Part shown: piece by piece, positions 1 through 64,000 of the stretch | Layout: each line of letters starts with the position of its first letter | How positions within the stretch are numbered: position 1 is the first letter of the stretch | Source of the DNA: Vicinamibacterales bacterium | GTDB taxonomy: Bacteria; Acidobacteriota; Vicinamibacteria; Vicinamibacterales; UBA8438 | Direction of reading: 5' to 3' | Assembly (NCBI GenBank): GCA_937766455.1 | Contig: CALLXD010000037.1 | Coordinates: 1 to 64,000 of the forward strand | Length of the DNA: 64,000 nucleotides | Made by a program: the position numbers and the translations under genes | The notes under the pieces: model-generated | What the model was told of the DNA's origin: nothing | Database searches by the model: none | The model's input: the letters and a program-made list of their open reading frames with translations, nothing else

Positions 1-1
1 A

Positions 2-2760
2 CAGACAGAACTCTGGGCCCCGATCGCCGTCTATGCCGACCTCAAACGAGAGGCGGGGCGACTGGACTTTGTGGACCTGCTCCTGCGGGCGCGGGACTTG
101 GTGCGCGATCATGAGTCGGTTCGGGCCGACTTTCAGCGTCGCTTCACGCGTATTTTTGTCGACGAGTTCCAAGACACGGACCCGTTGCAGGCCGAGATTC
201 TGCTGTTGCTTGCGGCGGACGATCCGGCTGAGCAGGACTGGCGCCGTGTCCGGCCGACCCCGGGAAAGCTCTTCATCGTCGGCGACCCGAAACAGTCAAT
301 CTACCGATTCCGACGTGCAGACGTCGGTGTCTACGAGCAGGTCAAGACACAGCTTGCCGAGCGTGGCATTGCATCGCTCGCGTTGACCACCAGTTTCCGG
401 GCCGTGCCCTCGATTCAGCGCCTGGTCAATCATGCCTTTGCGCCATTGATGTCCGGGCGATCGGCTCAGGCAGACTCGCCCCAGACGGCCTATGTGCCGT
501 TGTCGCCACATCGTCATGAGGTGACTGCACAGCCGAGCGTGGTGGTGCTTCCGGTTCCTCATCCGTACGGCGTGCGGCGCCTGGCCGCATCCGCCATCGA
601 ACGGTCCCTTCCCGATGCGGTCGGCGCGTTCGTCAGCTGGCTCGTCAACGAGAGCGGCTGGACGGTGTCGGAGCGAGTGCCGACCGAGCAGGTGGACGCA
701 GATACTGGAGCCGGACCGGCATCGGTGCAAGTCCCGATCGCCGCCCGTCACGTCTGCCTGCTCTTTCGCCGCTTCGAGAGCTTTGGCACCGATGTGACCC
801 GTGGCTACGTGACCGCGCTCGAGGCGCGGGAAGTCCCGCATTTGCTTATTGGCGGCCGGACCTTCCACGATCGGGAGGAAGTCACCACCATGCGGGCCGC
901 CCTCTCGGCCGTCGAGTACCCGGACGATGAGCTCTCGGTGTTCGCCACGCTGCGCGGCTCGTTGTTCTCTATCGAGGACGCCGCCTTGTTGGAGTACCAC
1001 CACCGGTTCCGGCGGCTCCACCCGTTCCGGATCCCCGACGTGCTCAGACGAAGCCACGACGGGACAGGACCCGCGGACGCCGAGCTGGAAGCGACTCGCG
1101 TCCGCTTGGGTCCGATCCGCGAGGCCCTGGAGGTCCTGCGACGGGCGCACAGCCAACGCAATGAGGTCCCGGTGGCGGAGACCATCGGCCGACTGCTCGA
1201 AGCCACCCGGGCCCACGCCGGTTTCGTGATGCGACCGGGCGGCGAGCAAGCGCTGGCCAACGTGATGCAAATCGCTGAAATGGCGCGTCGCTATGAGGCC
1301 GGCGGAGGGCTGTCGTTTCGCGGTTTCGTCGAACAGCTCGAGGACGACGCCCTCGCCCGCCAGGGTGGGGAAGCGCCGATTCTCGAGGAAGGCAGCGACG
1401 GGGTGCGCCTCATGACAGTGCACCGCGCCAAGGGACTCGAGTTTCCCGTGGTGATTCTGGCCGACCCCACCTGCAAACTGCACAGAAAGACGGCCGGGCG
1501 CTTCCTCGATCCTGACCGACGCCTGTGCGCGCTGCGGCTGGCCGGCTGGCCGCCGCTCGACCTTCTGGATCACGAAGACATCGAGGTCGAACGCGACCGC
1601 CAGGAGGGGGTGCGCCTCGCGTATGTCGCGGCCACCCGCGCCCGGGACCTGCTGGTGGTCCCGGCCGTCGGCGACGGTCCCTACCAAAACGGCTGGCTGG
1701 GCCCACTCGATGAGGCAATCTATCCACCGGTCGCGGTACGGCGCGAACCGGCAACCGCGTTCGGCTGCCCGGCCTTCGGGCGAGACAGCGTCGTCGACCG
1801 GCCTGACGGTGAGCCGGCGCGGTCCGACACGGTGGCACCCGGCCTCTACACATTCAATCCCGAGGCGGCCGGCCGGGCAAAGGTGCTGCCCTTTCAAGGC
1901 CGATCGCCTGCCCCCACCGATGCAGATGCCGCTGTCCAGGCGGACGAAACGGAGTTGGCGCACGAGTCGCCTGCTGCAACGCCCGACGGCTACACGGTCG
2001 TCTGGTGGGACCCCCAATTCGCCGACCCTGCGGTTGGGTGTCGAAGCGAGATTTGGCATCCGCCAGGCAGAGCTCCTGTCGAAAGAGACTCCCCCCGCGG
2101 TGGTCGAGGAAGACCTCACCCGCTACCGCGCGTGGCGTGAGCAGCGGGACCGCACCGTCATCGAGGCCGAAGTGCCCAGTTTGCGGGTTCGCACGGTCAC
2201 GGAGTGGGCCACGCGTCTCGTTGCTGACGGCGAACCACCGCCGCCGGGTGCGGCCGCGGTGGATGTGGTGGAACTCGGCCAGATCGCAGGCGCCGAACCG
2301 TCCGTGGACCCCGAGCGCCCAACCGGACGTCGTTTCGGCGCCCTGGTCCACGCCGTGCTGGCTGTTGCCCCTCTCGACGCCGACACCGGCCAGGTACGTG
2401 CGGTCGCCGTGCTCGAGGGACGTCTCCTCGGTGCTGATGGCGTCGAGGTGTCTGCAGCCGCCGGGTTGGTGGCCTCAGCCCTGAAGCATCCCCTGTTCGC
2501 CGCGGCCCGTCAGGCGGCTGAAGCGGGTGACTGCCGTCGGGAGACACCGGTCCACGATGCGGCAAGATGATGGCCTGGTGATCGAAGGCGTCGTCGACCT
2601 GGCATTCAAGCAGGAGGGCACCTGGGTGATCGTCGATTTCAAGACCGATCGAGAGCTGAGCCGCACGTTGGGCGTGTACCAGCGTCAAGTTCAGCTCTAC
2701 GCGCAGATGGTCGCGCACGCCACCGGAGAGCCGACCCGATCCGTCTTGATGCGGATCTGA
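2..2760 (+). CDS. AddA/RecB-type helicase-nuclease, 5'-truncated, two frameshifts
   Basis: 3' part of a UvrD-family double-strand-break repair helicase with a C-terminal RecB-like nuclease; the frame is open from base 2, so the gene begins outside the window. Visible helicase motifs: DEFQDTDP (about residue 52), GDPKQSIYRFRRAD (about 94), TVHRAKGLEFPVV (about 471) and YVAATRARDL (about 541). The nuclease domain follows, with GRRFGALVHAVL, EGVVDLAF and VIVDFKTDRE, the last carrying the D-x-K catalytic pair. The reading frame changes twice: frame 2 to 3 at the C5 run 2011-2015, and frame 3 to 1 near 2552. Dropping one C at each point gives continuous AddA-like sequence to the stop at 2758-2760. 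As written, the longest single frame stops at 2140 and lacks the nuclease. An addB partner would be expected upstream but is not visible. Confidence 0.85.
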
Positions 2761-2821
2761 GGCCGAGGTACGAAGCGTATACTTCGCAAGACTGGCACGC
2801 ATCGAGCAGGCAGAACACACC

Positions 2822-3727
2822 GTGGGTCACAAGAAGCGCAAGAAGCAGACCGGACGCACCGCGCCGACCTCGACCGGTCGAGGCACCTCGCGCGGATGGA
2901 TCGTTGCGGTTGTCGTCGTCGCACTCGCGTTGGTCGGGGTGTTTCAGGCCTCACGCTCGGCTCCCCCCTCCGAAGCCGCGCCAACCGTCCTACCGGCGTC
3001 GGCCACGACGGCGCCGACCGGACCTGACGTACGGACCCTGCGGGTCGACGTGTTGCGCGAGTTCTCGCACGAGCGAGACGCGTATACGCAGGGCCTCGTG
3101 TGGTGGAACGACCAACTTTTTGAGAGTACCGGCCGTATCGGCGATTCGACACTGCGTCGACTGGATCCGCAGACGGGCGAGGTACGCCAGCGCATCGACA
3201 TTGCTCAGCAGTACTTCGGCGAGGGACTGGCGCTGGTCGACGAGCGCCTGATCATGCTGACCTGGCGTGCGGAGCGTGCGTTCACCTTCGACCGTGGTTC
3301 CTTCGAAGCCTTGGACACCTACCGATATCGCGGAGAGGGTTGGGGTCTCTGCTTGGACGGGGATCGCCTCGTGATGAGTGATGGCACCGACCGGCTGACG
3401 TTTCGGGACCCGGTCACGTTTGAACCGATTGGCGAGCAGCGGGTCACGCTCCGCGGCCAGCCGCTTCCCAAACTGAATGAGCTTGAGTGCGTCGACGGCA
3501 CGGTGTACGCCAACATCTGGGAAGACGATTTCCTCGTTCGGATCGACCCTGAGAGCGGACGTGTGACGGACGTCATCGACGCCGCTGGGTTGCTGCAGGG
3601 TGACGACCTGGTCGGATCCGAGGTACTCAACGGTATCGCGTACAACCCGGACGCCGACACCTTTTACATCACGGGCAAATGGTGGCCGAAGATGTTTGAA
3701 GTCCAGTTTGTTCCGGTAGAAGGATAG
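2822..3727 (+). CDS. Glutaminyl-peptide cyclotransferase, membrane-anchored
   Basis: A 301-aa protein of the bacterial/plant-type glutaminyl cyclotransferase family, a beta-propeller enzyme that converts N-terminal glutamine to pyroglutamate. A Lys/Arg-rich start is followed by one transmembrane segment at about residues 23-40 and a Pro/Ala/Thr linker. The catalytic domain contains family landmarks such as DAYTQGLVWW, ESTGRIGDSTLR, NELECVDGTVYANIW, and NGIAYNPDADTFYITGKWWPKMFEV at the C-terminus (given here only as a landmark of roughly that length). The start is GTG, followed by Gly-His-Lys-Lys. A TATACT at 2778-2783 could be a -10 element. The gene precedes the PQQ dehydrogenase by 7 bp, so the two are probably co-transcribed. 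Family assignment is firm; the substrate is unknown. Confidence 0.85.
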   Translation: MGHKKRKKQTGRTAPTSTGRGTSRGWIVAVVVVALALVGVFQASRSAPPSEAAPTVLPASATTAPTGPDVRTLRVDVLREFSHERDAYTQGLVWWNDQLFESTGRIGDSTLRRLDPQTGEVRQRIDIAQQYFGEGLALVDERLIMLTWRAERAFTFDRGSFEALDTYRYRGEGWGLCLDGDRLVMSDGTDRLTFRDPVTFEPIGEQRVTLRGQPLPKLNELECVDGTVYANIWEDDFLVRIDPESGRVTDVIDAAGLLQGDDLVGSEVLNGIAYNPDADTFYITGKWWPKMFEVQFVPVEG

Positions 3728-3734
3728 AACCCAC

Positions 3735-5789
3735 ATGCGCAGCCCGCCCCTGACGCCGTCGTGGCTGGCACTACTCGGGATGGCGTGCCTGGCTGCCACG
3801 GCCGCGGCCCAACCCGGCGCCACCGACGGCGAGTGGCGGTCCTACGCCGCCGACGTGTTCAGCTCGAAGTACTCGCCGCTGGCCCAGATCACGGCCGACA
3901 ACTTCGGCGACCTTGAGGTGGCCTGGCGCTGGCGCACCGCGGACACACATCTGACGGTTGAGGGACCAGATGGCGCGTCAGTGGTCGCCGCAACGACGCT
4001 CTTCGACCTGCTTGAAGCGGAAGAACCTGACCTGTGGGTGACCCGGCCGGGACCCGGTCGACTGGTGGCGACGCCGCTCATGGTCGGCGGGGTGCTGTAT
4101 CTGAGTACGCCGCTCTACCAGGCCGCGGCCATCGACGCCCGGACGGGAGCGACCCTCTGGGTGCATGACCCACGCATCTACGAAGCGGGCACACCCGCCC
4201 CAGCCCCCTGGGCACATCGAGGCGTGGGCTACTGGGAAAATGGGGACGACGCACGGATCGTCTGGGGCACCGGCGACGGCTTCCTGATGGCGGTCGACGC
4301 AAAGACCGGACTACCGGCGACCGAATTCGGCGACCAGGGACGGGTCGACCTGACGGAGGATCTTCCCCGCGCCACGCGTGGACAGCGCGACAACCTCAAC
4401 CTCCTTCCCGTCTCGTCACAGTCGGCCCCCCTCGTGGTGGGTGACACGATCATCGTTGGATCGTCGATCAACGATTTCAGCATTACCAAGGAGATGCCGC
4501 CGGGGTTCGCACGCGCCTACGATGCGCGAACGGGGCGTCACCAGTGGGATTTTCACAACATCCCCCAGAGCGCAGATGAGTTCGGTAGCGAGACGTGGCT
4601 CAACGAGTCCTGGCGCTACTCGGGCAACGCGAACAGCTGGTCGAACATGAGCGTGGACCCGGAGCTCGGCTATGTCTACCTGCCGACCAGCACGCCGACC
4701 TCGGACTACTACGGCGGCCACAGGCCCGGCGACAACCTGTTTGCCGAAAGCCTCGTCGCGGTCGATCTGCAGACCGGACAGCGGGTGTGGCACTTTCAGA
4801 TGGTGCATCACGGCGTCTGGGACTACGACAACCCGACGGCGCCGAACCTGCTCGACATCACGGTCGATGGCCGCGACGTCAAAGCGGTCGCGCAGGTGAC
4901 CAAACAGGGTTTCGTCTACGCGTTCGACCGGGTGACCGGCGAACCGATCTGGCCGATCGAAGAGCGCGAGGTCAACACGGAAACCGACCTCGAGGGGGAA
5001 GTGCTGTCGCGGACCCAGCCCTTCCCGACCCGGCCGGCGCCGTTTGATACGCAGGGGACCTCGCTCGATGACCTGGTCGACTTTACGCCGGAGATACGCC
5101 AGATGGCTGTCGAGGCGGTCGAGGGGTTTCGACTGGGCCCGCTCTTCACGCCGCTGTCTCTCCAGGGCACGATCTTCCGACCGAGCGCTGGCGGCGGCGC
5201 CAATTGGTCCGGTGCGGCAGTCGACCCGGAGACGGGCATGCTCTACGTGCCGTCGCGCAATGTGCATTCCGTCATGCGATTCCGGCGCGCAGAAGCCGGT
5301 GAACCCTCGACCCTCGACTACATCCTCAGTCGAGGCGGCGCGTCGTTTATCGAAGCGGGCAACCCAGACCGGCGGCCCCAGATGCCGCAGGGGCTCCCGC
5401 TCTGGAAGCCGCCCTACTCACGCATGACCGCCATCGATATGAACACAGGCGAGCATGCCTGGATGACGCCGCTCGGCAACGGTGACCGCATTCGGCGTCA
5501 TCCCCTGCTGCGCGATCTCAACCTTCCACCACTCGGCGGCGACGACAGTCGAAGCGGACCAGTCCTGACCAAGACCCTGCTCATCCACGCGCTGACCGCG
5601 GGCGGAAGCGACGGCGGCCCCCGGCTGGTCGCCTATGACAAGGCGACAGGGCAGCCGGTGGGGTCGGTCGATCTGGCCGGCGGGGCCATCGGCACCCCGA
5701 TGACGTACATGCTCGACAACGTGCAGTACCTTGCGCTCACTGTCGGCGGCCAGGGTGCCCCAGAACTCATCGCGCTTGCTCTCCCCTAG
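3735..5789 (+). CDS. Secreted PQQ-dependent dehydrogenase (quinoprotein)
   Basis: A 684-aa eight-bladed propeller dehydrogenase of the pyrroloquinoline-quinone family, exported to the periplasm by a signal peptide (residues 1-25, ending AATAAAQ). The mature N-terminus has the family pattern YSPLAQITADNFGDLEVAWRW. Repeated propeller segments with AxDxxTG motifs follow (AIDARTGATLWVHDP, AYDARTGRHQWDF, AFDRVTGEPIWPIEE, AIDMNTGEHAWMTPLG). The mature protein appears to lack cysteine, so it has neither the vicinal disulfide of methanol dehydrogenase nor a fused cytochrome c; electrons would need a separate acceptor. A good Shine-Dalgarno (AAGGA) precedes the ATG. The substrate cannot be told from sequence; a sugar or alcohol is typical for this branch. 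Confidence 0.88.
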   Translation: MRSPPLTPSWLALLGMACLAATAAAQPGATDGEWRSYAADVFSSKYSPLAQITADNFGDLEVAWRWRTADTHLTVEGPDGASVVAATTLFDLLEAEEPDLWVTRPGPGRLVATPLMVGGVLYLSTPLYQAAAIDARTGATLWVHDPRIYEAGTPAPAPWAHRGVGYWENGDDARIVWGTGDGFLMAVDAKTGLPATEFGDQGRVDLTEDLPRATRGQRDNLNLLPVSSQSAPLVVGDTIIVGSSINDFSITKEMPPGFARAYDARTGRHQWDFHNIPQSADEFGSETWLNESWRYSGNANSWSNMSVDPELGYVYLPTSTPTSDYYGGHRPGDNLFAESLVAVDLQTGQRVWHFQMVHHGVWDYDNPTAPNLLDITVDGRDVKAVAQVTKQGFVYAFDRVTGEPIWPIEEREVNTETDLEGEVLSRTQPFPTRPAPFDTQGTSLDDLVDFTPEIRQMAVEAVEGFRLGPLFTPLSLQGTIFRPSAGGGANWSGAAVDPETGMLYVPSRNVHSVMRFRRAEAGEPSTLDYILSRGGASFIEAGNPDRRPQMPQGLPLWKPPYSRMTAIDMNTGEHAWMTPLGNGDRIRRHPLLRDLNLPPLGGDDSRSGPVLTKTLLIHALTAGGSDGGPRLVAYDKATGQPVGSVDLAGGAIGTPMTYMLDNVQYLALTVGGQGAPELIALALP

Positions 5790-5898
5790 CGTCGTTGCAC
5801 GGCGTGCCGATCGTCGGTGCGAAAACAGCGGTCTGGTGGTCCGGATCCGCGGTCGTCGACCGTCTTCACGAAGGGGTAGTCGACGCTCAGCCCTGTGC

Positions 5899-5904
5899 TA
5901 TGCT
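5899..5904 (+). promoter_or_regulatory. Candidate -10 element upstream of the DUF4159 operon
   Basis: TATGCT lies in the 270-bp gap 5790-6059 before the MoxR/VWA operon. No convincing -35 hexamer sits 16-18 bp upstream. The rest of the gap shows no coding pattern, repeat or terminator that I recognise. Confidence 0.2.
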
Positions 5905-6059
5905 GCCGGAACCGTCTCCACCGCCGCTGCGGCGGGTCGGCCAGTAAATACGGGTAGTTTCGAGCACGAAGCAACATCGGCAGGCGGAATAGAACGGCCC
6001 TCGACTGCACCGGATGATCTTCCGGTTCACCGACGGGCCAGGTCCCTGGGAGCAGTTGC

Positions 6060-6911
6060 TTGCGGCCACGTGTCTTCGTCCGCGCGGGTGTGATCGCGAC
6101 GGCACTCATCGGTGCCGGATGGGCCGCGCCATGGCCAACCGCGCCGGCCGTCCACACGCCGCTCGTCTCGCGGGCCGCCGCTCCTGCCGCCGGCCAGCCG
6201 GGACGTCCCCTCTTCAGACGCGAGGACCTGCGTCCGACACTCAAGAGACCGAGCGCAAACGCTCGCGAGTTCTTCTTCACGAGGGCCATCTACAACGGCG
6301 GTGGCCGCCGCTGGGCCTCGTGGGCCACCGATTTCCCGAAAGCCGATCGCCAGTTTCTGACCATCCTCGACCGTCTCGTCGACATGGACGCCTACGAGAT
6401 GGAGAACGCGATCCAGCTCGACGATCCCGCCATACGCCGGTTCCCGTTCCTCTACGCGCTCGAGGTCGGAAACATGTACATGACGCAGGCTGAGGTCACG
6501 GGTCTGCGCGAGTATCTGCTGGCCGGTGGCTTCCTGATGATCGACGATTTCTGGGGCACGTACGAGTGGGAGAACTTCGAGGCCGAAATCAAACGCGTGT
6601 TGCCCGAATACCAGATTGTCGATCTTCCCCTCAACCATCCGCTCTTCAACACCGTCTATAACATTAAGGAGATCGTTCAAGTTCCCTCTATCAACAACGC
6701 GCAGGGGGGACCGACGTGGGAACGGGACGGGTACGATGCGCAGGTCAAGGGGATTTTCGACGCAACCGGCCGGTTGATGGTCGTCATCAACTGGAACACG
6801 GACATCGGGGATGCATGGGAGTGGGCCGAAAGCCCATACTATCCATTGAGGTATTCGACGTACGCTATAGAAATGACCGTCAACATCATCGTGTACGCGA
6901 TGAGTCACTAG
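6060..6911 (+). CDS. DUF4159 domain protein, first copy
   Basis: A 283-aa protein with an N-terminal signal or anchor segment (about residues 8-24, Ala/Gly/Ile-rich), a Pro/Arg-rich linker and a DUF4159 domain (about 65-283). Recognisable landmarks are FFFTRAIYNGGG, FPFLYALEVG, the GGFLMIDDFWGTYEWENF block and the C-terminal GDAWEWAE. DUF4159 proteins occur next to MoxR/VWA genes in many bacteria, and their biochemical role is not established. The first start in frame is TTG at 6060; a GTG near 6090 would leave a shorter signal. This is the first gene of a co-directional run to 18952 and resembles the second DUF4159 gene at 10327, especially in the GGFL-x-x-DDF motif. Confidence 0.75.
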   Translation: MRPRVFVRAGVIATALIGAGWAAPWPTAPAVHTPLVSRAAAPAAGQPGRPLFRREDLRPTLKRPSANAREFFFTRAIYNGGGRRWASWATDFPKADRQFLTILDRLVDMDAYEMENAIQLDDPAIRRFPFLYALEVGNMYMTQAEVTGLREYLLAGGFLMIDDFWGTYEWENFEAEIKRVLPEYQIVDLPLNHPLFNTVYNIKEIVQVPSINNAQGGPTWERDGYDAQVKGIFDATGRLMVVINWNTDIGDAWEWAESPYYPLRYSTYAIEMTVNIIVYAMSH

Positions 6912-6996
6912 AAGAGGAGACGGGCCGCGGCGCTGCCGCGCGGGTCACGCGACCCACGCGCGGTGAATGCCAGACGGCCCGTTCGCGTCTGTCGCA

Positions 6997-9276
6997 ATGT
7001 TCGAATCGGTGTTCGAGTTTTTCTTCAAGTACCGTCCGATCGTCTTCGGCGAGGGCACGCTCGCCTTCCGCCCGACCGTGGCGACGTTCGTCGCGGCGGT
7101 GGCGGTAGTCGCGATCGGCGTCGCGACGTTCCGTACGTATCGACGGGTGCGAGCCAACACGCGGCCGATCGATCGCGCTGTGCTGACCGGCCTCCGCCTC
7201 ACCATCCTGGCGGTGCTGCTGCTCTGTCTCTTCCGGCCGGTGTTGGTCCTGTCACAGGTGGTGGCCCAGCAGAACTTCCTCGGTGTCTTGATCGACGACT
7301 CGCGCAGCATGGAGATCGCCGACCGCGACGGGGCGTCCCGCGCCGACTTCGTGGCCCAGCAATTCGGCGGCGAAGAGAGCCCGCTGCTCACTGCGCTGGC
7401 GGATCGCTTCGCGCTGCGACTGTTCAGCTTCTCCTCTTCGACCAACCGCATTACGTCCGTCGACGACCTGACGTTCGACGGCACGCGAACCCACCTGGGA
7501 CAGGCACTCACCCGTGCACACGAAGAGCTGGCTGGCGTGCCGCTCTCGGGAATGGTGGTGGTCACGGACGGCGCAGACAACGCCGGTGTCGAGTTGTCCG
7601 ATGCGCTGGTCCCGCTTGAGGCAGCCGGTGTTCCGGTGTTCACAGTCGGCTTGGGCCGTGAGAACTACAGCCGTGACATTCAGCTCAGCCGAGTGGATAC
7701 GCCGCGGTCGATCTTGAAGGGTGCCGCATTGGTCGTCGACGTCCTGCTGACGCAGAACGGCTATGCGGGCGAGACCGTGAGCGTCCAGGTGGAAGACGAG
7801 GGCAGGATCGTCGCCGACCAGGAGGTCACACTCCCCGCCGACGGCGAGCCGGCCACCGTACGAGTCCGGTTCACGGCATCGGACGCCGGTGCGCGTCTGT
7901 TCAGTTTCCGGGTGGCCCCACGCCCGGACGAAATGGTCACCCAGAACAACGAGCGGAACGCGCTGGTCGTCGTCGAAGACACACGCGAGAAGATCCTCTA
8001 CTTCGAGGGCGAGCCACGCTGGGAACTCAAGTTCATCAGACGCGCAGTCGAGGACGACGAGAATCTGCAGGTGGCCACGCTGCAGCGCACCGCCGAAAAC
8101 AAATTCATGCGGATGGGCGTCGAGGACGCGCAAGATCTGATCGGTGGATTCCCCCGGACCCGTGAAGAACTGTTCAAATACCGCGCCATCATCCTGGGCA
8201 GCATCGAGGCGAACTACTTCACGCCCGACCAGCTCCGGATGATTGCCGACTTTGTCAGCGAACGCGGCGGTAGCTTGTTGATGCTCGGCGGGCAACGGGC
8301 CTACGCGGAGGGCGGCTATGCGGGGACGCCGGTGGCCGACGTGCTGCCGGTGATGCTGAATGACACCGCGGGTGACGGCGAGGACGGGTTCTTCGTTGAG
8401 ACCAGTGTACGTCCGACCCGGGCCGGAGCAACCCACCCGACCACCCAGATCGCCGACACAGAGGAGGCCTCCGGGGCTCGGTGGCTCGAACTGCCTCCGA
8501 TCACGATGGTGAACCGGATCAGTGAAATCAAGCCCGGTGCGACCAAGCTCCTGGAAAGTGGCGATGGATCGTTGGTGGTACTCGCGTTCCAGCGTTACGG
8601 TGCCGGCAAGACCCTGGCCTTCCCGGTGCAGGATTCCTGGATGTGGCAGATGCACGCCGACATCGCGGTTGATGACCAGACGCACGAGACCCTGTGGCGA
8701 CGCTTGATGCGCTGGATGGTGGACGGGGTGCCGGATCAGGTGGTCGCTGACTTACCCACGGACCAGGTCGAGCTCGACGAGCCGCTGGCTCTACGGGCCG
8801 AGGTCGACGACGCCAACTACGAAGAAATCAACAACAGCCAGGTGTCGGCGTGGATCACCGATCCCGACGAGGAGCTCATCGAAGTTCCGATGGACTGGAC
8901 CGCCGATCGTGACGGCGAGTACGCCTCCAGCTTTGTGCCCCGCAAGGAAGGGTTGTACGAGGTAAGGATGGAGGCCACGAGTGACGGCGAGCTGTTGGGC
9001 AGCGACACCGCCTACGTACGCGTCGCCCCAAGCGACTCCGAGTACTACGATTCGACGATGCAGGCGCCGCTCCTCGAGCGCGTCGCGGAGGAGACCGGCG
9101 GTCGGTTCTATACCGCCGACACGGTGGATTCCCTCGTCGACGACATCCAGACCGTGGGCGGTGGCGTGACGGTCGTCGAAGAGCGCGACCTCTGGGACAT
9201 GCCCGTCTTCTTGCTCCTGTTTCTGACGCTCGTCCTCGGAGAGTGGGGCTACCGGCGGTCGCGGGGGTTGGCATGA
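6997..9276 (+). CDS. Membrane VWA protein with GATase1-like domain
   Basis: A large membrane protein of about 759 aa. Two N-terminal transmembrane helices (about residues 25-45 and 58-80) precede a von Willebrand A domain with the MIDAS motif DDSRSM and a second metal-site strand MVVVTDGADNAG. An Ig/CARDB-like stretch leads to a GATase1-like fold (ILYFEGEPRWELKFI, YRAIILGSIEANYF, GGSLLMLGGQRAYAEGGY), then beta-rich domains and a C-terminal transmembrane helix ending RRSRGLA. The layout matches proteins commonly found with MoxR, DUF58 and BatA. ATG at 6997 gives the usual short N-terminus; ATG at 6967 is an alternative in the same frame. The stop overlaps the next start (ATGA at 9273), which implies translational coupling. 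No catalytic triad for real amidotransferase activity is apparent. Confidence 0.8.
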   Translation: MFESVFEFFFKYRPIVFGEGTLAFRPTVATFVAAVAVVAIGVATFRTYRRVRANTRPIDRAVLTGLRLTILAVLLLCLFRPVLVLSQVVAQQNFLGVLIDDSRSMEIADRDGASRADFVAQQFGGEESPLLTALADRFALRLFSFSSSTNRITSVDDLTFDGTRTHLGQALTRAHEELAGVPLSGMVVVTDGADNAGVELSDALVPLEAAGVPVFTVGLGRENYSRDIQLSRVDTPRSILKGAALVVDVLLTQNGYAGETVSVQVEDEGRIVADQEVTLPADGEPATVRVRFTASDAGARLFSFRVAPRPDEMVTQNNERNALVVVEDTREKILYFEGEPRWELKFIRRAVEDDENLQVATLQRTAENKFMRMGVEDAQDLIGGFPRTREELFKYRAIILGSIEANYFTPDQLRMIADFVSERGGSLLMLGGQRAYAEGGYAGTPVADVLPVMLNDTAGDGEDGFFVETSVRPTRAGATHPTTQIADTEEASGARWLELPPITMVNRISEIKPGATKLLESGDGSLVVLAFQRYGAGKTLAFPVQDSWMWQMHADIAVDDQTHETLWRRLMRWMVDGVPDQVVADLPTDQVELDEPLALRAEVDDANYEEINNSQVSAWITDPDEELIEVPMDWTADRDGEYASSFVPRKEGLYEVRMEATSDGELLGSDTAYVRVAPSDSEYYDSTMQAPLLERVAEETGGRFYTADTVDSLVDDIQTVGGGVTVVEERDLWDMPVFLLLFLTLVLGEWGYRRSRGLA

Positions 9277-10322
9277 TGCATTCGGCGACCACGGGTCGGA
9301 CGGCGACGGGCTTCGCTGTCGCCGTCGCGGCCACGGCGCTGCTGGCGAGCCCGAGCCAGGTGGCGGCGCAGCAGACTCACATCCTCGTCCTCACCGGGTT
9401 GAGCGGTGATCCGGCCTACGCCGACCAGTTCTCCGAGTGGGCGACCACCCTCATTGACACCGCTATCGACCGCTACGAAGTACCGGCGCAGCAGGTCGTC
9501 TACCTAGCGGAGAAGGTGGAGCTTGATCCCGAGCGAATCAACGGGCGGTCAACCCAGGAGAACGTCGAGCAGGCGTTTGCCGACATCGCAGAACGGGCCG
9601 AGCCGAACGATCATGTCCTTGTGTTGCTGATTGGACACGGGAGCCACAATAGCGGCGAGTCGCGTTTCAATCTTCCTGGTCGCGATCTGACGGCGCAGGA
9701 CTACGCCGTACTCCTCGACACCCTGGCCACGCAGCGGGTCACGTTCGTCAACGCCGCCACCTCGAGCGGTGGGTTCATAGAAGCGCTGTCGGGTGAGGGA
9801 CGCACCGTCATGACCGCCACCCGAAGCGCTGGCCAGTGGAACGAGACGGTGTTTGGCGGATATTTCGTGGCCGCCTTCGCTGATGGCGAGGACGAATCCG
9901 ACCAGAACAAGGACGGACGCGTGTCGATGCTCGAGGCGTTTGAATACGCCGTGGTGCAGGTGGCCCGATCCTACGAGGCGGACGGACGTCTCCAGACCGA
10001 GCATGCGCTGCTCGATGACAATGGTGACGCGGAGGGCACGCGCGAGCCGGACCCGCTGACCACTGATGGCGCCATGGCACGCGTGTCGTTTCTGACCACC
10101 GGCGACGGGTCGGGGCTGGCGGGGTTGCCGGACGACCCGGCGATACGCGCGTTGTATGAAGAACGTCTCGCGCTGCAAGAGCAAGTCGAGGGACTTCGGG
10201 CCACGCGCGGCGGAACCGATACAGCCGGCTATGACGCCGAAATGGAGAAACTGCTTGTGGCGCTGGCGCTCAAGACGCGCCAGATTCGCAGCGCGGAAGG
10301 AGACGCGGCCGAGCCGCGCTAG
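9273..10322 (+). CDS. Exported caspase/legumain-fold protein lacking any cysteine
   Basis: A 349-aa secreted protein (signal peptide residues 1-33, ending SQVAAQQ) with a caspase/legumain-like core: hydrophobic strand HILVLTGLSG, strand plus histidine VLVLLIGHGSHN (His122), and strand FVNAATSSGGF (159-168) where active peptidases carry the catalytic cysteine. The position reads Ala/Thr/Ser, and the whole protein contains no cysteine, so cysteine-protease activity is excluded. Residues 210-221 (DQNKDGRVSMLE) match an EF-hand calcium loop with D1, N3, D5, G6, S9 and E12. The C-terminal third is helical and charged (EERLALQEQVEGLRATR). It overlaps the upstream VWA gene by 4 nt and ends 4 nt before the next DUF4159 gene. 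I infer a scaffold or sensor role. It could also be a hydrolase using another nucleophile. Confidence 0.7.
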   Translation: MMHSATTGRTATGFAVAVAATALLASPSQVAAQQTHILVLTGLSGDPAYADQFSEWATTLIDTAIDRYEVPAQQVVYLAEKVELDPERINGRSTQENVEQAFADIAERAEPNDHVLVLLIGHGSHNSGESRFNLPGRDLTAQDYAVLLDTLATQRVTFVNAATSSGGFIEALSGEGRTVMTATRSAGQWNETVFGGYFVAAFADGEDESDQNKDGRVSMLEAFEYAVVQVARSYEADGRLQTEHALLDDNGDAEGTREPDPLTTDGAMARVSFLTTGDGSGLAGLPDDPAIRALYEERLALQEQVEGLRATRGGTDTAGYDAEMEKLLVALALKTRQIRSAEGDAAEPR

Positions 10323-10326
10323 CGAG

Positions 10327-11103
10327 ATGGGACCGACCGCACGACGGTTAACGGTGGCACTGGGGCTTGCCGGGGTGCTGGCAGGTGGCGCCGCGGCAGC
10401 TGTCGCCATGCGCGCGGACACCCCGCCGGTGTCCGGTCCGGCCACCTTTGACGGCCGCTTCGTGTTCGCGCGTATCCGATATGCCGACGGGTATGCGGGC
10501 GGCGGGTTTTTCGGCCGACAGGACTTGCCCTGGTCGCACGACTATCCGCGTGCCGAGCAAAACTTGATGCGCATTCTCGATGAGGTCACCCTTATCGATC
10601 CATATCTCGGGGCGGACGGCGGGACGATTCTGATGCTCGACGACCCGAACTTGTTCAAGTACCCGTTCGCATACATGTCGGAGCCGGGATACTGGACCCT
10701 CTCGGAGGCCGAGGAGGAGGGCCTCCGGAACTACCTGCTCAAGGGCGGGTTCCTCATTTTCGACGATTTCCACGCGGACGATCACTGGTACAACCTGGAA
10801 ACGCGAATGAAGCAGGTGCTCCCCGACCTGAATTGGATCCAGCTCGATGCGTCGATGCCGGTCTATCACTCGTTTTTCGACATCGACTCCCTGGACTATC
10901 CGCCGCAATATCCGGAGACGCCGATCTTCTTCGGGCTCTTCGAAGACAACGACCCGAATGGCCGGTTGATCGTCGTGGCGAACCACAACAATGACATCGG
11001 TGAATCGTGGGAGTTCTCGATGACGGGATGGGTCCCGATCGATATCTCGAACGAGTCATTCAAATTTGGCGTGAACTACATCATGTACGCGATGACACAT
11101 TGA
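10327..11103 (+). CDS. DUF4159 domain protein, second copy
   Basis: A 258-aa protein with an N-terminal hydrophobic segment (about residues 7-25, Ala/Gly/Val-rich) and a DUF4159 domain. Landmarks are FVFARIRYADGYAGGGFF, GGTILMLDDPNLFKYPF, KGGFLIFDDFHADDHWYNLE and the C-terminal NDIGESWEFSMTGW. The frame is open upstream, but ATG at 10327, 4 nt after the previous stop, is the sensible start because it begins the hydrophobic segment. The protein is a divergent paralogue of the 6060-6911 product; both are predicted to be exported or membrane-tethered. Its biochemical function is unknown. Confidence 0.75.
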   Translation: MGPTARRLTVALGLAGVLAGGAAAAVAMRADTPPVSGPATFDGRFVFARIRYADGYAGGGFFGRQDLPWSHDYPRAEQNLMRILDEVTLIDPYLGADGGTILMLDDPNLFKYPFAYMSEPGYWTLSEAEEEGLRNYLLKGGFLIFDDFHADDHWYNLETRMKQVLPDLNWIQLDASMPVYHSFFDIDSLDYPPQYPETPIFFGLFEDNDPNGRLIVVANHNNDIGESWEFSMTGWVPIDISNESFKFGVNYIMYAMTH

Positions 11104-11168
11104 CCCGTGAATTGATGCGGGCGACCGAGAAGTGTGTGGGGCACCCCCCACGTAGGTAACCGGTCCTG

Positions 11169-12236
11169 ATGGACCTGGCTGCGGGCAAGGAGAGCGGAAT
11201 CGTGGACTCATTCGCAGAACAACCGACCGACCTGAACAACCCGGACGATATTGCCCTGGCCGACCGCATGAAGGCGGGACGCGAGCAGATTCTCATCGAG
11301 CTGCGCAAGCAAATCATCGGGCAGCAAGAGGTCATCAATGAAACCCTGCTGACGCTCTTCGTCGGCGGCAACAGCCTCATCATCGGCGTGCCCGGCTTGG
11401 CCAAGACCCTGCTCATCCAGACGATGGCGGAGGTGCTCGACCTGAAGTTCTCCCGGATCCAGTTCACGCCGGACCTCATGCCATCCGACATCACTGGCAC
11501 CGACATCATTCAGGAAGATGCAGAGAGCGGTGGGCGGAAGATGGTCTTCGCGCCCGGTCCCGTCTTCACCAACGTGCTGCTCGCGGACGAAATCAACCGG
11601 ACACCACCCAAGACGCAGTCGGCGTTGCTTGAGGCGATGCAAGAGCATCGCGTCACCGTGCAAGGTCGCACCTACACGCTCGACGAGCCCTTCTTCGTGT
11701 TCGCCACCCAGAACCCCATCGAACTCGAAGGCACGTACCCGTTGCCCGAGGCACAGCTCGACCGGTTCATGTTCCACATCGTTATCAAGCATCCACCGGA
11801 AGATGAGGAACTGGAGGTGGTGCGGGCTACCACCGGCAACGTCGCGCCTGAGTTCAACCGCGCCGTGACCGGAGCCGACCTGGTCGAGTTCCAGCGTCTC
11901 GTTCGGCGAGTGCCGGTCTCTGAGGCGGTCATGCGCTACGCCCTGAGCATCGTGCGTACCAGCCGGCTCACGGGAGACGGAGCCCCCGACTTCAGCAAGT
12001 GGGTCTCCTATGGCGCCAGCGTGCGCGCCGCCCAATACTTGATTCTTGGAGGGAAGGCGCGCGCATTGACCGAGGGGCGCTATCACGTCAGCTTTGACGA
12101 TATTCGTGCGCTCGCCCACCCCGTGCTACGTCACCGGGTGTTGCTCAATTTCCACGCCGAATCGGAAGGCATTACCTCCGATCAGATTGTCGACCAGTTG
12201 CTCGAGGCCGTGCCGGTTCCGACCTCCCAGATGTAA
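11169..12236 (+). CDS. MoxR-family AAA+ ATPase
   Basis: A 355-aa cytoplasmic AAA+ ATPase of the MoxR group, chaperone-like ATPases that act with VWA-domain partners. The N-terminal helix region (AGREQILIELRKQIIGQQEV) leads to Walker A GVPGLAKT, the MoxR signature FTPDLMPSDITGTD, Walker B LLADEINRTPPKTQSALLEAMQE, sensor 1 FATQNPIELEGTYPLPEAQ with an arginine finger DRF, and a lid domain to the end (quoted blocks are landmarks). Length is normal for the family. It sits 26 bp upstream of the DUF58 gene, the standard MoxR-DUF58-VWA order. The start is ATG 11169, with GTG 11202 as an alternative. It presumably remodels or activates the membrane VWA proteins encoded around it. Confidence 0.93.
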   Translation: MDLAAGKESGIVDSFAEQPTDLNNPDDIALADRMKAGREQILIELRKQIIGQQEVINETLLTLFVGGNSLIIGVPGLAKTLLIQTMAEVLDLKFSRIQFTPDLMPSDITGTDIIQEDAESGGRKMVFAPGPVFTNVLLADEINRTPPKTQSALLEAMQEHRVTVQGRTYTLDEPFFVFATQNPIELEGTYPLPEAQLDRFMFHIVIKHPPEDEELEVVRATTGNVAPEFNRAVTGADLVEFQRLVRRVPVSEAVMRYALSIVRTSRLTGDGAPDFSKWVSYGASVRAAQYLILGGKARALTEGRYHVSFDDIRALAHPVLRHRVLLNFHAESEGITSDQIVDQLLEAVPVPTSQM

Positions 12237-12262
12237 CGCTGTTTCCAATCTCGTCTACCACC

Positions 12263-13177
12263 ATGCCCACCGCCGCCACCGCATCGCCCGGCGCACGTTT
12301 CATCGACCCGAAGGTACTGGTGCGTATCGGCAGCCTCGAGCTGGCGGCGCGCTTCGTGGTGGAGGGGTTTATCAACGGGCTCCACAAGGCGCCGTATCTC
12401 GGTATCTCGGTGGACTTCGCCGAGCACCGCGGATATATGCCGGGCGACGACATCCGGCGTATCGATTGGCGGCTGTTCGCGCGGACCGACCGGTTCTACG
12501 TCAAACAATTCGAGGCAGACACCAACACGAACTTCTCAATTCTGTTTGATGTGTCGAAGTCCATGAGCTTTGGCAGCCGCGGCGTCACAAAGCTGGACTA
12601 CGGCCGGTATCTCGCGGCCTGCCTGAGCTATCTCAGCAGCCGGCAGCGCGACCGGGTCGGCATCGTGACGTTTGATGACGACATCGTCGAACGCGTGCCG
12701 CCCTCGGCGAAGCACTTCGACGTGACGCTTCACACGCTCGACAAGATCGTGGCCGGACGCCCGGGCGCCCTGGGGCCGCCACTCTACAAGGCTACCGAAT
12801 TCTTCAAACGCCGAAGCATTCTCGTCGTCATCTCCGACTTTTACGAAGAGCCCGAGAAGGTCCTTGACGCGATCAAGCCACTCCGCTTTGCCGGCAATGA
12901 CGTGATCGTGTTCCACATCCTCGACCCGGCCGAGGTGGACTTCCCCTACGACGAGTCGAGCAGTTTCGCGGACATGGAAACCGGCCAGAAGATCCCGGTG
13001 GTGCCGGACAAGCTGCGCGACGAGTATCGCGAACTCGTGCAGGACCATATCCGGTCACTCAGTCAGTTGTGTAGTCAGAACCGCATCGACTACGCCTTCG
13101 TGAACACCAAGGTTCCGCTCGATCATGCGTTGTTCAAATACCTCGCGATGCGCCACAAGATGACGAAGGTGCGTTGA
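12263..13177 (+). CDS. DUF58 domain protein, VWA-like MoxR partner
   Basis: A 304-aa soluble protein of the DUF58 family. DUF58 hallmarks are visible: GISVDFAEHRGYMPGDDIRRIDWRLFART (core motif, spanning about residues 46-74), then a VWA-like fold with the metal motif FDVSKSM and a strand ILVVISDFYEE. DUF58 proteins are encoded beside MoxR ATPases and are thought to be their direct partners. The stop overlaps the ATG of the BatA-type gene by one base (TGATG at 13175-13179), so translation is probably coupled. No membrane segment is visible, unlike the neighbouring VWA proteins. Confidence 0.9.
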   Translation: MPTAATASPGARFIDPKVLVRIGSLELAARFVVEGFINGLHKAPYLGISVDFAEHRGYMPGDDIRRIDWRLFARTDRFYVKQFEADTNTNFSILFDVSKSMSFGSRGVTKLDYGRYLAACLSYLSSRQRDRVGIVTFDDDIVERVPPSAKHFDVTLHTLDKIVAGRPGALGPPLYKATEFFKRRSILVVISDFYEEPEKVLDAIKPLRFAGNDVIVFHILDPAEVDFPYDESSSFADMETGQKIPVVPDKLRDEYRELVQDHIRSLSQLCSQNRIDYAFVNTKVPLDHALFKYLAMRHKMTKVR

Positions 13178-15252
13178 TGTCTTTTCTGGCCCCACTGTTC
13201 TTCGCAGCCATCGCGGCCCTCGGGGTGCCGGTGCTGATTCATATGATTCAGCGCCAGCGGACGGATCTCGTCGAATTTCCGTCCCTGATGTTCGTCCGCA
13301 AAATCCCATTTCATTCCCTGCGGCGTCAGCGTGTCCGCCATTGGTTGCTGTTGTTGATGCGATGCGCCGCGCTGGTGCTCCTCATCGCCGCGTTCGCGCG
13401 GCCCTTTCTCCGCTCGACCGCACTCGCGGCCGTGACCGGGGGCTCACGCGAGGTCGTGGTGCTGCTCGACCAGTCCTACAGCATGGGCTACGGCGGTCGA
13501 TGGGAGCAGGCGAAAGACATCGCCCGGGGGGTGGTGCGTGATCTGGCACCAGCCGACGAGGCCACCATCGTCTTCTTCGACAGCGGGGCCGAGTCGAGTA
13601 CACGGTCGACCACGGATCGCGCCAGCTTGCTTGCGGCAATCGACAGCGCCGAACTGAGCACTGGCACCACCCGATACGGTCCCGCTCTGCAACTGACCCA
13701 GGGAATTCTCGAAGACTCGGACCAGCCGCTGCTCGAGGCGGTGCTGATCAGCGACTTCCAACGCGTCGGTCTCGACAGCGCGGGCAGCGTGCTGCTGCCG
13801 CCGGGCACGGTTCTGACGCCGGTGTCGGTGTCCGACGACAGCCCGACCCAGAACGTCAGCGTCGCCGGGGTCTCGGTGCAACGGGACCTGTTTGCGGACC
13901 GCGAGCGGGCGATCGTGACGGCACGCTTGGCCAACCGCGGGAGCGAACCTGTTGCCAACTTGCGCGTGGCGCTCGAACTGAACGGTCGCGAGCTGGAATC
14001 GTTGCCAGTCTCGTTGGACGCGGACGGACCGGCCACCGTGACCTTCGCTCCGTTCACCCTGGAGGACTCGGCGATGCCGATCTCCGTGCGGGCCGACGCG
14101 GATCGGCTTCCGCACGACGATGTGTTCCACTTCACTGTGGCCCCGGGGGACGTCGTACCGATCCTTATTGTGGGCCGGCCGGGTAACACAGGACGGGCCG
14201 CCAACCTGTACTTGAGACAGGCACTCGCGATCGGTAGCAGCCCCGCGTTCGCGGTCACTGAGCGGTCGGTGGACCAGGTCACGGCCGCCGACGTCGAGGC
14301 GGCGGGGGTCGTGGTGCTGAACGATGTCGGGCTCCCGGCGGGCGCAATCGGAGCCGCCATCACGCGGTTCGTCGAGGACGGTGGAGGCCTCTGGCTGGCG
14401 CTGGGCGAAAATGCGCGCTGGCCTGGCGACGACCTCGACCTGTTGCCCGGACCGATTGAAGGACCGGCCGACCGCGACGGCCGCGGCGGTTCGCTGGGAT
14501 TCGTCGACTACAGCCATCCGGTCTTCAGCGTGTTCAGCACGCCACGCAGCGGGGACCTGACCGCTCCGCGGTTCTTCCGCTATCGGCCCCTGAGGGTCGG
14601 TCCGGAGACGTCGGTGCTCGCCCGATTCGACAACGGTGACACCGCGATGGCGGAGCACCGGCTCGGCGCGGGCCGAGTGCTCATCTGGACGTCGACGCTC
14701 GACACGTTCTGGAATGACTTCGCCCGTAATTCGATTTACCTGCCGTTCGTGCACAAGGCCGTGGAGTACCTGGCCGACTACGAGGCGCCAACGTCAGCCT
14801 TGACCTCTGGCCAGGTCCTTGATCTATCAGCCTATCCGGGCGCCGCGGACCTCGATGTATCGAGCCCCAGTCTCGTCGTGCGGAATCCGTCTGAAGACCG
14901 TATCGATGCCGGGAGCGACGGCCGGCCGGGGTTCATCGACCTGACCGAGCAGGGGTTTTACGAGATTCGTGACAGCGACGCGGGAGAGGCCGACCCGGTG
15001 CTGGTGGCCGTGAACGTGGACCTCACTGAATCCAATCTGGAGCAGGTCGATCCGCAGGAACTGGTCGCAATCGTCACCGGACGGGCGGCCGGTGACCGGT
15101 CTCTCGGCGAAGCGCGCGAGCTGGCGCCGGAAGATCTGGAACGTCGTCAGACCCTGTGGTGGTATCTCTTGATCGGAGCCCTCGGGTTCCTCGCCACCGA
15201 AACCGTGATGTCGAACCGGCTGTCGCAAGCCGAATTGGACCTGGACGATTAG
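13177..15252 (+). CDS. BatA-type membrane VWA protein
   Basis: About 691 aa. The N-terminus is the aerotolerance/BatA type: FLAPLFFAAIAALGVPVLIHM, then FPSLMFVRKIPFHSLRRQRVRHW and a second transmembrane helix (about residues 54-72). A VWA domain follows with MIDAS motif LLDQSYSMGYGG, then a CARDB-like region, a GATase1-like fold (IVGRPGNTGRAANLYL, VVVLNDVGLPAGAIGAAI, GLWLALGENARW) and a C-terminal transmembrane helix near 660-680. The architecture is close to that of the 6997-9276 product, and both probably display large periplasmic regions. ATG at 13177 is chosen because it overlaps the upstream stop in TGATG; a TTG one codon earlier is in frame. It is likely an effector or structural partner of MoxR. 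Confidence 0.85.
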   Translation: MSFLAPLFFAAIAALGVPVLIHMIQRQRTDLVEFPSLMFVRKIPFHSLRRQRVRHWLLLLMRCAALVLLIAAFARPFLRSTALAAVTGGSREVVVLLDQSYSMGYGGRWEQAKDIARGVVRDLAPADEATIVFFDSGAESSTRSTTDRASLLAAIDSAELSTGTTRYGPALQLTQGILEDSDQPLLEAVLISDFQRVGLDSAGSVLLPPGTVLTPVSVSDDSPTQNVSVAGVSVQRDLFADRERAIVTARLANRGSEPVANLRVALELNGRELESLPVSLDADGPATVTFAPFTLEDSAMPISVRADADRLPHDDVFHFTVAPGDVVPILIVGRPGNTGRAANLYLRQALAIGSSPAFAVTERSVDQVTAADVEAAGVVVLNDVGLPAGAIGAAITRFVEDGGGLWLALGENARWPGDDLDLLPGPIEGPADRDGRGGSLGFVDYSHPVFSVFSTPRSGDLTAPRFFRYRPLRVGPETSVLARFDNGDTAMAEHRLGAGRVLIWTSTLDTFWNDFARNSIYLPFVHKAVEYLADYEAPTSALTSGQVLDLSAYPGAADLDVSSPSLVVRNPSEDRIDAGSDGRPGFIDLTEQGFYEIRDSDAGEADPVLVAVNVDLTESNLEQVDPQELVAIVTGRAAGDRSLGEARELAPEDLERRQTLWWYLLIGALGFLATETVMSNRLSQAELDLDD

Positions 15253-15317
15253 CGACGGGACCCCGTCGCACGGCCACAGGGGGGCGGTGCAGCGGAGGCG
15301 GACGTCGGTGAGATAAG

Positions 15318-15333
15318 ATGGGGCATTCCCCAT
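15318..15333 (+). other. Small hairpin in the leader of the DUF4175-like gene
   Basis: Perfect 6-bp inverted repeat ATGGGG-CATT-CCCCAT in the 94-bp gap before the ATG at 15347, ending 13 nt upstream of the start. It has no U-tract. It could modulate initiation or be coincidental. Confidence 0.25.
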
Positions 15334-15346
15334 AAGTGAGGCAAGC

Positions 15347-18300
15347 ATGTTGAGCGATTCTTGGTCGTCATCTTCAGGCGGTCGTCACGATCTAGTCGAC
15401 GTCATTCGGCGCGTACGAAACCGATGGCGGTTGCGGATCGCCCTGCGTGGCGTCGCGGTGCTAGCGGCTGCCGGCCTCGGGGCCTTTCTCATCTCCTCCT
15501 ACGGCCTTGAGGTCTTCAAGTTCTCGGGCGGCTCGGTCATTGCGTTCCGGGTGCTTACCTACTGTGCGCTGCTGGGGTTGGCGTACTGGTATCTGATTCG
15601 ACCTCTGGCTCGCCCGATACCGGACGAGCAGGTCGCGTTGTATCTCGAGGAGCACGATCCATCGTTGCAGGCCGCCGTGCTGAGTGCGCTGGAAGAGGCG
15701 AAGCGTGGGACCCAGGCCGACAGCGCGAACTACTCTCCAGCGCTGGTAGACAAATTGATCCAGTCCGCGGTCGAGCGATGTCGCGGGCTCGACATGGGGG
15801 CCGCGGTCGAACGGGACAAGATTCGTCAGTCATCGAGCTACCTGGCCGGAGTTGCCGTGGTGGCGCTGCTGCTGTTCATCTTCGGCCCGTCGTACCTGCG
15901 GTACGGCGCGACGGCGTTGATGACCCCAACCGGCAGCTTGCAGGCGGCCAGCCCGTACAGCATTGACGTCTTGCCAGGCGATGTCACCATCGCGCGGGGC
16001 TCGGATCTGTCGGTCACGGCGCAATTGGTGGGGTTCGAGACGAACGACGTGAACCTGTTCATGCGCACCAGTGCGAGCGATACGTACGAGCGGGTGCCGC
16101 TGATTCCGGTAGAAACCGTGGAAGGCGAGGCACCGGTCGTCGGCGGGTTCGAGACGGTCTTGTTTGATGTACGAGACGAGACCCACTACTTCATCGAAGC
16201 GGACAGCGTGCAGTCGGACAACTTCACGCTCGAGGTTATCGACCTGCCGTATGTCGAGCATCTCGAGTTGGAATATCACTTCCCCGACTACACCGGTCTC
16301 GAGCCGCGACTGATTCAGGACGGCGCCGATATCGCCGTGCTGCGCGGCACCGAAGTGCGCGTGGCGGTGTTCCCGACCATGGCCACACCGGCCGGTCGGC
16401 TGGTGTTCGACGAGTCGAATGCCACCGCGTTGACCCCGCGAGCGGACGGCGTGCTGACCGCCAGTTTCGTGGTCGATGAAGACGGGTTCTACCAAGTCGA
16501 GCTCGAGGGGCCCAGCGGCGAAGCGGTGGATGCCTCACCGCAGTACACCATCGACGTCCTTACCGACCAGCCGCCGTCGGTCATGTTCGTGAAGCCGGGC
16601 CGCGACACCACCGCGAACGCCATTGAAGAGGTGTTTCTGGAGGCTCGGGCGGACGACGACTTTGGGGTCCGGTCGCTGACCCTGACGTATTCGGTCAACG
16701 GTGGCCCGGAAGAGACCGTCGGCCTGTTCAACTCTGATGAAGGCGGGCTGAAGGAAGTGACGGCTGGCCACACATTGTTCCTCGAGGAATTCGAGCTCGA
16801 GCCGGGAGACTTCGTGTCGTACTACGGCACCGCCGGTGACAATCAGTCGGGCACGTCTCGGGTGGTCAAGAGCGACCTGTATTTCGTGCAGATTCGCGCG
16901 TTCCGGCGCGACTTCCGAGCAGAGCAGTCGCAAGGTGGAGGCGGCGGGGGTGGCGGAGGCGGAGGCGGCGACGCTCGGGCCCTGTCCGAAGCGCAACGGC
17001 AGGTTATTTCGGCCACCTTCAATCTGGTGCGCGATCGGGACACGCTTTCCGAAGACGAGTACCGCGAGAATCTCGTCTTTCTGACGCTCTCCCAGGGTCG
17101 CCTACGGGAGCAGGTCGAGACGCTGTTGCGTCGGATGAACAGCCGGGTCATGCCCGCCGACCCCGCATTTCGCTCCATCCTGGCAATACTGCCGCAGGCA
17201 GAAGCAGAGATGGCAACGGCAGAGACCGCGCTGCAAGAGCAGGATGTCGACGCCGCCCTCCCGGCCGAGCAACGCGCCCTACAGCAGCTGCAACGAGCGG
17301 AGGAAGCCTACGACGAGGTTCGGGTTCAACAGCAGCAAGGTGGCGGCGGCGGAGGCGGGGGCGGTCAGAACTCCGCCGAGGATCTGGCCGACCTGTTCGA
17401 GCTAGAGCTGGACAAGCTGCAGAACCAGTACGAGACGACCCAGCGTGGCGAACAGCAGTCGTCGGACAACCAGGTCGACGAGTTGATGGAGCGCCTGAAG
17501 GAACTGGCTCGTCGGCAGGAACAGGAGGCCGAGCGGCAGCGTCGTCGAGCCCGTGGTGGGCAAACCGCGCAAGCCGGGGGCGGCGCGTCTCAGCGCGCGC
17601 TGGCCGAAGAAGCAGAAGAGGCGGCCCGCCGCCTCGAGCGTCTGGCCCGCGAGCAACAGTCGCCACAGATGATGCAGGCGGCCCGGAAACTGCAGGAGGC
17701 CGCGGACGCCATGCGTGAAGCGGCGGCGAACGCGGACAACCAGGGCTTCGCGGAGGCAGGTGCGGCGCTCGACCGACTACGAGACGTGCAACGCGAGCTG
17801 GCCGGCGAACAGAGCAGCCGCCTGGCACGCGACATTGAAGACGCGCAGCGACGGGCGGCCGACGTCGCAGCGGAAGAGTCGGAGATTGCCGAGCAGGTCA
17901 ACAATTTGGGCAACCTCTCCGAGGAGGAACGGCAGGATCGCGCGAGCCGCCTGTCGGAGCGGAAGGACGAGATGTTCGGGGAGCTCGCTGACCTCGAGCG
18001 TGAGCTGGACTCCACATCGGCCGAATTCCGCCGCGACGAACAAAATGCATCGCGCGCCCTACAAGAGGCCGCGAACGGCATCCGGGAGAGCAAGCTCAAA
18101 GAGAAGATCCGCTACTCGCGTGGCCTGGTCCGGGCTCGTTCGCCGGAGTACGCGCAGCAGTTCGAACAGGAAATTGGCGGCGACATTGCGGATCTCGAGC
18201 GGCAGCTAGCCGAGGCGGCCGACCAGGTCGGGAACGCACAAGGGTCCGGGTTGGAACAGGCGCTCGACCAAACCCGGGACCTGATGCGGGGCCTCGAGTC

Positions 18301-18952
18301 ACTCGAACAGCGGATTGAGCAAGGCAGCCAGCAGGCGTCCAACCAGGAGGGCCAGGAGGGCCAGCCCGGCGGACAAGGTCAAGAGGGACAGCAAGGCCAG
18401 GCCGGTCAAGAGGGCCAGCAGGGGCAAGGTGGCCAGGGCCAGGGTCAGGGCCAGCAGGGCCAAGGACAGCCGGGAGAAGGCCAGCAAGGGCAGGGGCAGG
18501 GACAAGGGCAGCAGGGGCAAGGGGCAGACGGAGGCGACGGCAACGCCTCCGGCGGTCCTTCTCGCGGCGGCGGAACCGGCAATCGACGGCCGGGAGACGC
18601 CTTCGACCCGCAGGACGTGCGGCAGTGGCAGCGAGAATTCCGCGAGCGCGGCTCAGAGGCACAAGAGCTGCAGCGGCTGTTGAATGCCGAAAATTTCGGC
18701 GACGTCGGCGACCTGAATGAAGTCATCCAAGCAATGCGAGAGCTCGACGATTCCCGCATCTATCGGGACGCGGACGAGATCGCCCGGCTGCAGTCATTCG
18801 TTCTCGAAGGCCTGAAGCGGTTCGAGTACCGGCTCCGTCGTGAAGTCGACGGCGACAGCGACGACCTGTATCTGGCCGGCAGCGAAGAGGCGCCGGCCGA
18901 ATTCCGGGATCTCATCGACGAGTACTTCAAATCGTTGGCGGACCAGCAGTAG
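15347..18952 (+). CDS. Giant DUF4175-like membrane/coiled-coil protein
   Basis: A 1201-aa protein. N-terminal membrane helices lie at about residues 29-50, 60-80 and 163-185. A long Ig-like beta region follows (about 190-520). After a poly-Gly linker (about 530-542), a highly charged helical region (about 545-1000) is rich in Gln/Glu/Arg/Ala and broken by a second poly-Gly stretch after QQQQ (about 662-674). Next comes a Gly/Gln repeat (about 998-1065) and a conserved-looking helical C-terminus (QEFRERGSEAQELQRLL, EYRLRREVDG). This order resembles DUF4175 proteins found downstream of MoxR/BatA genes. It is the last gene of the operon and is followed by a strong terminator. Likely a periplasmic spanning or scaffold protein; function inferred only from context. 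Confidence 0.78.
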   Translation: MLSDSWSSSSGGRHDLVDVIRRVRNRWRLRIALRGVAVLAAAGLGAFLISSYGLEVFKFSGGSVIAFRVLTYCALLGLAYWYLIRPLARPIPDEQVALYLEEHDPSLQAAVLSALEEAKRGTQADSANYSPALVDKLIQSAVERCRGLDMGAAVERDKIRQSSSYLAGVAVVALLLFIFGPSYLRYGATALMTPTGSLQAASPYSIDVLPGDVTIARGSDLSVTAQLVGFETNDVNLFMRTSASDTYERVPLIPVETVEGEAPVVGGFETVLFDVRDETHYFIEADSVQSDNFTLEVIDLPYVEHLELEYHFPDYTGLEPRLIQDGADIAVLRGTEVRVAVFPTMATPAGRLVFDESNATALTPRADGVLTASFVVDEDGFYQVELEGPSGEAVDASPQYTIDVLTDQPPSVMFVKPGRDTTANAIEEVFLEARADDDFGVRSLTLTYSVNGGPEETVGLFNSDEGGLKEVTAGHTLFLEEFELEPGDFVSYYGTAGDNQSGTSRVVKSDLYFVQIRAFRRDFRAEQSQGGGGGGGGGGGGDARALSEAQRQVISATFNLVRDRDTLSEDEYRENLVFLTLSQGRLREQVETLLRRMNSRVMPADPAFRSILAILPQAEAEMATAETALQEQDVDAALPAEQRALQQLQRAEEAYDEVRVQQQQGGGGGGGGGQNSAEDLADLFELELDKLQNQYETTQRGEQQSSDNQVDELMERLKELARRQEQEAERQRRRARGGQTAQAGGGASQRALAEEAEEAARRLERLAREQQSPQMMQAARKLQEAADAMREAAANADNQGFAEAGAALDRLRDVQRELAGEQSSRLARDIEDAQRRAADVAAEESEIAEQVNNLGNLSEEERQDRASRLSERKDEMFGELADLERELDSTSAEFRRDEQNASRALQEAANGIRESKLKEKIRYSRGLVRARSPEYAQQFEQEIGGDIADLERQLAEAADQVGNAQGSGLEQALDQTRDLMRGLESLEQRIEQGSQQASNQEGQEGQPGGQGQEGQQGQAGQEGQQGQGGQGQGQGQQGQGQPGEGQQGQGQGQGQQGQGADGGDGNASGGPSRGGGTGNRRPGDAFDPQDVRQWQREFRERGSEAQELQRLLNAENFGDVGDLNEVIQAMRELDDSRIYRDADEIARLQSFVLEGLKRFEYRLRREVDGDSDDLYLAGSEEAPAEFRDLIDEYFKSLADQQ
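18340..18540 (+). repeat. Degenerate Gly-Gln-rich coding repeat
   Basis: A low-complexity stretch of imperfect 6-9 nt units (GGCCAG / GGACAA / GGCCAGCAG) encoding about 65 residues that are nearly all Gly, Gln and Glu. It sits between the coiled-coil region and the C-terminal domain of the DUF4175-like protein. It is a coding repeat, not a CRISPR or intergenic repeat. The opposite strand reads as an artificial Leu-rich frame. Confidence 0.8.
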
Positions 18953-18997
18953 GAAACACCGGCCAGGACGACAGAGGCCGTCTATCGGCACGAGAGA

Positions 18998-19029
18998 CGC
19001 GGCGGGGGACCCCGCCGCGTTTTCTTTTT
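18998..19029 (+). terminator. Strong intrinsic terminator of the MoxR/VWA operon
   Basis: Perfect 10-bp GC-only inverted repeat (CGCGGCGGGG, 18998-19007, with CCCCGCCGCG, 19010-19019) followed immediately by TTTTCTTTTT. It lies 46 bp after the DUF4175-like stop and 58 bp before the next start, and marks the end of the operon. Confidence 0.9.
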
Positions 19030-19077
19030 CAGGCGGCATGGCCCCCCAGCCCATCGCCAGCCACACGGACGACGCAC

Positions 19078-19806
19078 GTGACTTCCACGACACCGCTTCT
19101 TGACACCGTTGAACAAGAGCCGGACCGACCGGCGCTCGCCACCGTCATCTGGCTCCACGGGCTGGGCGCCGACGGGCACGATTTTGCCTCGTTGCCACCT
19201 CAGCTTGGCGTCTCACCGGACCTCGCGATTCGCTACGTCTTTCCGCATGCGCCGATCATCCCGGTCACGGTGAACATGGGCACCCGTATGCATGCGTGGT
19301 ACGACATCGTCACGATGGACGCGCGCGGACAGGACGAGGTCGGTATCCGCCGCTCGGCGACAGCAATCGAAGCGCTCATCGCGCGCGAGGTTGACCGCGG
19401 CATCCCGTCGTCTCGGATCGTGCTCGCCGGATTTTCACAAGGATCGGCGATGGCGCTGTTCACGGGGCTGCGACACGAGGCCCCACTCGCCGGTATCGTG
19501 GCACTGTCCGGGTATCTGCCGCTTCACGAGAGCCTACCGGCCGAAGCGAGTGCCGCAAACCACCAGGCCGCCCTCCTGCTCGCGCATGGCGCCCACGACA
19601 ACGTCGTGCCGTATCGCCTGGGCCAGCACACCGCCGACATTTTGCAAGCCGCGGGCTATGACGTCGACTGGCATACATACGAGATGGCCCATCAGGTCTG
19701 CCTGGAAGAGGTGCAGGAGATCGGCCGCTTTCTGACGAAGGTCCTGACATCGGTCGACGGGCAGCCCCAGTCGGCATCTGCAGGGGCATCAGAATCGAGC
19801 GAGTAG
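19078..19806 (+). CDS. Carboxylesterase/phospholipase, EstB-like alpha/beta hydrolase
   Basis: A 242-aa cytoplasmic serine esterase of the phospholipase/carboxylesterase (acyl-protein thioesterase-like) family. The oxyanion loop WLHGLGADGHDF, nucleophile GFSQGSAMAL (Ser120), acid residue HGAHDNVVPY (Asp174) and histidine EMAHQVCLEE (His205) are all in the expected order and spacing. There is no signal peptide. The start is GTG. The final 15-20 residues are a Ser/Ala-rich tail beyond the domain. The gene follows the terminator at 18998-19029, so it probably has its own promoter; the next gene, a prolyl oligopeptidase, begins soon after in another frame. Confidence 0.9.
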   Translation: MTSTTPLLDTVEQEPDRPALATVIWLHGLGADGHDFASLPPQLGVSPDLAIRYVFPHAPIIPVTVNMGTRMHAWYDIVTMDARGQDEVGIRRSATAIEALIAREVDRGIPSSRIVLAGFSQGSAMALFTGLRHEAPLAGIVALSGYLPLHESLPAEASAANHQAALLLAHGAHDNVVPYRLGQHTADILQAAGYDVDWHTYEMAHQVCLEEVQEIGRFLTKVLTSVDGQPQSASAGASESSE

Positions 19807-19892
19807 ATGCTCGCCGCCGCCCCGCCACTCGATCGCGCCAGGCCGCCCTCCCCCTCGCCCTCCTCGCCCCGGTCGCCGTCGTCCTCGTTGGC

Positions 19893-21941
19893 GTGGCGTG
19901 CGCGGGCGAGTCCCCAGGAGAAGCCGTGCCAGCACCGCCGAACGCCCGAATCGAGTCACGCATCGACACCATCCATGGCGTCGACGTGCCAGACCCCTAT
20001 CGATGGCTCGAAGATCAGCACGCGCCGGAGACCCGAGCCTGGATCGACCAGCAGAACGCATACACCGACAGCGTGCTCACGCCGCTGCCCGGCCGCGACG
20101 CGCTCGAAGCCGTTGCCGCCCGTGTCTTACAGGTGGACGGCATCGGGACCCCCAACGCGCGGGGCGGTCGCTACTTCCACACCACACGCCGGGCCGATCA
20201 GGATCTGTCGGTGATCTACGTCCGTGAGGGACTCGACGCCGAAGATCGGGTGTTGATCGATCCGCATCCGATGAGCCCCGGCCACACCGTGAGCGTGAGT
20301 CTTCTCGACATTGCTCAGGATGGCCGGCTTGTGGCCTACGCGGTACGAGAGGGCGGCGTCGACGAGGTCTCAGTCCGTCTGCGTGATGTCGACAGCGGAG
20401 CGGATCTCCCCGACGCACTCCCGGCCGCCCGCTACGGGCAGGTCAACCTCACTCCCGACAGCAGCGGGTTCTACTACGAGCGCTTCGGCGACGTCACGCC
20501 ACGGGTGATGTATCACACCATCGGGACCGATCCGGACGCGGACGTCCAATTGTTCGGGGACGGCTACGGGTACGGGTTGCAACATATTCCGGTAACGTTG
20601 CTGTCGGACGACGGCCGCTGGCTCCTGGTGCACGTCATCGAGGGGTCATCCGGACCGACAGAGATCCACCTCAAAGATCTGACCGGTGACACACCATTTG
20701 TGACGGTGATCCAGGACGGAGCCAGTGAGTCCTGGGCTGAATTTGCTGGCGACCAGTTGGTCATCACCACCAACCTCGACGCGCCGAACAAACGCGTGGT
20801 GGTGGCTGACCTGGCCAATCCCGCCGCGGATCAGTGGACCGAGCTCATCGCCGAACGTGATGACGTCGTCATTCAAAGCGCCACCGGGCTGGGCGGTCGT
20901 CTCGTCGTGTCGTTCCTCCAGGACGTCCAGCCACGCATGGCCATCCACCAGGTGTCCGGTACGCATGTCCGTGACATCGCGTTCGACACCATCGGAGCGG
21001 TCGGTGGCGGCGCTGGCCGGTGGACGAGCGACGAGGCGTTCTTCACCTTCCAGTCCTATCACCGGCCCAACACCATCTACCGGTACGACCTCGCCACGGG
21101 AGACCAGACCGTGTGGGCGCAGGTGGAGGTACCGATTGACACAGACCGCTACACCGTCACGCAGACCTGGTTCGCGTCGAAGGACGGCACCCGCGTGCCG
21201 ATGTTCGTAACCCATCGCGACGACGTGCTGCTTGACGGCACCAATCCGACCCTGCTGACGGGATATGGCGGGTTCAACCTCAGCATGACGCCAGGCTTCT
21301 CATCACTCGCGGCCGTCTGGCTGGAGCACGGCGGCGTGTTCGCCGAGGCCAGTCTGCGCGGCGGTGGCGAGTTCGGCGAGGCGTGGCATCGCGACGGCAT
21401 GCTCGACCGCAAGCAACATGTCTTCGACGACTTTATCGGAGCGGCTGAGCACCTGATTGCCGAGGGCTATACCAGTGCCGCGCATCTTGCGATCCGGGGC
21501 GGGAGCAACGGAGGTCTTCTCGTGGGGACGGTCTCGAACCAGCGGCCCGATCTGTTCGGCGCCGTCGTCTGCACGTACCCGCTACTCGACATGGTCCGGT
21601 ATCACCAGTTCCTGGTGGCAAGCTTCTGGGTGCCGGAATACGGTTCCAGCGAGGACCCCGCGCAGTTCGCCTACCTCTACGACTACTCGCCGTATCACAA
21701 CGTCAAGCCGACCGCCCATTACCCGGCGACGTTGTACATCACGGGCGACGGAGACACCCGAGTGGCACCCTTGCACGGACGCAAGATGGCGGCGCTGATG
21801 CAGGCCACGCACGGCGACACGACCCCGGTGCTCCTGCGGTACCACACCGAGGCCGGTCACTCAGGCGGTCAGCCTATCTCGCAACAGATCGAACAGATGG
21901 TCGATAAGGTCAGTTTTCTCCTGTGGCAGGTTGGTCACTGA
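19893..21941 (+). CDS. Prolyl oligopeptidase family S9 peptidase
   Basis: A serine peptidase that cleaves short peptides after proline, with an N-terminal beta-propeller (about 50-420) and a C-terminal alpha/beta hydrolase domain. The start of the family is clear (DPYRWLEDQHAPETRAWI). Catalytic residues are Ser538 in RGGSNGGLLVG, Asp in TGDGDTRVAPLHGRKM and His in TEAGHSGGQPISQQ. The first usable start in frame is GTG 19893. The frame upstream encodes a typical lipoprotein signal (Ala/Leu/Val-rich, ending VLVGVAC) but has no ATG, GTG or TTG; ATG 19807, directly after the esterase stop, is out of frame. The true product may be a lipoprotein whose N-terminus is obscured by an indel between 19807 and about 19840. 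Confidence 0.88.
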   Translation: MACAGESPGEAVPAPPNARIESRIDTIHGVDVPDPYRWLEDQHAPETRAWIDQQNAYTDSVLTPLPGRDALEAVAARVLQVDGIGTPNARGGRYFHTTRRADQDLSVIYVREGLDAEDRVLIDPHPMSPGHTVSVSLLDIAQDGRLVAYAVREGGVDEVSVRLRDVDSGADLPDALPAARYGQVNLTPDSSGFYYERFGDVTPRVMYHTIGTDPDADVQLFGDGYGYGLQHIPVTLLSDDGRWLLVHVIEGSSGPTEIHLKDLTGDTPFVTVIQDGASESWAEFAGDQLVITTNLDAPNKRVVVADLANPAADQWTELIAERDDVVIQSATGLGGRLVVSFLQDVQPRMAIHQVSGTHVRDIAFDTIGAVGGGAGRWTSDEAFFTFQSYHRPNTIYRYDLATGDQTVWAQVEVPIDTDRYTVTQTWFASKDGTRVPMFVTHRDDVLLDGTNPTLLTGYGGFNLSMTPGFSSLAAVWLEHGGVFAEASLRGGGEFGEAWHRDGMLDRKQHVFDDFIGAAEHLIAEGYTSAAHLAIRGGSNGGLLVGTVSNQRPDLFGAVVCTYPLLDMVRYHQFLVASFWVPEYGSSEDPAQFAYLYDYSPYHNVKPTAHYPATLYITGDGDTRVAPLHGRKMAALMQATHGDTTPVLLRYHTEAGHSGGQPISQQIEQMVDKVSFLLWQVGH

Positions 21942-22059
21942 TTCGCCATGCGCTTCTCGGCGGGACGGGGCTCGGGGCTCGGGAGTCGTAGCCCACACTG
22001 GGGTCGGGGGTATCATGCCGAGAGGCGAATGGCAGTCTCAGGTCGTGCGGAGGTGAGTG

Positions 22060-23733
22060 GTGCGTAGCGGAGTCATTGCGTTCAGTTGTCTCGTGTTGAT
22101 GGGCTGTCAGGGCCCGTCATCGTCCGAAACCGAGGACCCGTCGGCCATGTCCGGCGACGCGACTGTCTCGTCGAGCGTCGCGTCTGGAATCAGCGCCGAC
22201 ACGCTGCTGGCCGAAATCGAGCGACTCGCGTCTGACGAGTTTGGGGGCCGTGCCCCTGGGTCGCCCGGTGAAGTTCTCACGGTCGAGTATCTGACCGGGC
22301 AATTCCAGGCGCTGGGTCTCGAGCCCGGGAACCCTGACGGCACCTGGGTGCAAAACGTCCCGCTGGTCGGCATCACCCCAGCCGATGGGGACACGATGAC
22401 CATCACCGGGGCGGAGGAGTCGCGCCAATATCAGCCTGGCGTCGACTATGTCGCCTACACGAAGCGGGTGATCGACGAGGTCGAGGTTGACGCCGAATTC
22501 GTCTTTGTTGGCTACGGCGCGGTCGCCCCCGAATACAACTGGAACGACTTCAAGGACGTCGACGTGGCCGGGAAGATCCTCCTCTTCCTTGTCAACGACC
22601 CCCCAAGCGACACCCTGTTCGGTGGCGACGCCATGACCTACTACGGCCGCTGGACGTACAAGCACGAGATCGCCGCCGCGCACGGTGCGGCGGGCGCGCT
22701 GGTCATTCACGAGACCGGCCCCGCCGGGTATCCGTGGGAGGTGATCGGCAGCAGCCCCTACGGCGAGTCATTCGACCTCGTCGCCGACGATCGCAACATG
22801 GGCCGGGCGGCCATCGAAGGCTGGATCCAGCGCGACGCCACCGCCGCGCTGTTCGAGATGGCCGGCCTCGACTTCGAGGCTGAAAAGACCAAGGCGGCGT
22901 CAGTCGACTTCCAACCGGTTTCCCTTGGCGTAACAGGCCGCACCCGGGTCCGCAACACCCTTCGCACCATCGATTCTCAAAATGTGGCCGCCATCCTCCC
23001 AGGGTCCGAAGCCCCCGACGATGTGGTGCTCTACATGGCGCACTGGGACCACCTCGGACAGGATGACAGCCTGGCGGGAGACCAGATCTATAACGGTGCC
23101 GCTGACAACGCCACAGGTACCGCCGGCCTGATCGAGCTCGCGCGCGCGTTCACGCAAGGTGAGCCGCCGCGGAGGTCGGTGCTCTTCCTCGCCGTCACGG
23201 CCGAAGAGCAGGGTTTGCTCGGTTCCCGGTACTACGGTGAGCACCCGCTGTACCCAACCGCTCAGACCGTAGCCGCCCTCAACATGGACGTTCTCAATCA
23301 GTGGGGTCGTACCCGCGACATGACGGTGGTCGGGATGGGGCAGTCTGATCTCGACGACCTGGCTACTGAGGTGGCCCGTAGCCTGGGCCGTGTGTTGAAC
23401 CCGGACCCGGAACCCGAGAAGGGTTTCTACTACCGTTCGGACCACTTCTCGTTCGCGCGAGTCGGCGTCCCCGCCTTCTACGCCGACCCCGGTGTCGACT
23501 ACCTTGAGAAGCCGGCTGGCTACGGCATTGCGAAGCGTGACGAGTACACCAACAATGATTACCACGCCGTCTCTGACGAGGCAAAACCGGACTGGGACCT
23601 GGCGGGCGCGCTCGATGATCTGACGCTCATGTATCAGATGGGTCTGCGACTGGCCGTGTCTGACGCCTGGCCAGCGTGGAGCGCCACGAGCGAATTCCGC
23701 GCGATCCGCGAGCAACAACGCCCGCCCGAGTAG
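22060..23733 (+). CDS. Secreted lipoprotein M28 zinc aminopeptidase
   Basis: A 557-aa exported peptidase. The signal peptide ends in a lipobox (LVLMGCQG), giving a lipid-anchored protein. A PA-type insert domain lies at about 130-270 (YDYVAYTKR-like region to HETGPAGYPWEVIG). The M28 catalytic domain carries all zinc ligands: MAHWDHLGQDD (His), GAADNATGTAG (Asp), TAEEQGLLGS (Glu pair), NMDVLNQWG (Asp) and RSDHFSFAR (His). GTG 22060 is preferred over GTG 22057 because a GGAGG at 22049-22053 then has 6-nt spacing. Stand-alone gene among other exported hydrolases, consistent with extracellular peptide scavenging. Confidence 0.9.
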   Translation: MRSGVIAFSCLVLMGCQGPSSSETEDPSAMSGDATVSSSVASGISADTLLAEIERLASDEFGGRAPGSPGEVLTVEYLTGQFQALGLEPGNPDGTWVQNVPLVGITPADGDTMTITGAEESRQYQPGVDYVAYTKRVIDEVEVDAEFVFVGYGAVAPEYNWNDFKDVDVAGKILLFLVNDPPSDTLFGGDAMTYYGRWTYKHEIAAAHGAAGALVIHETGPAGYPWEVIGSSPYGESFDLVADDRNMGRAAIEGWIQRDATAALFEMAGLDFEAEKTKAASVDFQPVSLGVTGRTRVRNTLRTIDSQNVAAILPGSEAPDDVVLYMAHWDHLGQDDSLAGDQIYNGAADNATGTAGLIELARAFTQGEPPRRSVLFLAVTAEEQGLLGSRYYGEHPLYPTAQTVAALNMDVLNQWGRTRDMTVVGMGQSDLDDLATEVARSLGRVLNPDPEPEKGFYYRSDHFSFARVGVPAFYADPGVDYLEKPAGYGIAKRDEYTNNDYHAVSDEAKPDWDLAGALDDLTLMYQMGLRLAVSDAWPAWSATSEFRAIREQQRPPE

Positions 23734-23770
23734 GCCCGTCAAGACGCGTTCCAGAGAGAGTGGCAGGCGT

Positions 23771-24493
23771 ATGCACCGGGTCATTCTTGTTCTCGCGACC
23801 TGTGGATTGGGTGTCGTGTCGGGGTGTTCCTCCTCGCCGCCCGTCGGCGCCGATCCCGTGATCCTGATTCACGGCCTGGGTCGGTCTCCGGCGTCGATGG
23901 CGATTCTTGGCAATCGCCTGGAGGGCGAGGGCTATCGCGTGGTGCGTTTCGGGTACCCCTCGACCACCGAGCCACTCGACGCCCTGGTGGCCGACCTCCA
24001 GGCGGAGGTCGAACGATGCTGTGGGGCCAACGCCGAGACGGTACACTTCGTCACCCATTCGATGGGCGGCGTGCTCGTGCGTGCCTTTCTGGCGGAACAA
24101 CCGCGGATGCATCGAGGGCGGGTCGTGATGCTGAGTCCGCCGAGTCAGGGCAGCGAGATCGTCGACGCCTTCGGAGCCACGCCACTGCTCCAGTCGTTGT
24201 TCGGCCCAGCGGGTTCGAAAATTGGGACGGATGCGGCTGGAATCGCACGCCAGTTGCCACCCATCCGATTCAGCGTGGGGATCATCACCGGCGACCGAAG
24301 TCTGAATCCCCTGACCTCGTGGCTCATTCCTCGACCGGACGACGGCAAGGTGGGCGTGGATCGGGCGCGGCTCGACGGAGCGGCAGATTTCCTCGTCCTT
24401 CCTGCGACGCACACATTCATCATGAACCGGCTGGACGTAGCTGAAGAAGCCGCCCATTTCCTTCGGGAGGGGCAGTTTCGGCCGCGGGACTAG
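23771..24493 (+). CDS. Lipoprotein alpha/beta hydrolase, lipase-like
   Basis: A 240-aa predicted lipoprotein (signal ending GVVSGCSSS) with an alpha/beta-hydrolase fold of the LipA/triacylglycerol-lipase kind. The oxyanion motif is ILIHGLGRSPASM and the nucleophile elbow is VTHSMGGVLVRAFL. A plausible acid and histidine occur at DDGKVGVDRARL and LPATHTFIMNRL, the usual positions. This LPATH-F-M-N pattern is shared with a family of short bacterial lipases/esterases. Substrate unknown. It lies 37 bp after the M28 gene and 19 bp before the GTPase gene. Confidence 0.82.
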   Translation: MHRVILVLATCGLGVVSGCSSSPPVGADPVILIHGLGRSPASMAILGNRLEGEGYRVVRFGYPSTTEPLDALVADLQAEVERCCGANAETVHFVTHSMGGVLVRAFLAEQPRMHRGRVVMLSPPSQGSEIVDAFGATPLLQSLFGPAGSKIGTDAAGIARQLPPIRFSVGIITGDRSLNPLTSWLIPRPDDGKVGVDRARLDGAADFLVLPATHTFIMNRLDVAEEAAHFLREGQFRPRD

Positions 24494-24512
24494 GAGCGAG
24501 CCAGATATCTGT

Positions 24513-25604
24513 ATGACACCGTCGGACCACGTGGCCGCCATCGTCACGAAAGCGCTCGAGGACGCGATGCGCGACCGCGGACGCCTGAACGTGCTCATTG
24601 CCGGACGAACCGGTGTTGGCAAGAGCACGCTCGTCAACGCCGTGTTTCAAGGTCGCCTGGCCGAGACCGGACAGGGTCGACCGGTGACGACCACGACCCG
24701 CGAGATCACCAAGGACGGTCTCCCACTCGCCATCTGGGACACGCGAGGCCTGGAGCTGGGCGCCTTCCAGGAGACCATCGACGCACTCACCCAACTCATC
24801 GCCGGCCGCGCCAAAGAGGCTGATGCACGGCGGCACATTCATGTGGCGTGGCTGTGTCTCAATGAAGATAGTCGCCGGGTCCAGGACGTCGAGATCGCCC
24901 TGCACCATGCGCTGGCGGCATACATGCCGGTGGTGGGCGTCATCACAAAGGCACGGGCGGACCAGGGCTTTCGGGCGGAAGTCCAACGACTGCTGCCGGA
25001 TGCTCGAAACGTCGTGAGAGTGCGAGCACTCGAGGAGGTGCTCGACGGCGGCCACGTCCTGTCGCCCATGGGGCTCACCGACCTGGTCGAGTTGACGGCG
25101 GAAGTGATTCCGGAGGGGCTCCATCGGGCATTGGCCGCGGCACAAAAGGCCTCCGTCGGCCAGAAACGGCGGGTCGCTCACGGCATCGTCGGCGTCTCGG
25201 CTACGGCGGCGGCGGCGGCCGGCGCCACCCCGATTCCGTTCTCCGACGCGGTCCTGCTCGTGCCTATCCAGATCAGTATGCTCGCGGGCATCTCGTCGGC
25301 ATTCGGGCTCGCTCAGTCGGCCGCATTCTTGAGCGTTCTCGTCGCCGCCGCGACCGGATCTACCGGCACGACCTTGGCTGGTCGTGCGATCGTCGGAGGT
25401 CTCCTGAAGTTGATCCCTGGTGGGGGAACCCTGGTTGGCGGAGCGATTTCTGGGGCAACCGCCGCCGCCCTCACGACAACACTGGGCGAGGTCTACACTG
25501 CGACGCTGGTCGCCGCGTTCCGTGAGTCACAGGGAGAGTCACCCGACGCAGGCACTATCGAACGAGAATTCCGACGGCGTCTGGTCGGGCGTGACGCGTC
25601 CTAG
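24513..25604 (+). CDS. GTPase with C-terminal DUF697 membrane domain
   Basis: A 363-aa protein. The N-terminal Era-like GTPase has G1 IAGRTGVGKSTLVNAVF (about residues 29-45), G2 threonines in VTTTTREI, G3 WDTRGLELG and G4-like GVITKARAD. The C-terminal half (about 220-340) is a DUF697 domain with Ala/Gly-rich amphipathic or membrane helices (SATAAAAAGATPIPFSDAVL; ISMLAGISSAFGLAQ). Such GTPases are peripheral membrane proteins of poorly defined role. The short RRL-x-GR tail is soluble. It is convergent with the next minus-strand gene, with a 44-bp gap in which no terminator is evident. Confidence 0.85.
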   Translation: MTPSDHVAAIVTKALEDAMRDRGRLNVLIAGRTGVGKSTLVNAVFQGRLAETGQGRPVTTTTREITKDGLPLAIWDTRGLELGAFQETIDALTQLIAGRAKEADARRHIHVAWLCLNEDSRRVQDVEIALHHALAAYMPVVGVITKARADQGFRAEVQRLLPDARNVVRVRALEEVLDGGHVLSPMGLTDLVELTAEVIPEGLHRALAAAQKASVGQKRRVAHGIVGVSATAAAAAGATPIPFSDAVLLVPIQISMLAGISSAFGLAQSAAFLSVLVAAATGSTGTTLAGRAIVGGLLKLIPGGGTLVGGAISGATAAALTTTLGEVYTATLVAAFRESQGESPDAGTIEREFRRRLVGRDAS

Positions 25605-25648
25605 CGCCAGGACGGTCTAGGACGGTTGGTTGTTTTCGTGGGACGAGA

Positions 25649-26227
25649 TTAGGGAACGCTGGGCACCGCGTTACCGCGGATGTCGGTGAGCGGCTTGTAC
25701 CCCGACGCGCGAGCTCTACCTTCATGGGCGCTGGTGTAGAACCCCGACGTGGTCAGCGTGAGCGTAATCTTCTCCGTCCCGACGTTTTCCCAGTACCAAC
25801 CGTGTATCCCGGTAAACGGCGCCGTGTAGGTGCCGTGTCCGTCCGCGCGATCTTGGGCATCGAAGCTCTCGGCGTAGCCGGCCGGGGCACCGTCTGGGGA
25901 CGCGTGGAAGTTGTAGGTGACCGGGCCCGTCGCCTCCCAGGAGAACACCATGTTGCTGCCCTGGTCGAGTCGGTAGAAGTACTCCACCCATTCGGCGGGA
26001 TAGAGCGTGAGTTCCGCGCGGTCTGTGCGGTACTCGCCCTCTTCGGTTGCGAGCGGCTGCGACTGTCCCAGCGCGAGCAGCCCCAACAGGCGGCCGGTGC
26101 CGAGCGGGTCGATGCCGTACTCGGCGGGAAGAATGGCGCCGAACAGCAGTGCTGCCGCTGCCACCAGGGCCCCGGCGGTCGCCAGGAGAATCTTCCGTAG
26201 GGATGGTAGTGCGGCAGGCTCGGCCAT
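25649..26227 (-). CDS. Single-pass transmembrane anchor protein
   Basis: A 192-aa protein: short cytoplasmic start, one transmembrane helix (about residues 12-34), then a periplasmic beta-rich domain with aromatic landmarks ELTLYPAEWVEYFYRLDQG, VTYNFHASPDG and FTGIHGWYWENVG. It resembles the so-called transmembrane anchor proteins that are often encoded beside HupE/UreJ genes; here HupE/UreJ is the gene just upstream. No enzymatic motif is visible. The pairing suggests a joint role with HupE at the membrane, but that is inference. Confidence 0.65.
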   Translation of the reverse strand: MAEPAALPSLRKILLATAGALVAAAALLFGAILPAEYGIDPLGTGRLLGLLALGQSQPLATEEGEYRTDRAELTLYPAEWVEYFYRLDQGSNMVFSWEATGPVTYNFHASPDGAPAGYAESFDAQDRADGHGTYTAPFTGIHGWYWENVGTEKITLTLTTSGFYTSAHEGRARASGYKPLTDIRGNAVPSVP

Positions 26228-26260
26228 TGTGCTCGATTCCAGGTGCGGGCTGGACAGACT

Positions 26261-26974
26261 CTACGAAAACAGCACGAAATCAACGATCTGGATGCCGGCC
26301 AGGAGGAACCCTCCGACCATCAACGCGGTGTTGGCCGCAAAACTATAGGACAAGAAGCTCGGTCGGGTGCGCCAGTAGCTCAGAAGCGCGACGACGCCCA
26401 ACAACGCGAGGATCTGGCCAATCTCGACACCGACGTTGAAGCTGAGAATGTTGGCGACCAACCCGTTCTTCGACACCATGAACTCTTGAAGCTTGGTGGC
26501 AAGTCCCAGGCCATGGAACAGTCCGAACACCAGCACCGCGATCCGCGTATTCGGTTTAACGTTGAACAGGCGTTCGAACCCGTTGATGTTCTCGAACCCC
26601 TTGTACACAACCGACAGCCCGATAATCGTGTCTATGACGTAAGCGTTGACGCTCACATCGGCCAGCACTCCCAGCAGCAGCGTGACGCTGTGTCCCAGTG
26701 TGAACAGGCTGACGTAGAGGACGACATCCTTCAGTCGATACAGGAAAAAAATCACGCCCACGAGAAACAGCAGGTGGTCATAGCCGGTCACCATGTGTTT
26801 CGCGCCCAGATACAGGAAGGGTCCCGGCGCAGGCCCGTCGACCGATTGCACGAACCCCGCGTTCGTACCCTCCATGGGATGCGCGAGCAGGACGTGGGTC
26901 GAGAGTTGGGTCGAGAGTGCCAGCGCCACTCCGACGAGAGCCATCGCGCACACGAAACGTCTGGGCCCAGTCAC
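26261..26974 (-). CDS. HupE/UreJ family membrane protein
   Basis: A 237-aa membrane protein with a cleavable signal or first helix and about six further transmembrane helices. The HupE/UreJ pattern is clear: GAKHMVTGYDHLLFLVGVIF, LFTLGHSVTLLLGV, LVFGLFHGLGLATKL and SFNVGVEIGQILALLGV. Conserved histidines in the first three blocks match the putative metal (nickel/cobalt) path of this family. No hydrogenase or urease genes are in the window, so a metal-transport role here is unproven. It is followed by the anchor-protein gene with a 33-bp gap, suggesting one transcript. Confidence 0.85.
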   Translation of the reverse strand: MTGPRRFVCAMALVGVALALSTQLSTHVLLAHPMEGTNAGFVQSVDGPAPGPFLYLGAKHMVTGYDHLLFLVGVIFFLYRLKDVVLYVSLFTLGHSVTLLLGVLADVSVNAYVIDTIIGLSVVYKGFENINGFERLFNVKPNTRIAVLVFGLFHGLGLATKLQEFMVSKNGLVANILSFNVGVEIGQILALLGVVALLSYWRTRPSFLSYSFAANTALMVGGFLLAGIQIVDFVLFS

Positions 26975-27047
26975 GACTGCCAGTGTATGACATCGACCGT
27001 TCCGCGCCGTGGGGAAAGTGTTCTATCGACTTCCCATTTACAGCGGT

Positions 27048-27725
27048 TCAGGAACCGAACGACCCGGTAGGAGGGTCCACGTCCCCGAGCGGTCCGGCGC
27101 TCGACGTGGCATCACGACGCTCCTGAACCGCCTTCGCCAGCAGATAGGCTCCCACGCCGATCGGTGCCAGCGGCCACCACTCTTCGATCCACTCAAGGCT
27201 GATTCCGAAACGGGTGTTCGCGAGCAGAATAACGCCCACGACAATCAACGCCACGCCACCGCCGATCGAGCCCCCGAAGCTGGGCATCGTCATGCTCATG
27301 CTGGGCATTTCGATTCCCTCCATGCCATCCAGAGCGAGGTTATACAGATTGGCTCGCCGGCCTGCATCGACGACGTTGTAGACAAAGAAGAACGCCAGAA
27401 ATATGCCCAATACCGGGAGCAGCGGGTTCGGGCCTCTGGCGCCAGTCAGAAGCGCGATGGTCACCCCGAAGATGAGGTTATGGATGAAACCCAGTTTGTA
27501 GTACCCCACATAGATCTGGCCGACACCCGGCATCAGCGACAGCAAACAGGCGAGCATTGGCGACTTGCGGTGCAGGCCGCGCGCATATGTCGCGGAACCG
27601 GGGGTGTACGCGGCCGCTGGCAGCGGAAGCGCCGGTGGCGGTGGCACCTCTGGGGGCACATACGCGGCAGCCGGCTGGCTCTGACCCTCTCCGGCAGGTG
27701 AAGCCTGGTCTTCAGAATCGGTCAT
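27048..27725 (-). CDS. Membrane protein of unknown function, TM2-like
   Basis: A 225-aa protein. The first 50 residues are Pro/Ala-rich and disordered. A membrane region follows: SPMLACLLSLMPGVGQIYVGY (TM2-domain-like), then helices near 90-115 and a C-terminal pair (GGGVALIVVGVILLANTRFG; WPLAPIGVGAYLLAK) similar to the paired helices of LiaF-type proteins. Starts with ATG and overlaps the stop of the 27722-28072 gene by 4 nt, so it belongs to the sigma/anti-sigma operon. Function unknown. Confidence 0.65.
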   Translation of the reverse strand: MTDSEDQASPAGEGQSQPAAAYVPPEVPPPPALPLPAAAYTPGSATYARGLHRKSPMLACLLSLMPGVGQIYVGYYKLGFIHNLIFGVTIALLTGARGPNPLLPVLGIFLAFFFVYNVVDAGRRANLYNLALDGMEGIEMPSMSMTMPSFGGSIGGGVALIVVGVILLANTRFGISLEWIEEWWPLAPIGVGAYLLAKAVQERRDATSSAGPLGDVDPPTGSFGS

Positions 27726-28072
27726 GATGTGCTCCTTTGGTCCGGGGGCGCCCCGGAGTCGGTGTTCGTGAAAAGCAGGCGACGCAGCATGGCCCCGGCG
27801 TCGCGGCTCAATGAGCGCAGCGCGTCGACCCCACCGAACAGATCCCGGTCGAGTACCGCCGCCGTAAACCGCTGCCAGTGTTCGCCCAGGTCGGGCGCGA
27901 CTGCCACCGTTTCGCGAGAATAGGCCGAGAGGCCGTCAAGGAATCCGAGGGCGTCGTCAGGTGCGCGCTCGTCGCCGAGTGCCCGTTCACTCAAGAGGCT
28001 GACACCGCGATTCAGTGCGGCCATCGCGCCGACACCGGCCGACTGTGTGTCGGATGCACCCTGCTGGATCAA
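27722..28072 (-). CDS. Hypothetical 116-aa protein in sigma-factor operon
   Basis: A small, soluble, mostly helical protein without recognisable motifs and without cysteine. The start would be TTG 9 nt after the anti-sigma stop and has no clear Shine-Dalgarno, so the exact N-terminus is uncertain. Its stop overlaps the next gene (ATGA), supporting that it is a real member of the operon. It may assist sigma/anti-sigma control, but nothing in the sequence shows this. Confidence 0.5.
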   Translation of the reverse strand: MIQQGASDTQSAGVGAMAALNRGVSLLSERALGDERAPDDALGFLDGLSAYSRETVAVAPDLGEHWQRFTAAVLDRDLFGGVDALRSLSRDAGAMLRRLLFTNTDSGAPPDQRSTS

Positions 28073-28081
28073 AGTGAGCGC

Positions 28082-28747
28082 TTAGGCCGGGGTGGCTCGA
28101 AGCGGCGACCAGGACGCGCCAAAGACCAGCCACACGACGAGCGTCGCCACATACCCCGCCTCCCAGGCGATACGGGGACGCGCGAGACACTGCCGACCCG
28201 CGTCTCGCAGCCGCTCCCACACACTCGCTCCTCGCACCGGTGTCGGTATCGTCCGTGACAGGACGTGCTGCACGAGCGACGCGTCCGGAGCCAATTCGGC
28301 AAACGTGGGCAGGTCGTCGCGCAGGCGCACCAGCACGCGGGAGAGTGCTGCGCAGTCTCGGCAGTTCCGCACGTGCGCCTGGACCAAAGCCAGACCAATC
28401 GCATCGGTTTCCTGGCCCGTCTCGTGGTCCGCCACGTGGTTCGTCGGCCGAACCCAAACCGCCGGTAGGCCGTGGCGGGCCTCGTCGACCAGATCGCCAA
28501 GCCGAGCGTGGGCGAGGGCACACGGGACGCCGCTGGTGCTCGCGAGAATCGACTCTGTCAGTCCGCTCGGCGCCCCGACCGCGACAGGGCCCACCAATCC
28601 GGGCGTCTCGTCCGCCTGCATCAGACGGTAGAGCTCGTCACAACGCACACACGTGGTTCGGTGAGCCTCGGCCTCGGCCTCGTCGAGGGCCGCCAACGCG
28701 CCGTCCAGTAGCGCATCGAGCCGGTCGTGGAACAGAGCGCAATTCAT
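28082..28747 (-). CDS. Anti-sigma factor with two zinc-binding ZAS motifs
   Basis: A 221-aa membrane-anchored anti-sigma factor. The first zf-HC2/ZAS unit is at the N-terminus (CALFHDRLDALLDGAL, then HRTTCVRC). A second copy follows at about residues 77-135 (CALAHARLGDLVDEA, then HVRNCRDC). Each has the H-x3-C-x2-C core. One transmembrane helix near residues 197-213 (YVATLVVWLVFGASW) leaves only a short tail. The ATG overlaps the sigma-factor stop (TAATG), so the two are translated together. Tandem ZAS units are unusual and may reflect an internal duplication. It should hold the ECF sigma factor at the membrane until a signal releases it; the signal is unknown. Confidence 0.85.
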   Translation of the reverse strand: MNCALFHDRLDALLDGALAALDEAEAEAHRTTCVRCDELYRLMQADETPGLVGPVAVGAPSGLTESILASTSGVPCALAHARLGDLVDEARHGLPAVWVRPTNHVADHETGQETDAIGLALVQAHVRNCRDCAALSRVLVRLRDDLPTFAELAPDASLVQHVLSRTIPTPVRGASVWERLRDAGRQCLARPRIAWEAGYVATLVVWLVFGASWSPLRATPA

Positions 28748-29334
28748 TAGTTCATCTCAGCGCGGTCGGTGGGGGTGGCAAACGACGGGTCGAGGGCAAC
28801 CACCTGCTTCGCCAGTTCCACGCGGGCCCGGTTGGAGCGCGACTTGACCGTGCCAAGTGGCAGGCCCAGCATGTCGGCAATTTCCTGGAGCGCCAGCCCC
28901 TGAATGTCCTTGAGGAGAATCATTTCCCGGTTCTGCCCGTTCAGCTGACGGAGCGCGTCGTAGACCAGCCGCTTCCGGCTGTCTGCGACCCACGCCTGTT
29001 CCGGGTTTGGCGCGGCATCGGCCATGGTCCACTGGTCATCGACCCGCAGATCCTCCGCGGAAGGACGCGCCTTGCGGCGTCGAATCTGATCGATGCAATG
29101 GTTGCGGGTAATGCGAAGCAGCCAGGCCATGAATCCATCGCCTTGACAACTGTCCAGCTGCTGATAGACCCGCACGAAAACTTCCTGCGCCACGTCCCGC
29201 GCATCCTCGAACCGCCCCAGGTAGTGGTACGCGAGCGCGTAGACCCTCCCCTGGCAGCGGCGAACCAGCTGTTCCCAGGCGAGGTCGTCTCCCTGGCGGC
29301 AGCGTTCCACGAGTACAAGTAAGTCGGTCGTCAT
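28747..29334 (-). CDS. ECF-type RNA polymerase sigma factor
   Basis: A 195-aa sigma-70 family extracytoplasmic-function sigma factor. Region 2 is seen in LYALAYHYLGR-like and EDARDVAQEVFVRVYQQL, with FMAWLLRITRNHCIDQIRRRKAR as the -10-binding part (landmarks). Region 4 has a helix-turn-helix (EIADMLGLPLGTVKSRSNRAR). Length and spacing are typical. It is the first gene of a minus-strand operon with its anti-sigma factor. The 118-bp gap 29335-29452 to the divergent beta-propeller gene should carry its promoter; I see no clear ECF-type -35 there. Confidence 0.92.
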   Translation of the reverse strand: MTTDLLVLVERCRQGDDLAWEQLVRRCQGRVYALAYHYLGRFEDARDVAQEVFVRVYQQLDSCQGDGFMAWLLRITRNHCIDQIRRRKARPSAEDLRVDDQWTMADAAPNPEQAWVADSRKRLVYDALRQLNGQNREMILLKDIQGLALQEIADMLGLPLGTVKSRSNRARVELAKQVVALDPSFATPTDRAEMN

Positions 29335-29439
29335 TTACCGCGTCCGGTCACGCTCCGGAGGGCGAGGTCACCCGCGCTGCTCCAGGTCTGCACCGTGCAT
29401 TGATCAACGCACCGGGCCTCGAAAAGTTCAGGCACCCGC

Positions 29440-29445
29440 TACAAT
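29440..29445 (+). promoter_or_regulatory. Candidate -10 element just ahead of the beta-propeller gene
   Basis: TACAAT ends 7 nt before the ATG at 29453. If functional, transcription would start at or a base or two before the start codon, giving a leaderless mRNA. No TTGACA-like -35 is present. Confidence 0.35.
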
Positions 29446-29452
29446 AGCGCTC

Positions 29453-30682
29453 ATGGCACGTGTGTGGTTGGCGCTCGCGGTCGCGTCGCTATTCGGCGCC
29501 TCGGCCGGTGCCAACGACTGGCCGGCGTTCCGCGGTCCGACCGGCCAGGGCCACTCGCCCGAGCGCGGACTCCCCATCGAGTGGAGCGAAACGTCCAATG
29601 TGCGATGGAAGGTTCCGGTGGACGGGCGGGGCTGGTCATCTCCCGTGGTCGCCGACGGCCGGGTCTGGCTGACCACGGCGACCGATGACGGGAACGGGTC
29701 GCTGCGGCTGCTCGGCTACGAGACCGACACCGGGCGGGAGATCGTAAACACTGAAGTGTTCCGTGTGGACGAGACCGCGTCCGACAACCCCAAGAACAGT
29801 CAAGCGTCTCCTACGCCGATTATCGACACCGACACCAACCGCGTCTATGTGCACTTTGGCGCCGACGGCACGGCGGCGCTGACCACCGGTGGCGACATCG
29901 TCTGGGCCACGCGTTTTCCCTACGTCACGCAGCACGGCAACGGCGGCTCGCCGGTCCTTCACGACGGCCAGCTATTCCTCAGCGTGGATGGATACGACAC
30001 GGCGTACGTCGTGGCACTCGATGCCGCAACCGGCGACGAACGGTGGCGCACACCGCGCCGGCAACCAATTTCGCAGGCCTATTCGACGCCGCTCCTGATC
30101 ACAGTGGGTGACCGCGACCAACTCTTCAGTATCGGTGCGTTCCGCGCAACGGCGTACGACCCGGCATCCGGCGACGAGTTGTGGGAGGTCTCCTACGGCG
30201 ATGGATTCTCCAACGTGCCCGCGCCCGCATACGGGCACGGCATGGTCTACATCGCGACCGGGTTCCAGGTGCCGTCCCTGATCGCGGTGCGGGCCGACGG
30301 CCACGGAGACGTCACCGGGACCCACATGGCGTGGACGCTTCGGCGAGGGGCGCCGCTAACCCCGTCGCCGCTCCTCGTCGGGGACGAGCTGTATCTGGTG
30401 TCCGACCTGGGTGTTGCCACCTGCGTGGACGCGGTCACCGGCACCATTCATTGGCAGCACCGGCTGGGTGGCAACTTCTCGGCCTCGCCCGTATGGGCCG
30501 ATGGTCGTATTTACTTCCAGAGCGAGGAGGGGGAGACTAGCGTGGTCGCCCCGGGCATCGAATTCGAGCTCCTCGCGACCAATGCACTCGACGGCTTGAC
30601 CTTGGCGTCGCCGGCCGTCGCCGACGGGTCATTGTTTATTCGGAGCCACGACCACCTGTATCGCATCGGCGGGCCGTCGTAG
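29453..30682 (+). CDS. Exported PQQ-like (BamB/quinoprotein-fold) beta-propeller protein
   Basis: A 409-aa exported protein with a signal peptide (residues 1-20, ending GASAGA). It is built from PQQ-like propeller repeats with Trp and A/V-x-DAxTG turns (RWKVPVDGRGWSSPVV, VALDAATGDERWRTP, AYDPASGDELWEV, CVDAVTGTIHWQHRL). The N-terminal DWPAFRGPTGQG is typical of PQQ-binding-like beta-propeller proteins found in Planctomycetes and Acidobacteria. No obvious catalytic or haem site is visible, so it may be a structural or binding protein rather than a dehydrogenase. The redoxin selenoprotein candidate follows after 42 bp on the same strand, probably in one transcript. Confidence 0.8.
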   Translation: MARVWLALAVASLFGASAGANDWPAFRGPTGQGHSPERGLPIEWSETSNVRWKVPVDGRGWSSPVVADGRVWLTTATDDGNGSLRLLGYETDTGREIVNTEVFRVDETASDNPKNSQASPTPIIDTDTNRVYVHFGADGTAALTTGGDIVWATRFPYVTQHGNGGSPVLHDGQLFLSVDGYDTAYVVALDAATGDERWRTPRRQPISQAYSTPLLITVGDRDQLFSIGAFRATAYDPASGDELWEVSYGDGFSNVPAPAYGHGMVYIATGFQVPSLIAVRADGHGDVTGTHMAWTLRRGAPLTPSPLLVGDELYLVSDLGVATCVDAVTGTIHWQHRLGGNFSASPVWADGRIYFQSEEGETSVVAPGIEFELLATNALDGLTLASPAVADGSLFIRSHDHLYRIGGPS

Positions 30683-30724
30683 CTCGCTCGGAACCTCGCA
30701 AGAACCGAGAGAAAGAACACACCC

Positions 30725-31870
30725 GTGACGAGTCGTCTCTCAATGATGGTGCTCGCGACATGCTCGCTCGGAGCCCTCGCGTCGGCCGAACCCGTGACGG
30801 TCCTCTACAACGACCAGGTTATCGCGGTGGAGCGCACGCTGGCTGATCCGAACGACCTCTGGGTGGTACCGGCGGACCTACCGCGAGTGAACGGCTTCGA
30901 ACTCAAACCAGAGGGCGCCTGTCTCGCAGAACTCTGCGTCCCGGTCCTCCAGGACCGGGACAGCGAGATGTTCGTGACCCGGTCGAATCAGGCCTGGTTC
31001 AACGTCACTGCTCTCGCCCGCCGGCTCGAACAGGCCTACACCGCGGACCATGACCATCGCGTCTGGAGCTTCGGGGAGATCCCAGTGACGCGGACCCAGT
31101 TTCTCCGCTCGGCGATGGCACCGGATTTCGAATTGCCCAGCCGGGAAGGCCAACTCGTTCGACTGTCGGACTTCCGCGGCAAGAAGGTCCTGCTCGTCAC
31201 ATGGGCATCCTGGTGAGGGTGCCGCTATGACCTGCCCGGGTGGCAGGAGGTGTACGAGGAACTACAGGACCAGAACTTCGAGATTATCGCGGTCGCCCAG
31301 GACACGCTGGGGGCCGCTGCCGTCGAAGAATGGTACGACGACGCGGACCCGACCTACACGGCACTCATCGATACGACCCATCGCGTCAGTTCGCTCTACA
31401 ACTTCGTGAACGTGCCCTCCGCCGCATGGATTGACGAGGAAGGCCGCGTCGTCCGGATCAACGAGGGCACGTATTCTCAAGTCTTGTCGCTGGGTCAGGC
31501 GTCGTTCGGCACAGACGAGTACCGACCGGCCGTCGTCGACTGGGCGATCAACGGGGCTGATAGTGCGTATGTCTGGTCACAGGATCAGGTGGTGGACAAG
31601 ATTCGTCGCCGGACGTCCGATGAGGCGTTGGCTGAGCCGACCTTCAAATTGGGGGTCTACTTCTACGAGCGCGACGAAGCGCTGGCTCGATCCTACTGGG
31701 AGCGCGCACAGGCGCTGTCCCCAGATAGCTGGAATTTCCACCGGCAGGATTGGAACCTGACGGAAGGACTGGGCGGCCCGAAGTATCGCGAGAAGCGCGG
31801 CGGGCTGGGCGACAAGGACTACTACGCGCCGCTGGAGCTCGCGCCACCGGCCACGACGTCCGCCCGGTAG
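30725..31870 (+). CDS. Exported redoxin with in-frame UGA at the active site (probable selenoprotein)
   Basis: One open frame of 381 codons runs from GTG 30725 to TAG 31868-31870, interrupted only by UGA at 31214-31216 (residue 164). The signal peptide (1-21) precedes an N-terminal domain of about 100 residues (DLWVVPADLPRVNGFELK, ACLAELCVPVL). The thioredoxin/AhpC-TSA-type fold begins at APDFELPSREGQLVRLSDFRGKK (landmark). The UGA falls where redoxins carry the catalytic cysteine: TWASW-U-GCRYDLPGW. Downstream sequence continues the same fold (FEIIAVAQDT, FVNVPSAAWIDEEGRVVRINEG) with no frame change. The motif is U-x-C rather than C-x-x-C. A SECIS-like hairpin follows at 31231-31247. The alternative is a single-base nonsense change or read error of a TGC/TGT codon. 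No selA, selB, selC or selD is in the window. Confidence 0.75.
31231..31247 (+). promoter_or_regulatory. Candidate bacterial SECIS hairpin
   Basis: CCTGCC (31231-31236), loop CGGGT, GGCAGG (31242-31247): a perfect 6-bp stem with a 5-nt apical loop that has G as second base. The loop begins 20 nt after the UGA (31214-31216), within the spacing expected for bacterial SECIS elements, which sit in the coding region just downstream of the Sec codon. A competing stem TGCCGC/GTGGCA (31220-31225 with 31240-31245) uses one G-U pair. Confidence 0.6.
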
Positions 31871-31904
31871 GCGAACGACCCCGCCTCGGGAGAGCGCCGC
31901 TACG

Positions 31905-32396
31905 CTATTGCAGGCCGCCGCGGACCGACGTGATGCGCTGAGTGTTGTACCCGAGCCAGTGCATACGGCCCTCGTACCGGGCGTGCTCGATCTTGACGCA
32001 ACGGTCCATGACCACCGAGAGGCCTCCTTCCTCCGCGATCCGGCCCCCCTCTTCATTGACGACCCCAAACTGACACCAGAGGGTCTTGGCTCCCACCGCC
32101 ACCGCCTCCCTGGCGATATCAGGCAGGGCGTCGGGCGCGCGAAAGACGGCGACGAGGTCGATCGGTTCGGTCACCTCCGTCAGCGACCCGTAGCTCGGCG
32201 CCCCAAGGATGGTTGACTCTCGTGGGTTGACCGGAATCACGCGGTAGCCATGTCGACTGCAGTAGAAACCGACAAAGTAGCTGGCGCGCAGCGGGTTCTT
32301 CGACAACCCAACGATGGCGATCGTCTTGGCGGTGTGCAGCACGCGCTGAATCGTCGCCGGATCCTGATAGCGAGTCACGTCAAACGGTGAGTTCAT
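31905..32396 (-). CDS. CoA-binding domain protein (YccU-like)
   Basis: A 163-aa protein consisting of one Rossmann-type CoA-binding domain: IAIVGLSKNPLRASYFVG (nucleotide loop), YRVIPVNPRESTILG, DLVAVFRAPDALPDIAREAV, LWCQFGVVNEEGGRIAEEGG and VVMDRCVKIEHAR at the end. This is the single-domain family that includes E. coli YccU, of unknown cellular role. Its ATG overlaps the metY stop (ATGA at 32393-32396), so it is translationally coupled to methionine synthesis genes. Convergent with the redoxin gene across a 34-bp gap. Confidence 0.87.
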   Translation of the reverse strand: MNSPFDVTRYQDPATIQRVLHTAKTIAIVGLSKNPLRASYFVGFYCSRHGYRVIPVNPRESTILGAPSYGSLTEVTEPIDLVAVFRAPDALPDIAREAVAVGAKTLWCQFGVVNEEGGRIAEEGGLSVVMDRCVKIEHARYEGRMHWLGYNTQRITSVRGGLQ

Positions 32397-33685
32397 GTGG
32401 ATGACACCTTGGCGAAGCCCTGCTCGAGGTCCCAGATCAGGTCGTCAAGCTCTTCGATACCGACCGACAACCTGATAGTCCCGGGCCGCACTCCGGCGGC
32501 GTCAAGCTCGTCGTCACTCAATTGACGATGGGTGGTACTGGCCGGATGAATGATCAGGCTCTTGGCGTCGCCGACATTCGCCAGGTGCGACCACAGCGTG
32601 ACCCCCCGAATGAAATCCTGTCCCGCCTGGCGTCCCCCCAGGCAGTCGAACGAGAACACCGCGCTGGCGCCGCCCGGCAGATACTTGTCCACCAGCGGGC
32701 GATAACGGCTCGACGACAAGCCCGGGTAGGTCACGTTCGATACCAGGTCGTGCGATTCAAGGTACTGGGCAACCGCCGTCGCGTTCTCGACGTGGCGCGC
32801 CATCCGCAACGACAAGGTCTCCAGTCCCTGCAAGAACAGGAATGCGTTGAACGGACTCATGGCCGCGCCAAGGTCACGCAGCGTCTCGGCCCGGAGCTTC
32901 ATGAGGAAACCGTGGGAACCGAAGGTGCCATGGAACTGGAGGCCGTGATACGCGGGGGACGGATCGGCCACGACCGGAAAACGGCCGTTGGACCAGTTGA
33001 ACTCACCAGACTCGACCACAACCCCGCCGATGCTTGTGCCGTGGCCGCCGATGAACTTCGTCGCTGAGTGCAGCACGATGTCGGCCCCCCACTCCATCGG
33101 TCGACACAGGAACGGCGTCGCGAAGGTGTTGTCCACCAGCAGCGGCAGGTCGTGTGCGTGCGCGATGGCGGCGACGGTCTCGATGTCCAGGACGTTGCCA
33201 CCCGGATTTCCGATCGTCTCGCCAAAGAACGCCTTCGTGTTCTCCCGTACGGCTGCGGTCCAGGCGTCCGGATCGTCGGGGTCGACCCAGGTCAGCTCGA
33301 CGGACATCTTACCGAGCAGGTGCTTGAGCTGATTGACGGTGCCGCCGTAGAGCGCTGATGACGAGACCACATGGTCCCCGGGCGACAGCAGGGTGAACAA
33401 GGCGGCAGCCTGTGCGGCGATCCCACTGGCGAAGGCCACGGCACCGCACCCACCTTCCAGGTTCGCGACCCGCTCCTCGAACACCGCCACGGTCGGATTC
33501 ATGATCCGGGAGTAGGTGTTCCCGTACTCCTGGAGGTTGAAATAGGCCGCGGCCGATTCCGGATCCTCGAAGACGTAGCTGGTCGTTTGGAAAATCGGAA
33601 CCGCTCGAGCACCGGTGTTGGGGTCAGGACGCTGACCCGCGTGCAGCTGTCGAGTTTCGAACCCGAACCGGCGAGACTCTTCCAT
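32393..33685 (-). CDS. metY: O-acetylhomoserine sulfhydrylase (PLP-dependent)
   Basis: A 430-aa Cys/Met-metabolism PLP enzyme that makes homocysteine from O-acetylhomoserine and sulfide. The signature start [22 protein letters not shown], the [22 protein letters not shown] block, [11 protein letters not shown] and the PLP lysine in [17 protein letters not shown] fit MetY better than cystathionine gamma-synthase, as does the length of about 430 residues. The C-terminal [19 protein letters not shown] is standard for the fold. It lies 35 bp downstream of metX and overlaps the CoA-binding gene, making a metX-metY-coA-binding operon on the minus strand. Confidence 0.93.
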
Positions 33686-33720
33686 GAATGTGGGCCTCCT
33701 GCCCGTGGTGTCCTACTCCC

Positions 33721-34920
33721 CTATCTGTCGAGGAACGCCTGAATCAACGGTGTCTGGCGTGCCTCTTCCAGAAGAAAACAGTCGTGCCCATAGGGCGCAT
33801 CGATGACGTGGAACTCGACATCCTTACCGGCGCCGCGCAACGCGGCCGTCAGCTCCTCGAAACCCTCATGAGGATAGAGCCAATCCGAACTGAACGCGAT
33901 CAACAGCGTGCGAGCCGACACGTCGCGGACGGCGCGCGCGAGTTGGCCCTCCCCATACTGTCGGGCCAAATCGAAATAGGTGAGTGCCCGCGACGTGTAG
34001 AGGTACGTGTTCGCGTCAAAGCGCTTCACAAACGTGTCGGCCTGGTGTCGGAGGTAGCTCTCGACCTCGAACTCGGGGGTCGTGAGGTCGTAGCCGATGT
34101 CCTCTGCGCCCTGCAGCCGCCGGCCGAACTTGTCCCGGACTGAGGTCGCCGACAGGTAGGTAATGTGCCCCACCATGCGGGCCACCCCCATCCCCGCCGT
34201 CGGCGCACGCCCCGTGTCGTGGTAGTCCCCGCCCTGCCAATCGGGATCCGCCGTAATCGCCGCGCGCGCGATCGCGTTCCACGCGATCCCCTGGGGATGC
34301 AGAGCATGGGTACTGGCAATCGGGATGACGGTATCGACGAAATCGGCATGCTGGACGGCCCACTCGAGCGCCTGCATTCCACCCAACGAGCCGCCGGCCA
34401 CGGCCAACAGCCTCGTGATACCGAGCTCCTCCAGGAGCGCCCGCTGCGCCCGCACCATGTCCGCAACGGTGATGACCGGAAAATCAGACCCATAGGGACG
34501 GCCGGTGGCGGGATTGGGGGACGAGGGCCCCGTGGTTCCCGCGCAGCCGCCGAGCAGGTTCGAGCTGACGATATAGAACCGATCGGTGTCGAACGCTTTC
34601 CCTGGCCCGATCATGCCGTCCCACCACCCGAGGCCACGACCGCGTTCAGCGTCTCGTTCTTCCGCGCGAAAACCGTCTCGGGTCCTCGCCGTACTCGGGG
34701 TCTCGGTGTATCCGGCCGCATGCGCGTCACCGCTCAATGCGTGGCACACGAGAATCACGTTGTCGCAAGCGGGCGACAGGGTGCCGTATGTCTCGTACGC
34801 CACTCGGACGTGCGGCAGCACACGGCCACAATCGAGCGCAAGCGGTCTCGGTAGCTCGACAAACTGGAGCCGGACAGCACCGATAGGGTGTGCGGCGATG
34901 TCAGGAGGCGACGCGGTCAT
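33721..34920 (-). CDS. metX: Homoserine O-acetyltransferase
   Basis: A 399-aa alpha/beta-hydrolase-fold acyltransferase that activates homoserine for direct sulfhydrylation. Landmarks: VAYETYGTLSPACDNVILVCHALSGD, WWDGMIGPGKAFDTDRFYIV, the nucleophile AVAGGSLGGMQALEWA, the acid FSSDWLYPHEGFEEL and the histidine APYGHDCFLLE at the C-terminus (family landmarks). The first ATG in frame is farther upstream, but ATG at 34918-34920 begins the normal MetX N-terminus. An acetyl versus succinyl preference cannot be decided from sequence here. I looked for a SAM-type riboswitch in 34921-35033 and found no support. Confidence 0.92.
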   Translation of the reverse strand: MTASPPDIAAHPIGAVRLQFVELPRPLALDCGRVLPHVRVAYETYGTLSPACDNVILVCHALSGDAHAAGYTETPSTARTRDGFRAEERDAERGRGLGWWDGMIGPGKAFDTDRFYIVSSNLLGGCAGTTGPSSPNPATGRPYGSDFPVITVADMVRAQRALLEELGITRLLAVAGGSLGGMQALEWAVQHADFVDTVIPIASTHALHPQGIAWNAIARAAITADPDWQGGDYHDTGRAPTAGMGVARMVGHITYLSATSVRDKFGRRLQGAEDIGYDLTTPEFEVESYLRHQADTFVKRFDANTYLYTSRALTYFDLARQYGEGQLARAVRDVSARTLLIAFSSDWLYPHEGFEELTAALRGAGKDVEFHVIDAPYGHDCFLLEEARQTPLIQAFLDR

Positions 34921-35033
34921 CGGCAGATCATATCGCTGTGGCGGCCGTTCATCCCGATGTATGCTGTTTGGTCGCGGGGCCCTGGGTCCCGGTGAAGACA
35001 TAAAGCAACCGGTATCTTCCGAAGGAGAGAATC

Positions 35034-35606
35034 ATGGGCGAGTCTACCGTCAACAATGGAGTCAACGTCGAAGCACTGCTGGCCGCGCGTGCGGCGCTGA
35101 CCGACGCGCCTGAAGCCGCCAAGTTCAAGTGGAGGGCCTCGTGCACGTGGCGGAACGGCACGCACAGCACGTCGTCCGTCGCAGGCTTCCATGGCCTGGG
35201 GGCCGAGCAGACCCGCAAGACTGAATTCTCGTTCGACGCCGATCATCCCGAGGTGTTCGCCTCGGAGGACCTTGGCGCGACGCCGATCGAGTATGTGCTC
35301 GTTGGCCTCGCCAGTTGTCTGACCGCGGGTGTGGCGGCAGTGGCGCAGCACCGGGGCATTCAGCTCAAGTCGGTCGAGGCCAAGCTCGAGGGAGACATGG
35401 ACATCCAGGGCATCCTCGGCATCGACAGCGACGTGCGCAACGGTTACAACGACATCAAGGTCAGCTTCGATATCGATGCGGACGCGACGCCGGAGGAAGT
35501 CGAGGCGATCGTCGCACAGTCACAGAAGCGCTCGGCGGTGTACGACGCCGTGACCAACCCCACGAACGTGGCCGTCCAGGTCAACAGCACCAACAGCGCT
35601 GGCTAG
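35034..35606 (+). CDS. OsmC family protein
   Basis: A 190-aa protein of the OsmC/Ohr fold. After a helical N-terminus, the domain shows GLGAEQTRKTEFSFDADHP, the helix with the first redox cysteine PIEYVLVGLASCLTAGVAAV, and the second half KVSFDIDADATPEEVEAIV. At the position of the second Ohr cysteine the sequence reads SQKRSAVYDAV, so only one active-site cysteine remains, as in several OsmC subgroups not proven to be peroxidases. Divergent from metX with a 113-bp gap; ATG preceded by GGAGAGA. Stress or thiol-related role inferred from family. Confidence 0.85.
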   Translation: MGESTVNNGVNVEALLAARAALTDAPEAAKFKWRASCTWRNGTHSTSSVAGFHGLGAEQTRKTEFSFDADHPEVFASEDLGATPIEYVLVGLASCLTAGVAAVAQHRGIQLKSVEAKLEGDMDIQGILGIDSDVRNGYNDIKVSFDIDADATPEEVEAIVAQSQKRSAVYDAVTNPTNVAVQVNSTNSAG

Positions 35607-35637
35607 TCCCCTGTAACCGTCGGACGGGAGGCGCGTC

Positions 35638-36870
35638 ATCGAACAAGTCACCACCGTCGTCATCGGGGCCGGTCACGCAGGGCTTGCGGTCAGCCGATGC
35701 CTGTCCGAACGAGCGATTGACCACGTCGTGTTGGAGCGCGGGGAGATTGCCAATTCCTGGCGCCGCGAGCGCTGGAACTCGCTGCGACTCCTGACGCCGA
35801 ACTGGCAGACCCGACTGCCGGGCCATCGGTACGACGGCACCGATCCGAACGGCTTCATGACGGCGGGCGAGGTGGCCGAGTTCATCTCCGAGTTCGCGGC
35901 CGCGGCCGAGGCACCGGTGCGGACGAACACCACGGTCACCGCCGTTCGGCAGACCGACGACGGTTATCACGTCGCCACCGACAAGGGCGATCTGGGCTGC
36001 CGGAGCGTCGTCCTGGCGAGCGGCGCATGCAACCTCCCCAACGTGCCACCCCTTCGTCAGGCGGTGCCAACATCGATCGCCTGCCTCACGACGATGGAAT
36101 ACCGCGAGCCCAGTCAGCTCGCAGATGGCGGGGTCCTGGTCGTCGGCGCCTCGGCGACGGGTGTGCAACTGGCCGACGAAATTCGGCGGTCCGGTCGAGC
36201 CGTCACGCTCTCGGTGGGCGAGCACGTGCGACTACCGAGGACCTATCGAGGCCGCGACATACTCTGGTGGATGGACGCCTCGGGCGTTTGGGACGAGCGC
36301 TACGACGAGATCGACGACCTCACGCGCGCCCGAGGGCTGCCATCCCCACAGTTGGTGGGCACACCCGAACGCGCCACCCTCGACCTGAACGCGCTGACCG
36401 AGACCGGTGTCGAGTTGGTGGGCCGCTGGTCTGCGATTCGGGACGACCAAGCGCTCTTCTCGGGAGGACTGCGCAACCAGTTTGCGCTGGCCGACCTCAA
36501 GATGAACCGACTCCTCAAGACCTTTGACGAGTGGGCTCGCGACCACGGTGGAGATGCCGAGACCGGCCCCCCAGAGCGGTTTGAGGCGACCCGCGTTCCA
36601 GAGTCGTCTCGACTCCGACTCGACCTGACCAGCGGCGAGCTCAGCACCATCGTGTGGGCCACCGGATTTCGCCCCGACTACAGCTGGCTCGATGTCCCAG
36701 TGCTCGATCGCAAGGGATACTTGCGCCACGATGGCGGAGTGGTCGACGCACCGGGACTCTACGCGATCGGCCTCCCGGTGCTCCGACGCCGCAAGTCGAC
36801 CTTCATTCACGGCGCCGAGGATGACGCGCGCGACGTGATCGAGCACCTCGCTGGCTACCTCGCCGGGTAA
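35638..36870 (+). CDS. FAD/NAD(P)-dependent oxidoreductase, probable ATC start
   Basis: About 410 aa, related to flavin-containing monooxygenases and YpdA/TrkA-like flavoproteins. The FAD loop TVVIGAGHAGLAVSR lies at residues 6-20; WRRERWNSLRLLTPNWQ, a second dinucleotide loop VLVVGASATGVQLADEI and the ATG-like motif IVWATGFRPDYSWL are visible. The canonical starts in frame (GTG 35728) would delete the FAD loop. An in-frame stop at 35614-35616 leaves ATC 35638 as the best start: a GGGAGG (35626-35631) sits 6 nt before it. Either ATC initiation or a substituted ATG is implied. Substrate unknown; it follows the OsmC gene by 31 bp. Confidence 0.8.
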   Translation: MEQVTTVVIGAGHAGLAVSRCLSERAIDHVVLERGEIANSWRRERWNSLRLLTPNWQTRLPGHRYDGTDPNGFMTAGEVAEFISEFAAAAEAPVRTNTTVTAVRQTDDGYHVATDKGDLGCRSVVLASGACNLPNVPPLRQAVPTSIACLTTMEYREPSQLADGGVLVVGASATGVQLADEIRRSGRAVTLSVGEHVRLPRTYRGRDILWWMDASGVWDERYDEIDDLTRARGLPSPQLVGTPERATLDLNALTETGVELVGRWSAIRDDQALFSGGLRNQFALADLKMNRLLKTFDEWARDHGGDAETGPPERFEATRVPESSRLRLDLTSGELSTIVWATGFRPDYSWLDVPVLDRKGYLRHDGGVVDAPGLYAIGLPVLRRRKSTFIHGAEDDARDVIEHLAGYLAG

Positions 36871-36911
36871 CCTCGTCGGGAACGGTACGCGAACGGCGCT
36901 GTGGGAGCCGC

Positions 36912-38162
36912 TCAGGAACTCGGGGCACTGCCCAACGCGCGGAGTGCGGCGATCCGACGTAAGACCGGCGGATGGGAATGGTGCAGAAACACCTGCAACG
37001 GGTGTGGGGTGAGGTTCGACAGGCTGTCGGCCGAGAGCTTCGTCAGCGCGGTCACCATCGGTTCCACCGTGCCGGTCGTCTCCGCCGCAAACGCGTCCGC
37101 CTCGAACTCATGCTTGCGTGAGAACAGGTTGACCACGACCGACAGGACGAGGTCTATCGGGGTGAACAGTAGCCCGAAGAAGACCATGCCGGCATACACG
37201 GAGGGTTCGGACACCGCGAACGCGCGGAACAGGCCGGGCTGCTCAAGAAACCGCGAGAGAAGAAAAAAGAGCGCCCCGGTATGGGCCACGCCCAGAGCCA
37301 GCCCCTTCAGCATGTGCCCACGCTTGTAGTGCCCCACTTCGTGCGCCACCACCGCCACCAGTTCGGGGGTCGTGTGGCGTGCGATCAGCGTGTCGAACAG
37401 TCCGATCCGTTTGCGGCTGCCGAATCCCGTGAAGAACGCATTGGCTTTGGCCGACCGACGCGACCCGTCGACCACGAAGATGTCGTCCAGTGGGAAGTGG
37501 GTCGACCGTGCGTAGTCCACCAGCGCCTGCTTCAGTTCGGTCTTCTCCAATGGGCTGAACGTATTGAAGAGGGGCATGATCCAGGTGGGAGCCAGGAATT
37601 GTGCCGCCACAGTGAACGCGGTGGTCACAGCCCAGCACCAGATCCAGGCGACCGGTCCGGTGGAGTCAAAGAGAAAGAGCAGCAGTGCCAGCAGTGTCCC
37701 ACCGAGGACCGCCCCGAGAGCCAATCCCTTCACCAGGTCCAGCGCGAAGGTGCGTGGGGTGGTGCGGTTGAATCCAAATCGTTCCTCGATGACGAACGTC
37801 GCATAGAGACGAAAGGGCAATCCGATTACTGTCGAGCTGGCCAGCAGCGCGCCCACGAAGAGTAGCCCGGTCGGGACCGGGCCGAAACCGAACGCTCGGC
37901 AACTGGCATCCAGCCATCCGAATCCACCGAACCGCCAAAACGCGAGCAACGTGGCGAGACTGACCAGGCCCTGCACGAGCCCGAACCAGCTCTGCGTGCG
38001 TGTGTAGGCCTGGGACCGCGCGTAGGCATCGTCGTCGTATGTCGAACGAAACTCGTCCGGCACCGTGGGGCTCATCGCACGCACGTTGAGCACGCTCGTC
38101 ACGACAGACAAGACAAATTCCCCGATTAGCGCGACCAGGACGATCCAGGCGTAAACATTCAT
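36912..38162 (-). CDS. M48 zinc metallopeptidase, Ste24/CAAX-protease-like
   Basis: A 416-aa integral membrane peptidase of the M48A type. Several helices occupy the first 200 residues (AWIVLVALIGEFVLSVVTSV; LLFVGALLASSTVIGLPF; ALGAVLGGTLLALLLFLF). The catalytic motif VAVVAHEVGHYKRGH lies at about residue 280 and the third zinc ligand in SRKHEFEADAFAAE. The substrate-region signature SRRSAKANAFFTGFGSRKRIGLFDTL is strongly Ste24-like. In bacteria such enzymes act in membrane protein quality control; a prenyl substrate is not expected. Convergent with the FAD gene with a 41-bp gap. Confidence 0.92.
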   Translation of the reverse strand: MNVYAWIVLVALIGEFVLSVVTSVLNVRAMSPTVPDEFRSTYDDDAYARSQAYTRTQSWFGLVQGLVSLATLLAFWRFGGFGWLDASCRAFGFGPVPTGLLFVGALLASSTVIGLPFRLYATFVIEERFGFNRTTPRTFALDLVKGLALGAVLGGTLLALLLFLFDSTGPVAWIWCWAVTTAFTVAAQFLAPTWIMPLFNTFSPLEKTELKQALVDYARSTHFPLDDIFVVDGSRRSAKANAFFTGFGSRKRIGLFDTLIARHTTPELVAVVAHEVGHYKRGHMLKGLALGVAHTGALFFLLSRFLEQPGLFRAFAVSEPSVYAGMVFFGLLFTPIDLVLSVVVNLFSRKHEFEADAFAAETTGTVEPMVTALTKLSADSLSNLTPHPLQVFLHHSHPPVLRRIAALRALGSAPSS

Positions 38163-38320
38163 AGAGGGGCCGGTGACACGACGCGTGGGCGATTATACTG
38201 AGCCGCTTCGTTTCCTGGCGACGACGAGACCCGGCGACGGCTGATCGGCGGCGGCCCCACGCGGGGCGCTCGCGCGTTGTGCCCGCAGGCGAGGGCAACC
38301 ATCCGGCGCCTATCTCGGGG

Positions 38321-38326
38321 TACAAT
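38321..38326 (+). promoter_or_regulatory. Candidate -10 element upstream of fumarase
   Basis: TACAAT in the 220-bp divergent gap 38163-38382, giving a leader of about 50 nt to the ATG at 38383. A second A/T hexamer, TATACT, lies at 38194-38199. No clear -35 boxes are present. Confidence 0.3.
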
Positions 38327-38382
38327 CAACTGTTTGCCGGCCGATCCTGGCTGCCCCGCTGTTCCCGTCACGGTTCCGACTC

Positions 38383-40029
38383 ATGTCCGATTTTTACTAC
38401 CAGCCCCTGTTTGAACGGGGCCCCGACGAAACGCCCTATCGCAAGCTGACCTCCGAGGGCGTGTCCACGGTCACGGTCGACGGCCGCGAACTACTCAAGG
38501 TTGAGCCGGAGGCGTTACGCCTCCTGGCGCAGACCGCCTTCGACGATATTTCGCACCTGCTGCGGCCCGCCCACCTCGTGCAGTTGCGCTCGATTCTCGA
38601 CGACTCGGAGGCGTCTGAGAACGACCGGTTCGTGGCGCTCGAATTGCTGCGGAACGCCAACATCGCATCCGGGCGGGTGCTGCCGGGATGCCAGGACACC
38701 GGCACCGCCATCGTCATGGGTCATAAGGGCGAGAACGTCCTGACCGGGACCAACGACGGGGAGCCGCTCTCCCGCGGCATCTACGATGCCTACGATCAGC
38801 GTAACCTGCGCTACTCGCAGATGGCACCGCTCGACATGTTCACCGAGAAGAACACTGGGTCGAACCTGCCAGCCCAGATCGAGATCTACGCAGAGCCGGG
38901 TGACGAGTATGAACTGCTGTTCATCGCCAAGGGCGGCGGGTCGGCCAACAAGTCGTTTCTCTATCAGGAAACCAAAGCACTGCTGAACCCCGCGTCCCTG
39001 CTCGCGTTCGCCGAGGAGAAGCTGCGGTCCATCGGCACCTCCGCCTGCCCGCCCTACCATCTGGCGTTGGTCATTGGCGGTCCCTCAGCCGAATTCACGA
39101 TGAAGACGGTGAAGCTGGCCAGCACCCACTATCTGGACACGCTCCCCACCAGCGGCAACGAGCACGGACGCGCGTTTCGCGATCTGGGCATGGAAGCGCA
39201 GATCTTCGAGTTGTGTCGGAACATCGGCATCGGAGCGCAGTTCGGCGGCAAGTACTTCGCCCACGACGTGCGCGTGATCCGCCTCCCGAGACATGGCGCC
39301 TCGTGCCCGGTGGGCCTGGGCGTCTCGTGCTCTGCCGACAGGCAGGCGTTGGCGAAGATTACCCGCGACGGTGTGTTTCTCGAACAACTCGAGGAGAACC
39401 CCGCGCAGTATTTGCCAGATGTCACCACCGAGCAGCTCGACGACGACGTCGTGCGGATCGACCTCAACCGGCCCATGACGGAGATTCTCGCCGAGTTGAG
39501 CAAGTACCCGGTCGCGACCCGTCTCTCGCTGTCCGGAACGATGATCGTGGCGCGGGACATTGCGCACGCGAAACTGAAGGAACGGATTGATGGGGGCGGC
39601 ACGCTCCCCCAGTACGTCAAAGACCACATGGTCTACTACGCGGGCCCGGCCAAGAAACCGGAGGGGCTTCCGTCCGGCTCGTTCGGGCCCACCACCGCCG
39701 GCCGCATGGACTCGTATGTCGACCTGTTCCAGAGTCACGGCGGCAGCATGGTAATGCTGGCCAAGGGCAACCGGTCACGGCAGGTCACCGAGGCCTGCGA
39801 CAAGCACGGTGGGTTCTACCTGGGGTCCATCGGCGGGCCCGCCGCCAGGCTGGCCGAGCACAGCATCCGGCACGTCGAGGTGCTCGAGTACCCGGAACTG
39901 GGTATGGAAGCGATCTGGAAGATAGAGGTAGAAGACTTTCCCGCCTTCATCATCGTCGATGACAAGGGGAATGATTTCTACGCGGAACTCATGCAGACAA
40001 AACCGGTGTCGTTCATCCGGTCGTCATAG
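38383..40029 (+). CDS. Class I (iron-sulfur) fumarate hydratase
   Basis: A 548-aa cytoplasmic hydratase interconverting fumarate and malate in the TCA cycle, of the oxygen-sensitive [4Fe-4S] FumA/FumB type with both alpha and beta domains in one chain. Cluster cysteines appear in [20 protein letters not shown], in [42 protein letters not shown] (last two segments, given as landmarks) in the expected order. The C-terminal beta domain shows [32 protein letters not shown]. Full-length, no fusion. Transcribed divergently from the M48 gene. Confidence 0.94.
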
Positions 40030-40179
40030 TGGTCTCATGACGCGGCACGTCCGATACACCCCAGGCGGGAGGGCGACGCAACCCCACGTAGGACCCGCGT
40101 CACCAGCACCTGGTCGATGTTCACAGTTCGTCAACAACGCAATACACGTCAACACTCGTTATTTGGAGAGAGATACACA

Positions 40180-40800
40180 ATGCGTCTAATACAAGTAGGT
40201 ATCGGAATCGTGGCGCTGGCACTGAGCGCCAGCGTAGCAACAGCCCAAGATCGTCCATTGAGCCCGCGTGGCCAGGCGTCGACGCAAGTCGGAGGGAGCT
40301 ACGACTCAGAGGGCGCGTTCTCCGGCGGCAAATGGGTCGACATCGACTATGGTCGACCGATTCTACGGGGACGGGCCGACATGTTCGGCACGGGTGCCGA
40401 CTACGCCACGAAGATTTACGCGGGTGCCCCGATCTGGCGAGTTGGCGCGGATGTCACCACCCGGATCACCACTGAAGCGGACCTCGTCTTCGACGGTAAG
40501 ACGCTGGCGGCTGGCGAGTACAGCGTCTTTGCCGACCTGTCGGACCCGAAGGCGTGGACACTGGTGTTCTCGACCCTGGGCGCCAAGCAGAGCTTCCGCG
40601 AAGAAACGGAGAACGCGGTATGGGGTGGTTACGGCTACACGACCGACCTCGACGTCCTGCGCGCCCCCATGATGGTGTCTGAGCATCCGGTCAGTGCGGA
40701 CCAGCTTGTCGTGGCCTTTACCGACATGACCCAGCAGGGTGGCAGCTTGACCGTCTGGTTCTCCAACCAGATTGCGACCATCCCGTTCACCGCCCGCTAG
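40180..40800 (+). CDS. DUF2911 exported protein
   Basis: A 206-aa exported protein with signal peptide residues 1-20 (ending ASVATAQD). The DUF2911 domain covers the rest: STQVGGSYDSEGAFSGGKWVDIDYGRPILRGR, IWRVGADVTTRITTEADLVFDGKTLAAGEYSVF (family landmarks) and LTVWFSNQIATIPF at the end. The frame is open upstream, but ATG 40180, with GGAGAG 9-14 nt before it, begins the signal peptide. The function of DUF2911 is not known. The transcript ends in the terminator at 40824-40867. Confidence 0.85.
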   Translation: MRLIQVGIGIVALALSASVATAQDRPLSPRGQASTQVGGSYDSEGAFSGGKWVDIDYGRPILRGRADMFGTGADYATKIYAGAPIWRVGADVTTRITTEADLVFDGKTLAAGEYSVFADLSDPKAWTLVFSTLGAKQSFREETENAVWGGYGYTTDLDVLRAPMMVSEHPVSADQLVVAFTDMTQQGGSLTVWFSNQIATIPFTAR

Positions 40801-40823
40801 TCGTCGGGCGCACCATGCGTGTC

Positions 40824-40867
40824 AGCGGCACGGCCGTGATCCTTCATGGCCGTGCCGCTTCTTTTTT
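40824..40867 (+). terminator. Intrinsic terminator after the DUF2911 gene
   Basis: Perfect 12-bp inverted repeat AGCGGCACGGCC (40824-40835) and GGCCGTGCCGCT (40848-40859) with a 12-nt loop, followed by TTCTTTTTT. It lies 24 bp after the DUF2911 stop. Confidence 0.93.
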
Positions 40868-40887
40868 GCCAGGTGGACTCCACGCTC

Positions 40888-41688
40888 ATGTCAAACGACG
40901 CTCACGCGCGACCGTCCGGCGATGCGCCGGAACCGCTCTACGACATTGCCACGCCGACGCCGACGCACGCCGAGCTCGCGCGCACGCTCGTCTCGCGGAT
41001 CACGACCGGGACGCTGTGTACCCTGGCGAGCGAGCCTGAGGGTTATCCCTACGGCTCCTTCGTGACGGTGGCGTTCGACGCGGGCAACCCGGTGTTCCTC
41101 GTCAGCACCATGGCCGAGCACACGCGCAACCTGCAGGGAGACCCACGAGCGTCGTTGCTGGTGGCCGAGACCGGCTCTGGCGACCCGCTGGCCAATGGCA
41201 GAGTGACCCTACTCGGGCCCTGTGCACGGGTGGACGGCGATGGCGGCAGCGCCCGCACCGCGTTCCTCGCCACCCATCCCAACGCGGCCTACTACGTTGA
41301 CTTCGGCGACTTCGCGTTCTGGCGGCTCAGCGTCGAATCAATCCGCTACATCGGTGGGTACGGGCGCATGTCCTGGGTAGAGGCCATCGACTGGCATGCC
41401 GCAGAGCCGGATCCGCTGGCCGAGTCGGCCGCTGGCATCATTGCGCATATGAATGACGACCATGCCGACGCCTTGCCGCTCTACTGCCAGGCGTTCTCAC
41501 GGGCGACCAACATCACCGAGGCCAGCATGACCGGCGTCGACCGCTACGGTTTCGAGATGTCGGTGGTGACGAGCGAGGGACCGCGACCGGTTCGCGTCGC
41601 GTTCCCGGAGCCGGTCACGACGTCTGAGCAGGTTCGAACCGTCCTCGTGGCGATGTTGAAGACGGCGCGCACGACACCCCGTACGTGA
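40888..41688 (+). CDS. HugZ-like protein: pyridoxamine-phosphate-oxidase fold plus DUF2470
   Basis: A 266-aa cytoplasmic protein. The N-terminal split-barrel flavin/haem-binding domain (about residues 25-165) includes LARTLVSRITTGTLCTLASEPEGYPYGSF and VFLVSTMAEHTRNLQGDPRASLLV. The C-terminal DUF2470 domain starts at GIIAHMNDDHADALPLYCQ. This two-domain order is that of HugZ/HutZ-type haem-utilisation proteins; haem binding is not shown here. ATG 40888 is chosen because the earlier in-frame ATG (40846) lies inside the terminator stem. Confidence 0.87.
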   Translation: MSNDAHARPSGDAPEPLYDIATPTPTHAELARTLVSRITTGTLCTLASEPEGYPYGSFVTVAFDAGNPVFLVSTMAEHTRNLQGDPRASLLVAETGSGDPLANGRVTLLGPCARVDGDGGSARTAFLATHPNAAYYVDFGDFAFWRLSVESIRYIGGYGRMSWVEAIDWHAAEPDPLAESAAGIIAHMNDDHADALPLYCQAFSRATNITEASMTGVDRYGFEMSVVTSEGPRPVRVAFPEPVTTSEQVRTVLVAMLKTARTTPRT

Positions 41689-41692
41689 GGGC

Positions 41693-41727
41693 CTGATCCC
41701 CTCCCCCAGGCAGGGAGAAGGGATCAG
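41693..41727. other. Long hairpin between convergent genes
   Basis: CTGATCCC-CTCCC (41693-41705), loop CCAGGCA, GGGAG-AA-GGGATCAG (41713-41727): 13 base pairs with a 2-nt bulge, 4 bp after the HugZ-like stop. No T-tract on either strand. Possibly a two-way terminator acting without a U-tract, or an mRNA 3'-end stabiliser. Confidence 0.5.
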
Positions 41728-41791
41728 CCGCCTGGTGCTACCCGCCTCGCGATCCACCGGCGACCGCGCGACGCGCGGAGGATTCCAGACG

Positions 41792-42334
41792 CTAGGGAAC
41801 CATCAGGTGAGCTTCGGTCGTACCCGCCGCCATGATGAACGCGCCGCCAGCCTCTCGGTTGTCGGGGAAGCCTGATGCCGCGGTACCGCCCGGCATGGCG
41901 ATCGTCGTGTGCACACCGGCGCTCATCTGATCGGCGCCGTTCATCGAACGAAACCAGGAACCGTATTCCACGTCCTCGCGGGTGCCTGCCGCGGCCGCGG
42001 CAGCCACAAGCGCGCGCTCACTGGCGGCGTCGGTGCTGTCGGCACGGAAACGTCTGTTCTGGGCAACGCGATCGAGATTCACGAGGCTCGTGCACTGCAC
42101 CGCGAACGCTGGCCGGTCGCGCTGGTCAGCCCGGCTGTAGCAGACGATCTTGTTGGTACCTTCCTTGATCGTCGTATACGTGTGATCACCGGCCCACTTC
42201 ACCACACTGGCGTCGTCACGGCCGCGTCGGGGTGCCGCGGCCAACGACGTCTCGATGAGTTCCGCGTTCGATTGTGCGTGGGCCCCGGTCGCGAATGCCG
42301 CGATGCCAACGACAAGAAGTACGATGCGCTTCAT
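41792..42334 (-). CDS. Exported protein of unknown function
   Basis: A 180-aa protein with a clear signal peptide (MKRIVLLVVGIAAFATGAHAQ). The mature part has no family motif I recognise. It has two cysteines (IVCYSRAD and FAVQCTSL) that could pair, an Ala-rich helix (ASERALVAAAAAAG) and a C-terminal block (VHTTIAMPGGTAASGFPDNREAGGAFIMAAGTTEAHLMV as a whole) that looks like a beta-rich end. The frame is open further upstream, but ATG 42334 with AGGT before it begins the signal peptide. Periplasmic; function unknown. Confidence 0.65.
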   Translation of the reverse strand: MKRIVLLVVGIAAFATGAHAQSNAELIETSLAAAPRRGRDDASVVKWAGDHTYTTIKEGTNKIVCYSRADQRDRPAFAVQCTSLVNLDRVAQNRRFRADSTDAASERALVAAAAAAGTREDVEYGSWFRSMNGADQMSAGVHTTIAMPGGTAASGFPDNREAGGAFIMAAGTTEAHLMVP

Positions 42335-42512
42335 GAGGTTACCTCTGTTGAAACCGATATGGACGAACTGACCCGACCTGAACGGGTCTGTCAATAATAC
42401 GACGGGGATCGGTCGAAACGCTTACGCAAATGCGACCAACCGGCCAGGTTCGGTCGGGACCGGTGGCATTGATCACAGAGCGGGGACATGGTTTCCCAGG
42501 ACCTGGGTCACA

Positions 42513-43559
42513 ATGGCACGCATGGTGAGTCCACTCTGGACCGACCGGGTGACCTGCGTGGTGGCAACCGCGCTGCTCGGCGCCGCGGCACTGGCCCTCG
42601 GGTGCGGGGGCAGCGCGACGACGGAGCGCGGGGCGGACGCCTTGGAGGCGACTTCCACGGACTATCCGAATGGCCCGATCACCATCATCGCGCCAGCGAA
42701 CCCAGGCGGGGGATGGGATCAGACGGCCCGGCAGATTCAGCAGGTCCTGACGGAGGTTGGCGTACTGGGCGTTCCCGTTGAGGTGGTGAATCGGGGCGGC
42801 GCCGGCGGCACCATCGGGTTGTCCGACCTTGTCACTCGACATCGCAACAATCCCCATACCCTGATGGTCTTCGGACAGGTCATGCTGGGCGCCATCCGCA
42901 CGAACAACAGCCCGGTATCGATCGTGGACACCGTACCGCTGGCACGGCTGCTCAACGAGTATGAAGTCGTGGCGGTGCCGGCCGACGCGCCCTACCAGAC
43001 ATTCGAAGAACTGATTGACGACTTCCGACGGAACCCAGAGGGCATCAGCTGGGCTGGTGGGTCAGCTGGCGGTATCGACCACGTCCTTGTCGGACTGCTC
43101 GCCTTGGCCGCCGGGATCGACCCGAGCCGCGTGAACTACATTGCCCATGCCGGGGGCGGTGAAGCGGCGGTGGCCGTCATGGGAAGCCATGTCTCGGCGG
43201 GGGTGTCCGGCTTTGGCGAGTGGAAGTCCTACGTGGGCACCGGCCGCATGCGTCTACTGGCCGTGTCGGCGGCCGAACGGATCGACGGTGACGATACGCC
43301 AACCATCCGAGAGGGCGGCCTCGACGTGGCGATCGCCAACTGGCGCGGTATCGTCGCCCCACCGGGAATCGATGACGAAGCCCGGGACTGGCTGGTCGCG
43401 GCGCTCTCCCGCATGCGCGATTCCGAAGCGTGGCAAGAGATCTTGCGCACCAATGAGTGGGAAGACAGCTTCCTGACTGGCGACGCGCTCGATCGGTTCC
43501 TGACCGAGGAGCGAGCGACCGCCGACGAGGTGCTGCGCTCGATCGGCCTGGTCCGATAG
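42513..43559 (+). CDS. tctC: Tripartite tricarboxylate transporter substrate-binding lipoprotein
   Basis: A 348-aa periplasmic binding protein of the TctC (Bug) family, lipid-anchored (signal ending ALALGCGGS). Landmarks: PITIIAPANPGGGWDQTARQI, GGAGGTIGLSDLV, WAGGSAGGIDHVLVGLLA, HAGGGEAAVAVMGSHVSAGVSGFGEWKSYV and NWRGIVAPPGIDDEARDWLV (landmarks). It captures a carboxylate ligand and delivers it to TctAB. tctB and tctA follow directly, so all three parts of the transporter are present. The ligand cannot be predicted; Bug proteins bind citrate, other carboxylates or amides. Confidence 0.9.
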   Translation: MARMVSPLWTDRVTCVVATALLGAAALALGCGGSATTERGADALEATSTDYPNGPITIIAPANPGGGWDQTARQIQQVLTEVGVLGVPVEVVNRGGAGGTIGLSDLVTRHRNNPHTLMVFGQVMLGAIRTNNSPVSIVDTVPLARLLNEYEVVAVPADAPYQTFEELIDDFRRNPEGISWAGGSAGGIDHVLVGLLALAAGIDPSRVNYIAHAGGGEAAVAVMGSHVSAGVSGFGEWKSYVGTGRMRLLAVSAAERIDGDDTPTIREGGLDVAIANWRGIVAPPGIDDEARDWLVAALSRMRDSEAWQEILRTNEWEDSFLTGDALDRFLTEERATADEVLRSIGLVR

Positions 43560-43574
43560 GGGCACGCCATACCT

Positions 43575-44009
43575 ATGTCACCGGACCAGCGGCTGGCCGC
43601 CGTCCTCATCGCCGGCGGCGCGGCCTACCTGGTTGGGGCGTTCCAGATCGGCACACTCGCTGGGCAATACGCAGCCGTGGGCCCGCGGGTATTCCCACTG
43701 ATCGTCGGAGTCGGCCTTCTCGGAACCGCAGCCTGGATGGCTGTGCCGACCGCCGTACCCACGCAGCTGCCACCGGTGCGCTGGCGGGTGGCGGCGGCCA
43801 GCGCATTCGTCTTTCTCGCCTACATCGGAGCCCTGCAGGTGGTGGGATATCTCGTGGCGACGACCGTGTTCATCGTGGTCGAGTCCAGACTACTCGGCAG
43901 TCGTGCCTGGACTCGCGACGCAATCGTCAGCCTGGCCATCACGGCGGCGGTCTTTGGCGTCTTTCGACTCCTTCTCGGACTCAGGCTGCCAGCCGGCCTC
44001 CTCGGATAA
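43575..44009 (+). CDS. tctB: Tripartite tricarboxylate transporter small membrane subunit
   Basis: A 144-aa protein with four predicted transmembrane helices, of the poorly conserved TctB type (short, GPRVFPLIVGVGLLGTAAWM motif, helix VAAASAFVFLAYIGALQVVGYLVATTVFI as a landmark). It lies 15 bp after tctC and its stop is 1 nt before the GTG start of tctA. Assignment rests on size, topology and position. Confidence 0.87.
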   Translation: MSPDQRLAAVLIAGGAAYLVGAFQIGTLAGQYAAVGPRVFPLIVGVGLLGTAAWMAVPTAVPTQLPPVRWRVAAASAFVFLAYIGALQVVGYLVATTVFIVVESRLLGSRAWTRDAIVSLAITAAVFGVFRLLLGLRLPAGLLG

Positions 44010-44010
44010 C

Positions 44011-45510
44011 GTGTCGGCCCTGGCTCAGCTCGGCGACAATCTGGCCCTGGGCTTCAGCGCGGCCCTCGCGCCGCTGAACCTGCTGCTCGGCCTGGCGGGC
44101 GTCATCATGGGTACCGCCATCGGCGTCCTGCCAGGCATCGGTCCGGCGCTCACCATTTCTCTCCTGTTACCGCTGACCTTCGGAATGGACCCGGTCGGTG
44201 CGTTCATTCTGTTCGGCGGCATTTACTACGGCGCGATGTACGGCGGGTCGACCACCTCGATTCTCGTGCGCATGCCGGGGGAGGCCTCCAGTGTCATGAC
44301 GGCACTTGACGGCTACGCAATGACGCGCCAGGGCCGTGGCGGCGCGGCGCTGGCCACGGCCGCCATCGGGTCCTTTGTCGCCGGCACGTTCGCGACCGTG
44401 ATGCTCATGCTCATGGCGCCGGCACTGGTTGAGGTCGCGCTGGGGTTTGGCCCGACAGAGTACTTCGCGCTCATGATGCTGGCGCTCACGGCGTTGAGTG
44501 GGATGGCCGGACACGCGCCCGCCAAGGGCGCGTTCGCGACGTTCTTGGGGTTGGCGATCGGAACTATCGGGATCGACCTCCAGACGGGACAGGCGCGCTT
44601 CACGTTCGGCGTTCCGGGGCTACTGGGCGGCCTGAACGTGGTCATCGTCACCGTCGGACTCTTCGCGGTGGGCGAAGTGTTCTGGCATGCGGCGCAGCCG
44701 CGGACGTCCGGCGAGGAGCCGGCTCAGCTGGGTGGGCCCGTCCGACTCACCCGAGAGGATTGGCGCCGCTCGGTACCCGCCTGGTGCCGGGGGACCGTGA
44801 TCGGGTTCTTCACCGGCGTCCTGCCGGGTGCGGGCGCCACCGTGGCGAGCTTCCTCTCCTACGCCGCGGAACAACGAGTATCGAGAACCCCCGAGGAGTT
44901 CGGGCGCGGGGCCATCGAGGGTGTTGCCGGTCCGGAGGCGGCGAACAACGCCAGCGCCGGTGGCAGCTTGGTACCCCTGCTTGCTTTGGGGATTCCCGGC
45001 TCCGGCACCACGGCCGTCATGCTGGCCGCGTTCCAGATGTACGGGCTACAGCCCGGGCCGTTGCTGTTCACCCAACAATCGGGACTGATCTGGGGGCTGA
45101 TTGCCAGCCTGTACGTCTCAAACGTGTTGCTGCTGGTCCTCAACCTGCCACTGATTCGCGTGTGGGTGCGTCTGCTGCAGGTACCAAGGTCGTTGCTCTT
45201 CGCTGCCGTTCTGGTATTTGCCACCCTGGGGGTCTATTCCCTGAACAACAGTGTGTTCGATGTGGTGGTGGTCTATGTGCTGGGCGTGATGGCCTTCTTC
45301 ATGCGGCGTCACGGTCTTCCCCTGGCGCCGACGGTGCTCGGGGTGGTGCTGGGGCCGTTGCTCGAGCAGCACTTTCGCCGGGCCATGGCGATCTCCGGTG
45401 GAGATCCAACCGTGTTCTTCACGCGTCCCGTCTCGGCCGCGATACTCGCGCTCGCGGTGGCGGTCTTGGTGGTGCCGGCGATTGTGCGGGCACGGGCCGC
45501 CCGACACTAG
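44011..45510 (+). CDS. tctA: Tripartite tricarboxylate transporter large permease
   Basis: A 499-aa permease with about 10-12 transmembrane helices. TctA signatures are clear: GVIMGTAIGVLPGIGPALTISLLLPLTFGMDP, YYGAMYGGSTTSILVRMPGEASSVMTALDGYAM and PGAGATVASFLSYAAEQRVSRTPEEFGRGAIEGVAGPEAANNASAGGSLVPLLALGIPGSGTTA (long conserved blocks, used as landmarks). GTG 44011 is the right start: the open frame extends into tctB, but this start gives the normal N-terminus and length. Complete transporter with tctC and tctB. Confidence 0.92.
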   Translation: MSALAQLGDNLALGFSAALAPLNLLLGLAGVIMGTAIGVLPGIGPALTISLLLPLTFGMDPVGAFILFGGIYYGAMYGGSTTSILVRMPGEASSVMTALDGYAMTRQGRGGAALATAAIGSFVAGTFATVMLMLMAPALVEVALGFGPTEYFALMMLALTALSGMAGHAPAKGAFATFLGLAIGTIGIDLQTGQARFTFGVPGLLGGLNVVIVTVGLFAVGEVFWHAAQPRTSGEEPAQLGGPVRLTREDWRRSVPAWCRGTVIGFFTGVLPGAGATVASFLSYAAEQRVSRTPEEFGRGAIEGVAGPEAANNASAGGSLVPLLALGIPGSGTTAVMLAAFQMYGLQPGPLLFTQQSGLIWGLIASLYVSNVLLLVLNLPLIRVWVRLLQVPRSLLFAAVLVFATLGVYSLNNSVFDVVVVYVLGVMAFFMRRHGLPLAPTVLGVVLGPLLEQHFRRAMAISGGDPTVFFTRPVSAAILALAVAVLVVPAIVRARAARH

Positions 45511-45536
45511 CGGCGGCGTGAAACCTCGCGCTCGTC

Positions 45537-46463
45537 TCACCTGTCGCCGGTGGAATCGGGGGCCGGATCGGCGTTCTCGCTCGTAGACACGCTGAACTGG
45601 CGATAGTTGCCGTAGCGCGCGGTGCTGCTGGTTCGGCTCCCTCCGCGCTGCGAATAGCGCTCCCGCATCTCGGTCGGGACCCACAGCGCCACGTCGGGGT
45701 TGCTCGCAAAGGTGACCGAGGCGACCGCCTCCGTCGCCGGCACCTCTCGGCCGAAGGCTGGGTGGTTCAGCGTGATCTCGGTTTCGAAGACCGTGCCCTC
45801 CACCGGATCGATGCAGAACCGTCCCTCTGAAGGCAGGTTGATGTTCTGGTACCCCCGCGTGAGCGTGGGTGTCTCGATTTCCACGTAGCGGATGTTCCAG
45901 GCTGATGGGTGGTCGTCACAACCGACCCCGTCGTGGTCGAACCGAAACCGGCCCGTGTTGGAGGGGAGTAGGTACGACAATGCGTAGGTTGGAATGTTGA
46001 AGGTACGACTGGTGTTTCCTAGATTGTACCGAGAGCTCTCTTCGACGATGCGCCGAGCCCGCGCCACGGCGGTCGTCGTATCGTCGAGAAACAGCGAGGC
46101 CAGACGGTCCTGGCGGTCCCGCACCCGTTGGCCATTGACCTCGAACACATCGCGGAAACCGGTCCACGCGGCATCCTCTCCGAGTCGGACCAGCAGGAAC
46201 TCTGAGCGCAACCGTGTTCGGGTGGGGTTCGCACGGCCCCGCCGAAAGTCGGACTGACGATAATCCTCCTCCGTGACCACCGTCGACAGGGCTGTGACGT
46301 ACAGCTCGACGTAGGCGGACGCGCGGGCGATCACCTCGTCGACCGTCAGGGACTCCTGCCGCGCCGCGTGCGTCGGCGCGGCCAGCACGCCGACCAGCAT
46401 CAGAATCGCCGGGCCGCGGCGACACCGGCCAAGACGAAGACCCGCGCGCTGAACATCCCGCAT
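45537..46463 (-). CDS. Exported protein of unknown function
   Basis: A 308-aa exported protein (signal peptide to about residue 35, ending APTHAARQ). The mature region is rich in Arg and charged residues: DEVIARASAYVELYVTALSTVV, LRSEFLLVRLGEDAAWTGFRDVFEVNGQ, then EGRFCIDPVEGTVFETEITL. This pattern resembles uncharacterised secreted proteins common in Acidobacteriota. Two cysteines (VGCDDHP and RFCIDPV) may form a disulfide. ATG 46463 is chosen; the frame is open upstream. Function unknown. Confidence 0.65.
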   Translation of the reverse strand: MRDVQRAGLRLGRCRRGPAILMLVGVLAAPTHAARQESLTVDEVIARASAYVELYVTALSTVVTEEDYRQSDFRRGRANPTRTRLRSEFLLVRLGEDAAWTGFRDVFEVNGQRVRDRQDRLASLFLDDTTTAVARARRIVEESSRYNLGNTSRTFNIPTYALSYLLPSNTGRFRFDHDGVGCDDHPSAWNIRYVEIETPTLTRGYQNINLPSEGRFCIDPVEGTVFETEITLNHPAFGREVPATEAVASVTFASNPDVALWVPTEMRERYSQRGGSRTSSTARYGNYRQFSVSTSENADPAPDSTGDR

Positions 46464-46567
46464 GTCGGGCAGTATACGCCTCGGAATACACCGCGAGAGA
46501 GGGCCAGGCGTAGTCAGGTCCCCGTCGTCCAACGGGTAACGAGCGCGGGAGTCGGCCGGACGCGCGT

Positions 46568-48385
46568 CTACCCCGCGTCGGCGGACGAGGCAGGAATGTC
46601 GAGCCCGACCGCGCGCATGATCGCCAAGGCGTTGCTACGCGTCACCGGCCCAGGCTTGAGGCGGTAGTCGAAACGCATCTCGCCCTCGACCAGCGTGTCG
46701 TCAAAGTGCACGTTACACGTCTGTGGCGCCATGTCGTCGGCGATCTCAGCCAGGGCGAGGTCGTGCGTGGTGACAAGACCACCGGCTCGAAGCGAGAGCA
46801 GTGAGCGGAGCAGGCCACGCGCACCCTCGGTGCGGTCGTGCGAGTTGGTCCCGTGGAACAGCTCGTCGAACAAGAACAGGGTCGGCCCGGTTCGGGCGAT
46901 AGCCACCACCTGACCCAATCGCAACACTTCGGCGTAGAAACGGGATCGACCCGCCTGCAACGAGTCTTCGATACGAAGCGTCGCGCCCAGCGACGCGGGC
47001 GACAATCGCAACTGACGCGCCCGGACCGGCGCGCCCATGAGGGCCATCACGACACTGACGCCGAGGCTACGCAGCAACGTGGTCTTGCCGGACATATTCG
47101 AGCCGCTCACGATTTGGACCTGTGGCTCGACCCCCAAGGTCACGTCATTGGCGACAGCCTCGCTAACCGGAATCAGCGGATGAGCCAGCGCCTCCGCTTC
47201 GTAGATGGGTGGCGTCACCGCGTCAACCACGTCGGGGAACGGATCCGCGGGGTGCTCGTAGGCGTAGACGCTCAACGCGGACAGCGCTTCGAATTCGCCG
47301 ATCCCCTCGAGCCATCGTCCGATGTCAGCACCGTGGTGCGCTCGCCAGCGCTCGACCGCAAAGGCGAGATGCAGTTGCCAGAACAGGAGCAGCGCGATCG
47401 GGGTGAAGATGATGTTGTGGGCCCAATCGTGCCGCTCGAGCAACCGCTGCAGCTGCCGCACCGCCTCCGGAATCTCTCCGTCTGGCGTGCTGAGTGAGGC
47501 GCGGATCACCGACAATCGCGACGACGTCACCGACTCGGCCCTCACGATTCGGCAGACGGCCCCCAGGATGACCAGTTCTCGAGCGGGCCCGTCGGCAGCA
47601 TGGAGCACGCCGTTCACCCGGGCAGCGAACTGACGGATACAGAGCGCGATGGCAAGCAGGGCGACCGTAGGCAACGCGATGGTCGCGCCCTGATTCCACG
47701 CAAGAAACGTCAACGGGGTCACGACGGTCAACACGGCCGCGAGCACCTGTGGCCAGCGCCCAACGAGCGCGGGCGTGGCCGTCGCCCACCGCACGAGCAT
47801 GCCGGGGTCGACCGCCGCCCGCATGTCGGCACCCGCGGCGGCCAACTGCTCACGCATATCAACCCGGGGCCGCAGGTCGCGAACCGCCTCTTGGCGGTCC
47901 TGCACCGTCTTCCGGTCACCCGGTGTCAACAACCACGTGGCGAGGGTGGTCTCGCCGGTTCGGGTTTGCGCTGTGTTCAACAGTTGAAACAGGGACCCGG
48001 TTCCGAACAGGTCGAGATCCTGACTGAACAGATGATCGGGGTCGGCGAACTGGTCGCCGCTCGCGCCCATGCCGGACCATCGGTCGTCGAGCCGCGCCAG
48101 GCCGTGCTCGTACCACGCGACCGCCCGGTGGACCCGGTCGCGGGCGAACAGCACCCGGTCGTGCGCCACAACCAATCCGATGAAGACGGCTACCGGCGCC
48201 GCGAGCCACCAGACCGACATCCATCCGCCGTACACCACACCCCACGCGAGCACGGCTCCGGACAGAAACGTCGCAAGGCGGGCGTGGCTGATGCGGTCGG
48301 CGCGTTGCTCGAACGCGGCCGCGTCGCGTTGTCGTTCGGCCCGTAGCCGTTCGTACGTGCCTCGCGGTGTCGATGGTGTGGGCAC
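46568..48385 (-). CDS. Membrane-associated MutS-family ATPase
   Basis: About 605 aa. The C-terminal MutS-type ABC ATPase has Walker A VSGSNMSGKTTLLRSLG, Walker B PTLFLFDELFHGTNSHDR and the H-loop LVTTHDLALAEIAD. There is no MutS mismatch-recognition domain. Two hydrophobic hairpins lie in the N-terminal half (about residues 34-75, near ATFLSGAVLAWGVVYGG; and about 200-240, near LAAVLTVVTPLTFLAWN), so the protein is probably membrane-bound, which fits the MutS-like membrane group rather than DNA repair. GTG 48385 is preferred over upstream in-frame starts because those would overlap the M14 gene by hundreds of bases; AGGCAGGA precedes it. Role unknown. Confidence 0.8.
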   Translation of the reverse strand: MPTPSTPRGTYERLRAERQRDAAAFEQRADRISHARLATFLSGAVLAWGVVYGGWMSVWWLAAPVAVFIGLVVAHDRVLFARDRVHRAVAWYEHGLARLDDRWSGMGASGDQFADPDHLFSQDLDLFGTGSLFQLLNTAQTRTGETTLATWLLTPGDRKTVQDRQEAVRDLRPRVDMREQLAAAGADMRAAVDPGMLVRWATATPALVGRWPQVLAAVLTVVTPLTFLAWNQGATIALPTVALLAIALCIRQFAARVNGVLHAADGPARELVILGAVCRIVRAESVTSSRLSVIRASLSTPDGEIPEAVRQLQRLLERHDWAHNIIFTPIALLLFWQLHLAFAVERWRAHHGADIGRWLEGIGEFEALSALSVYAYEHPADPFPDVVDAVTPPIYEAEALAHPLIPVSEAVANDVTLGVEPQVQIVSGSNMSGKTTLLRSLGVSVVMALMGAPVRARQLRLSPASLGATLRIEDSLQAGRSRFYAEVLRLGQVVAIARTGPTLFLFDELFHGTNSHDRTEGARGLLRSLLSLRAGGLVTTHDLALAEIADDMAPQTCNVHFDDTLVEGEMRFDYRLKPGPVTRSNALAIMRAVGLDIPASSADAG

Positions 48386-48420
48386 CGTCTGTTCCTGCCT
48401 GGTGATCTGTGGGGGCCGGC

Positions 48421-51159
48421 TCAGTTCAGGAGAGCGAGTTCGGCCGGTCCGATCGCGTCGGCGGGGCCTTGAAAGATTGCGTTGAACAGCAGCTTGAATG
48501 TGCTTCGGGTCTGCGTGCGGAAGGCAATCTGGCTCCCGAGCGTCACGACCGATCCCTCGCCGACGGTGAACGCCACGACGTTGGCCTGGTTCCGCAGCAA
48601 CTCGTCTCCCAGCAGCCAGCCACTCGCCACCATGTCTTCCTCGTCGGGATACCGTGACACGGTGTCGGCCACGATATCGAAGCTGGGCGTCAGTCGGTAG
48701 GCTTGGTCGAAGCGGAAGAAGACCGGCCACCGTTCGGGCATGCCGAATGCAACGGGATGTGTGGGATTGAATTCCTGCTTCAAGAGCGACCCGGGACAGT
48801 AGAACACCGAGGTTGGCTCCACCACCCGGTCACGCAGGGCGCCCAGCAGTTGTGCCGGACTCTGAAACGCGTCACGGAGCGCCTCGGTTCCGTCACCGCC
48901 TCGTCGGCGCGGTGGGGGCAACAGGCGGCGCCCGGACAGCGGCAGTACCGGTTCAATCGGGAGATCCAGCAACACGCGGGCGGCGCCGACGGCGCTCCCC
49001 AGCGCCACGAGCGTCCCGCCATCCCGCACCCACGCGGCAAGCTTGCGCCATCCGGCATCACCGACGCCAAACGCCCAGCGCCACGAATCATCGTGCCGCC
49101 GTGAATCCAGGCCCGAGACGATCCGGCTGCGGGTGGTGCCGGAAGGCAGGACGATCACGTCGTACTTGTCTGAGAGGTCACCGCGAAAGTCGAGCGACGA
49201 CACTTCGGTATGTCCGAACTCGTATTGTTCGAACAACCACCGCATCCAACCGCCCGGCATGTTGTTGGCGGCGCGCCACAACCCTACCCGCGTCGGGCTG
49301 TCCCACCGAAACCCGTTGACGTCGGGCGGCACATCCACTGCCGCGACGACAAGGCCAGTCTCCTGGGCGACGGCCTGGAGAATTCGGGTGGCGTCTTCCG
49401 TTGGCGGCACGACCCAGGTGCCCGGCGCGTGCTCGCGCCCGTCACTCCTGAATCCATCCGCCACGCGGGAGAGTGTGACCCCCGCCTGTTGCAGCCTCGC
49501 GACCGCCAGAAAACTGGCGTTTGATTCAGGCCCGATCACATACGCCCAGCGCGGTACGGCAGGCATCAAGGTGCGCCGCGGGGCAATCTCGGCGAGCTGC
49601 ACCAGATCGGCCTGCACGAGGTCCGCCTCCACCGGTTGGTCGATCTGGTCGACGTCGACCCCCATCAGCAAGCCCAGCGTTTGCGCGGTGACGTCGTACG
49701 GGGCGATGGGCGGGCCACCCGGGTAGTATCGGAGATCCGGATACACCTGAGTCTCGAGCATCGTCTTGGCAAACGCACCAGCTGGCTGGGCGAGCTGCAC
49801 CACCCAGGAGCCGGCGGGATATCGGCGATCCCCCAGGGCGAATGGACTGCGCGCCTGCTCGATATCAACCTCTGCGGTGTGGAGCAGTTCGAGCAGTTCA
49901 TAGGTCTCGAAGGGGTCACGCTGGTCAGCGCTGATCACGAAGGCATACGGTGCCTCGTCCCGCGTCACCCAGTCACGGTGGACCTTGTAGTAGTTCTCCA
50001 TCCACGCGGTGCGGTTCTTCGAGACCTGCTCCAGCGCGGCAAACACCGCCGTGTACCCGTAGTCGACGATGTCGCCCAGCCGCCAGACGCCCTTGTCGTA
50101 CGGTACCGGGAAGTTCACTCGCGCATTTTGCGGTCCCAGGGGCACCTCGATACCGGCCGGGTTCACGAACGGGTCGGCGAGCCGGGCGCTGGCGATCTCG
50201 GTCAAGATCCGCGGTTGCCCGTGGTAGAGCATGTATTGCCGGGCCGGGGCCCACAGGTCGTATTGCTCGCCGTACACCACCCCGCCCTGGCCCTCCGAGA
50301 CCAGGGCCGAGGCCATCGCCGCGCCGACCTGGGCCTGCCCCTCGAGCAACAGCGGATGGATGTTCGGGTCGTGCGGGTCCTTGTACGGGGGCACAAAGAT
50401 GCGGGCGCCGCTGGGTCCCATCTGGTGCATGTCGTGGGTCACCTGCGGCTTCAGTTCGCGGTGAATATCCAGCGCCAGGCGGGTTTCGGCCTGGGTAAAC
50501 ATGAACCAATCGCGGTTGTCGTCGTGACCCGTGTAGTGGTGATACAGGTCCGGGTAGGTGCGGCTATACCCCGTGTCCTTCGTGTCGTACCAGTGGTCAA
50601 TGACGAGCACCTGACCGTCTGGGTTTTGCGACGGCACGACCAGCAACACGACGTTGTCGAGCATTTCGGCAATCTCGGGAGACGCGTCGGTGGCAAAACG
50701 GTGGGCAATCTTGATGAGCGTCTGGGTGTTGCCGACCTCGGTCGAGTGAATCGTCGCGTAGAGAAAATAGAACGGCACCCCTTCCTGGGCCAGGGCCAGG
50801 GCGTCGGCCTCGGACAGACCGCGGGGATCGTTCAAACGGTGGTTAATCTCGACCAGCCGGTCCATCCGCGCGAGGTTGGCGGGCGAACTGATCGTCGCGA
50901 GCACGTAGGGGTTGCCAAGCGTGGTCGTCCCCCGACGTTCGTACTCGATACGATCTGACTGGTTCGCCAGCAACTGGAAATAGTCGAGAATCCGCGGGTA
51001 CCGCGCCATCTCGCCGTCGGTCCCGATTTCGAAACCGAAGAATTCCGTCGGGTGAGGAATCTCCTGTCCGGCAGCAGGTGTCGCGACGCTCAACCACGCG
51101 CACAGCACCGCCACACGAGCGAGGATCGAGCGTAGGGAATGGCTATTGTGATTGCGCAA
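48421..51159 (-). CDS. Exported M14 family zinc carboxypeptidase
   Basis: About 912 aa: signal peptide (ending SVATPAAGQE), an M14 catalytic domain in the first 400 residues and a long C-terminal extension. Zinc ligands are IHSTEVG (H-x2-E) and THDMHQMG; a candidate catalytic glutamate is in ILTEIASARL. Substrate-pocket landmarks are VVPSQNPDGQVLVI and DDNRDWFMFTQAETRL. The C-terminal part holds alternating beta segments with a GATase-like look (YDVIVLPSGTTRSRIV, GGTLVALGSAVGAARVL). TTG 51159 with GGGAG upstream is the likely start. Such long M14 proteins are common in Acidobacteriota and Bacteroidetes; the peptide or other substrate is unknown. Confidence 0.87.
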   Translation of the reverse strand: MRNHNSHSLRSILARVAVLCAWLSVATPAAGQEIPHPTEFFGFEIGTDGEMARYPRILDYFQLLANQSDRIEYERRGTTTLGNPYVLATISSPANLARMDRLVEINHRLNDPRGLSEADALALAQEGVPFYFLYATIHSTEVGNTQTLIKIAHRFATDASPEIAEMLDNVVLLVVPSQNPDGQVLVIDHWYDTKDTGYSRTYPDLYHHYTGHDDNRDWFMFTQAETRLALDIHRELKPQVTHDMHQMGPSGARIFVPPYKDPHDPNIHPLLLEGQAQVGAAMASALVSEGQGGVVYGEQYDLWAPARQYMLYHGQPRILTEIASARLADPFVNPAGIEVPLGPQNARVNFPVPYDKGVWRLGDIVDYGYTAVFAALEQVSKNRTAWMENYYKVHRDWVTRDEAPYAFVISADQRDPFETYELLELLHTAEVDIEQARSPFALGDRRYPAGSWVVQLAQPAGAFAKTMLETQVYPDLRYYPGGPPIAPYDVTAQTLGLLMGVDVDQIDQPVEADLVQADLVQLAEIAPRRTLMPAVPRWAYVIGPESNASFLAVARLQQAGVTLSRVADGFRSDGREHAPGTWVVPPTEDATRILQAVAQETGLVVAAVDVPPDVNGFRWDSPTRVGLWRAANNMPGGWMRWLFEQYEFGHTEVSSLDFRGDLSDKYDVIVLPSGTTRSRIVSGLDSRRHDDSWRWAFGVGDAGWRKLAAWVRDGGTLVALGSAVGAARVLLDLPIEPVLPLSGRRLLPPPRRRGGDGTEALRDAFQSPAQLLGALRDRVVEPTSVFYCPGSLLKQEFNPTHPVAFGMPERWPVFFRFDQAYRLTPSFDIVADTVSRYPDEEDMVASGWLLGDELLRNQANVVAFTVGEGSVVTLGSQIAFRTQTRSTFKLLFNAIFQGPADAIGPAELALLN

Positions 51160-51248
51160 ACGTCTGTTCTCCCGGTGTGTGCACGCGCTAGCGGCGGCGC
51201 GCTGGTCACCCGCGATGTCGTACCCGCGTGTAGAACCGCAGAATACCA

Positions 51249-52700
51249 TCAGCGCAGGAACCGCCGGAGGAACAGGACGAACGTATGGACGTCAGCAAAC
51301 GTCGATGCCAACCCGAGTGACACGCGGACGGCACCCGGACTCTCACCGCCATCGAGACACTGCCCGAAATCATCTTTGGTCATCCGGGCGCCGCTGGCCG
51401 CCAGACAGCGGTCGAGTTCACCCGGCGACAATCCCAGCGCCACCTCCCCCGCGCCCGGATTACAGAAACAACCGGTGCGAAGTGCAATGCCGGATTCGGC
51501 CGCGCTGGTCTCCAGCGCCGTGTGGCTCAAGACGGACCCGGCCGCGTCATGCATGCTGAAGGCGATCGTGGCTCCGCGACGCTCAGTAGTCAGCGGGCCA
51601 AAGACCGTGACGAGCGGTGCGCCATCTCCGTGCCGCAGTGATTCCAGGGTGTCCAGCAACCACCCGGTCAGGCACCGAACCCGCTCGTGAATCAGATCCA
51701 ATCCGACGGTTTCGAGGAAGCTCAGACCCGCGTCCACGGCGGGAATATTGGAGTAGTCCAGCGTGCCGTCCTCAAAGGCCGCCGCGCCGTCAGCCAGAAA
51801 ATGCCGGTCGCCCTGCACGGACGCCACCGTGATGGTGCCGCCAGAGAACCAGGGGCGGTGCAGTTTCTCGAGCGCCTCCCGTTTGGCGATTAGGCAACCA
51901 ACGCCCGTGGGGTGCCCGAACATCTTGTAGAACGACAACGCAACATAGTCCGGATGCACGCGGCTCAGGTCGAGCCGGTTCGTCGGGACAAACGCGGCCG
52001 CGTCCAACAACACATCCCATCCGCGAGCCTGAGCCAACGCGATCCACTCAAGCGGGTGCTGCACGCCGGAAAAGTTCGACTGGGCGGGGTAGGCAAACAG
52101 GTGGTGTCCACCGGCGGTTTCCCGGTCAGGTAACTCGTCGAGCAGCCGCTCGAGTCGCGCCCCGTCCACGCGCAGATCAGGTGGCGTCACCGGAACATAG
52201 GTCGTCCGAGCGCCATGGGCACGGTCGAACTCCCGGATACCGTTCACCGAGTTGTGGTTGTCAAAGGTCAGCAGCAGCTGGTCGCCCGGCTCGAACGGGT
52301 AGGCCTCACCGACCAGCTTGAGCGCGTGACTGGCGTTGGCGGTGAAGACCACCGCGTATTCGTCCGGCGAGGCATTGAAGAAGGTCAGGATGTGGGCCCG
52401 ACACCGCTCAATCAGCGAACCGGACAGCGCCGACGCCGGGTTCACCGAGTGGGGGTTCCCCAGGACGTGCGTCGTCAGGAACGCCGCATGATCGGTAATG
52501 AGCGACGCCGGGTACAGGCCGCCCCCGGTGTAGTCGAGATAGACGAGGTGCTGGTCCTCCAGGCGCTGAAACTCTGTGGCGCGGACCTCGTCGATCGCGG
52601 CAGTCGTCGTGTAGGTCGGGTAGGCCTCGAGAAACGCGTCGTAGGCGTCGCGCTCGAGCGCTGGGTCGAGCGACGTCGGTGACTGCGACGAGGTGGACAT
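51249..52700 (-). CDS. PLP-dependent class V enzyme, molybdenum-cofactor-sulfurase-like
   Basis: A 483-aa class V aminotransferase-fold enzyme. Features point to the N-terminal domain of Moco sulfurases: YLDYTGGGLYPASLI, LGNPHSVNPASALS, FTANASHALKLVGEAYPF, PLP lysine in LSFYKMFGHPTGVG, and the sulfurase cysteine loop RTGCFCNPGAGE. The MOSC domain of full-length MOCOS proteins is absent. It may supply sulfur to a cofactor or be a cysteine desulfurase/lyase; substrate not decidable. It begins at ATG 52700, 47 bp from the divergent methyltransferase start. No molybdoenzyme gene is in the window. Confidence 0.82.
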   Translation of the reverse strand: MSTSSQSPTSLDPALERDAYDAFLEAYPTYTTTAAIDEVRATEFQRLEDQHLVYLDYTGGGLYPASLITDHAAFLTTHVLGNPHSVNPASALSGSLIERCRAHILTFFNASPDEYAVVFTANASHALKLVGEAYPFEPGDQLLLTFDNHNSVNGIREFDRAHGARTTYVPVTPPDLRVDGARLERLLDELPDRETAGGHHLFAYPAQSNFSGVQHPLEWIALAQARGWDVLLDAAAFVPTNRLDLSRVHPDYVALSFYKMFGHPTGVGCLIAKREALEKLHRPWFSGGTITVASVQGDRHFLADGAAAFEDGTLDYSNIPAVDAGLSFLETVGLDLIHERVRCLTGWLLDTLESLRHGDGAPLVTVFGPLTTERRGATIAFSMHDAAGSVLSHTALETSAAESGIALRTGCFCNPGAGEVALGLSPGELDRCLAASGARMTKDDFGQCLDGGESPGAVRVSLGLASTFADVHTFVLFLRRFLR

Positions 52701-52747
52701 CCTCCGGCCAGCCTATCACCCGTTTGATTCAGCTTCAGCCTCGACCT

Positions 52748-54172
52748 ATGCTGGACCACATGGGGACAGTCGAGATCGGCCTTCGCGCGCGAGCACGGCG
52801 CACGGCACAACAGACGATGACATGGGCGCTGGCGGCGCTGTGTTGCGCGCTTGGCACGGTGACGCCGGCACAGGCCCAGGAGCCGAGCAGGATGGAGCGC
52901 CACCGGGTGCCGGCCGACTTCATGAGCTTCCAGGGCGCGCCATGGCTCGAGCGAGACGAGCGGGTGGAGGAAGAGCAGCCGGACGCGGTGCTTGACGCCA
53001 TGGCCCTGGAGCCGGGCGATATCGTCGCCGACATCGGCTGCGGCTCGGGGTACTACGCGCGTCGAATGGCGCGGCGGGTTGGCGACACGGGCCGCGTGTA
53101 CTGCGTCGATATCCAGCCGGAGATGCTGGAGATCATGGCCGAGCACGCCGCGCGCGAAGGCGTCACCGACATCGTCCCGGTACTCAGCGAGACTGATGAT
53201 CCGAAGCTGCCCGAAGGCGAGGTCGACTGGCTCATCCTGGCGGACGTGTACCACGAGATGTCTGACTTCGAAGCGATGCTGGCCGGCATGCGCCGTTCAC
53301 TGGCGCCGGGCGGGCAAGTGGCGTTGCTGGAGTACCGCGTCGAAGATGGGACAGGCGACCACCTCAAGGCAGATCACGCTATGTCGGCGCGCCAGGTACT
53401 GTCCGAGTGGCTCCCGGCCGGATTCGCGTTGGTCGATCTGCTGGAGTTCTTGCCGGGTCAACATCTCTTCATCTTGAAGGTGGCGGGCGACACCACCGTG
53501 CCGGGCGCCCCCATCATCAACGTGGAGTTGCTCGACGCGGTGGACCGCGGACTGGTCGAGGCCAGCGCGGTCGGCGACGGGGAAACCGGCGTCACCGTGC
53601 GCGTACGCAACCTGACCAGCGACCGACTGCTCGTGACGATGCCGGCGGGAATGTCGTTTCACGGAGCCGAGGGGGACGGGGACACACGTGACATGGTGTC
53701 ACGTCGGGACGCGGTCATTCGGCTGTTCGATGACGCCCCCCACGAGTGGGCGGTGCGGTCCGTCGGACGCCAGCGGACGCGTCGGGCCCCCGGCGGCGAG
53801 GACCAGCTGGGCATGGCGGCGCCATCGAGTGTGCCGGCACTCGAGGCGTTGATGCACCAGATGCAGGCAGGCACCTACACGGTCGCCGATTCGCCGGCGC
53901 TGTACATCCCGCGGCTCCACGGGGTAGAGCAGGCGGCGGTCTGGGTCGCGCAAGAGGACGCCACCTACGATGAGCTTTTTGCGGCGGTGGACGAGCAGCG
54001 GATGCCGGGCCAATATGCGCTGGCCTTCGCCCTCGTCTACTGCGACCGCGCCGGAATAGACGTCACCGGCACCCAGATGTGGCGCGATCGGGAGCGGATC
54101 TTTGGCGGCCTTCGTGACCCCGGACTCACCGCCTGGTACCAGATGAAGACGACAGGCCAGATTCAACGGTGA
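52748..54172 (+). CDS. Exported SAM-dependent methyltransferase-like protein
   Basis: About 474 aa. The N-terminus looks like a signal peptide (RARARRTAQQ, then TMTWALAALCCALGTVTPAQAQ). A class I methyltransferase domain follows (about residues 75-245): motif I IVADIGCGSGYYARRMA, YCVDIQPEMLEIMA, DWLILADVYHEMSDFEAM and VALLEYRVED. The remaining 220 residues form a separate domain of unknown type with VTVRVRNLTSDRLLVTMPAGMSF, possibly a beta-sandwich, and YALAFALVYCDRAGID. Since SAM is cytosolic, an exported methyltransferase fold is odd; it may bind another ligand. ATG 52748 or 52760. Confidence 0.75.
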   Translation: MLDHMGTVEIGLRARARRTAQQTMTWALAALCCALGTVTPAQAQEPSRMERHRVPADFMSFQGAPWLERDERVEEEQPDAVLDAMALEPGDIVADIGCGSGYYARRMARRVGDTGRVYCVDIQPEMLEIMAEHAAREGVTDIVPVLSETDDPKLPEGEVDWLILADVYHEMSDFEAMLAGMRRSLAPGGQVALLEYRVEDGTGDHLKADHAMSARQVLSEWLPAGFALVDLLEFLPGQHLFILKVAGDTTVPGAPIINVELLDAVDRGLVEASAVGDGETGVTVRVRNLTSDRLLVTMPAGMSFHGAEGDGDTRDMVSRRDAVIRLFDDAPHEWAVRSVGRQRTRRAPGGEDQLGMAAPSSVPALEALMHQMQAGTYTVADSPALYIPRLHGVEQAAVWVAQEDATYDELFAAVDEQRMPGQYALAFALVYCDRAGIDVTGTQMWRDRERIFGGLRDPGLTAWYQMKTTGQIQR

Positions 54173-54176
54173 CGCA

Positions 54177-54974
54177 TCAGCGGACCGCAGGAGGCGCCGC
54201 CGCGACGCGTGGGGACGCTCCTCCGCCGGCGCCCACCCCGCCGGCGCTCACCGGGCCGGGGCCAAACTTCCGACGGTAGTAGCGGGTGCTCAGCACGATG
54301 CCGGGTACCCCAACGAGGGTTGGCAGGATCCAGGGCAGCACTCCAAGCGCGCCCGCGAACGAATAGTCCCAAATTCGCTGCAGCCCGAAGACGGCGAACG
54401 CTGTGTGGAAGGCGATGCCGCCGCCCAACATGGATCCCATGTGGCTGTAGAACCAGCCCATATGTTCAACGCCCGGGTTCCACATGAGATTCAGCATGCG
54501 GGCCCCCGTAAAGATGCCCACGGGACTCAGCGCGAGGAGGATGGTCGATGCGTCTGACCAGTATGTGAGCGCGAACAGGATCACCAACACGCTCCCCGCG
54601 ATCGAGAGCCAGGCCAGCCCGAGGTGCATCGGCGTGCGGAGCGTGTCCGGGCGAGCGCGGGTCTGGACCGCGCGCATGGATTGCCGCACGGCGGCGAACG
54701 TCGCGATGCCCAGACACCCCAGAAACAGGGCGAACCCGTAGAGCTCCGGGGCCTCAGCAACCGCGATGCCCTGTGACTGATAGGTGACGACGCGCCCCGT
54801 GGAGGCAATGACGGCGGACCCGGTCACGAGATACGCGCAGTTGGCATACACCGCGCCGAAACGTTTGTGCGAGACCCCGCCCTTGCGAGCGAACACAGGA
54901 ATCCAAAACGCCGCCAGCCCGACAAACCCGGCAATGACGTGCGCGCCGACGATAATGTTGAGAATCAGCGTCAT
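54177..54974 (-). CDS. DUF2306-like integral membrane protein
   Basis: A 265-aa protein with about seven transmembrane helices. The N-terminus HVIAGFVGLAAFWIPVFARKGG-VSHKRFGAVYA (hyphen added) has the His-rich entry and K-G-x-x-H-R-x-x-G turn seen in DUF2306-type membrane proteins, and a second pattern GWFYSHMGSMLGGGIAFHTA carries conserved-looking histidines. The C-terminus is Gly/Ala-rich. The ATG overlaps an upstream TGA (ATGA at 54971-54974) belonging to the frame that ends ...TGGETL, implying coupling to a gene whose 5' end is disrupted (see the LMF1-like entry). Function unknown. Confidence 0.7.
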   Translation of the reverse strand: MTLILNIIVGAHVIAGFVGLAAFWIPVFARKGGVSHKRFGAVYANCAYLVTGSAVIASTGRVVTYQSQGIAVAEAPELYGFALFLGCLGIATFAAVRQSMRAVQTRARPDTLRTPMHLGLAWLSIAGSVLVILFALTYWSDASTILLALSPVGIFTGARMLNLMWNPGVEHMGWFYSHMGSMLGGGIAFHTAFAVFGLQRIWDYSFAGALGVLPWILPTLVGVPGIVLSTRYYRRKFGPGPVSAGGVGAGGGASPRVAAAPPAVR

Positions 54975-55028
54975 AGCGTCTCTCCCCCCGTGGTGGTGGC
55001 CAAGCGAGCGTCAAGGAGCGCGATGGTC

Positions 55029-55853
55029 TCATCGCACCAGGCGACCTTGGCGCCGACCGAGTGAATACCCATCCGCAACCGCTACCTGCACCAACACGAA
55101 CCCGGCGCACGCGCCCAGCCGCCATCGGCGATACCGGGTTGGCGCAAGAATGGCCCACGGCAGCAGTAGCCTTACGACGAACATGCACGCCGCAGAGGCC
55201 CGATGCGCCCAGACCGGCAGGTGGTGCGTATACCAGCCCGTCCAGAGTGGCAACGGCTGCGTCTGATAGTGGTAGGTGAGGGCGGTCAGATTGGCCCACG
55301 CCGGGTCGCCACTCGCCACTTTGGTGATGCCGGACAGAAACATCAGGCGGAAGAGCAGCCACCAGATCAACCATCGGGCCGCCGGCGACGGTGGTGTCTC
55401 GGTCGCCAGCGTGGGCCGCCAACCGGACGGGGCGTAGAAACACGCCAGTAACCCGATCTCGAGCAGGAGGGTGTCCCACTGGAACGCGAGAAACGTCTGG
55501 CCCCCGATGGTGAGAGACAGATAGCTGACCCACAGCAACGGCAGCACCACGGCCGGGGCAACTCCGGCCACCAGCAATCCCGAAAGCGCTATTCCGGCCG
55601 TGCAGAGTACCCTGAGCGTTAGGTCGCTCGACGAAAGCCAGAGCAGACTGGGATAGTCGCGGTAGGCTGCCGTTCCGACGGTTTCGAACAGGCGGTCGAA
55701 ATAGTCAGCGGCGGGTAAGATGCCATGAGCGCCAATGAGCCCGATGACCTGGGTGGCCAGCGAGCCGAATGCGATCAGGTAAATCAGTCCGAGCAGTCGC
55801 AGAAATATCCAGCGCGAGAGAACATACGAGGGCGGATGGGTCGCCACTGGCAC
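55029..55853 (-). CDS. Lipase maturation factor (LMF1)-like membrane protein, C-terminally truncated
   Basis: About 274 aa with six or so transmembrane helices. LMF1-family landmarks: LLGLIYLIAFGSLATQVIGLIG, the core FLAFQWDTLLLEIGLLACFYAPS, LLFRLMFLSGITKVASGDPAW and LTYHYQTQPLPLWTGWYTHHLP. Bacterial members normally run to about 450-500 residues, including a soluble C-terminal domain. Here conserved sequence stops at CAGFVLVQVAVA, and the frame ends 16 codons later. The C-terminal domain is absent, while another frame carries an unrelated tail (KVAWCDETIALLDARLA) that ends at the DUF2306-like start. A deletion fusing two genes is likely. GTG 55853 or 55847 is the probable start. Confidence 0.7.
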   Translation of the reverse strand: MPVATHPPSYVLSRWIFLRLLGLIYLIAFGSLATQVIGLIGAHGILPAADYFDRLFETVGTAAYRDYPSLLWLSSSDLTLRVLCTAGIALSGLLVAGVAPAVVLPLLWVSYLSLTIGGQTFLAFQWDTLLLEIGLLACFYAPSGWRPTLATETPPSPAARWLIWWLLFRLMFLSGITKVASGDPAWANLTALTYHYQTQPLPLWTGWYTHHLPVWAHRASAACMFVVRLLLPWAILAPTRYRRWRLGACAGFVLVQVAVADGYSLGRRQGRLVR

Positions 55854-55880
55854 ATGCAGACAGACACGCGGCTGCGTAGA

Positions 55881-56984
55881 ATGGCCGGCCGGGCGGGACG
55901 CGCGGGCTGGTCTCAACCGTGGGTCTGGCTGTTCATACTACTGCCCCTCGTGGTGGTCACCGTGTCGAGCCAAGAATCACGTCCAGTCACCCCCTGGGTC
56001 GAGACCAGCGCGCCCGGCGCGTTCGAGCCGTTCCCGCGCAACGTCTCCGAGCGATGGGACGTCACCTACCGCGTCGATGCGACCATCCGGCTGCCATTGT
56101 TCTTCGCCAGGATCCCGATCGTCTCCCGGGAGCGGGTCGGCGTGACGAGCTTCACCGCGCGTGACTTCACCACTGACCGCCGCAGCGGACTCCGAGCCTA
56201 CGAGTTCTATGCCGCGTCCTTTCCGGAGCGGGCCAGGGGGCTGAACCGACTCGGTTTCCTGCGGGAGGCGCTGACGGTCACTCGCGGCCGCGTGAGCGAG
56301 ACGGCCCAGTTCGGGGTCATCTCGTCAGAGCGCGAAGACACGATGGCCAAAGCGGACCAGGTGCTCGACAACGACGCCGAGCTGCTCCCCTACTCCGTCA
56401 TCGACAGCCGGGTCCGACCAAGGTCGGCCGATAGTCGCGTACTGCACCTCACCTTGGCGGGCAGCTGGGATAGCGCCACGAGCTTGCACAACGACGTGCG
56501 GCCCATGTGGGACGGCGAGGACCCGTCCGACACTCGGCATCTGGAGAATCGGGGCGAGGGCGGGTATGACGCCCCGCTGGCCTTTCTGGGCGGCCTCCAG
56601 CAGAGTCTTCAGGATGTGGCTGACGCGGTCGCGGCCGGAGAGGACCCTCGACGTACGCGCCGGCATCGACCGTATGTGCACAACGGTCGTCTGTTCCGGT
56701 TCGAGGTACGCAGCGTTGAGCGCGACCGCGATCGGGCTGAGGAGTATGCCGAGACGGGATGGCTCGAGGACCCGACCACACTCCGACGCATCGAGTACCG
56801 GCTGCGCGACGCGCGGGACAAGGAAATTGACCGATTCAAGCTCTGGGTCGAGCTGAGGCCACGTCGCCCGGGCAACCCGTTCCCGCCGCCCCACCTTCCC
56901 GTGGCGTACGAGTACGAACCGGGCGCCTACCTGCGGCTGCGCGCGGTGCGGGTGGCCAACCCGAGCAACGGGGGTCAACCGTAG
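55881..56984 (+). CDS. Exported protein of unknown function
   Basis: About 367 aa with an N-terminal signal or anchor helix (PWVWLFILLPLVVVTVSSQ). The mature region has a beta-strand-rich pattern with many Arg/Glu pairs (WDVTYRVDATIRLPLFF, GLRAYEFYAASFPERARG, LHLTLAGSWDSATS, FRFEVRSVERDRDRAEEY) and ends in Pro/Arg-rich sequence. I do not recognise a named family; similar secreted proteins are common in Acidobacteriota. ATG 55881 begins the hydrophobic helix cleanly; ATG 55836 is in frame but would overlap the divergent LMF1-like start. Periplasmic by prediction. Confidence 0.6.
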   Translation: MAGRAGRAGWSQPWVWLFILLPLVVVTVSSQESRPVTPWVETSAPGAFEPFPRNVSERWDVTYRVDATIRLPLFFARIPIVSRERVGVTSFTARDFTTDRRSGLRAYEFYAASFPERARGLNRLGFLREALTVTRGRVSETAQFGVISSEREDTMAKADQVLDNDAELLPYSVIDSRVRPRSADSRVLHLTLAGSWDSATSLHNDVRPMWDGEDPSDTRHLENRGEGGYDAPLAFLGGLQQSLQDVADAVAAGEDPRRTRRHRPYVHNGRLFRFEVRSVERDRDRAEEYAETGWLEDPTTLRRIEYRLRDARDKEIDRFKLWVELRPRRPGNPFPPPHLPVAYEYEPGAYLRLRAVRVANPSNGGQP

Positions 56985-57013
56985 TGTCGGCGGTCTGGCA
57001 TCCAGACTGCGGA

Positions 57014-58156
57014 TTACCGAAGCGTCGCGACCACGGTGCGCAGCTCACCGTCGCGCCAGACGGCGAGTTCCACCTCGTCTCCTGACTGATACCGGTCCAG
57101 CACGCGCCTGTAGTCCGTTGTCGTTCTGTACCGCTTCGCCGTCGAGCGTCGTGATGATGTCCCCTAGCAGGCTGGCCCTCGGGTTGGTGCCCCGGAGCCC
57201 GGCCTCCGCGGCCCCGAAGCCGGGGGTGACCTGATTGATCAACACGCCGGGTACCCTCACCTCGTCGCGACACGTTCCGATTGACGCGGCTGCTGAACAG
57301 CGTGACCCCGGGGCGCGCTGGCGTGTACTCGCCGGTCGCGATCAGCTGCGGGACCACACGCTGCACGATGTTCATCGGGACGGCAAAGCCTAGCCCGGAC
57401 GACGTGCCGGACAGGGTCAGGATCTGAGAGTTGACCCCGATGACCCGCCCCTGGCTATCGAGGAGCGGCCCACCCGAGTTCCCCGGGTTGATCGCGGCGT
57501 CGATCTGTATGACGTCTTCGATGAGGTCGCCCGTCACTCCCTCGATCTGCCGGTTGAGCGCCGAGATGATGCCAGTCGTCAGGGTCGCGCTCAATCCGAA
57601 CGGGTTGCCGATCGCGAACACGTTCTGGCCGACTCGGAGTCGGTCACTGTCACCGACGGCCACGCGCTTCAAACTGTCCCGGGGGGCGTCGATTCGCAAC
57701 ACCGCCAGGTCGTGCCGCGATGAGCCACCCACCCAGGTCGCCAGATACCCTGTCTGGTCGAACATGACCACCCGTGCCTGGTCCGCACCCTCAATCACGT
57801 GGTAGTTGGTGACGATGTGTCCCTCCTCGTCCCAGACAAAGCCGGTGCCCGAGCCACCTGGCGCAATTTCGCCGCGGCCGAACACGTCAGTACGTCGCGT
57901 GAGCGTGCTGATATAGACAACGGACGGGCTCGTGTTCTCGAAGAGGTCGACGACCGCCTGCTCATCGGAGCGAAGGTCGGACGCTCGGGGACTGACGATT
58001 CCTGGACGTCCGCAACGGCGTGGGTGGGGACCGGAGCGTGTCAAGGAGGGCGGTCTCGGCCGGCTGCACATCGACCGTGCACGCGGCGGCGCCGAGCGCG
58101 AATAGCGATCCCCACGAGTGCATGTCGCCGCGCGGTACGAGGCGCGGAAGTATCAC
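57014..58156 (-). pseudogene. HtrA/DegP-type serine protease, three frameshifts
   Basis: A trypsin-like periplasmic protease with PDZ domain, complete in content but split over three frames. It begins at GTG 58156 with a lipoprotein signal (FALGAAACTVD), then shifts near 58000-58040 into the protease frame, which carries all three catalytic residues: HIVTNYHVIEG (His), SSRHDLAVLRID (Asp), INPGNSGGPLLD (Ser). A second shift near 57269 leads to the PDZ domain (VPGVLINQVTPGFGAAEAGL), and a third near 57110 to RRVLDRYQSGDEVELAVWRDGEL and TAA at 57014-57016. Each shift is repaired by removing one base. No stop or deletion interrupts conserved blocks, so these may be sequence errors. As written, the protease frame runs out of homology after ARPGVTLFSS. 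Confidence 0.85.
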
Positions 58157-58287
58157 TGGTGGTAGCGTCCGGCATGTCGGTTGTCCTCAGAGCTTGGCGT
58201 GGCATGAGATCGCACGCATCAGACGATCCCAGAATACCCCAACTGCTTTTGCGCGCGCACGGTCACCGCACATCCTAGCCGCGGCTC

Positions 58288-58293
58288 TATAAT
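58288..58293 (+). promoter_or_regulatory. Candidate -10 element ahead of the MBL-fold gene
   Basis: Consensus TATAAT, 11 nt before ATG 58305. Transcription would begin around 58300, giving a leaderless or nearly leaderless mRNA and favouring ATG 58305 over GTG 58299. No -35 match. Confidence 0.4.
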
Positions 58294-58304
58294 TCCGAGT
58301 GCTC

Positions 58305-59318
58305 ATGCGCCGCGACCGCCCCACGCCATCACTCCTGCTTGCCCTACTCGTCGCTACCGGTTGCGGCGCGGCACCATCGGACGAGAGCGCCGAGACCCGG
58401 GCGTCAGTACCAACGAGGGAGGCCCCCCCGCCGTCGGTGCGGCCCACGGATCCAGACTCGGTCGAACCCCGTGACCCGTCGCGCACCTGGGTGGTCTTGC
58501 TCGGGACCGGCACCCCGGGATCCGAGCCCGACCGTTCGGGCCCGTCGACAGCCATCGTGGCTGGCGGCAACGCGTATCTCATCGACGCCGGGCCGGGTGT
58601 GGTGCGGCGCGCTGCGGCGGGCGCGATTGTCAGCGGGCTGACCGCACTGTATCCGGCAAATCTACGTGTCGCATTCTTCACGCACCTCCACTCGGATCAC
58701 ACGCTCGGCTATCCGGATCTCATCCTCTCGCCATGGGTGCTGGGACGGTCGGAACCACTACGTGTGTATGGCCCCCCGGGCCTCGACGCCATGACGACAG
58801 CGCTGCTCCAGGCCTATCAGGAAGATATCCGCGCCCGGGTGGAGGGTCCAGAACAGCTACGTCGGGATCAGCTCGAGGTACAGACGCACGAGGTGGAGCC
58901 GGGGTTGATTTTTGACGACGGCGTCCTGCAGGTGGAAGCGTTCGCCGTGCCGCACGGTACGTGGGAGCACGCCTACGGATTCAAGCTGACGACGGCGGAC
59001 CGTACCGTCGTCATCTCCGGTGACACCGGGCCGTTCGACGGTCTGGCGGAGATCGCCGCCGGAGCGGACGTGTTGATTCATGAGGCCTATGGGGCCGAGG
59101 GACTCCGGGAGCGCGATGCGGACATCCAGCAATATCACGCGTCGGTGCACACCTCGGCCGTCAAGGTGGGCCAGATCGCGGCCCAGGCCGGGGTCGGAAC
59201 GGTGATTCTCCACCACCAGTTGCATCTGGGCGGTGAGACGGAAGAGGCCCTCGTAGACCAGGTGCGTCTGAGCTTCGACGGCGAGGTGGCGTACGGACAC
59301 GACCTCGACGTGTTCTAG
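58305..59318 (+). CDS. Exported metallo-beta-lactamase-fold hydrolase, RNase-Z/arylsulfatase-like
   Basis: A 337-aa lipoprotein (signal ending LLVATGCGAA) with a metallo-beta-lactamase fold. Metal motifs: FFTHLHSDHTLGYPDL (HxHxDH), VPHGTWEHAYGFKL, VVISGDTGPFDG (Asp) and VILHHQLHL (His). The order and the VLLGTGTPGSEPDRSGPST entry resemble the RNase Z-like/phosphodiesterase branch found exported in many environmental bacteria. Since it is periplasmic, tRNA processing is unlikely; a phospho- or sulfoester hydrolase is more plausible. Confidence 0.82.
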   Translation: MRRDRPTPSLLLALLVATGCGAAPSDESAETRASVPTREAPPPSVRPTDPDSVEPRDPSRTWVVLLGTGTPGSEPDRSGPSTAIVAGGNAYLIDAGPGVVRRAAAGAIVSGLTALYPANLRVAFFTHLHSDHTLGYPDLILSPWVLGRSEPLRVYGPPGLDAMTTALLQAYQEDIRARVEGPEQLRRDQLEVQTHEVEPGLIFDDGVLQVEAFAVPHGTWEHAYGFKLTTADRTVVISGDTGPFDGLAEIAAGADVLIHEAYGAEGLRERDADIQQYHASVHTSAVKVGQIAAQAGVGTVILHHQLHLGGETEEALVDQVRLSFDGEVAYGHDLDVF

Positions 59319-59355
59319 TCCCCGGCTAACGGCGCCTCGGCGCCCCGTACGCAGA

Positions 59356-59389
59356 CCGGGCCCGCTGTCCGGTAGGAGAACGGGCCCGG
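59356..59389. other. GC-rich inverted repeat between convergent genes
   Basis: CCGGGCCCG (59356-59364) and CGGGCCCGG (59381-59389), a perfect 9-bp stem with a 16-nt loop, between the MBL gene and trxA. It has no T-tract on either strand. Possible bidirectional transcription stop. Confidence 0.45.
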
Positions 59390-59412
59390 GCGGCGTTCCA
59401 CTACAAGCACGG

Positions 59413-59757
59413 TCAGGTAGTGGCTGGCGCGACATGCTTGTTCAGCAGTTCGGCCAGCTGGTCCTTGCTCGTGACGCCGACCGACGATTCGACCACTTCG
59501 CCGCCCTTGAAGAGCAACAGCATTGGAATCGACCGGACGCCGTACTTCGACGGGGTGTCGGGGTTGTCGTCGATATTCAACTTGCCCACGGCGACGCGCC
59601 CCTTGTAGTCCTCCGCCAGCCCGTCAACGGCCGGCGCGATCATGCGGCAGGGACCGCACCACTCAGCCCAAAAATCGACCAGGACCGGAGTATCGGACTT
59701 CAGGACCGTCTTTTCAAATTCGCCATCGGTGAATGTCTGCGTGTGTTCCGAGGCCAT
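59413..59757 (-). CDS. trxA: Thioredoxin
   Basis: A 114-aa cytoplasmic thioredoxin with the canonical active site VDFWAEWCGPCRMIAP and the cis-proline SIPMLLLF. Length, motifs and the C-terminal LLNKH helix are standard for TrxA. Start ATG 59757 with AAGGAGAA 6-8 nt before it. No thioredoxin reductase is in the window. The 210-bp gap upstream (59758-59967) separates it from the divergent M1 gene; I see no clear promoter boxes there. Confidence 0.95.
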   Translation of the reverse strand: MASEHTQTFTDGEFEKTVLKSDTPVLVDFWAEWCGPCRMIAPAVDGLAEDYKGRVAVGKLNIDDNPDTPSKYGVRSIPMLLLFKGGEVVESSVGVTSKDQLAELLNKHVAPATT

Positions 59758-59967
59758 CGTTTGGTTCTCCTTCCACTCACTGCGCCGTCTCGTACGCTAC
59801 TGTCTACTTAGATGCGCCAACGACTGTGACGGTTTCGCACCGCACGGTCGCGGACCGTTCAGTGTACCCCGTTTGCCCTCTGATCTCCTGACTCCAAGCA
59901 CACCAGTGCTTCATCAACCCTGAACCAGCCCATGGGCGCCCGACCCCACCGCGTCGTGACATGTGGG

Positions 59968-61877
59968 GTGCGTCATACCTTCCTCGTTTCCAGTCTCATT
60001 TTCTCAACCATGGCTTGTGATCCTCCCTCTTCTGATCCGCCGGCGGCTGCGACCGCCCCCCGACGCCGCACCCCAGGCGCCAACACCCGTCGCTCATGAC
60101 GAGCACTCGTATGGCAATCCACGCGAGGTCGTGGTGCGTCATCTCGATCTCGACTGGGATGTGCGGTTCGACCAGCGGACGCTGGACGGCACCGCCACGC
60201 TTGCAGATCGAGCGAGTGTCGGACTCGGCCGACACCCTGCGCCTCGACACGCGGGACCTCTCGATCGCCGCCGTGGAGTTGACCGACGATGGAACGCAGT
60301 GGTCGCCAGCGACCTTCGTGCTCGGTGAGGCCGATCCCGTGCTGGGCGCCCCCCTCGAAGTGACCCTGTCGCCGAGCGCGACGTCGGTCCGCGTGACCTA
60401 TTCCACGAGCCCAGACGCGTCCGGGGTGCAATGGCTGGAGCCCAGTCAGACCGCTGGCAAGCAGCACCCGTTCATGTTCACGCAGTCGCAGGCCATTCAC
60501 GCCCGCAGCTGGATCCCGCTGCAGGACTCGCCCGGCGTCCGGGTGACCTACCGCGCGACCGTGCGTACGCCGTCAGCGTTGCGCGCGGTGATGAGCGCCG
60601 CCAACGAGCCTGAGACCCCGCTCGACGGACAGTTCACGTTCGAGATGCGGCAACCGATTCCGTCGTATCTCATCGCGCTCGCCGTGGGTCATCTCGACTT
60701 TCGCGCCATGAGTGCACGCACCGGCGTGTACGGCGAGCCGTCGGTCGTCGACGCGGCTGCGGCTGAATTCGAAGATACCGAAGCGATGATGGCCGCCACC
60801 GAGCGGCTGTATGGGCCGTACCGCTGGGAACGCTACGACCTGCTGGTGTTGCCTCCGAGCTTTCCGTTCGGTGGCATGGAAAACCCGCGACTGACGTTCG
60901 CGACGCCCACCATCATCGCGGGCGACAAAAGCCTCGTGGTGTTGGTGGCGCACGAGCTGGCGCATTCGTGGTCTGGCAACTTGGTGACGAATGCCACCTG
61001 GCGCGACTTCTGGTTGAACGAGGGCTTCACCGTCTACCTCGAACGCCGCATCCTCGAGGCGGTGTTCGGACGGGCCAGAGTCGATATGGAAGCCACGCTG
61101 GACCGGGCCACCCTGGACGACGAACTAGCGCGGCTGGAGGCCCCTGACCAGATCTTGCATGTCGACCTGAGTGGCCGCGATCCGGACGAGGGCATGACAC
61201 AGGTGCCGTATCTCAAGGGCGAGCTGCTGTTACGGCTCCTTGAGGACACGGTCGGGCGTGCGCGGTTCGACCGCTTCCTGCGTGGATATTTCGACCACTT
61301 CGCGTTTCGCAGTATCACGACCGGCGACTTCGTCGCCTATCTCCAGGAGGAGCTGTTGACGGGCGTCGAAACCGGCGTGGTCAATGCGCTACGGCTGGAC
61401 ACCTGGCTCGAAGATCCAGGCTTGCCGGCGAACGCGCCCCGGTCTGAGTCTGACGCGCTGACCCTGGTGGCAGCACAGGCGGAGCGCTGGGCCAGCGGCG
61501 ACGTGCCGGCCTCGACCCTGGAGACCGCTGCCTGGACGACGCAGGAATGGCTGCACTTCCTCGCGTCGGTGCCAGACCGCTTGACGGCGGAACAGCTGGC
61601 GGAACTGGATGCGGCCTTCGGCTTCACCAACATCGGGAACTCGGAGGTGGCCCACTTGTGGCTGTTGACCGCCATCAGGAACCAGTACGTCCCCGCGTAC
61701 CCGCGCCTGGAGTCCTATCTGGTAGAAATCGGCCGCCGCAAGCTCATCAAGCCGCTGTACGACGAACTCGCGCTGACTGAAGATGGACGGGCGCGGGCCG
61801 ACGCGATCTACGAGCGCGCCAGGCCCGGTTACCACCCCATTGCCGTCTCGTCGATCGACGCCGTATTGGGACGGTAA
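59968..61877 (+). CDS. M1 family zinc aminopeptidase (LTA4H-like), two frameshifts
   Basis: A leukotriene-A4-hydrolase-like M1 peptidase. GTG 59968 starts a lipoprotein signal (RHTFLVSSLIFSTMAC, then DPPSSDPPAAATAP). The frame then moves +1 within the C6 run at about 60055-60060 and again near 60203, after which it is open to 61877. The joined sequence reads HDEHSYGNPREVVVRHLDLDWDV, then TIERV-like LQIERVSDSADTLRLDTRDL, as in the family. Catalytic parts are intact in the last frame: FPFGGMENPRLTF, VLVAHELAHSWSGN with NEGFTVYLE, and the LTA4H-type C-terminal helical domain (NSEVAHLWLLTAIRNQYVP). Both shifts are repaired by deleting one base. The uninterrupted body alone is about 557 codons. 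Confidence 0.85.
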
Positions 61878-61887
61878 GGCGCGGCGA

Positions 61888-62193
61888 CTATCCGCTTGTC
61901 GATGGCGCGGAGCTAGGGAGGGTTGATGGATCGGCCGCGGCCGTGCCCTCGCCCTCTTCCTCTTCCGCTTCCTCGGCTGCGATCGCGGCCAGTCCTTCCA
62001 CCTGCCACTCATTCAGCGGCTGGGGGCCGGCGATCATGCCCTCAAGGTCGGGATCACCGCCACTGATGGGGGCCGGCGCCGCTTCTTTGCGTTCTTTCGC
62101 GTCCTGCCGTCGGACGTCCTTCATTTTCCGCTGTTCTTGCCGAGCGCGTTCACGTTGCCGTTTCTGCTGGGTTGGGCGTCCACGTGTTGCCAA
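61888..62193 (-). CDS. Small highly charged protein of unknown function
   Basis: A 101-aa protein with an Arg/Lys/Gln/Glu-rich N-terminal half (KRQRERARQEQRKMKDVRRQ) predicted to be helical, a middle segment (PLNEWQVEGLAAIAAEEAEE) and an acidic, Ser/Pro-rich tail. Start is TTG with an ideal GGAGGT 6 nt upstream, which supports it as real. No family recognised; the basic N-terminus could bind nucleic acid or the ribosome. The 248-bp gap upstream (62194-62441) shows no other feature except a -10 candidate for the next gene. Confidence 0.65.
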   Translation of the reverse strand: MATRGRPTQQKRQRERARQEQRKMKDVRRQDAKERKEAAPAPISGGDPDLEGMIAGPQPLNEWQVEGLAAIAAEEAEEEEGEGTAAADPSTLPSSAPSTSG

Positions 62194-62420
62194 AATATGA
62201 CCTCCATGAGCGGGGTGCGGCCCAGCCTGAGCAGACGCGGATCGGTCGAGAACGACGCGCTGTGGGGCAGCGGCTGGAAGACCCCTGGGCTCTTAAGGCT
62301 TGATGGGCGCACCCACCACAAGACCGAAATGAAATCCAGCTATAAGGATACCAGCGCACTGTTTGAAAGGCAAAAATTCAGCGGATACGGGGTCGCCCGG
62401 GGGAAGAGCACGACAGCCAC

Positions 62421-62426
62421 TATAAT
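62421..62426 (+). promoter_or_regulatory. Candidate -10 element ahead of the VTT/DedA gene
   Basis: Consensus TATAAT, 15 nt before ATG 62442. No TTGACA-like -35 at the standard distance. Confidence 0.4.
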
Positions 62427-62441
62427 CAGGCGCTGCTGACC

Positions 62442-63023
62442 ATGGACGGACTCCGCGACACACTTCTGGCGCTCGGCCTCCCGGGCCTGTTTCTCATCGC
62501 ACTGCTCGATTCCGCCGGCGTGCCGTTGCCGGGGGGGGTCGATATCGTCCTGATGCTGCTTGCCTGGCAGCAGCCGTCGCGGGCGTTCTTGATTGCGTTG
62601 GTCGCCGCGGTCGGATCGACCTTGGGATGCCTGGTCCTCTATCGGGTCGGGCTCAAGGGCGGCGAGGTCGCGATGCGCCGGCTTGACCCGTCAAAGCGGG
62701 AGTGGGTCACGGCCAAGGTCCGGGAAAACGACGTCTTGGCGATGCTGGTGGCCGTGCTCGCGCCTCCGCCGCTGCCGACGAAGGTGTTCATGCTGGTGGC
62801 CGGGTGTGTCCGGATGCCGTGGCCACGCTTTGCGCTGGCCGTGTTTGGCGGGCGACTGGTTCGATACGGTGGCGAAGCCTACCTTGCCGTGCGACTCGGC
62901 GATCAGGCGCTCGCGACCCTCCAGAGCCACTACCCGACGATTGGCGGGGTCCTTGCGTTGGCCGTCATCGCGTATGTCGGGTTTCGGTGGCTTCGCAAGA
63001 GGCGGGCGGCAGACGCGGGCTGA
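62442..63023 (+). CDS. VTT-domain (DedA/YqaA-like) membrane protein
   Basis: A 193-aa integral membrane protein with four to five helices. VTT landmarks: GLPGLFLIALLDSAGVPLPGGVDIVLMLLA, GSTLGCLVLYRVGLKGGEVAMRR and the proline-rich loop LAPPPLPTKVFMLVAG (compare the usual R-x-x-P-x-P). The loop has Ala in place of the Arg typical of DedA proteins, which fits the YqaA side of the family. Such proteins act as lipid or flippase-type membrane transporters. Convergent with the transketolase gene, 16 bp apart. Confidence 0.82.
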   Translation: MDGLRDTLLALGLPGLFLIALLDSAGVPLPGGVDIVLMLLAWQQPSRAFLIALVAAVGSTLGCLVLYRVGLKGGEVAMRRLDPSKREWVTAKVRENDVLAMLVAVLAPPPLPTKVFMLVAGCVRMPWPRFALAVFGGRLVRYGGEAYLAVRLGDQALATLQSHYPTIGGVLALAVIAYVGFRWLRKRRAADAG

Positions 63024-63039
63024 CGCGTCTGGGCAAGAC

Positions 63040-64000
63040 TCAGAGCGCCTCCAGCGAGTCTTTCTGCCGCTTCAGGCGCGATGCACGGGCTTCGGCGAAC
63101 CGGACGATACCCTCATAGATCGACTCCTGGTCGAGATGCGATTCGGCAATCACGTCCGTTTCTGTGCCCCCACTCCTCCAGCGATCGTCAAAATCCGCAT
63201 ACAGCGAGTAGTCCTCGGTGAGCGGGCCGAGATTGGGGATGGGCGGCACGCGCTTGGTCATGGTGCTGATGACCATACAGTCATAGCGTGACGACGTCGG
63301 GAGTACATGGTCCTGATAGGACTCTGGCTGGAAACCGAACAACTCGGTGCTGATGACGGACACGACCCGCACGTTGATGCCTGCCTCGTCGAGTCGCGGA
63401 AGCACCTCCACCAAATTGGTCGTCGAACTGGACCCCTGGACAAACACCGTCCCCATTGGTGCGGCGGCGGAATCGTAGTCGCGGATCAGGTAGAGCCCTT
63501 TTGACGCAGCGTTGAGGTCGGTGTCGGCGAACGTCGAACGATCCGCGACCGGGAAGTCCGGCCGTGCGACATGAATGACGATGATGCCGATCTCTTTGAC
63601 TTCGATCGCCTTCTGCGCGGCAGCGAAGTAGCCTGGCGCGACATCGTTGTAGTCCCAAAAATAAAGATTGATCACGTGACCGCGCGGCAGCAGCGTCCAC
63701 GTTTGTGGCGCGAAAATCCCAAAGTGTGTCCGGGCATCCGCCGCGGTCTCCGGACCCGAGTGACCGGCGAGCACATGCAGGACCCCGAGTTCGAACGGGC
63801 TATCCTGGTTCATCTGCGAGAACACACGGGCCGGGGTGTACATGAGCGGAGTGAAGGCCCCGTATGTCCCGGAAATACCCCAGACGCCGGCGTAGGTGTT
63901 CGGGTCCGGTGACGCGTTCTGGCTCACCAGTCCCACCATCGTCGACGCGTTGCCCGCTTCCTGAATCGCCGCTTTGAGCCGCGTGCCATACGGGTTGTCG
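63040..64000 (-). CDS. Transketolase-like enzyme, C-terminal part (5' end outside window)
   Basis: The last 320 or so residues of a thiamine-diphosphate transketolase family protein; the frame is open to the window edge (DNPYGTRLKAAIQEAGNAS before the first internal ATG). Pyrimidine-binding domain: VWGISGTYGAFTPLMYTPAR and VLAGHSGPETAADARTHFGIFAPQTWTLLPRG (landmarks); C-terminal domain: GTVFVQGSSSTTNLVEVLPRLDEAGINVRVVSVISTELF. The family's usual EDGPTHQ segment is replaced by AGHSGPETAAD, so this is a divergent branch and its sugar-phosphate substrate is uncertain. The last residues are Lys/Arg-rich. Confidence 0.8.
   Translation of the reverse strand, partial: DNPYGTRLKAAIQEAGNASTMVGLVSQNASPDPNTYAGVWGISGTYGAFTPLMYTPARVFSQMNQDSPFELGVLHVLAGHSGPETAADARTHFGIFAPQTWTLLPRGHVINLYFWDYNDVAPGYFAAAQKAIEVKEIGIIVIHVARPDFPVADRSTFADTDLNAASKGLYLIRDYDSAAAPMGTVFVQGSSSTTNLVEVLPRLDEAGINVRVVSVISTELFGFQPESYQDHVLPTSSRYDCMVISTMTKRVPPIPNLGPLTEDYSLYADFDDRWRSGGTETDVIAESHLDQESIYEGIVRFAEARASRLKRQKDSLEAL

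What the first reader, a model, noticed from the sequence alone, without database searches (positions are those of the whole stretch)
9273..10322. Cysteine-free caspase/legumain fold with an EF-hand loop
The GHG-histidine strand is retained, but the nucleophile strand reads NAATSSGGF and there is no cysteine anywhere in 349 residues. An EF-hand-type loop (residues 210-221) is inserted downstream. This looks like a calcium-sensing pseudo-protease inside a MoxR operon, or a hydrolase with a Ser/Thr nucleophile.
Basis: partly seen in the sequence, partly recalled or inferred. Interest (0 to 1): 0.62.

Follow-up and report, generated by a model that had tools for sequence, protein, structure and literature searches.

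The report
Legumain-fold protein without catalytic cysteine
A secreted bacterial protein has the fold of the protease legumain but lacks the cysteine that does the cutting; its many relatives in two bacterial phyla lack it too and sit in the same envelope gene cluster, so it is probably a repurposed binding protein, although a serine/threonine enzyme is not ruled out.

Summary
Window 9273-10322 (+) encodes a 349-residue, probably exported protein with no cysteine. Pfam places it in Peptidase_C13 above threshold, and an AlphaFold model (pLDDT 90) matches legumains best. The GHG histidine is kept; the residue at the Cys position is Thr163. It is not a one-off: among 187 distinct relatives from Acidobacteriota and Gemmatimonadota none has Cys at that site, while the GHG His is kept in 185. 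The gene lies directly behind the same vWA/GATase1-like gene in 110 of 111 testable loci, usually in a MoxR-DUF58-BatA-DUF4159 operon. The site is Ser/Thr in 155/163 of the main clade but Ala, Gly or Glu in 14/24 of a paralogous clade, and is far less constrained than His122, Asp138, Asp210, Glu221 or Glu243. A conserved pseudopeptidase (binding/scaffold module) is most likely; a Ser/Thr enzyme in the main clade is not excluded. Two points weaken: a Cys-free chain is ordinary here (neighbouring proteins have 0-2), and the calcium-type loop is conserved but not an insertion, since Cys-bearing relatives carry it at the same place. Seven relatives have Cys one residue later. No calcium binding, catalysis or complex was tested.

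The parts
9273..10322 (+). CDS of the C13-like (legumain-fold) protein, 349 aa; its ATG overlaps the TGA stop of the upstream gene (ATGA)
   Evidence: Pfam PF01650
9273..9371 (+). putative signal peptide, residues 1-33 (MMHS...QVAAQ)
   Evidence: read from the sequence; AF2 helix 13-24; not run through a signal-peptide predictor
9633..9641 (+). GHG motif, residues 121-123; H122 corresponds to the catalytic His
   Evidence: H in 185/187 distinct relatives
9666..9686 (+). FNLPGRD motif, residues 132-138; D138 invariant
   Evidence: 187/187
9750..9776 (+). nucleophile-strand loop NAATSSGGF, residues 160-168; T163 (9759-9761) at the Cys position
9900..9935 (+). EF-hand-type calcium loop DQNKDGRVSMLE, residues 210-221
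   Evidence: D210 and E221 187/187, D/N at 212 187/187, D/N at 214 184/187
9996..10028 (+). TEHALLDDNGD segment, residues 242-252; E243 invariant
   Evidence: E243 186/186
10137..10307 (+). C-terminal long helices, residues 289-345
   Evidence: AF2 helices 289-310 and 317-345
6967..9276 (+). upstream neighbour: vWA plus GATase1-like protein, 769 aa, with N-terminal and C-terminal membrane helices
   Evidence: Pfam PF07090 (VWA_2 below cut-off), AF2, hydropathy; immediately upstream in 110 of 111 loci
6060..6911 (+). DUF4159 protein, first copy (start codon uncertain)
   Evidence: PF13709 E=1.6e-45
10327..11103 (+). DUF4159 protein, second copy
   Evidence: PF13709 E=3.8e-44; start read from the sequence
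11169..12236 (+). MoxR AAA+ ATPase
   Evidence: PF07726 E=3.7e-62
12263..13177 (+). DUF58 protein
   Evidence: PF01882 E=2.6e-44
13174..15252 (+). BatA/vWA membrane protein
   Evidence: PF07584 and VWA_2
15347..18952 (+). DUF4175 protein
   Evidence: PF13779 E=2.4e-15

Best explanation
The gene encodes a periplasmic pseudopeptidase: a legumain-fold (clan CD) domain that lacks the nucleophilic Cys throughout its family, while the fold, the GHG-His side of the old active-site pocket and a calcium-type loop are kept. It most likely works non-catalytically, as a binding or scaffold module that docks on the membrane-anchored vWA/GATase1-like protein encoded just upstream, as part of a MoxR-DUF58-BatA-DUF4159 envelope assembly. 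The calcium loop would be structural, stabilising the domain. Shown here by computation: fold, absence of Cys at the site across the family, conservation pattern, synteny and co-occurrence. Inferred: periplasmic location, loss of an ancestral Cys, non-catalytic role, docking on the upstream protein, calcium binding.
For: No Cys at site 163 in 187 distinct relatives; the only Cys in that column belong to separate, low-scoring C13/C14 peptidases. Site 163 ranks 62nd of 225 core positions in conservation, while D138, D210, E221, E243, G121, G45 and H122 are the top seven, and it changes 22 times on the tree against 2 for H122 and 0 for those four acids. Non-nucleophilic residues occur there: P, N, A in clade A (8 changes) and A, G, E in 14 of 24 clade B members. 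AF2/Foldseek give a legumain fold. Directly downstream of the vWA/GATase1 gene in 110/111 loci (the remaining one has it too). In 60 genomes of the class, 42 of 44 with DUF4159 have the gene and 0 of 16 without (tabulated by hand). Inactive clan CD proteins are known, including catalytically inactive caspase domains in MoxR-vWA systems (PMC7159879).
Against: In clade A the site is Ser or Thr in 155 of 163 (95%), with fewer changes than the residues beside it, and the GHG His is nearly invariant in both clades; a purely non-catalytic protein need not keep either. Docking on the upstream protein rests on gene order alone. Calcium binding is inferred from sequence.
Confidence: 0.55

Rival explanations
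1. Clade A proteins, including the window's, are enzymes that use Ser or Thr at the old Cys position with His122 as general base (hydrolase, esterase or acyl transfer); clade B later lost activity.
For: S/T in 155/163 of clade A and in all Gemmatimonadota sequences examined; H122 161/163 in clade A; other positions around the pocket are also kept (A182, T183, E/Q188, S165).
Against: Eight replacements by P, N or A within clade A; His stays invariant in clade B although the site there is often A, G or E, so His conservation does not need a nucleophile; the adjacent loop positions 162 and 164 are also rich in Ser/Thr/Ala, so S/T may be a small-residue or helix-capping preference; no Ser/Thr clan CD peptidase turned up in the literature searched.
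Confidence: 0.2
2. The conserved acidic residues (D138, D210, E221, E243, D249) together with His122 form a site for a metal other than calcium or for another ligand, and the protein acts as a ligand sensor or metal-dependent enzyme unrelated to peptidase chemistry.
For: Four of these acids are invariant and D249 nearly so; they are among the most conserved residues of the family.
Against: D210 and E221 are explained by the calcium-type loop, and D138 may be an ancestral structural residue; model coordinates could not be inspected here, so clustering is unknown.
Confidence: 0.12
3. It is an ordinary active C13/C14 cysteine peptidase family, and the window copy alone is degenerate or mis-sequenced.
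For: Pfam assigns Peptidase_C13; seven relatives (six in one group plus L185) have a Cys one residue further on, at position 164.
Against: No canonical Cys in any of 187 relatives; open frames and the same loop in the window's closest relatives L003-L017; position 164 is Ala/Ser in nearly all others.
Confidence: 0.03

Closest known systems
Peptidase family C13 (legumain; clan CD)
   Same: Sequence match above the Pfam cut-off, legumain structures as best fold matches, GHG histidine, C-x-S-G-type loop position.
   Different: Catalytic Cys replaced by Thr/Ser or other residues; bacterial, probably exported, fixed in a MoxR/vWA operon; C-terminal long helices.
Bacterial pseudo-orthocaspases (C14; PMC6426788)
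   Same: Clan CD proteins of bacteria that lost the His-Cys dyad, commonly with Ser at the Cys site.
   Different: [quoted passage not shown] here His is kept almost without exception. Different family, and reported mainly in Alphaproteobacteria and Cyanobacteria.
Inactive caspase domains of MoxR-vWA ternary conflict systems (PMC7159879)
   Same: Catalytically inactive caspase-fold domains tied to MoxR-vWA pairs.
   Different: Those are fused to vWA effectors in VMAP-type systems; this is a stand-alone, probably exported protein in a DUF58/BatA/DUF4159 operon, without VMAP. PADLOC gave only a weak caspase hit.
Trypanosoma brucei metacaspase MCA4 (Proto 2011, cited in PMC6440977)
   Same: A clan CD protein described as a pseudopeptidase.
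   Different: Eukaryotic C14 protein; named here as precedent only.
MoxR-BatA-DUF58 envelope operons
   Same: Same core genes around the window gene.
   Different: The legumain-fold gene behind the vWA/GATase1 gene was not found described in the papers searched.

Membership tests
Peptidase C13 / clan CD | Sequence homology | tested here: met
   PF01650 25.4 bits, cut-off 22.8; 23 of 40 relatives match at E<=0.01
Peptidase C13 / clan CD | Caspase/legumain fold | tested here: met
   AF2 pLDDT 90.3; Foldseek best hits legumains, probability 1.00; TM-scores normalised to the query 0.35-0.49 in the listed hits
Peptidase C13 / clan CD | Catalytic His in H-G motif | tested here: met
   185/187
Peptidase C13 / clan CD | Catalytic Cys | tested here: not met
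   0/187 at site 163; Cys at 164 in 7
Peptidase C13 / clan CD | P1-specific endopeptidase activity | not testable with these tools
   needs purified protein
EF-hand / calcium-loop proteins | Acidic/Asn ligands at loop positions 1, 3, 5, 12 | tested here: met
   187/187, 187/187 (D/N), 184/187 (D/N), 187/187
EF-hand / calcium-loop proteins | Full helix-loop-helix | tested here: inconclusive
   AF2 shows only a 4-residue helix before the loop (206-209) and a long one after (219-236)
EF-hand / calcium-loop proteins | Calcium binding | not testable with these tools
   needs ITC or a structure
MoxR-vWA ternary conflict systems | VMAP, iSTAND, FtsH or beta-propeller third component | tested here: not met
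   None among the eight operon proteins scanned with Pfam; MoxR scores only marginally on the bpMoxR model (28.6, cut-off 27). The rest of the window was not scanned for such a component.
Ser/Thr hydrolases | Invariant nucleophile | tested here: not met
   S/T 155/163 in clade A, S 10/24 in clade B

The most novel reading that the evidence does not exclude
The main clade is a clan CD enzyme that has exchanged its Cys nucleophile for Ser/Thr while keeping the GHG histidine, acting in the periplasm with a MoxR/vWA machine.
Probability: 0.18. Interest if true: 0.75.

Novelty: new variant of a known kind. Interest (0 to 1): 0.42.

Why it matters
MoxR-vWA envelope operons are poorly understood. This adds a component that is present in most genomes of the window's class and about half of a Gemmatimonadota sample; Pfam's model would file it as a cysteine peptidase although its catalytic Cys is missing throughout. 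It warns against annotating these as active peptidases, gives a natural set in which His stays while the nucleophile drifts, and makes a clear test possible: binding module or Ser/Thr enzyme.

Tried and rejected
Degenerate single copy or sequencing error: rejected, since a Cys-free site recurs across two phyla. Whole-chain lack of Cys as evidence: rejected, because neighbours are equally Cys-poor. EF-loop as an insertion: rejected, because Cys-bearing relatives L201, L215, L218, L221, L222, L224, L280 carry a similar loop. S165 as the new nucleophile: not favoured, since it is also Ser in most Cys-bearing relatives. Foldseek of the upstream vWA/GATase1 model gave only low TM-scores to the query (0.10-0.14) and was uninformative. 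NCBIfam gave no hit for the window protein and a weak EACC1-caspase hit in 4 of 40 relatives. Paper searches found no description of this family. Searches failed for technical reasons.

Full report
WHAT IS THERE. Window 9273-10322 (+) encodes 349 residues with a hydrophobic, export-type N-terminus and no Cys. Its ATG overlaps the TGA of the upstream gene. Pfam gives one family, Peptidase_C13, over the curated cut-off. The AF2 model, built from the window protein and 39 relatives, has mean pLDDT 90.3 and pTM 0.83; the best PDB matches are legumains at Foldseek probability 1.00, followed by GPI transamidase, metacaspases and MALT1. So the fold claim is right. The TM-scores to the query are moderate (0.35-0.49 in the list); an extra C-terminal helical part probably contributes.

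THE SITE. The loop N160-A-A-T163-S-S-G-G-F168 aligns with C-x-S-G of clan CD peptidases; phmmer places T163 on the Cys of metacaspase-4, and the Cys of low-scoring C13/C14 relatives falls in the same column.

RELATIVES. In the window's class 160 of 193 genomes have a match, in the phylum sample 122 of 396 (a few of the weakest matches there are Cys-bearing peptidases rather than family members), and in a Gemmatimonadota sample 78 of 150. Many Vicinamibacterial genomes have two copies: clade A (window) and clade B, a separate clade (branch support 99 in the FastTree tree). Named records come from Acidobacteriota, including Vicinamibacterales, Thermoanaerobaculia, Holophagales and Blastocatellia, and from Gemmatimonadota; a few bear other labels, such as Acidimicrobiia or Bifidobacterium, which may be misassigned bins.

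CONSERVATION. After removing near-duplicates (over 93% identity) 187 sequences remain. At site 163, clade A has S133 T22 P3 N3 A2 and clade B has S10 A6 G5 E3; no Cys. H122 is kept in 185/187; D138, D210 and E221 in all; E243 in 186/186; S165 in 184. Parsimony changes on the tree: 22 at site 163, 2 at H122, 0 at D138, D210, E221 and E243. Site 163 ranks 62nd of 225 core positions. Within clade A the tree needs 8 changes between S/T and other residues. A required nucleophile should behave like His122; it does not. Yet 95% S/T in clade A comes with fewer changes than at positions 160-162 and 164 (25-37), so a Ser/Thr nucleophile there cannot be dismissed. Seven sequences have Cys at 164, one residue after the canonical place; whether that Cys acts is unknown.

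THE CALCIUM-TYPE LOOP. Residues 210-221 fit a 12-residue EF loop, with positions 1 and 12 invariant. The model shows a long exiting helix but only a short entering one, so it is a calcium-type loop rather than a proven EF-hand. Cys-bearing relatives carry a similar loop at the same place (ADSNGDGRTTMEETY, ADTDNDGVVSFLEAH and others), so it appears inherited rather than inserted into a pseudo-protease.

CONTEXT. The gene is directly downstream of the vWA/GATase1-like gene in 110 of 111 loci with enough upstream sequence, and the exception shows the same order. Clade A loci usually continue with DUF4159, MoxR, DUF58, BatA and DUF4175; clade B loci sit behind a DUF4175-like gene and a diverged vWA/GATase1 gene. 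Across 60 genomes of the class, 42 of 44 with DUF4159 carry the gene and none of 16 without (tabulated by hand from the two lists). The upstream protein is predicted with two N-terminal helices and a C-terminal membrane helix around vWA, beta-sandwich and GATase1-like parts. In a Gemmatimonadota locus a TPR protein with a weak Peptidase_MA_2 match (below cut-off) follows the gene; the window has DUF4159 there instead.

MECHANISM. Most likely a pseudopeptidase used for binding or scaffolding in an envelope MoxR/vWA assembly (0.55). Rivals are a Ser/Thr enzyme in clade A (0.2) and a different metal or ligand site (0.12). Gene order supports partnership with the upstream protein but does not show contact. 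Precedents exist for inactive clan CD proteins: pseudo-orthocaspases, where the commonest change is His-Tyr/Cys-Ser (PMC6426788), inactive caspase domains in MoxR-vWA systems (PMC7159879) and trypanosome MCA4 (PMC6440977). In legumain the active site is described as Cys189-His148-Asn42, with Cys189 and His148 strictly conserved in clan CD (PMC9604545); here only the His of that dyad is kept. The variant here is His kept, Cys absent, probably exported, and tied to one operon type.

LIMITS. Many sequences come from metagenome-assembled genomes. The 93% filter, the FastTree topology and the assignment of clade B affect the counts. Signal peptide and membrane helices come from sequence inspection and simple hydropathy. 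That the ancestor had Cys is inferred from the wider clan, not from a rooted tree. Pocket distances were not measured.

Noticed in passing
window 71-2750: A UvrD/RecB-like helicase-nuclease gene is broken by apparent frameshifts: the reading continues in another + frame from about 2040, and the nuclease-like part near 2560-2700 lies in a different frame again. Assembly error or pseudogene not decided.
   Followed up: partly
L113:8963-11074 and the roughly 3.5 kb gap between the C13-like gene and DUF4159 in many other loci: A TPR-rich protein with an HEMAH motif (weak Peptidase_MA_2 match below cut-off) directly follows the C13-like gene in L113; it is absent from this place in the window. Only L113 was examined.
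   Followed up: partly
L182, L195, L197, L210, L211, L231, L185: These relatives have Cys at position 164, one residue after the canonical catalytic position (e.g. NATNCSGG); whether it is functional is unknown.
   Followed up: partly
window 15347-18952: The DUF4175 protein has a long Gly/Gln-rich low-complexity stretch (GQGQEGQQGQ...) before its C-terminus.
   Followed up: no
genome G000 (contig C37 is the window): The window's genome has seven DUF4159 matches, two of them in this operon.
   Followed up: no
L041 (= L150) and L172: The only two distinct relatives that lost the GHG histidine (GNG and GFG); L041 also has Pro at the Cys position.
   Followed up: no
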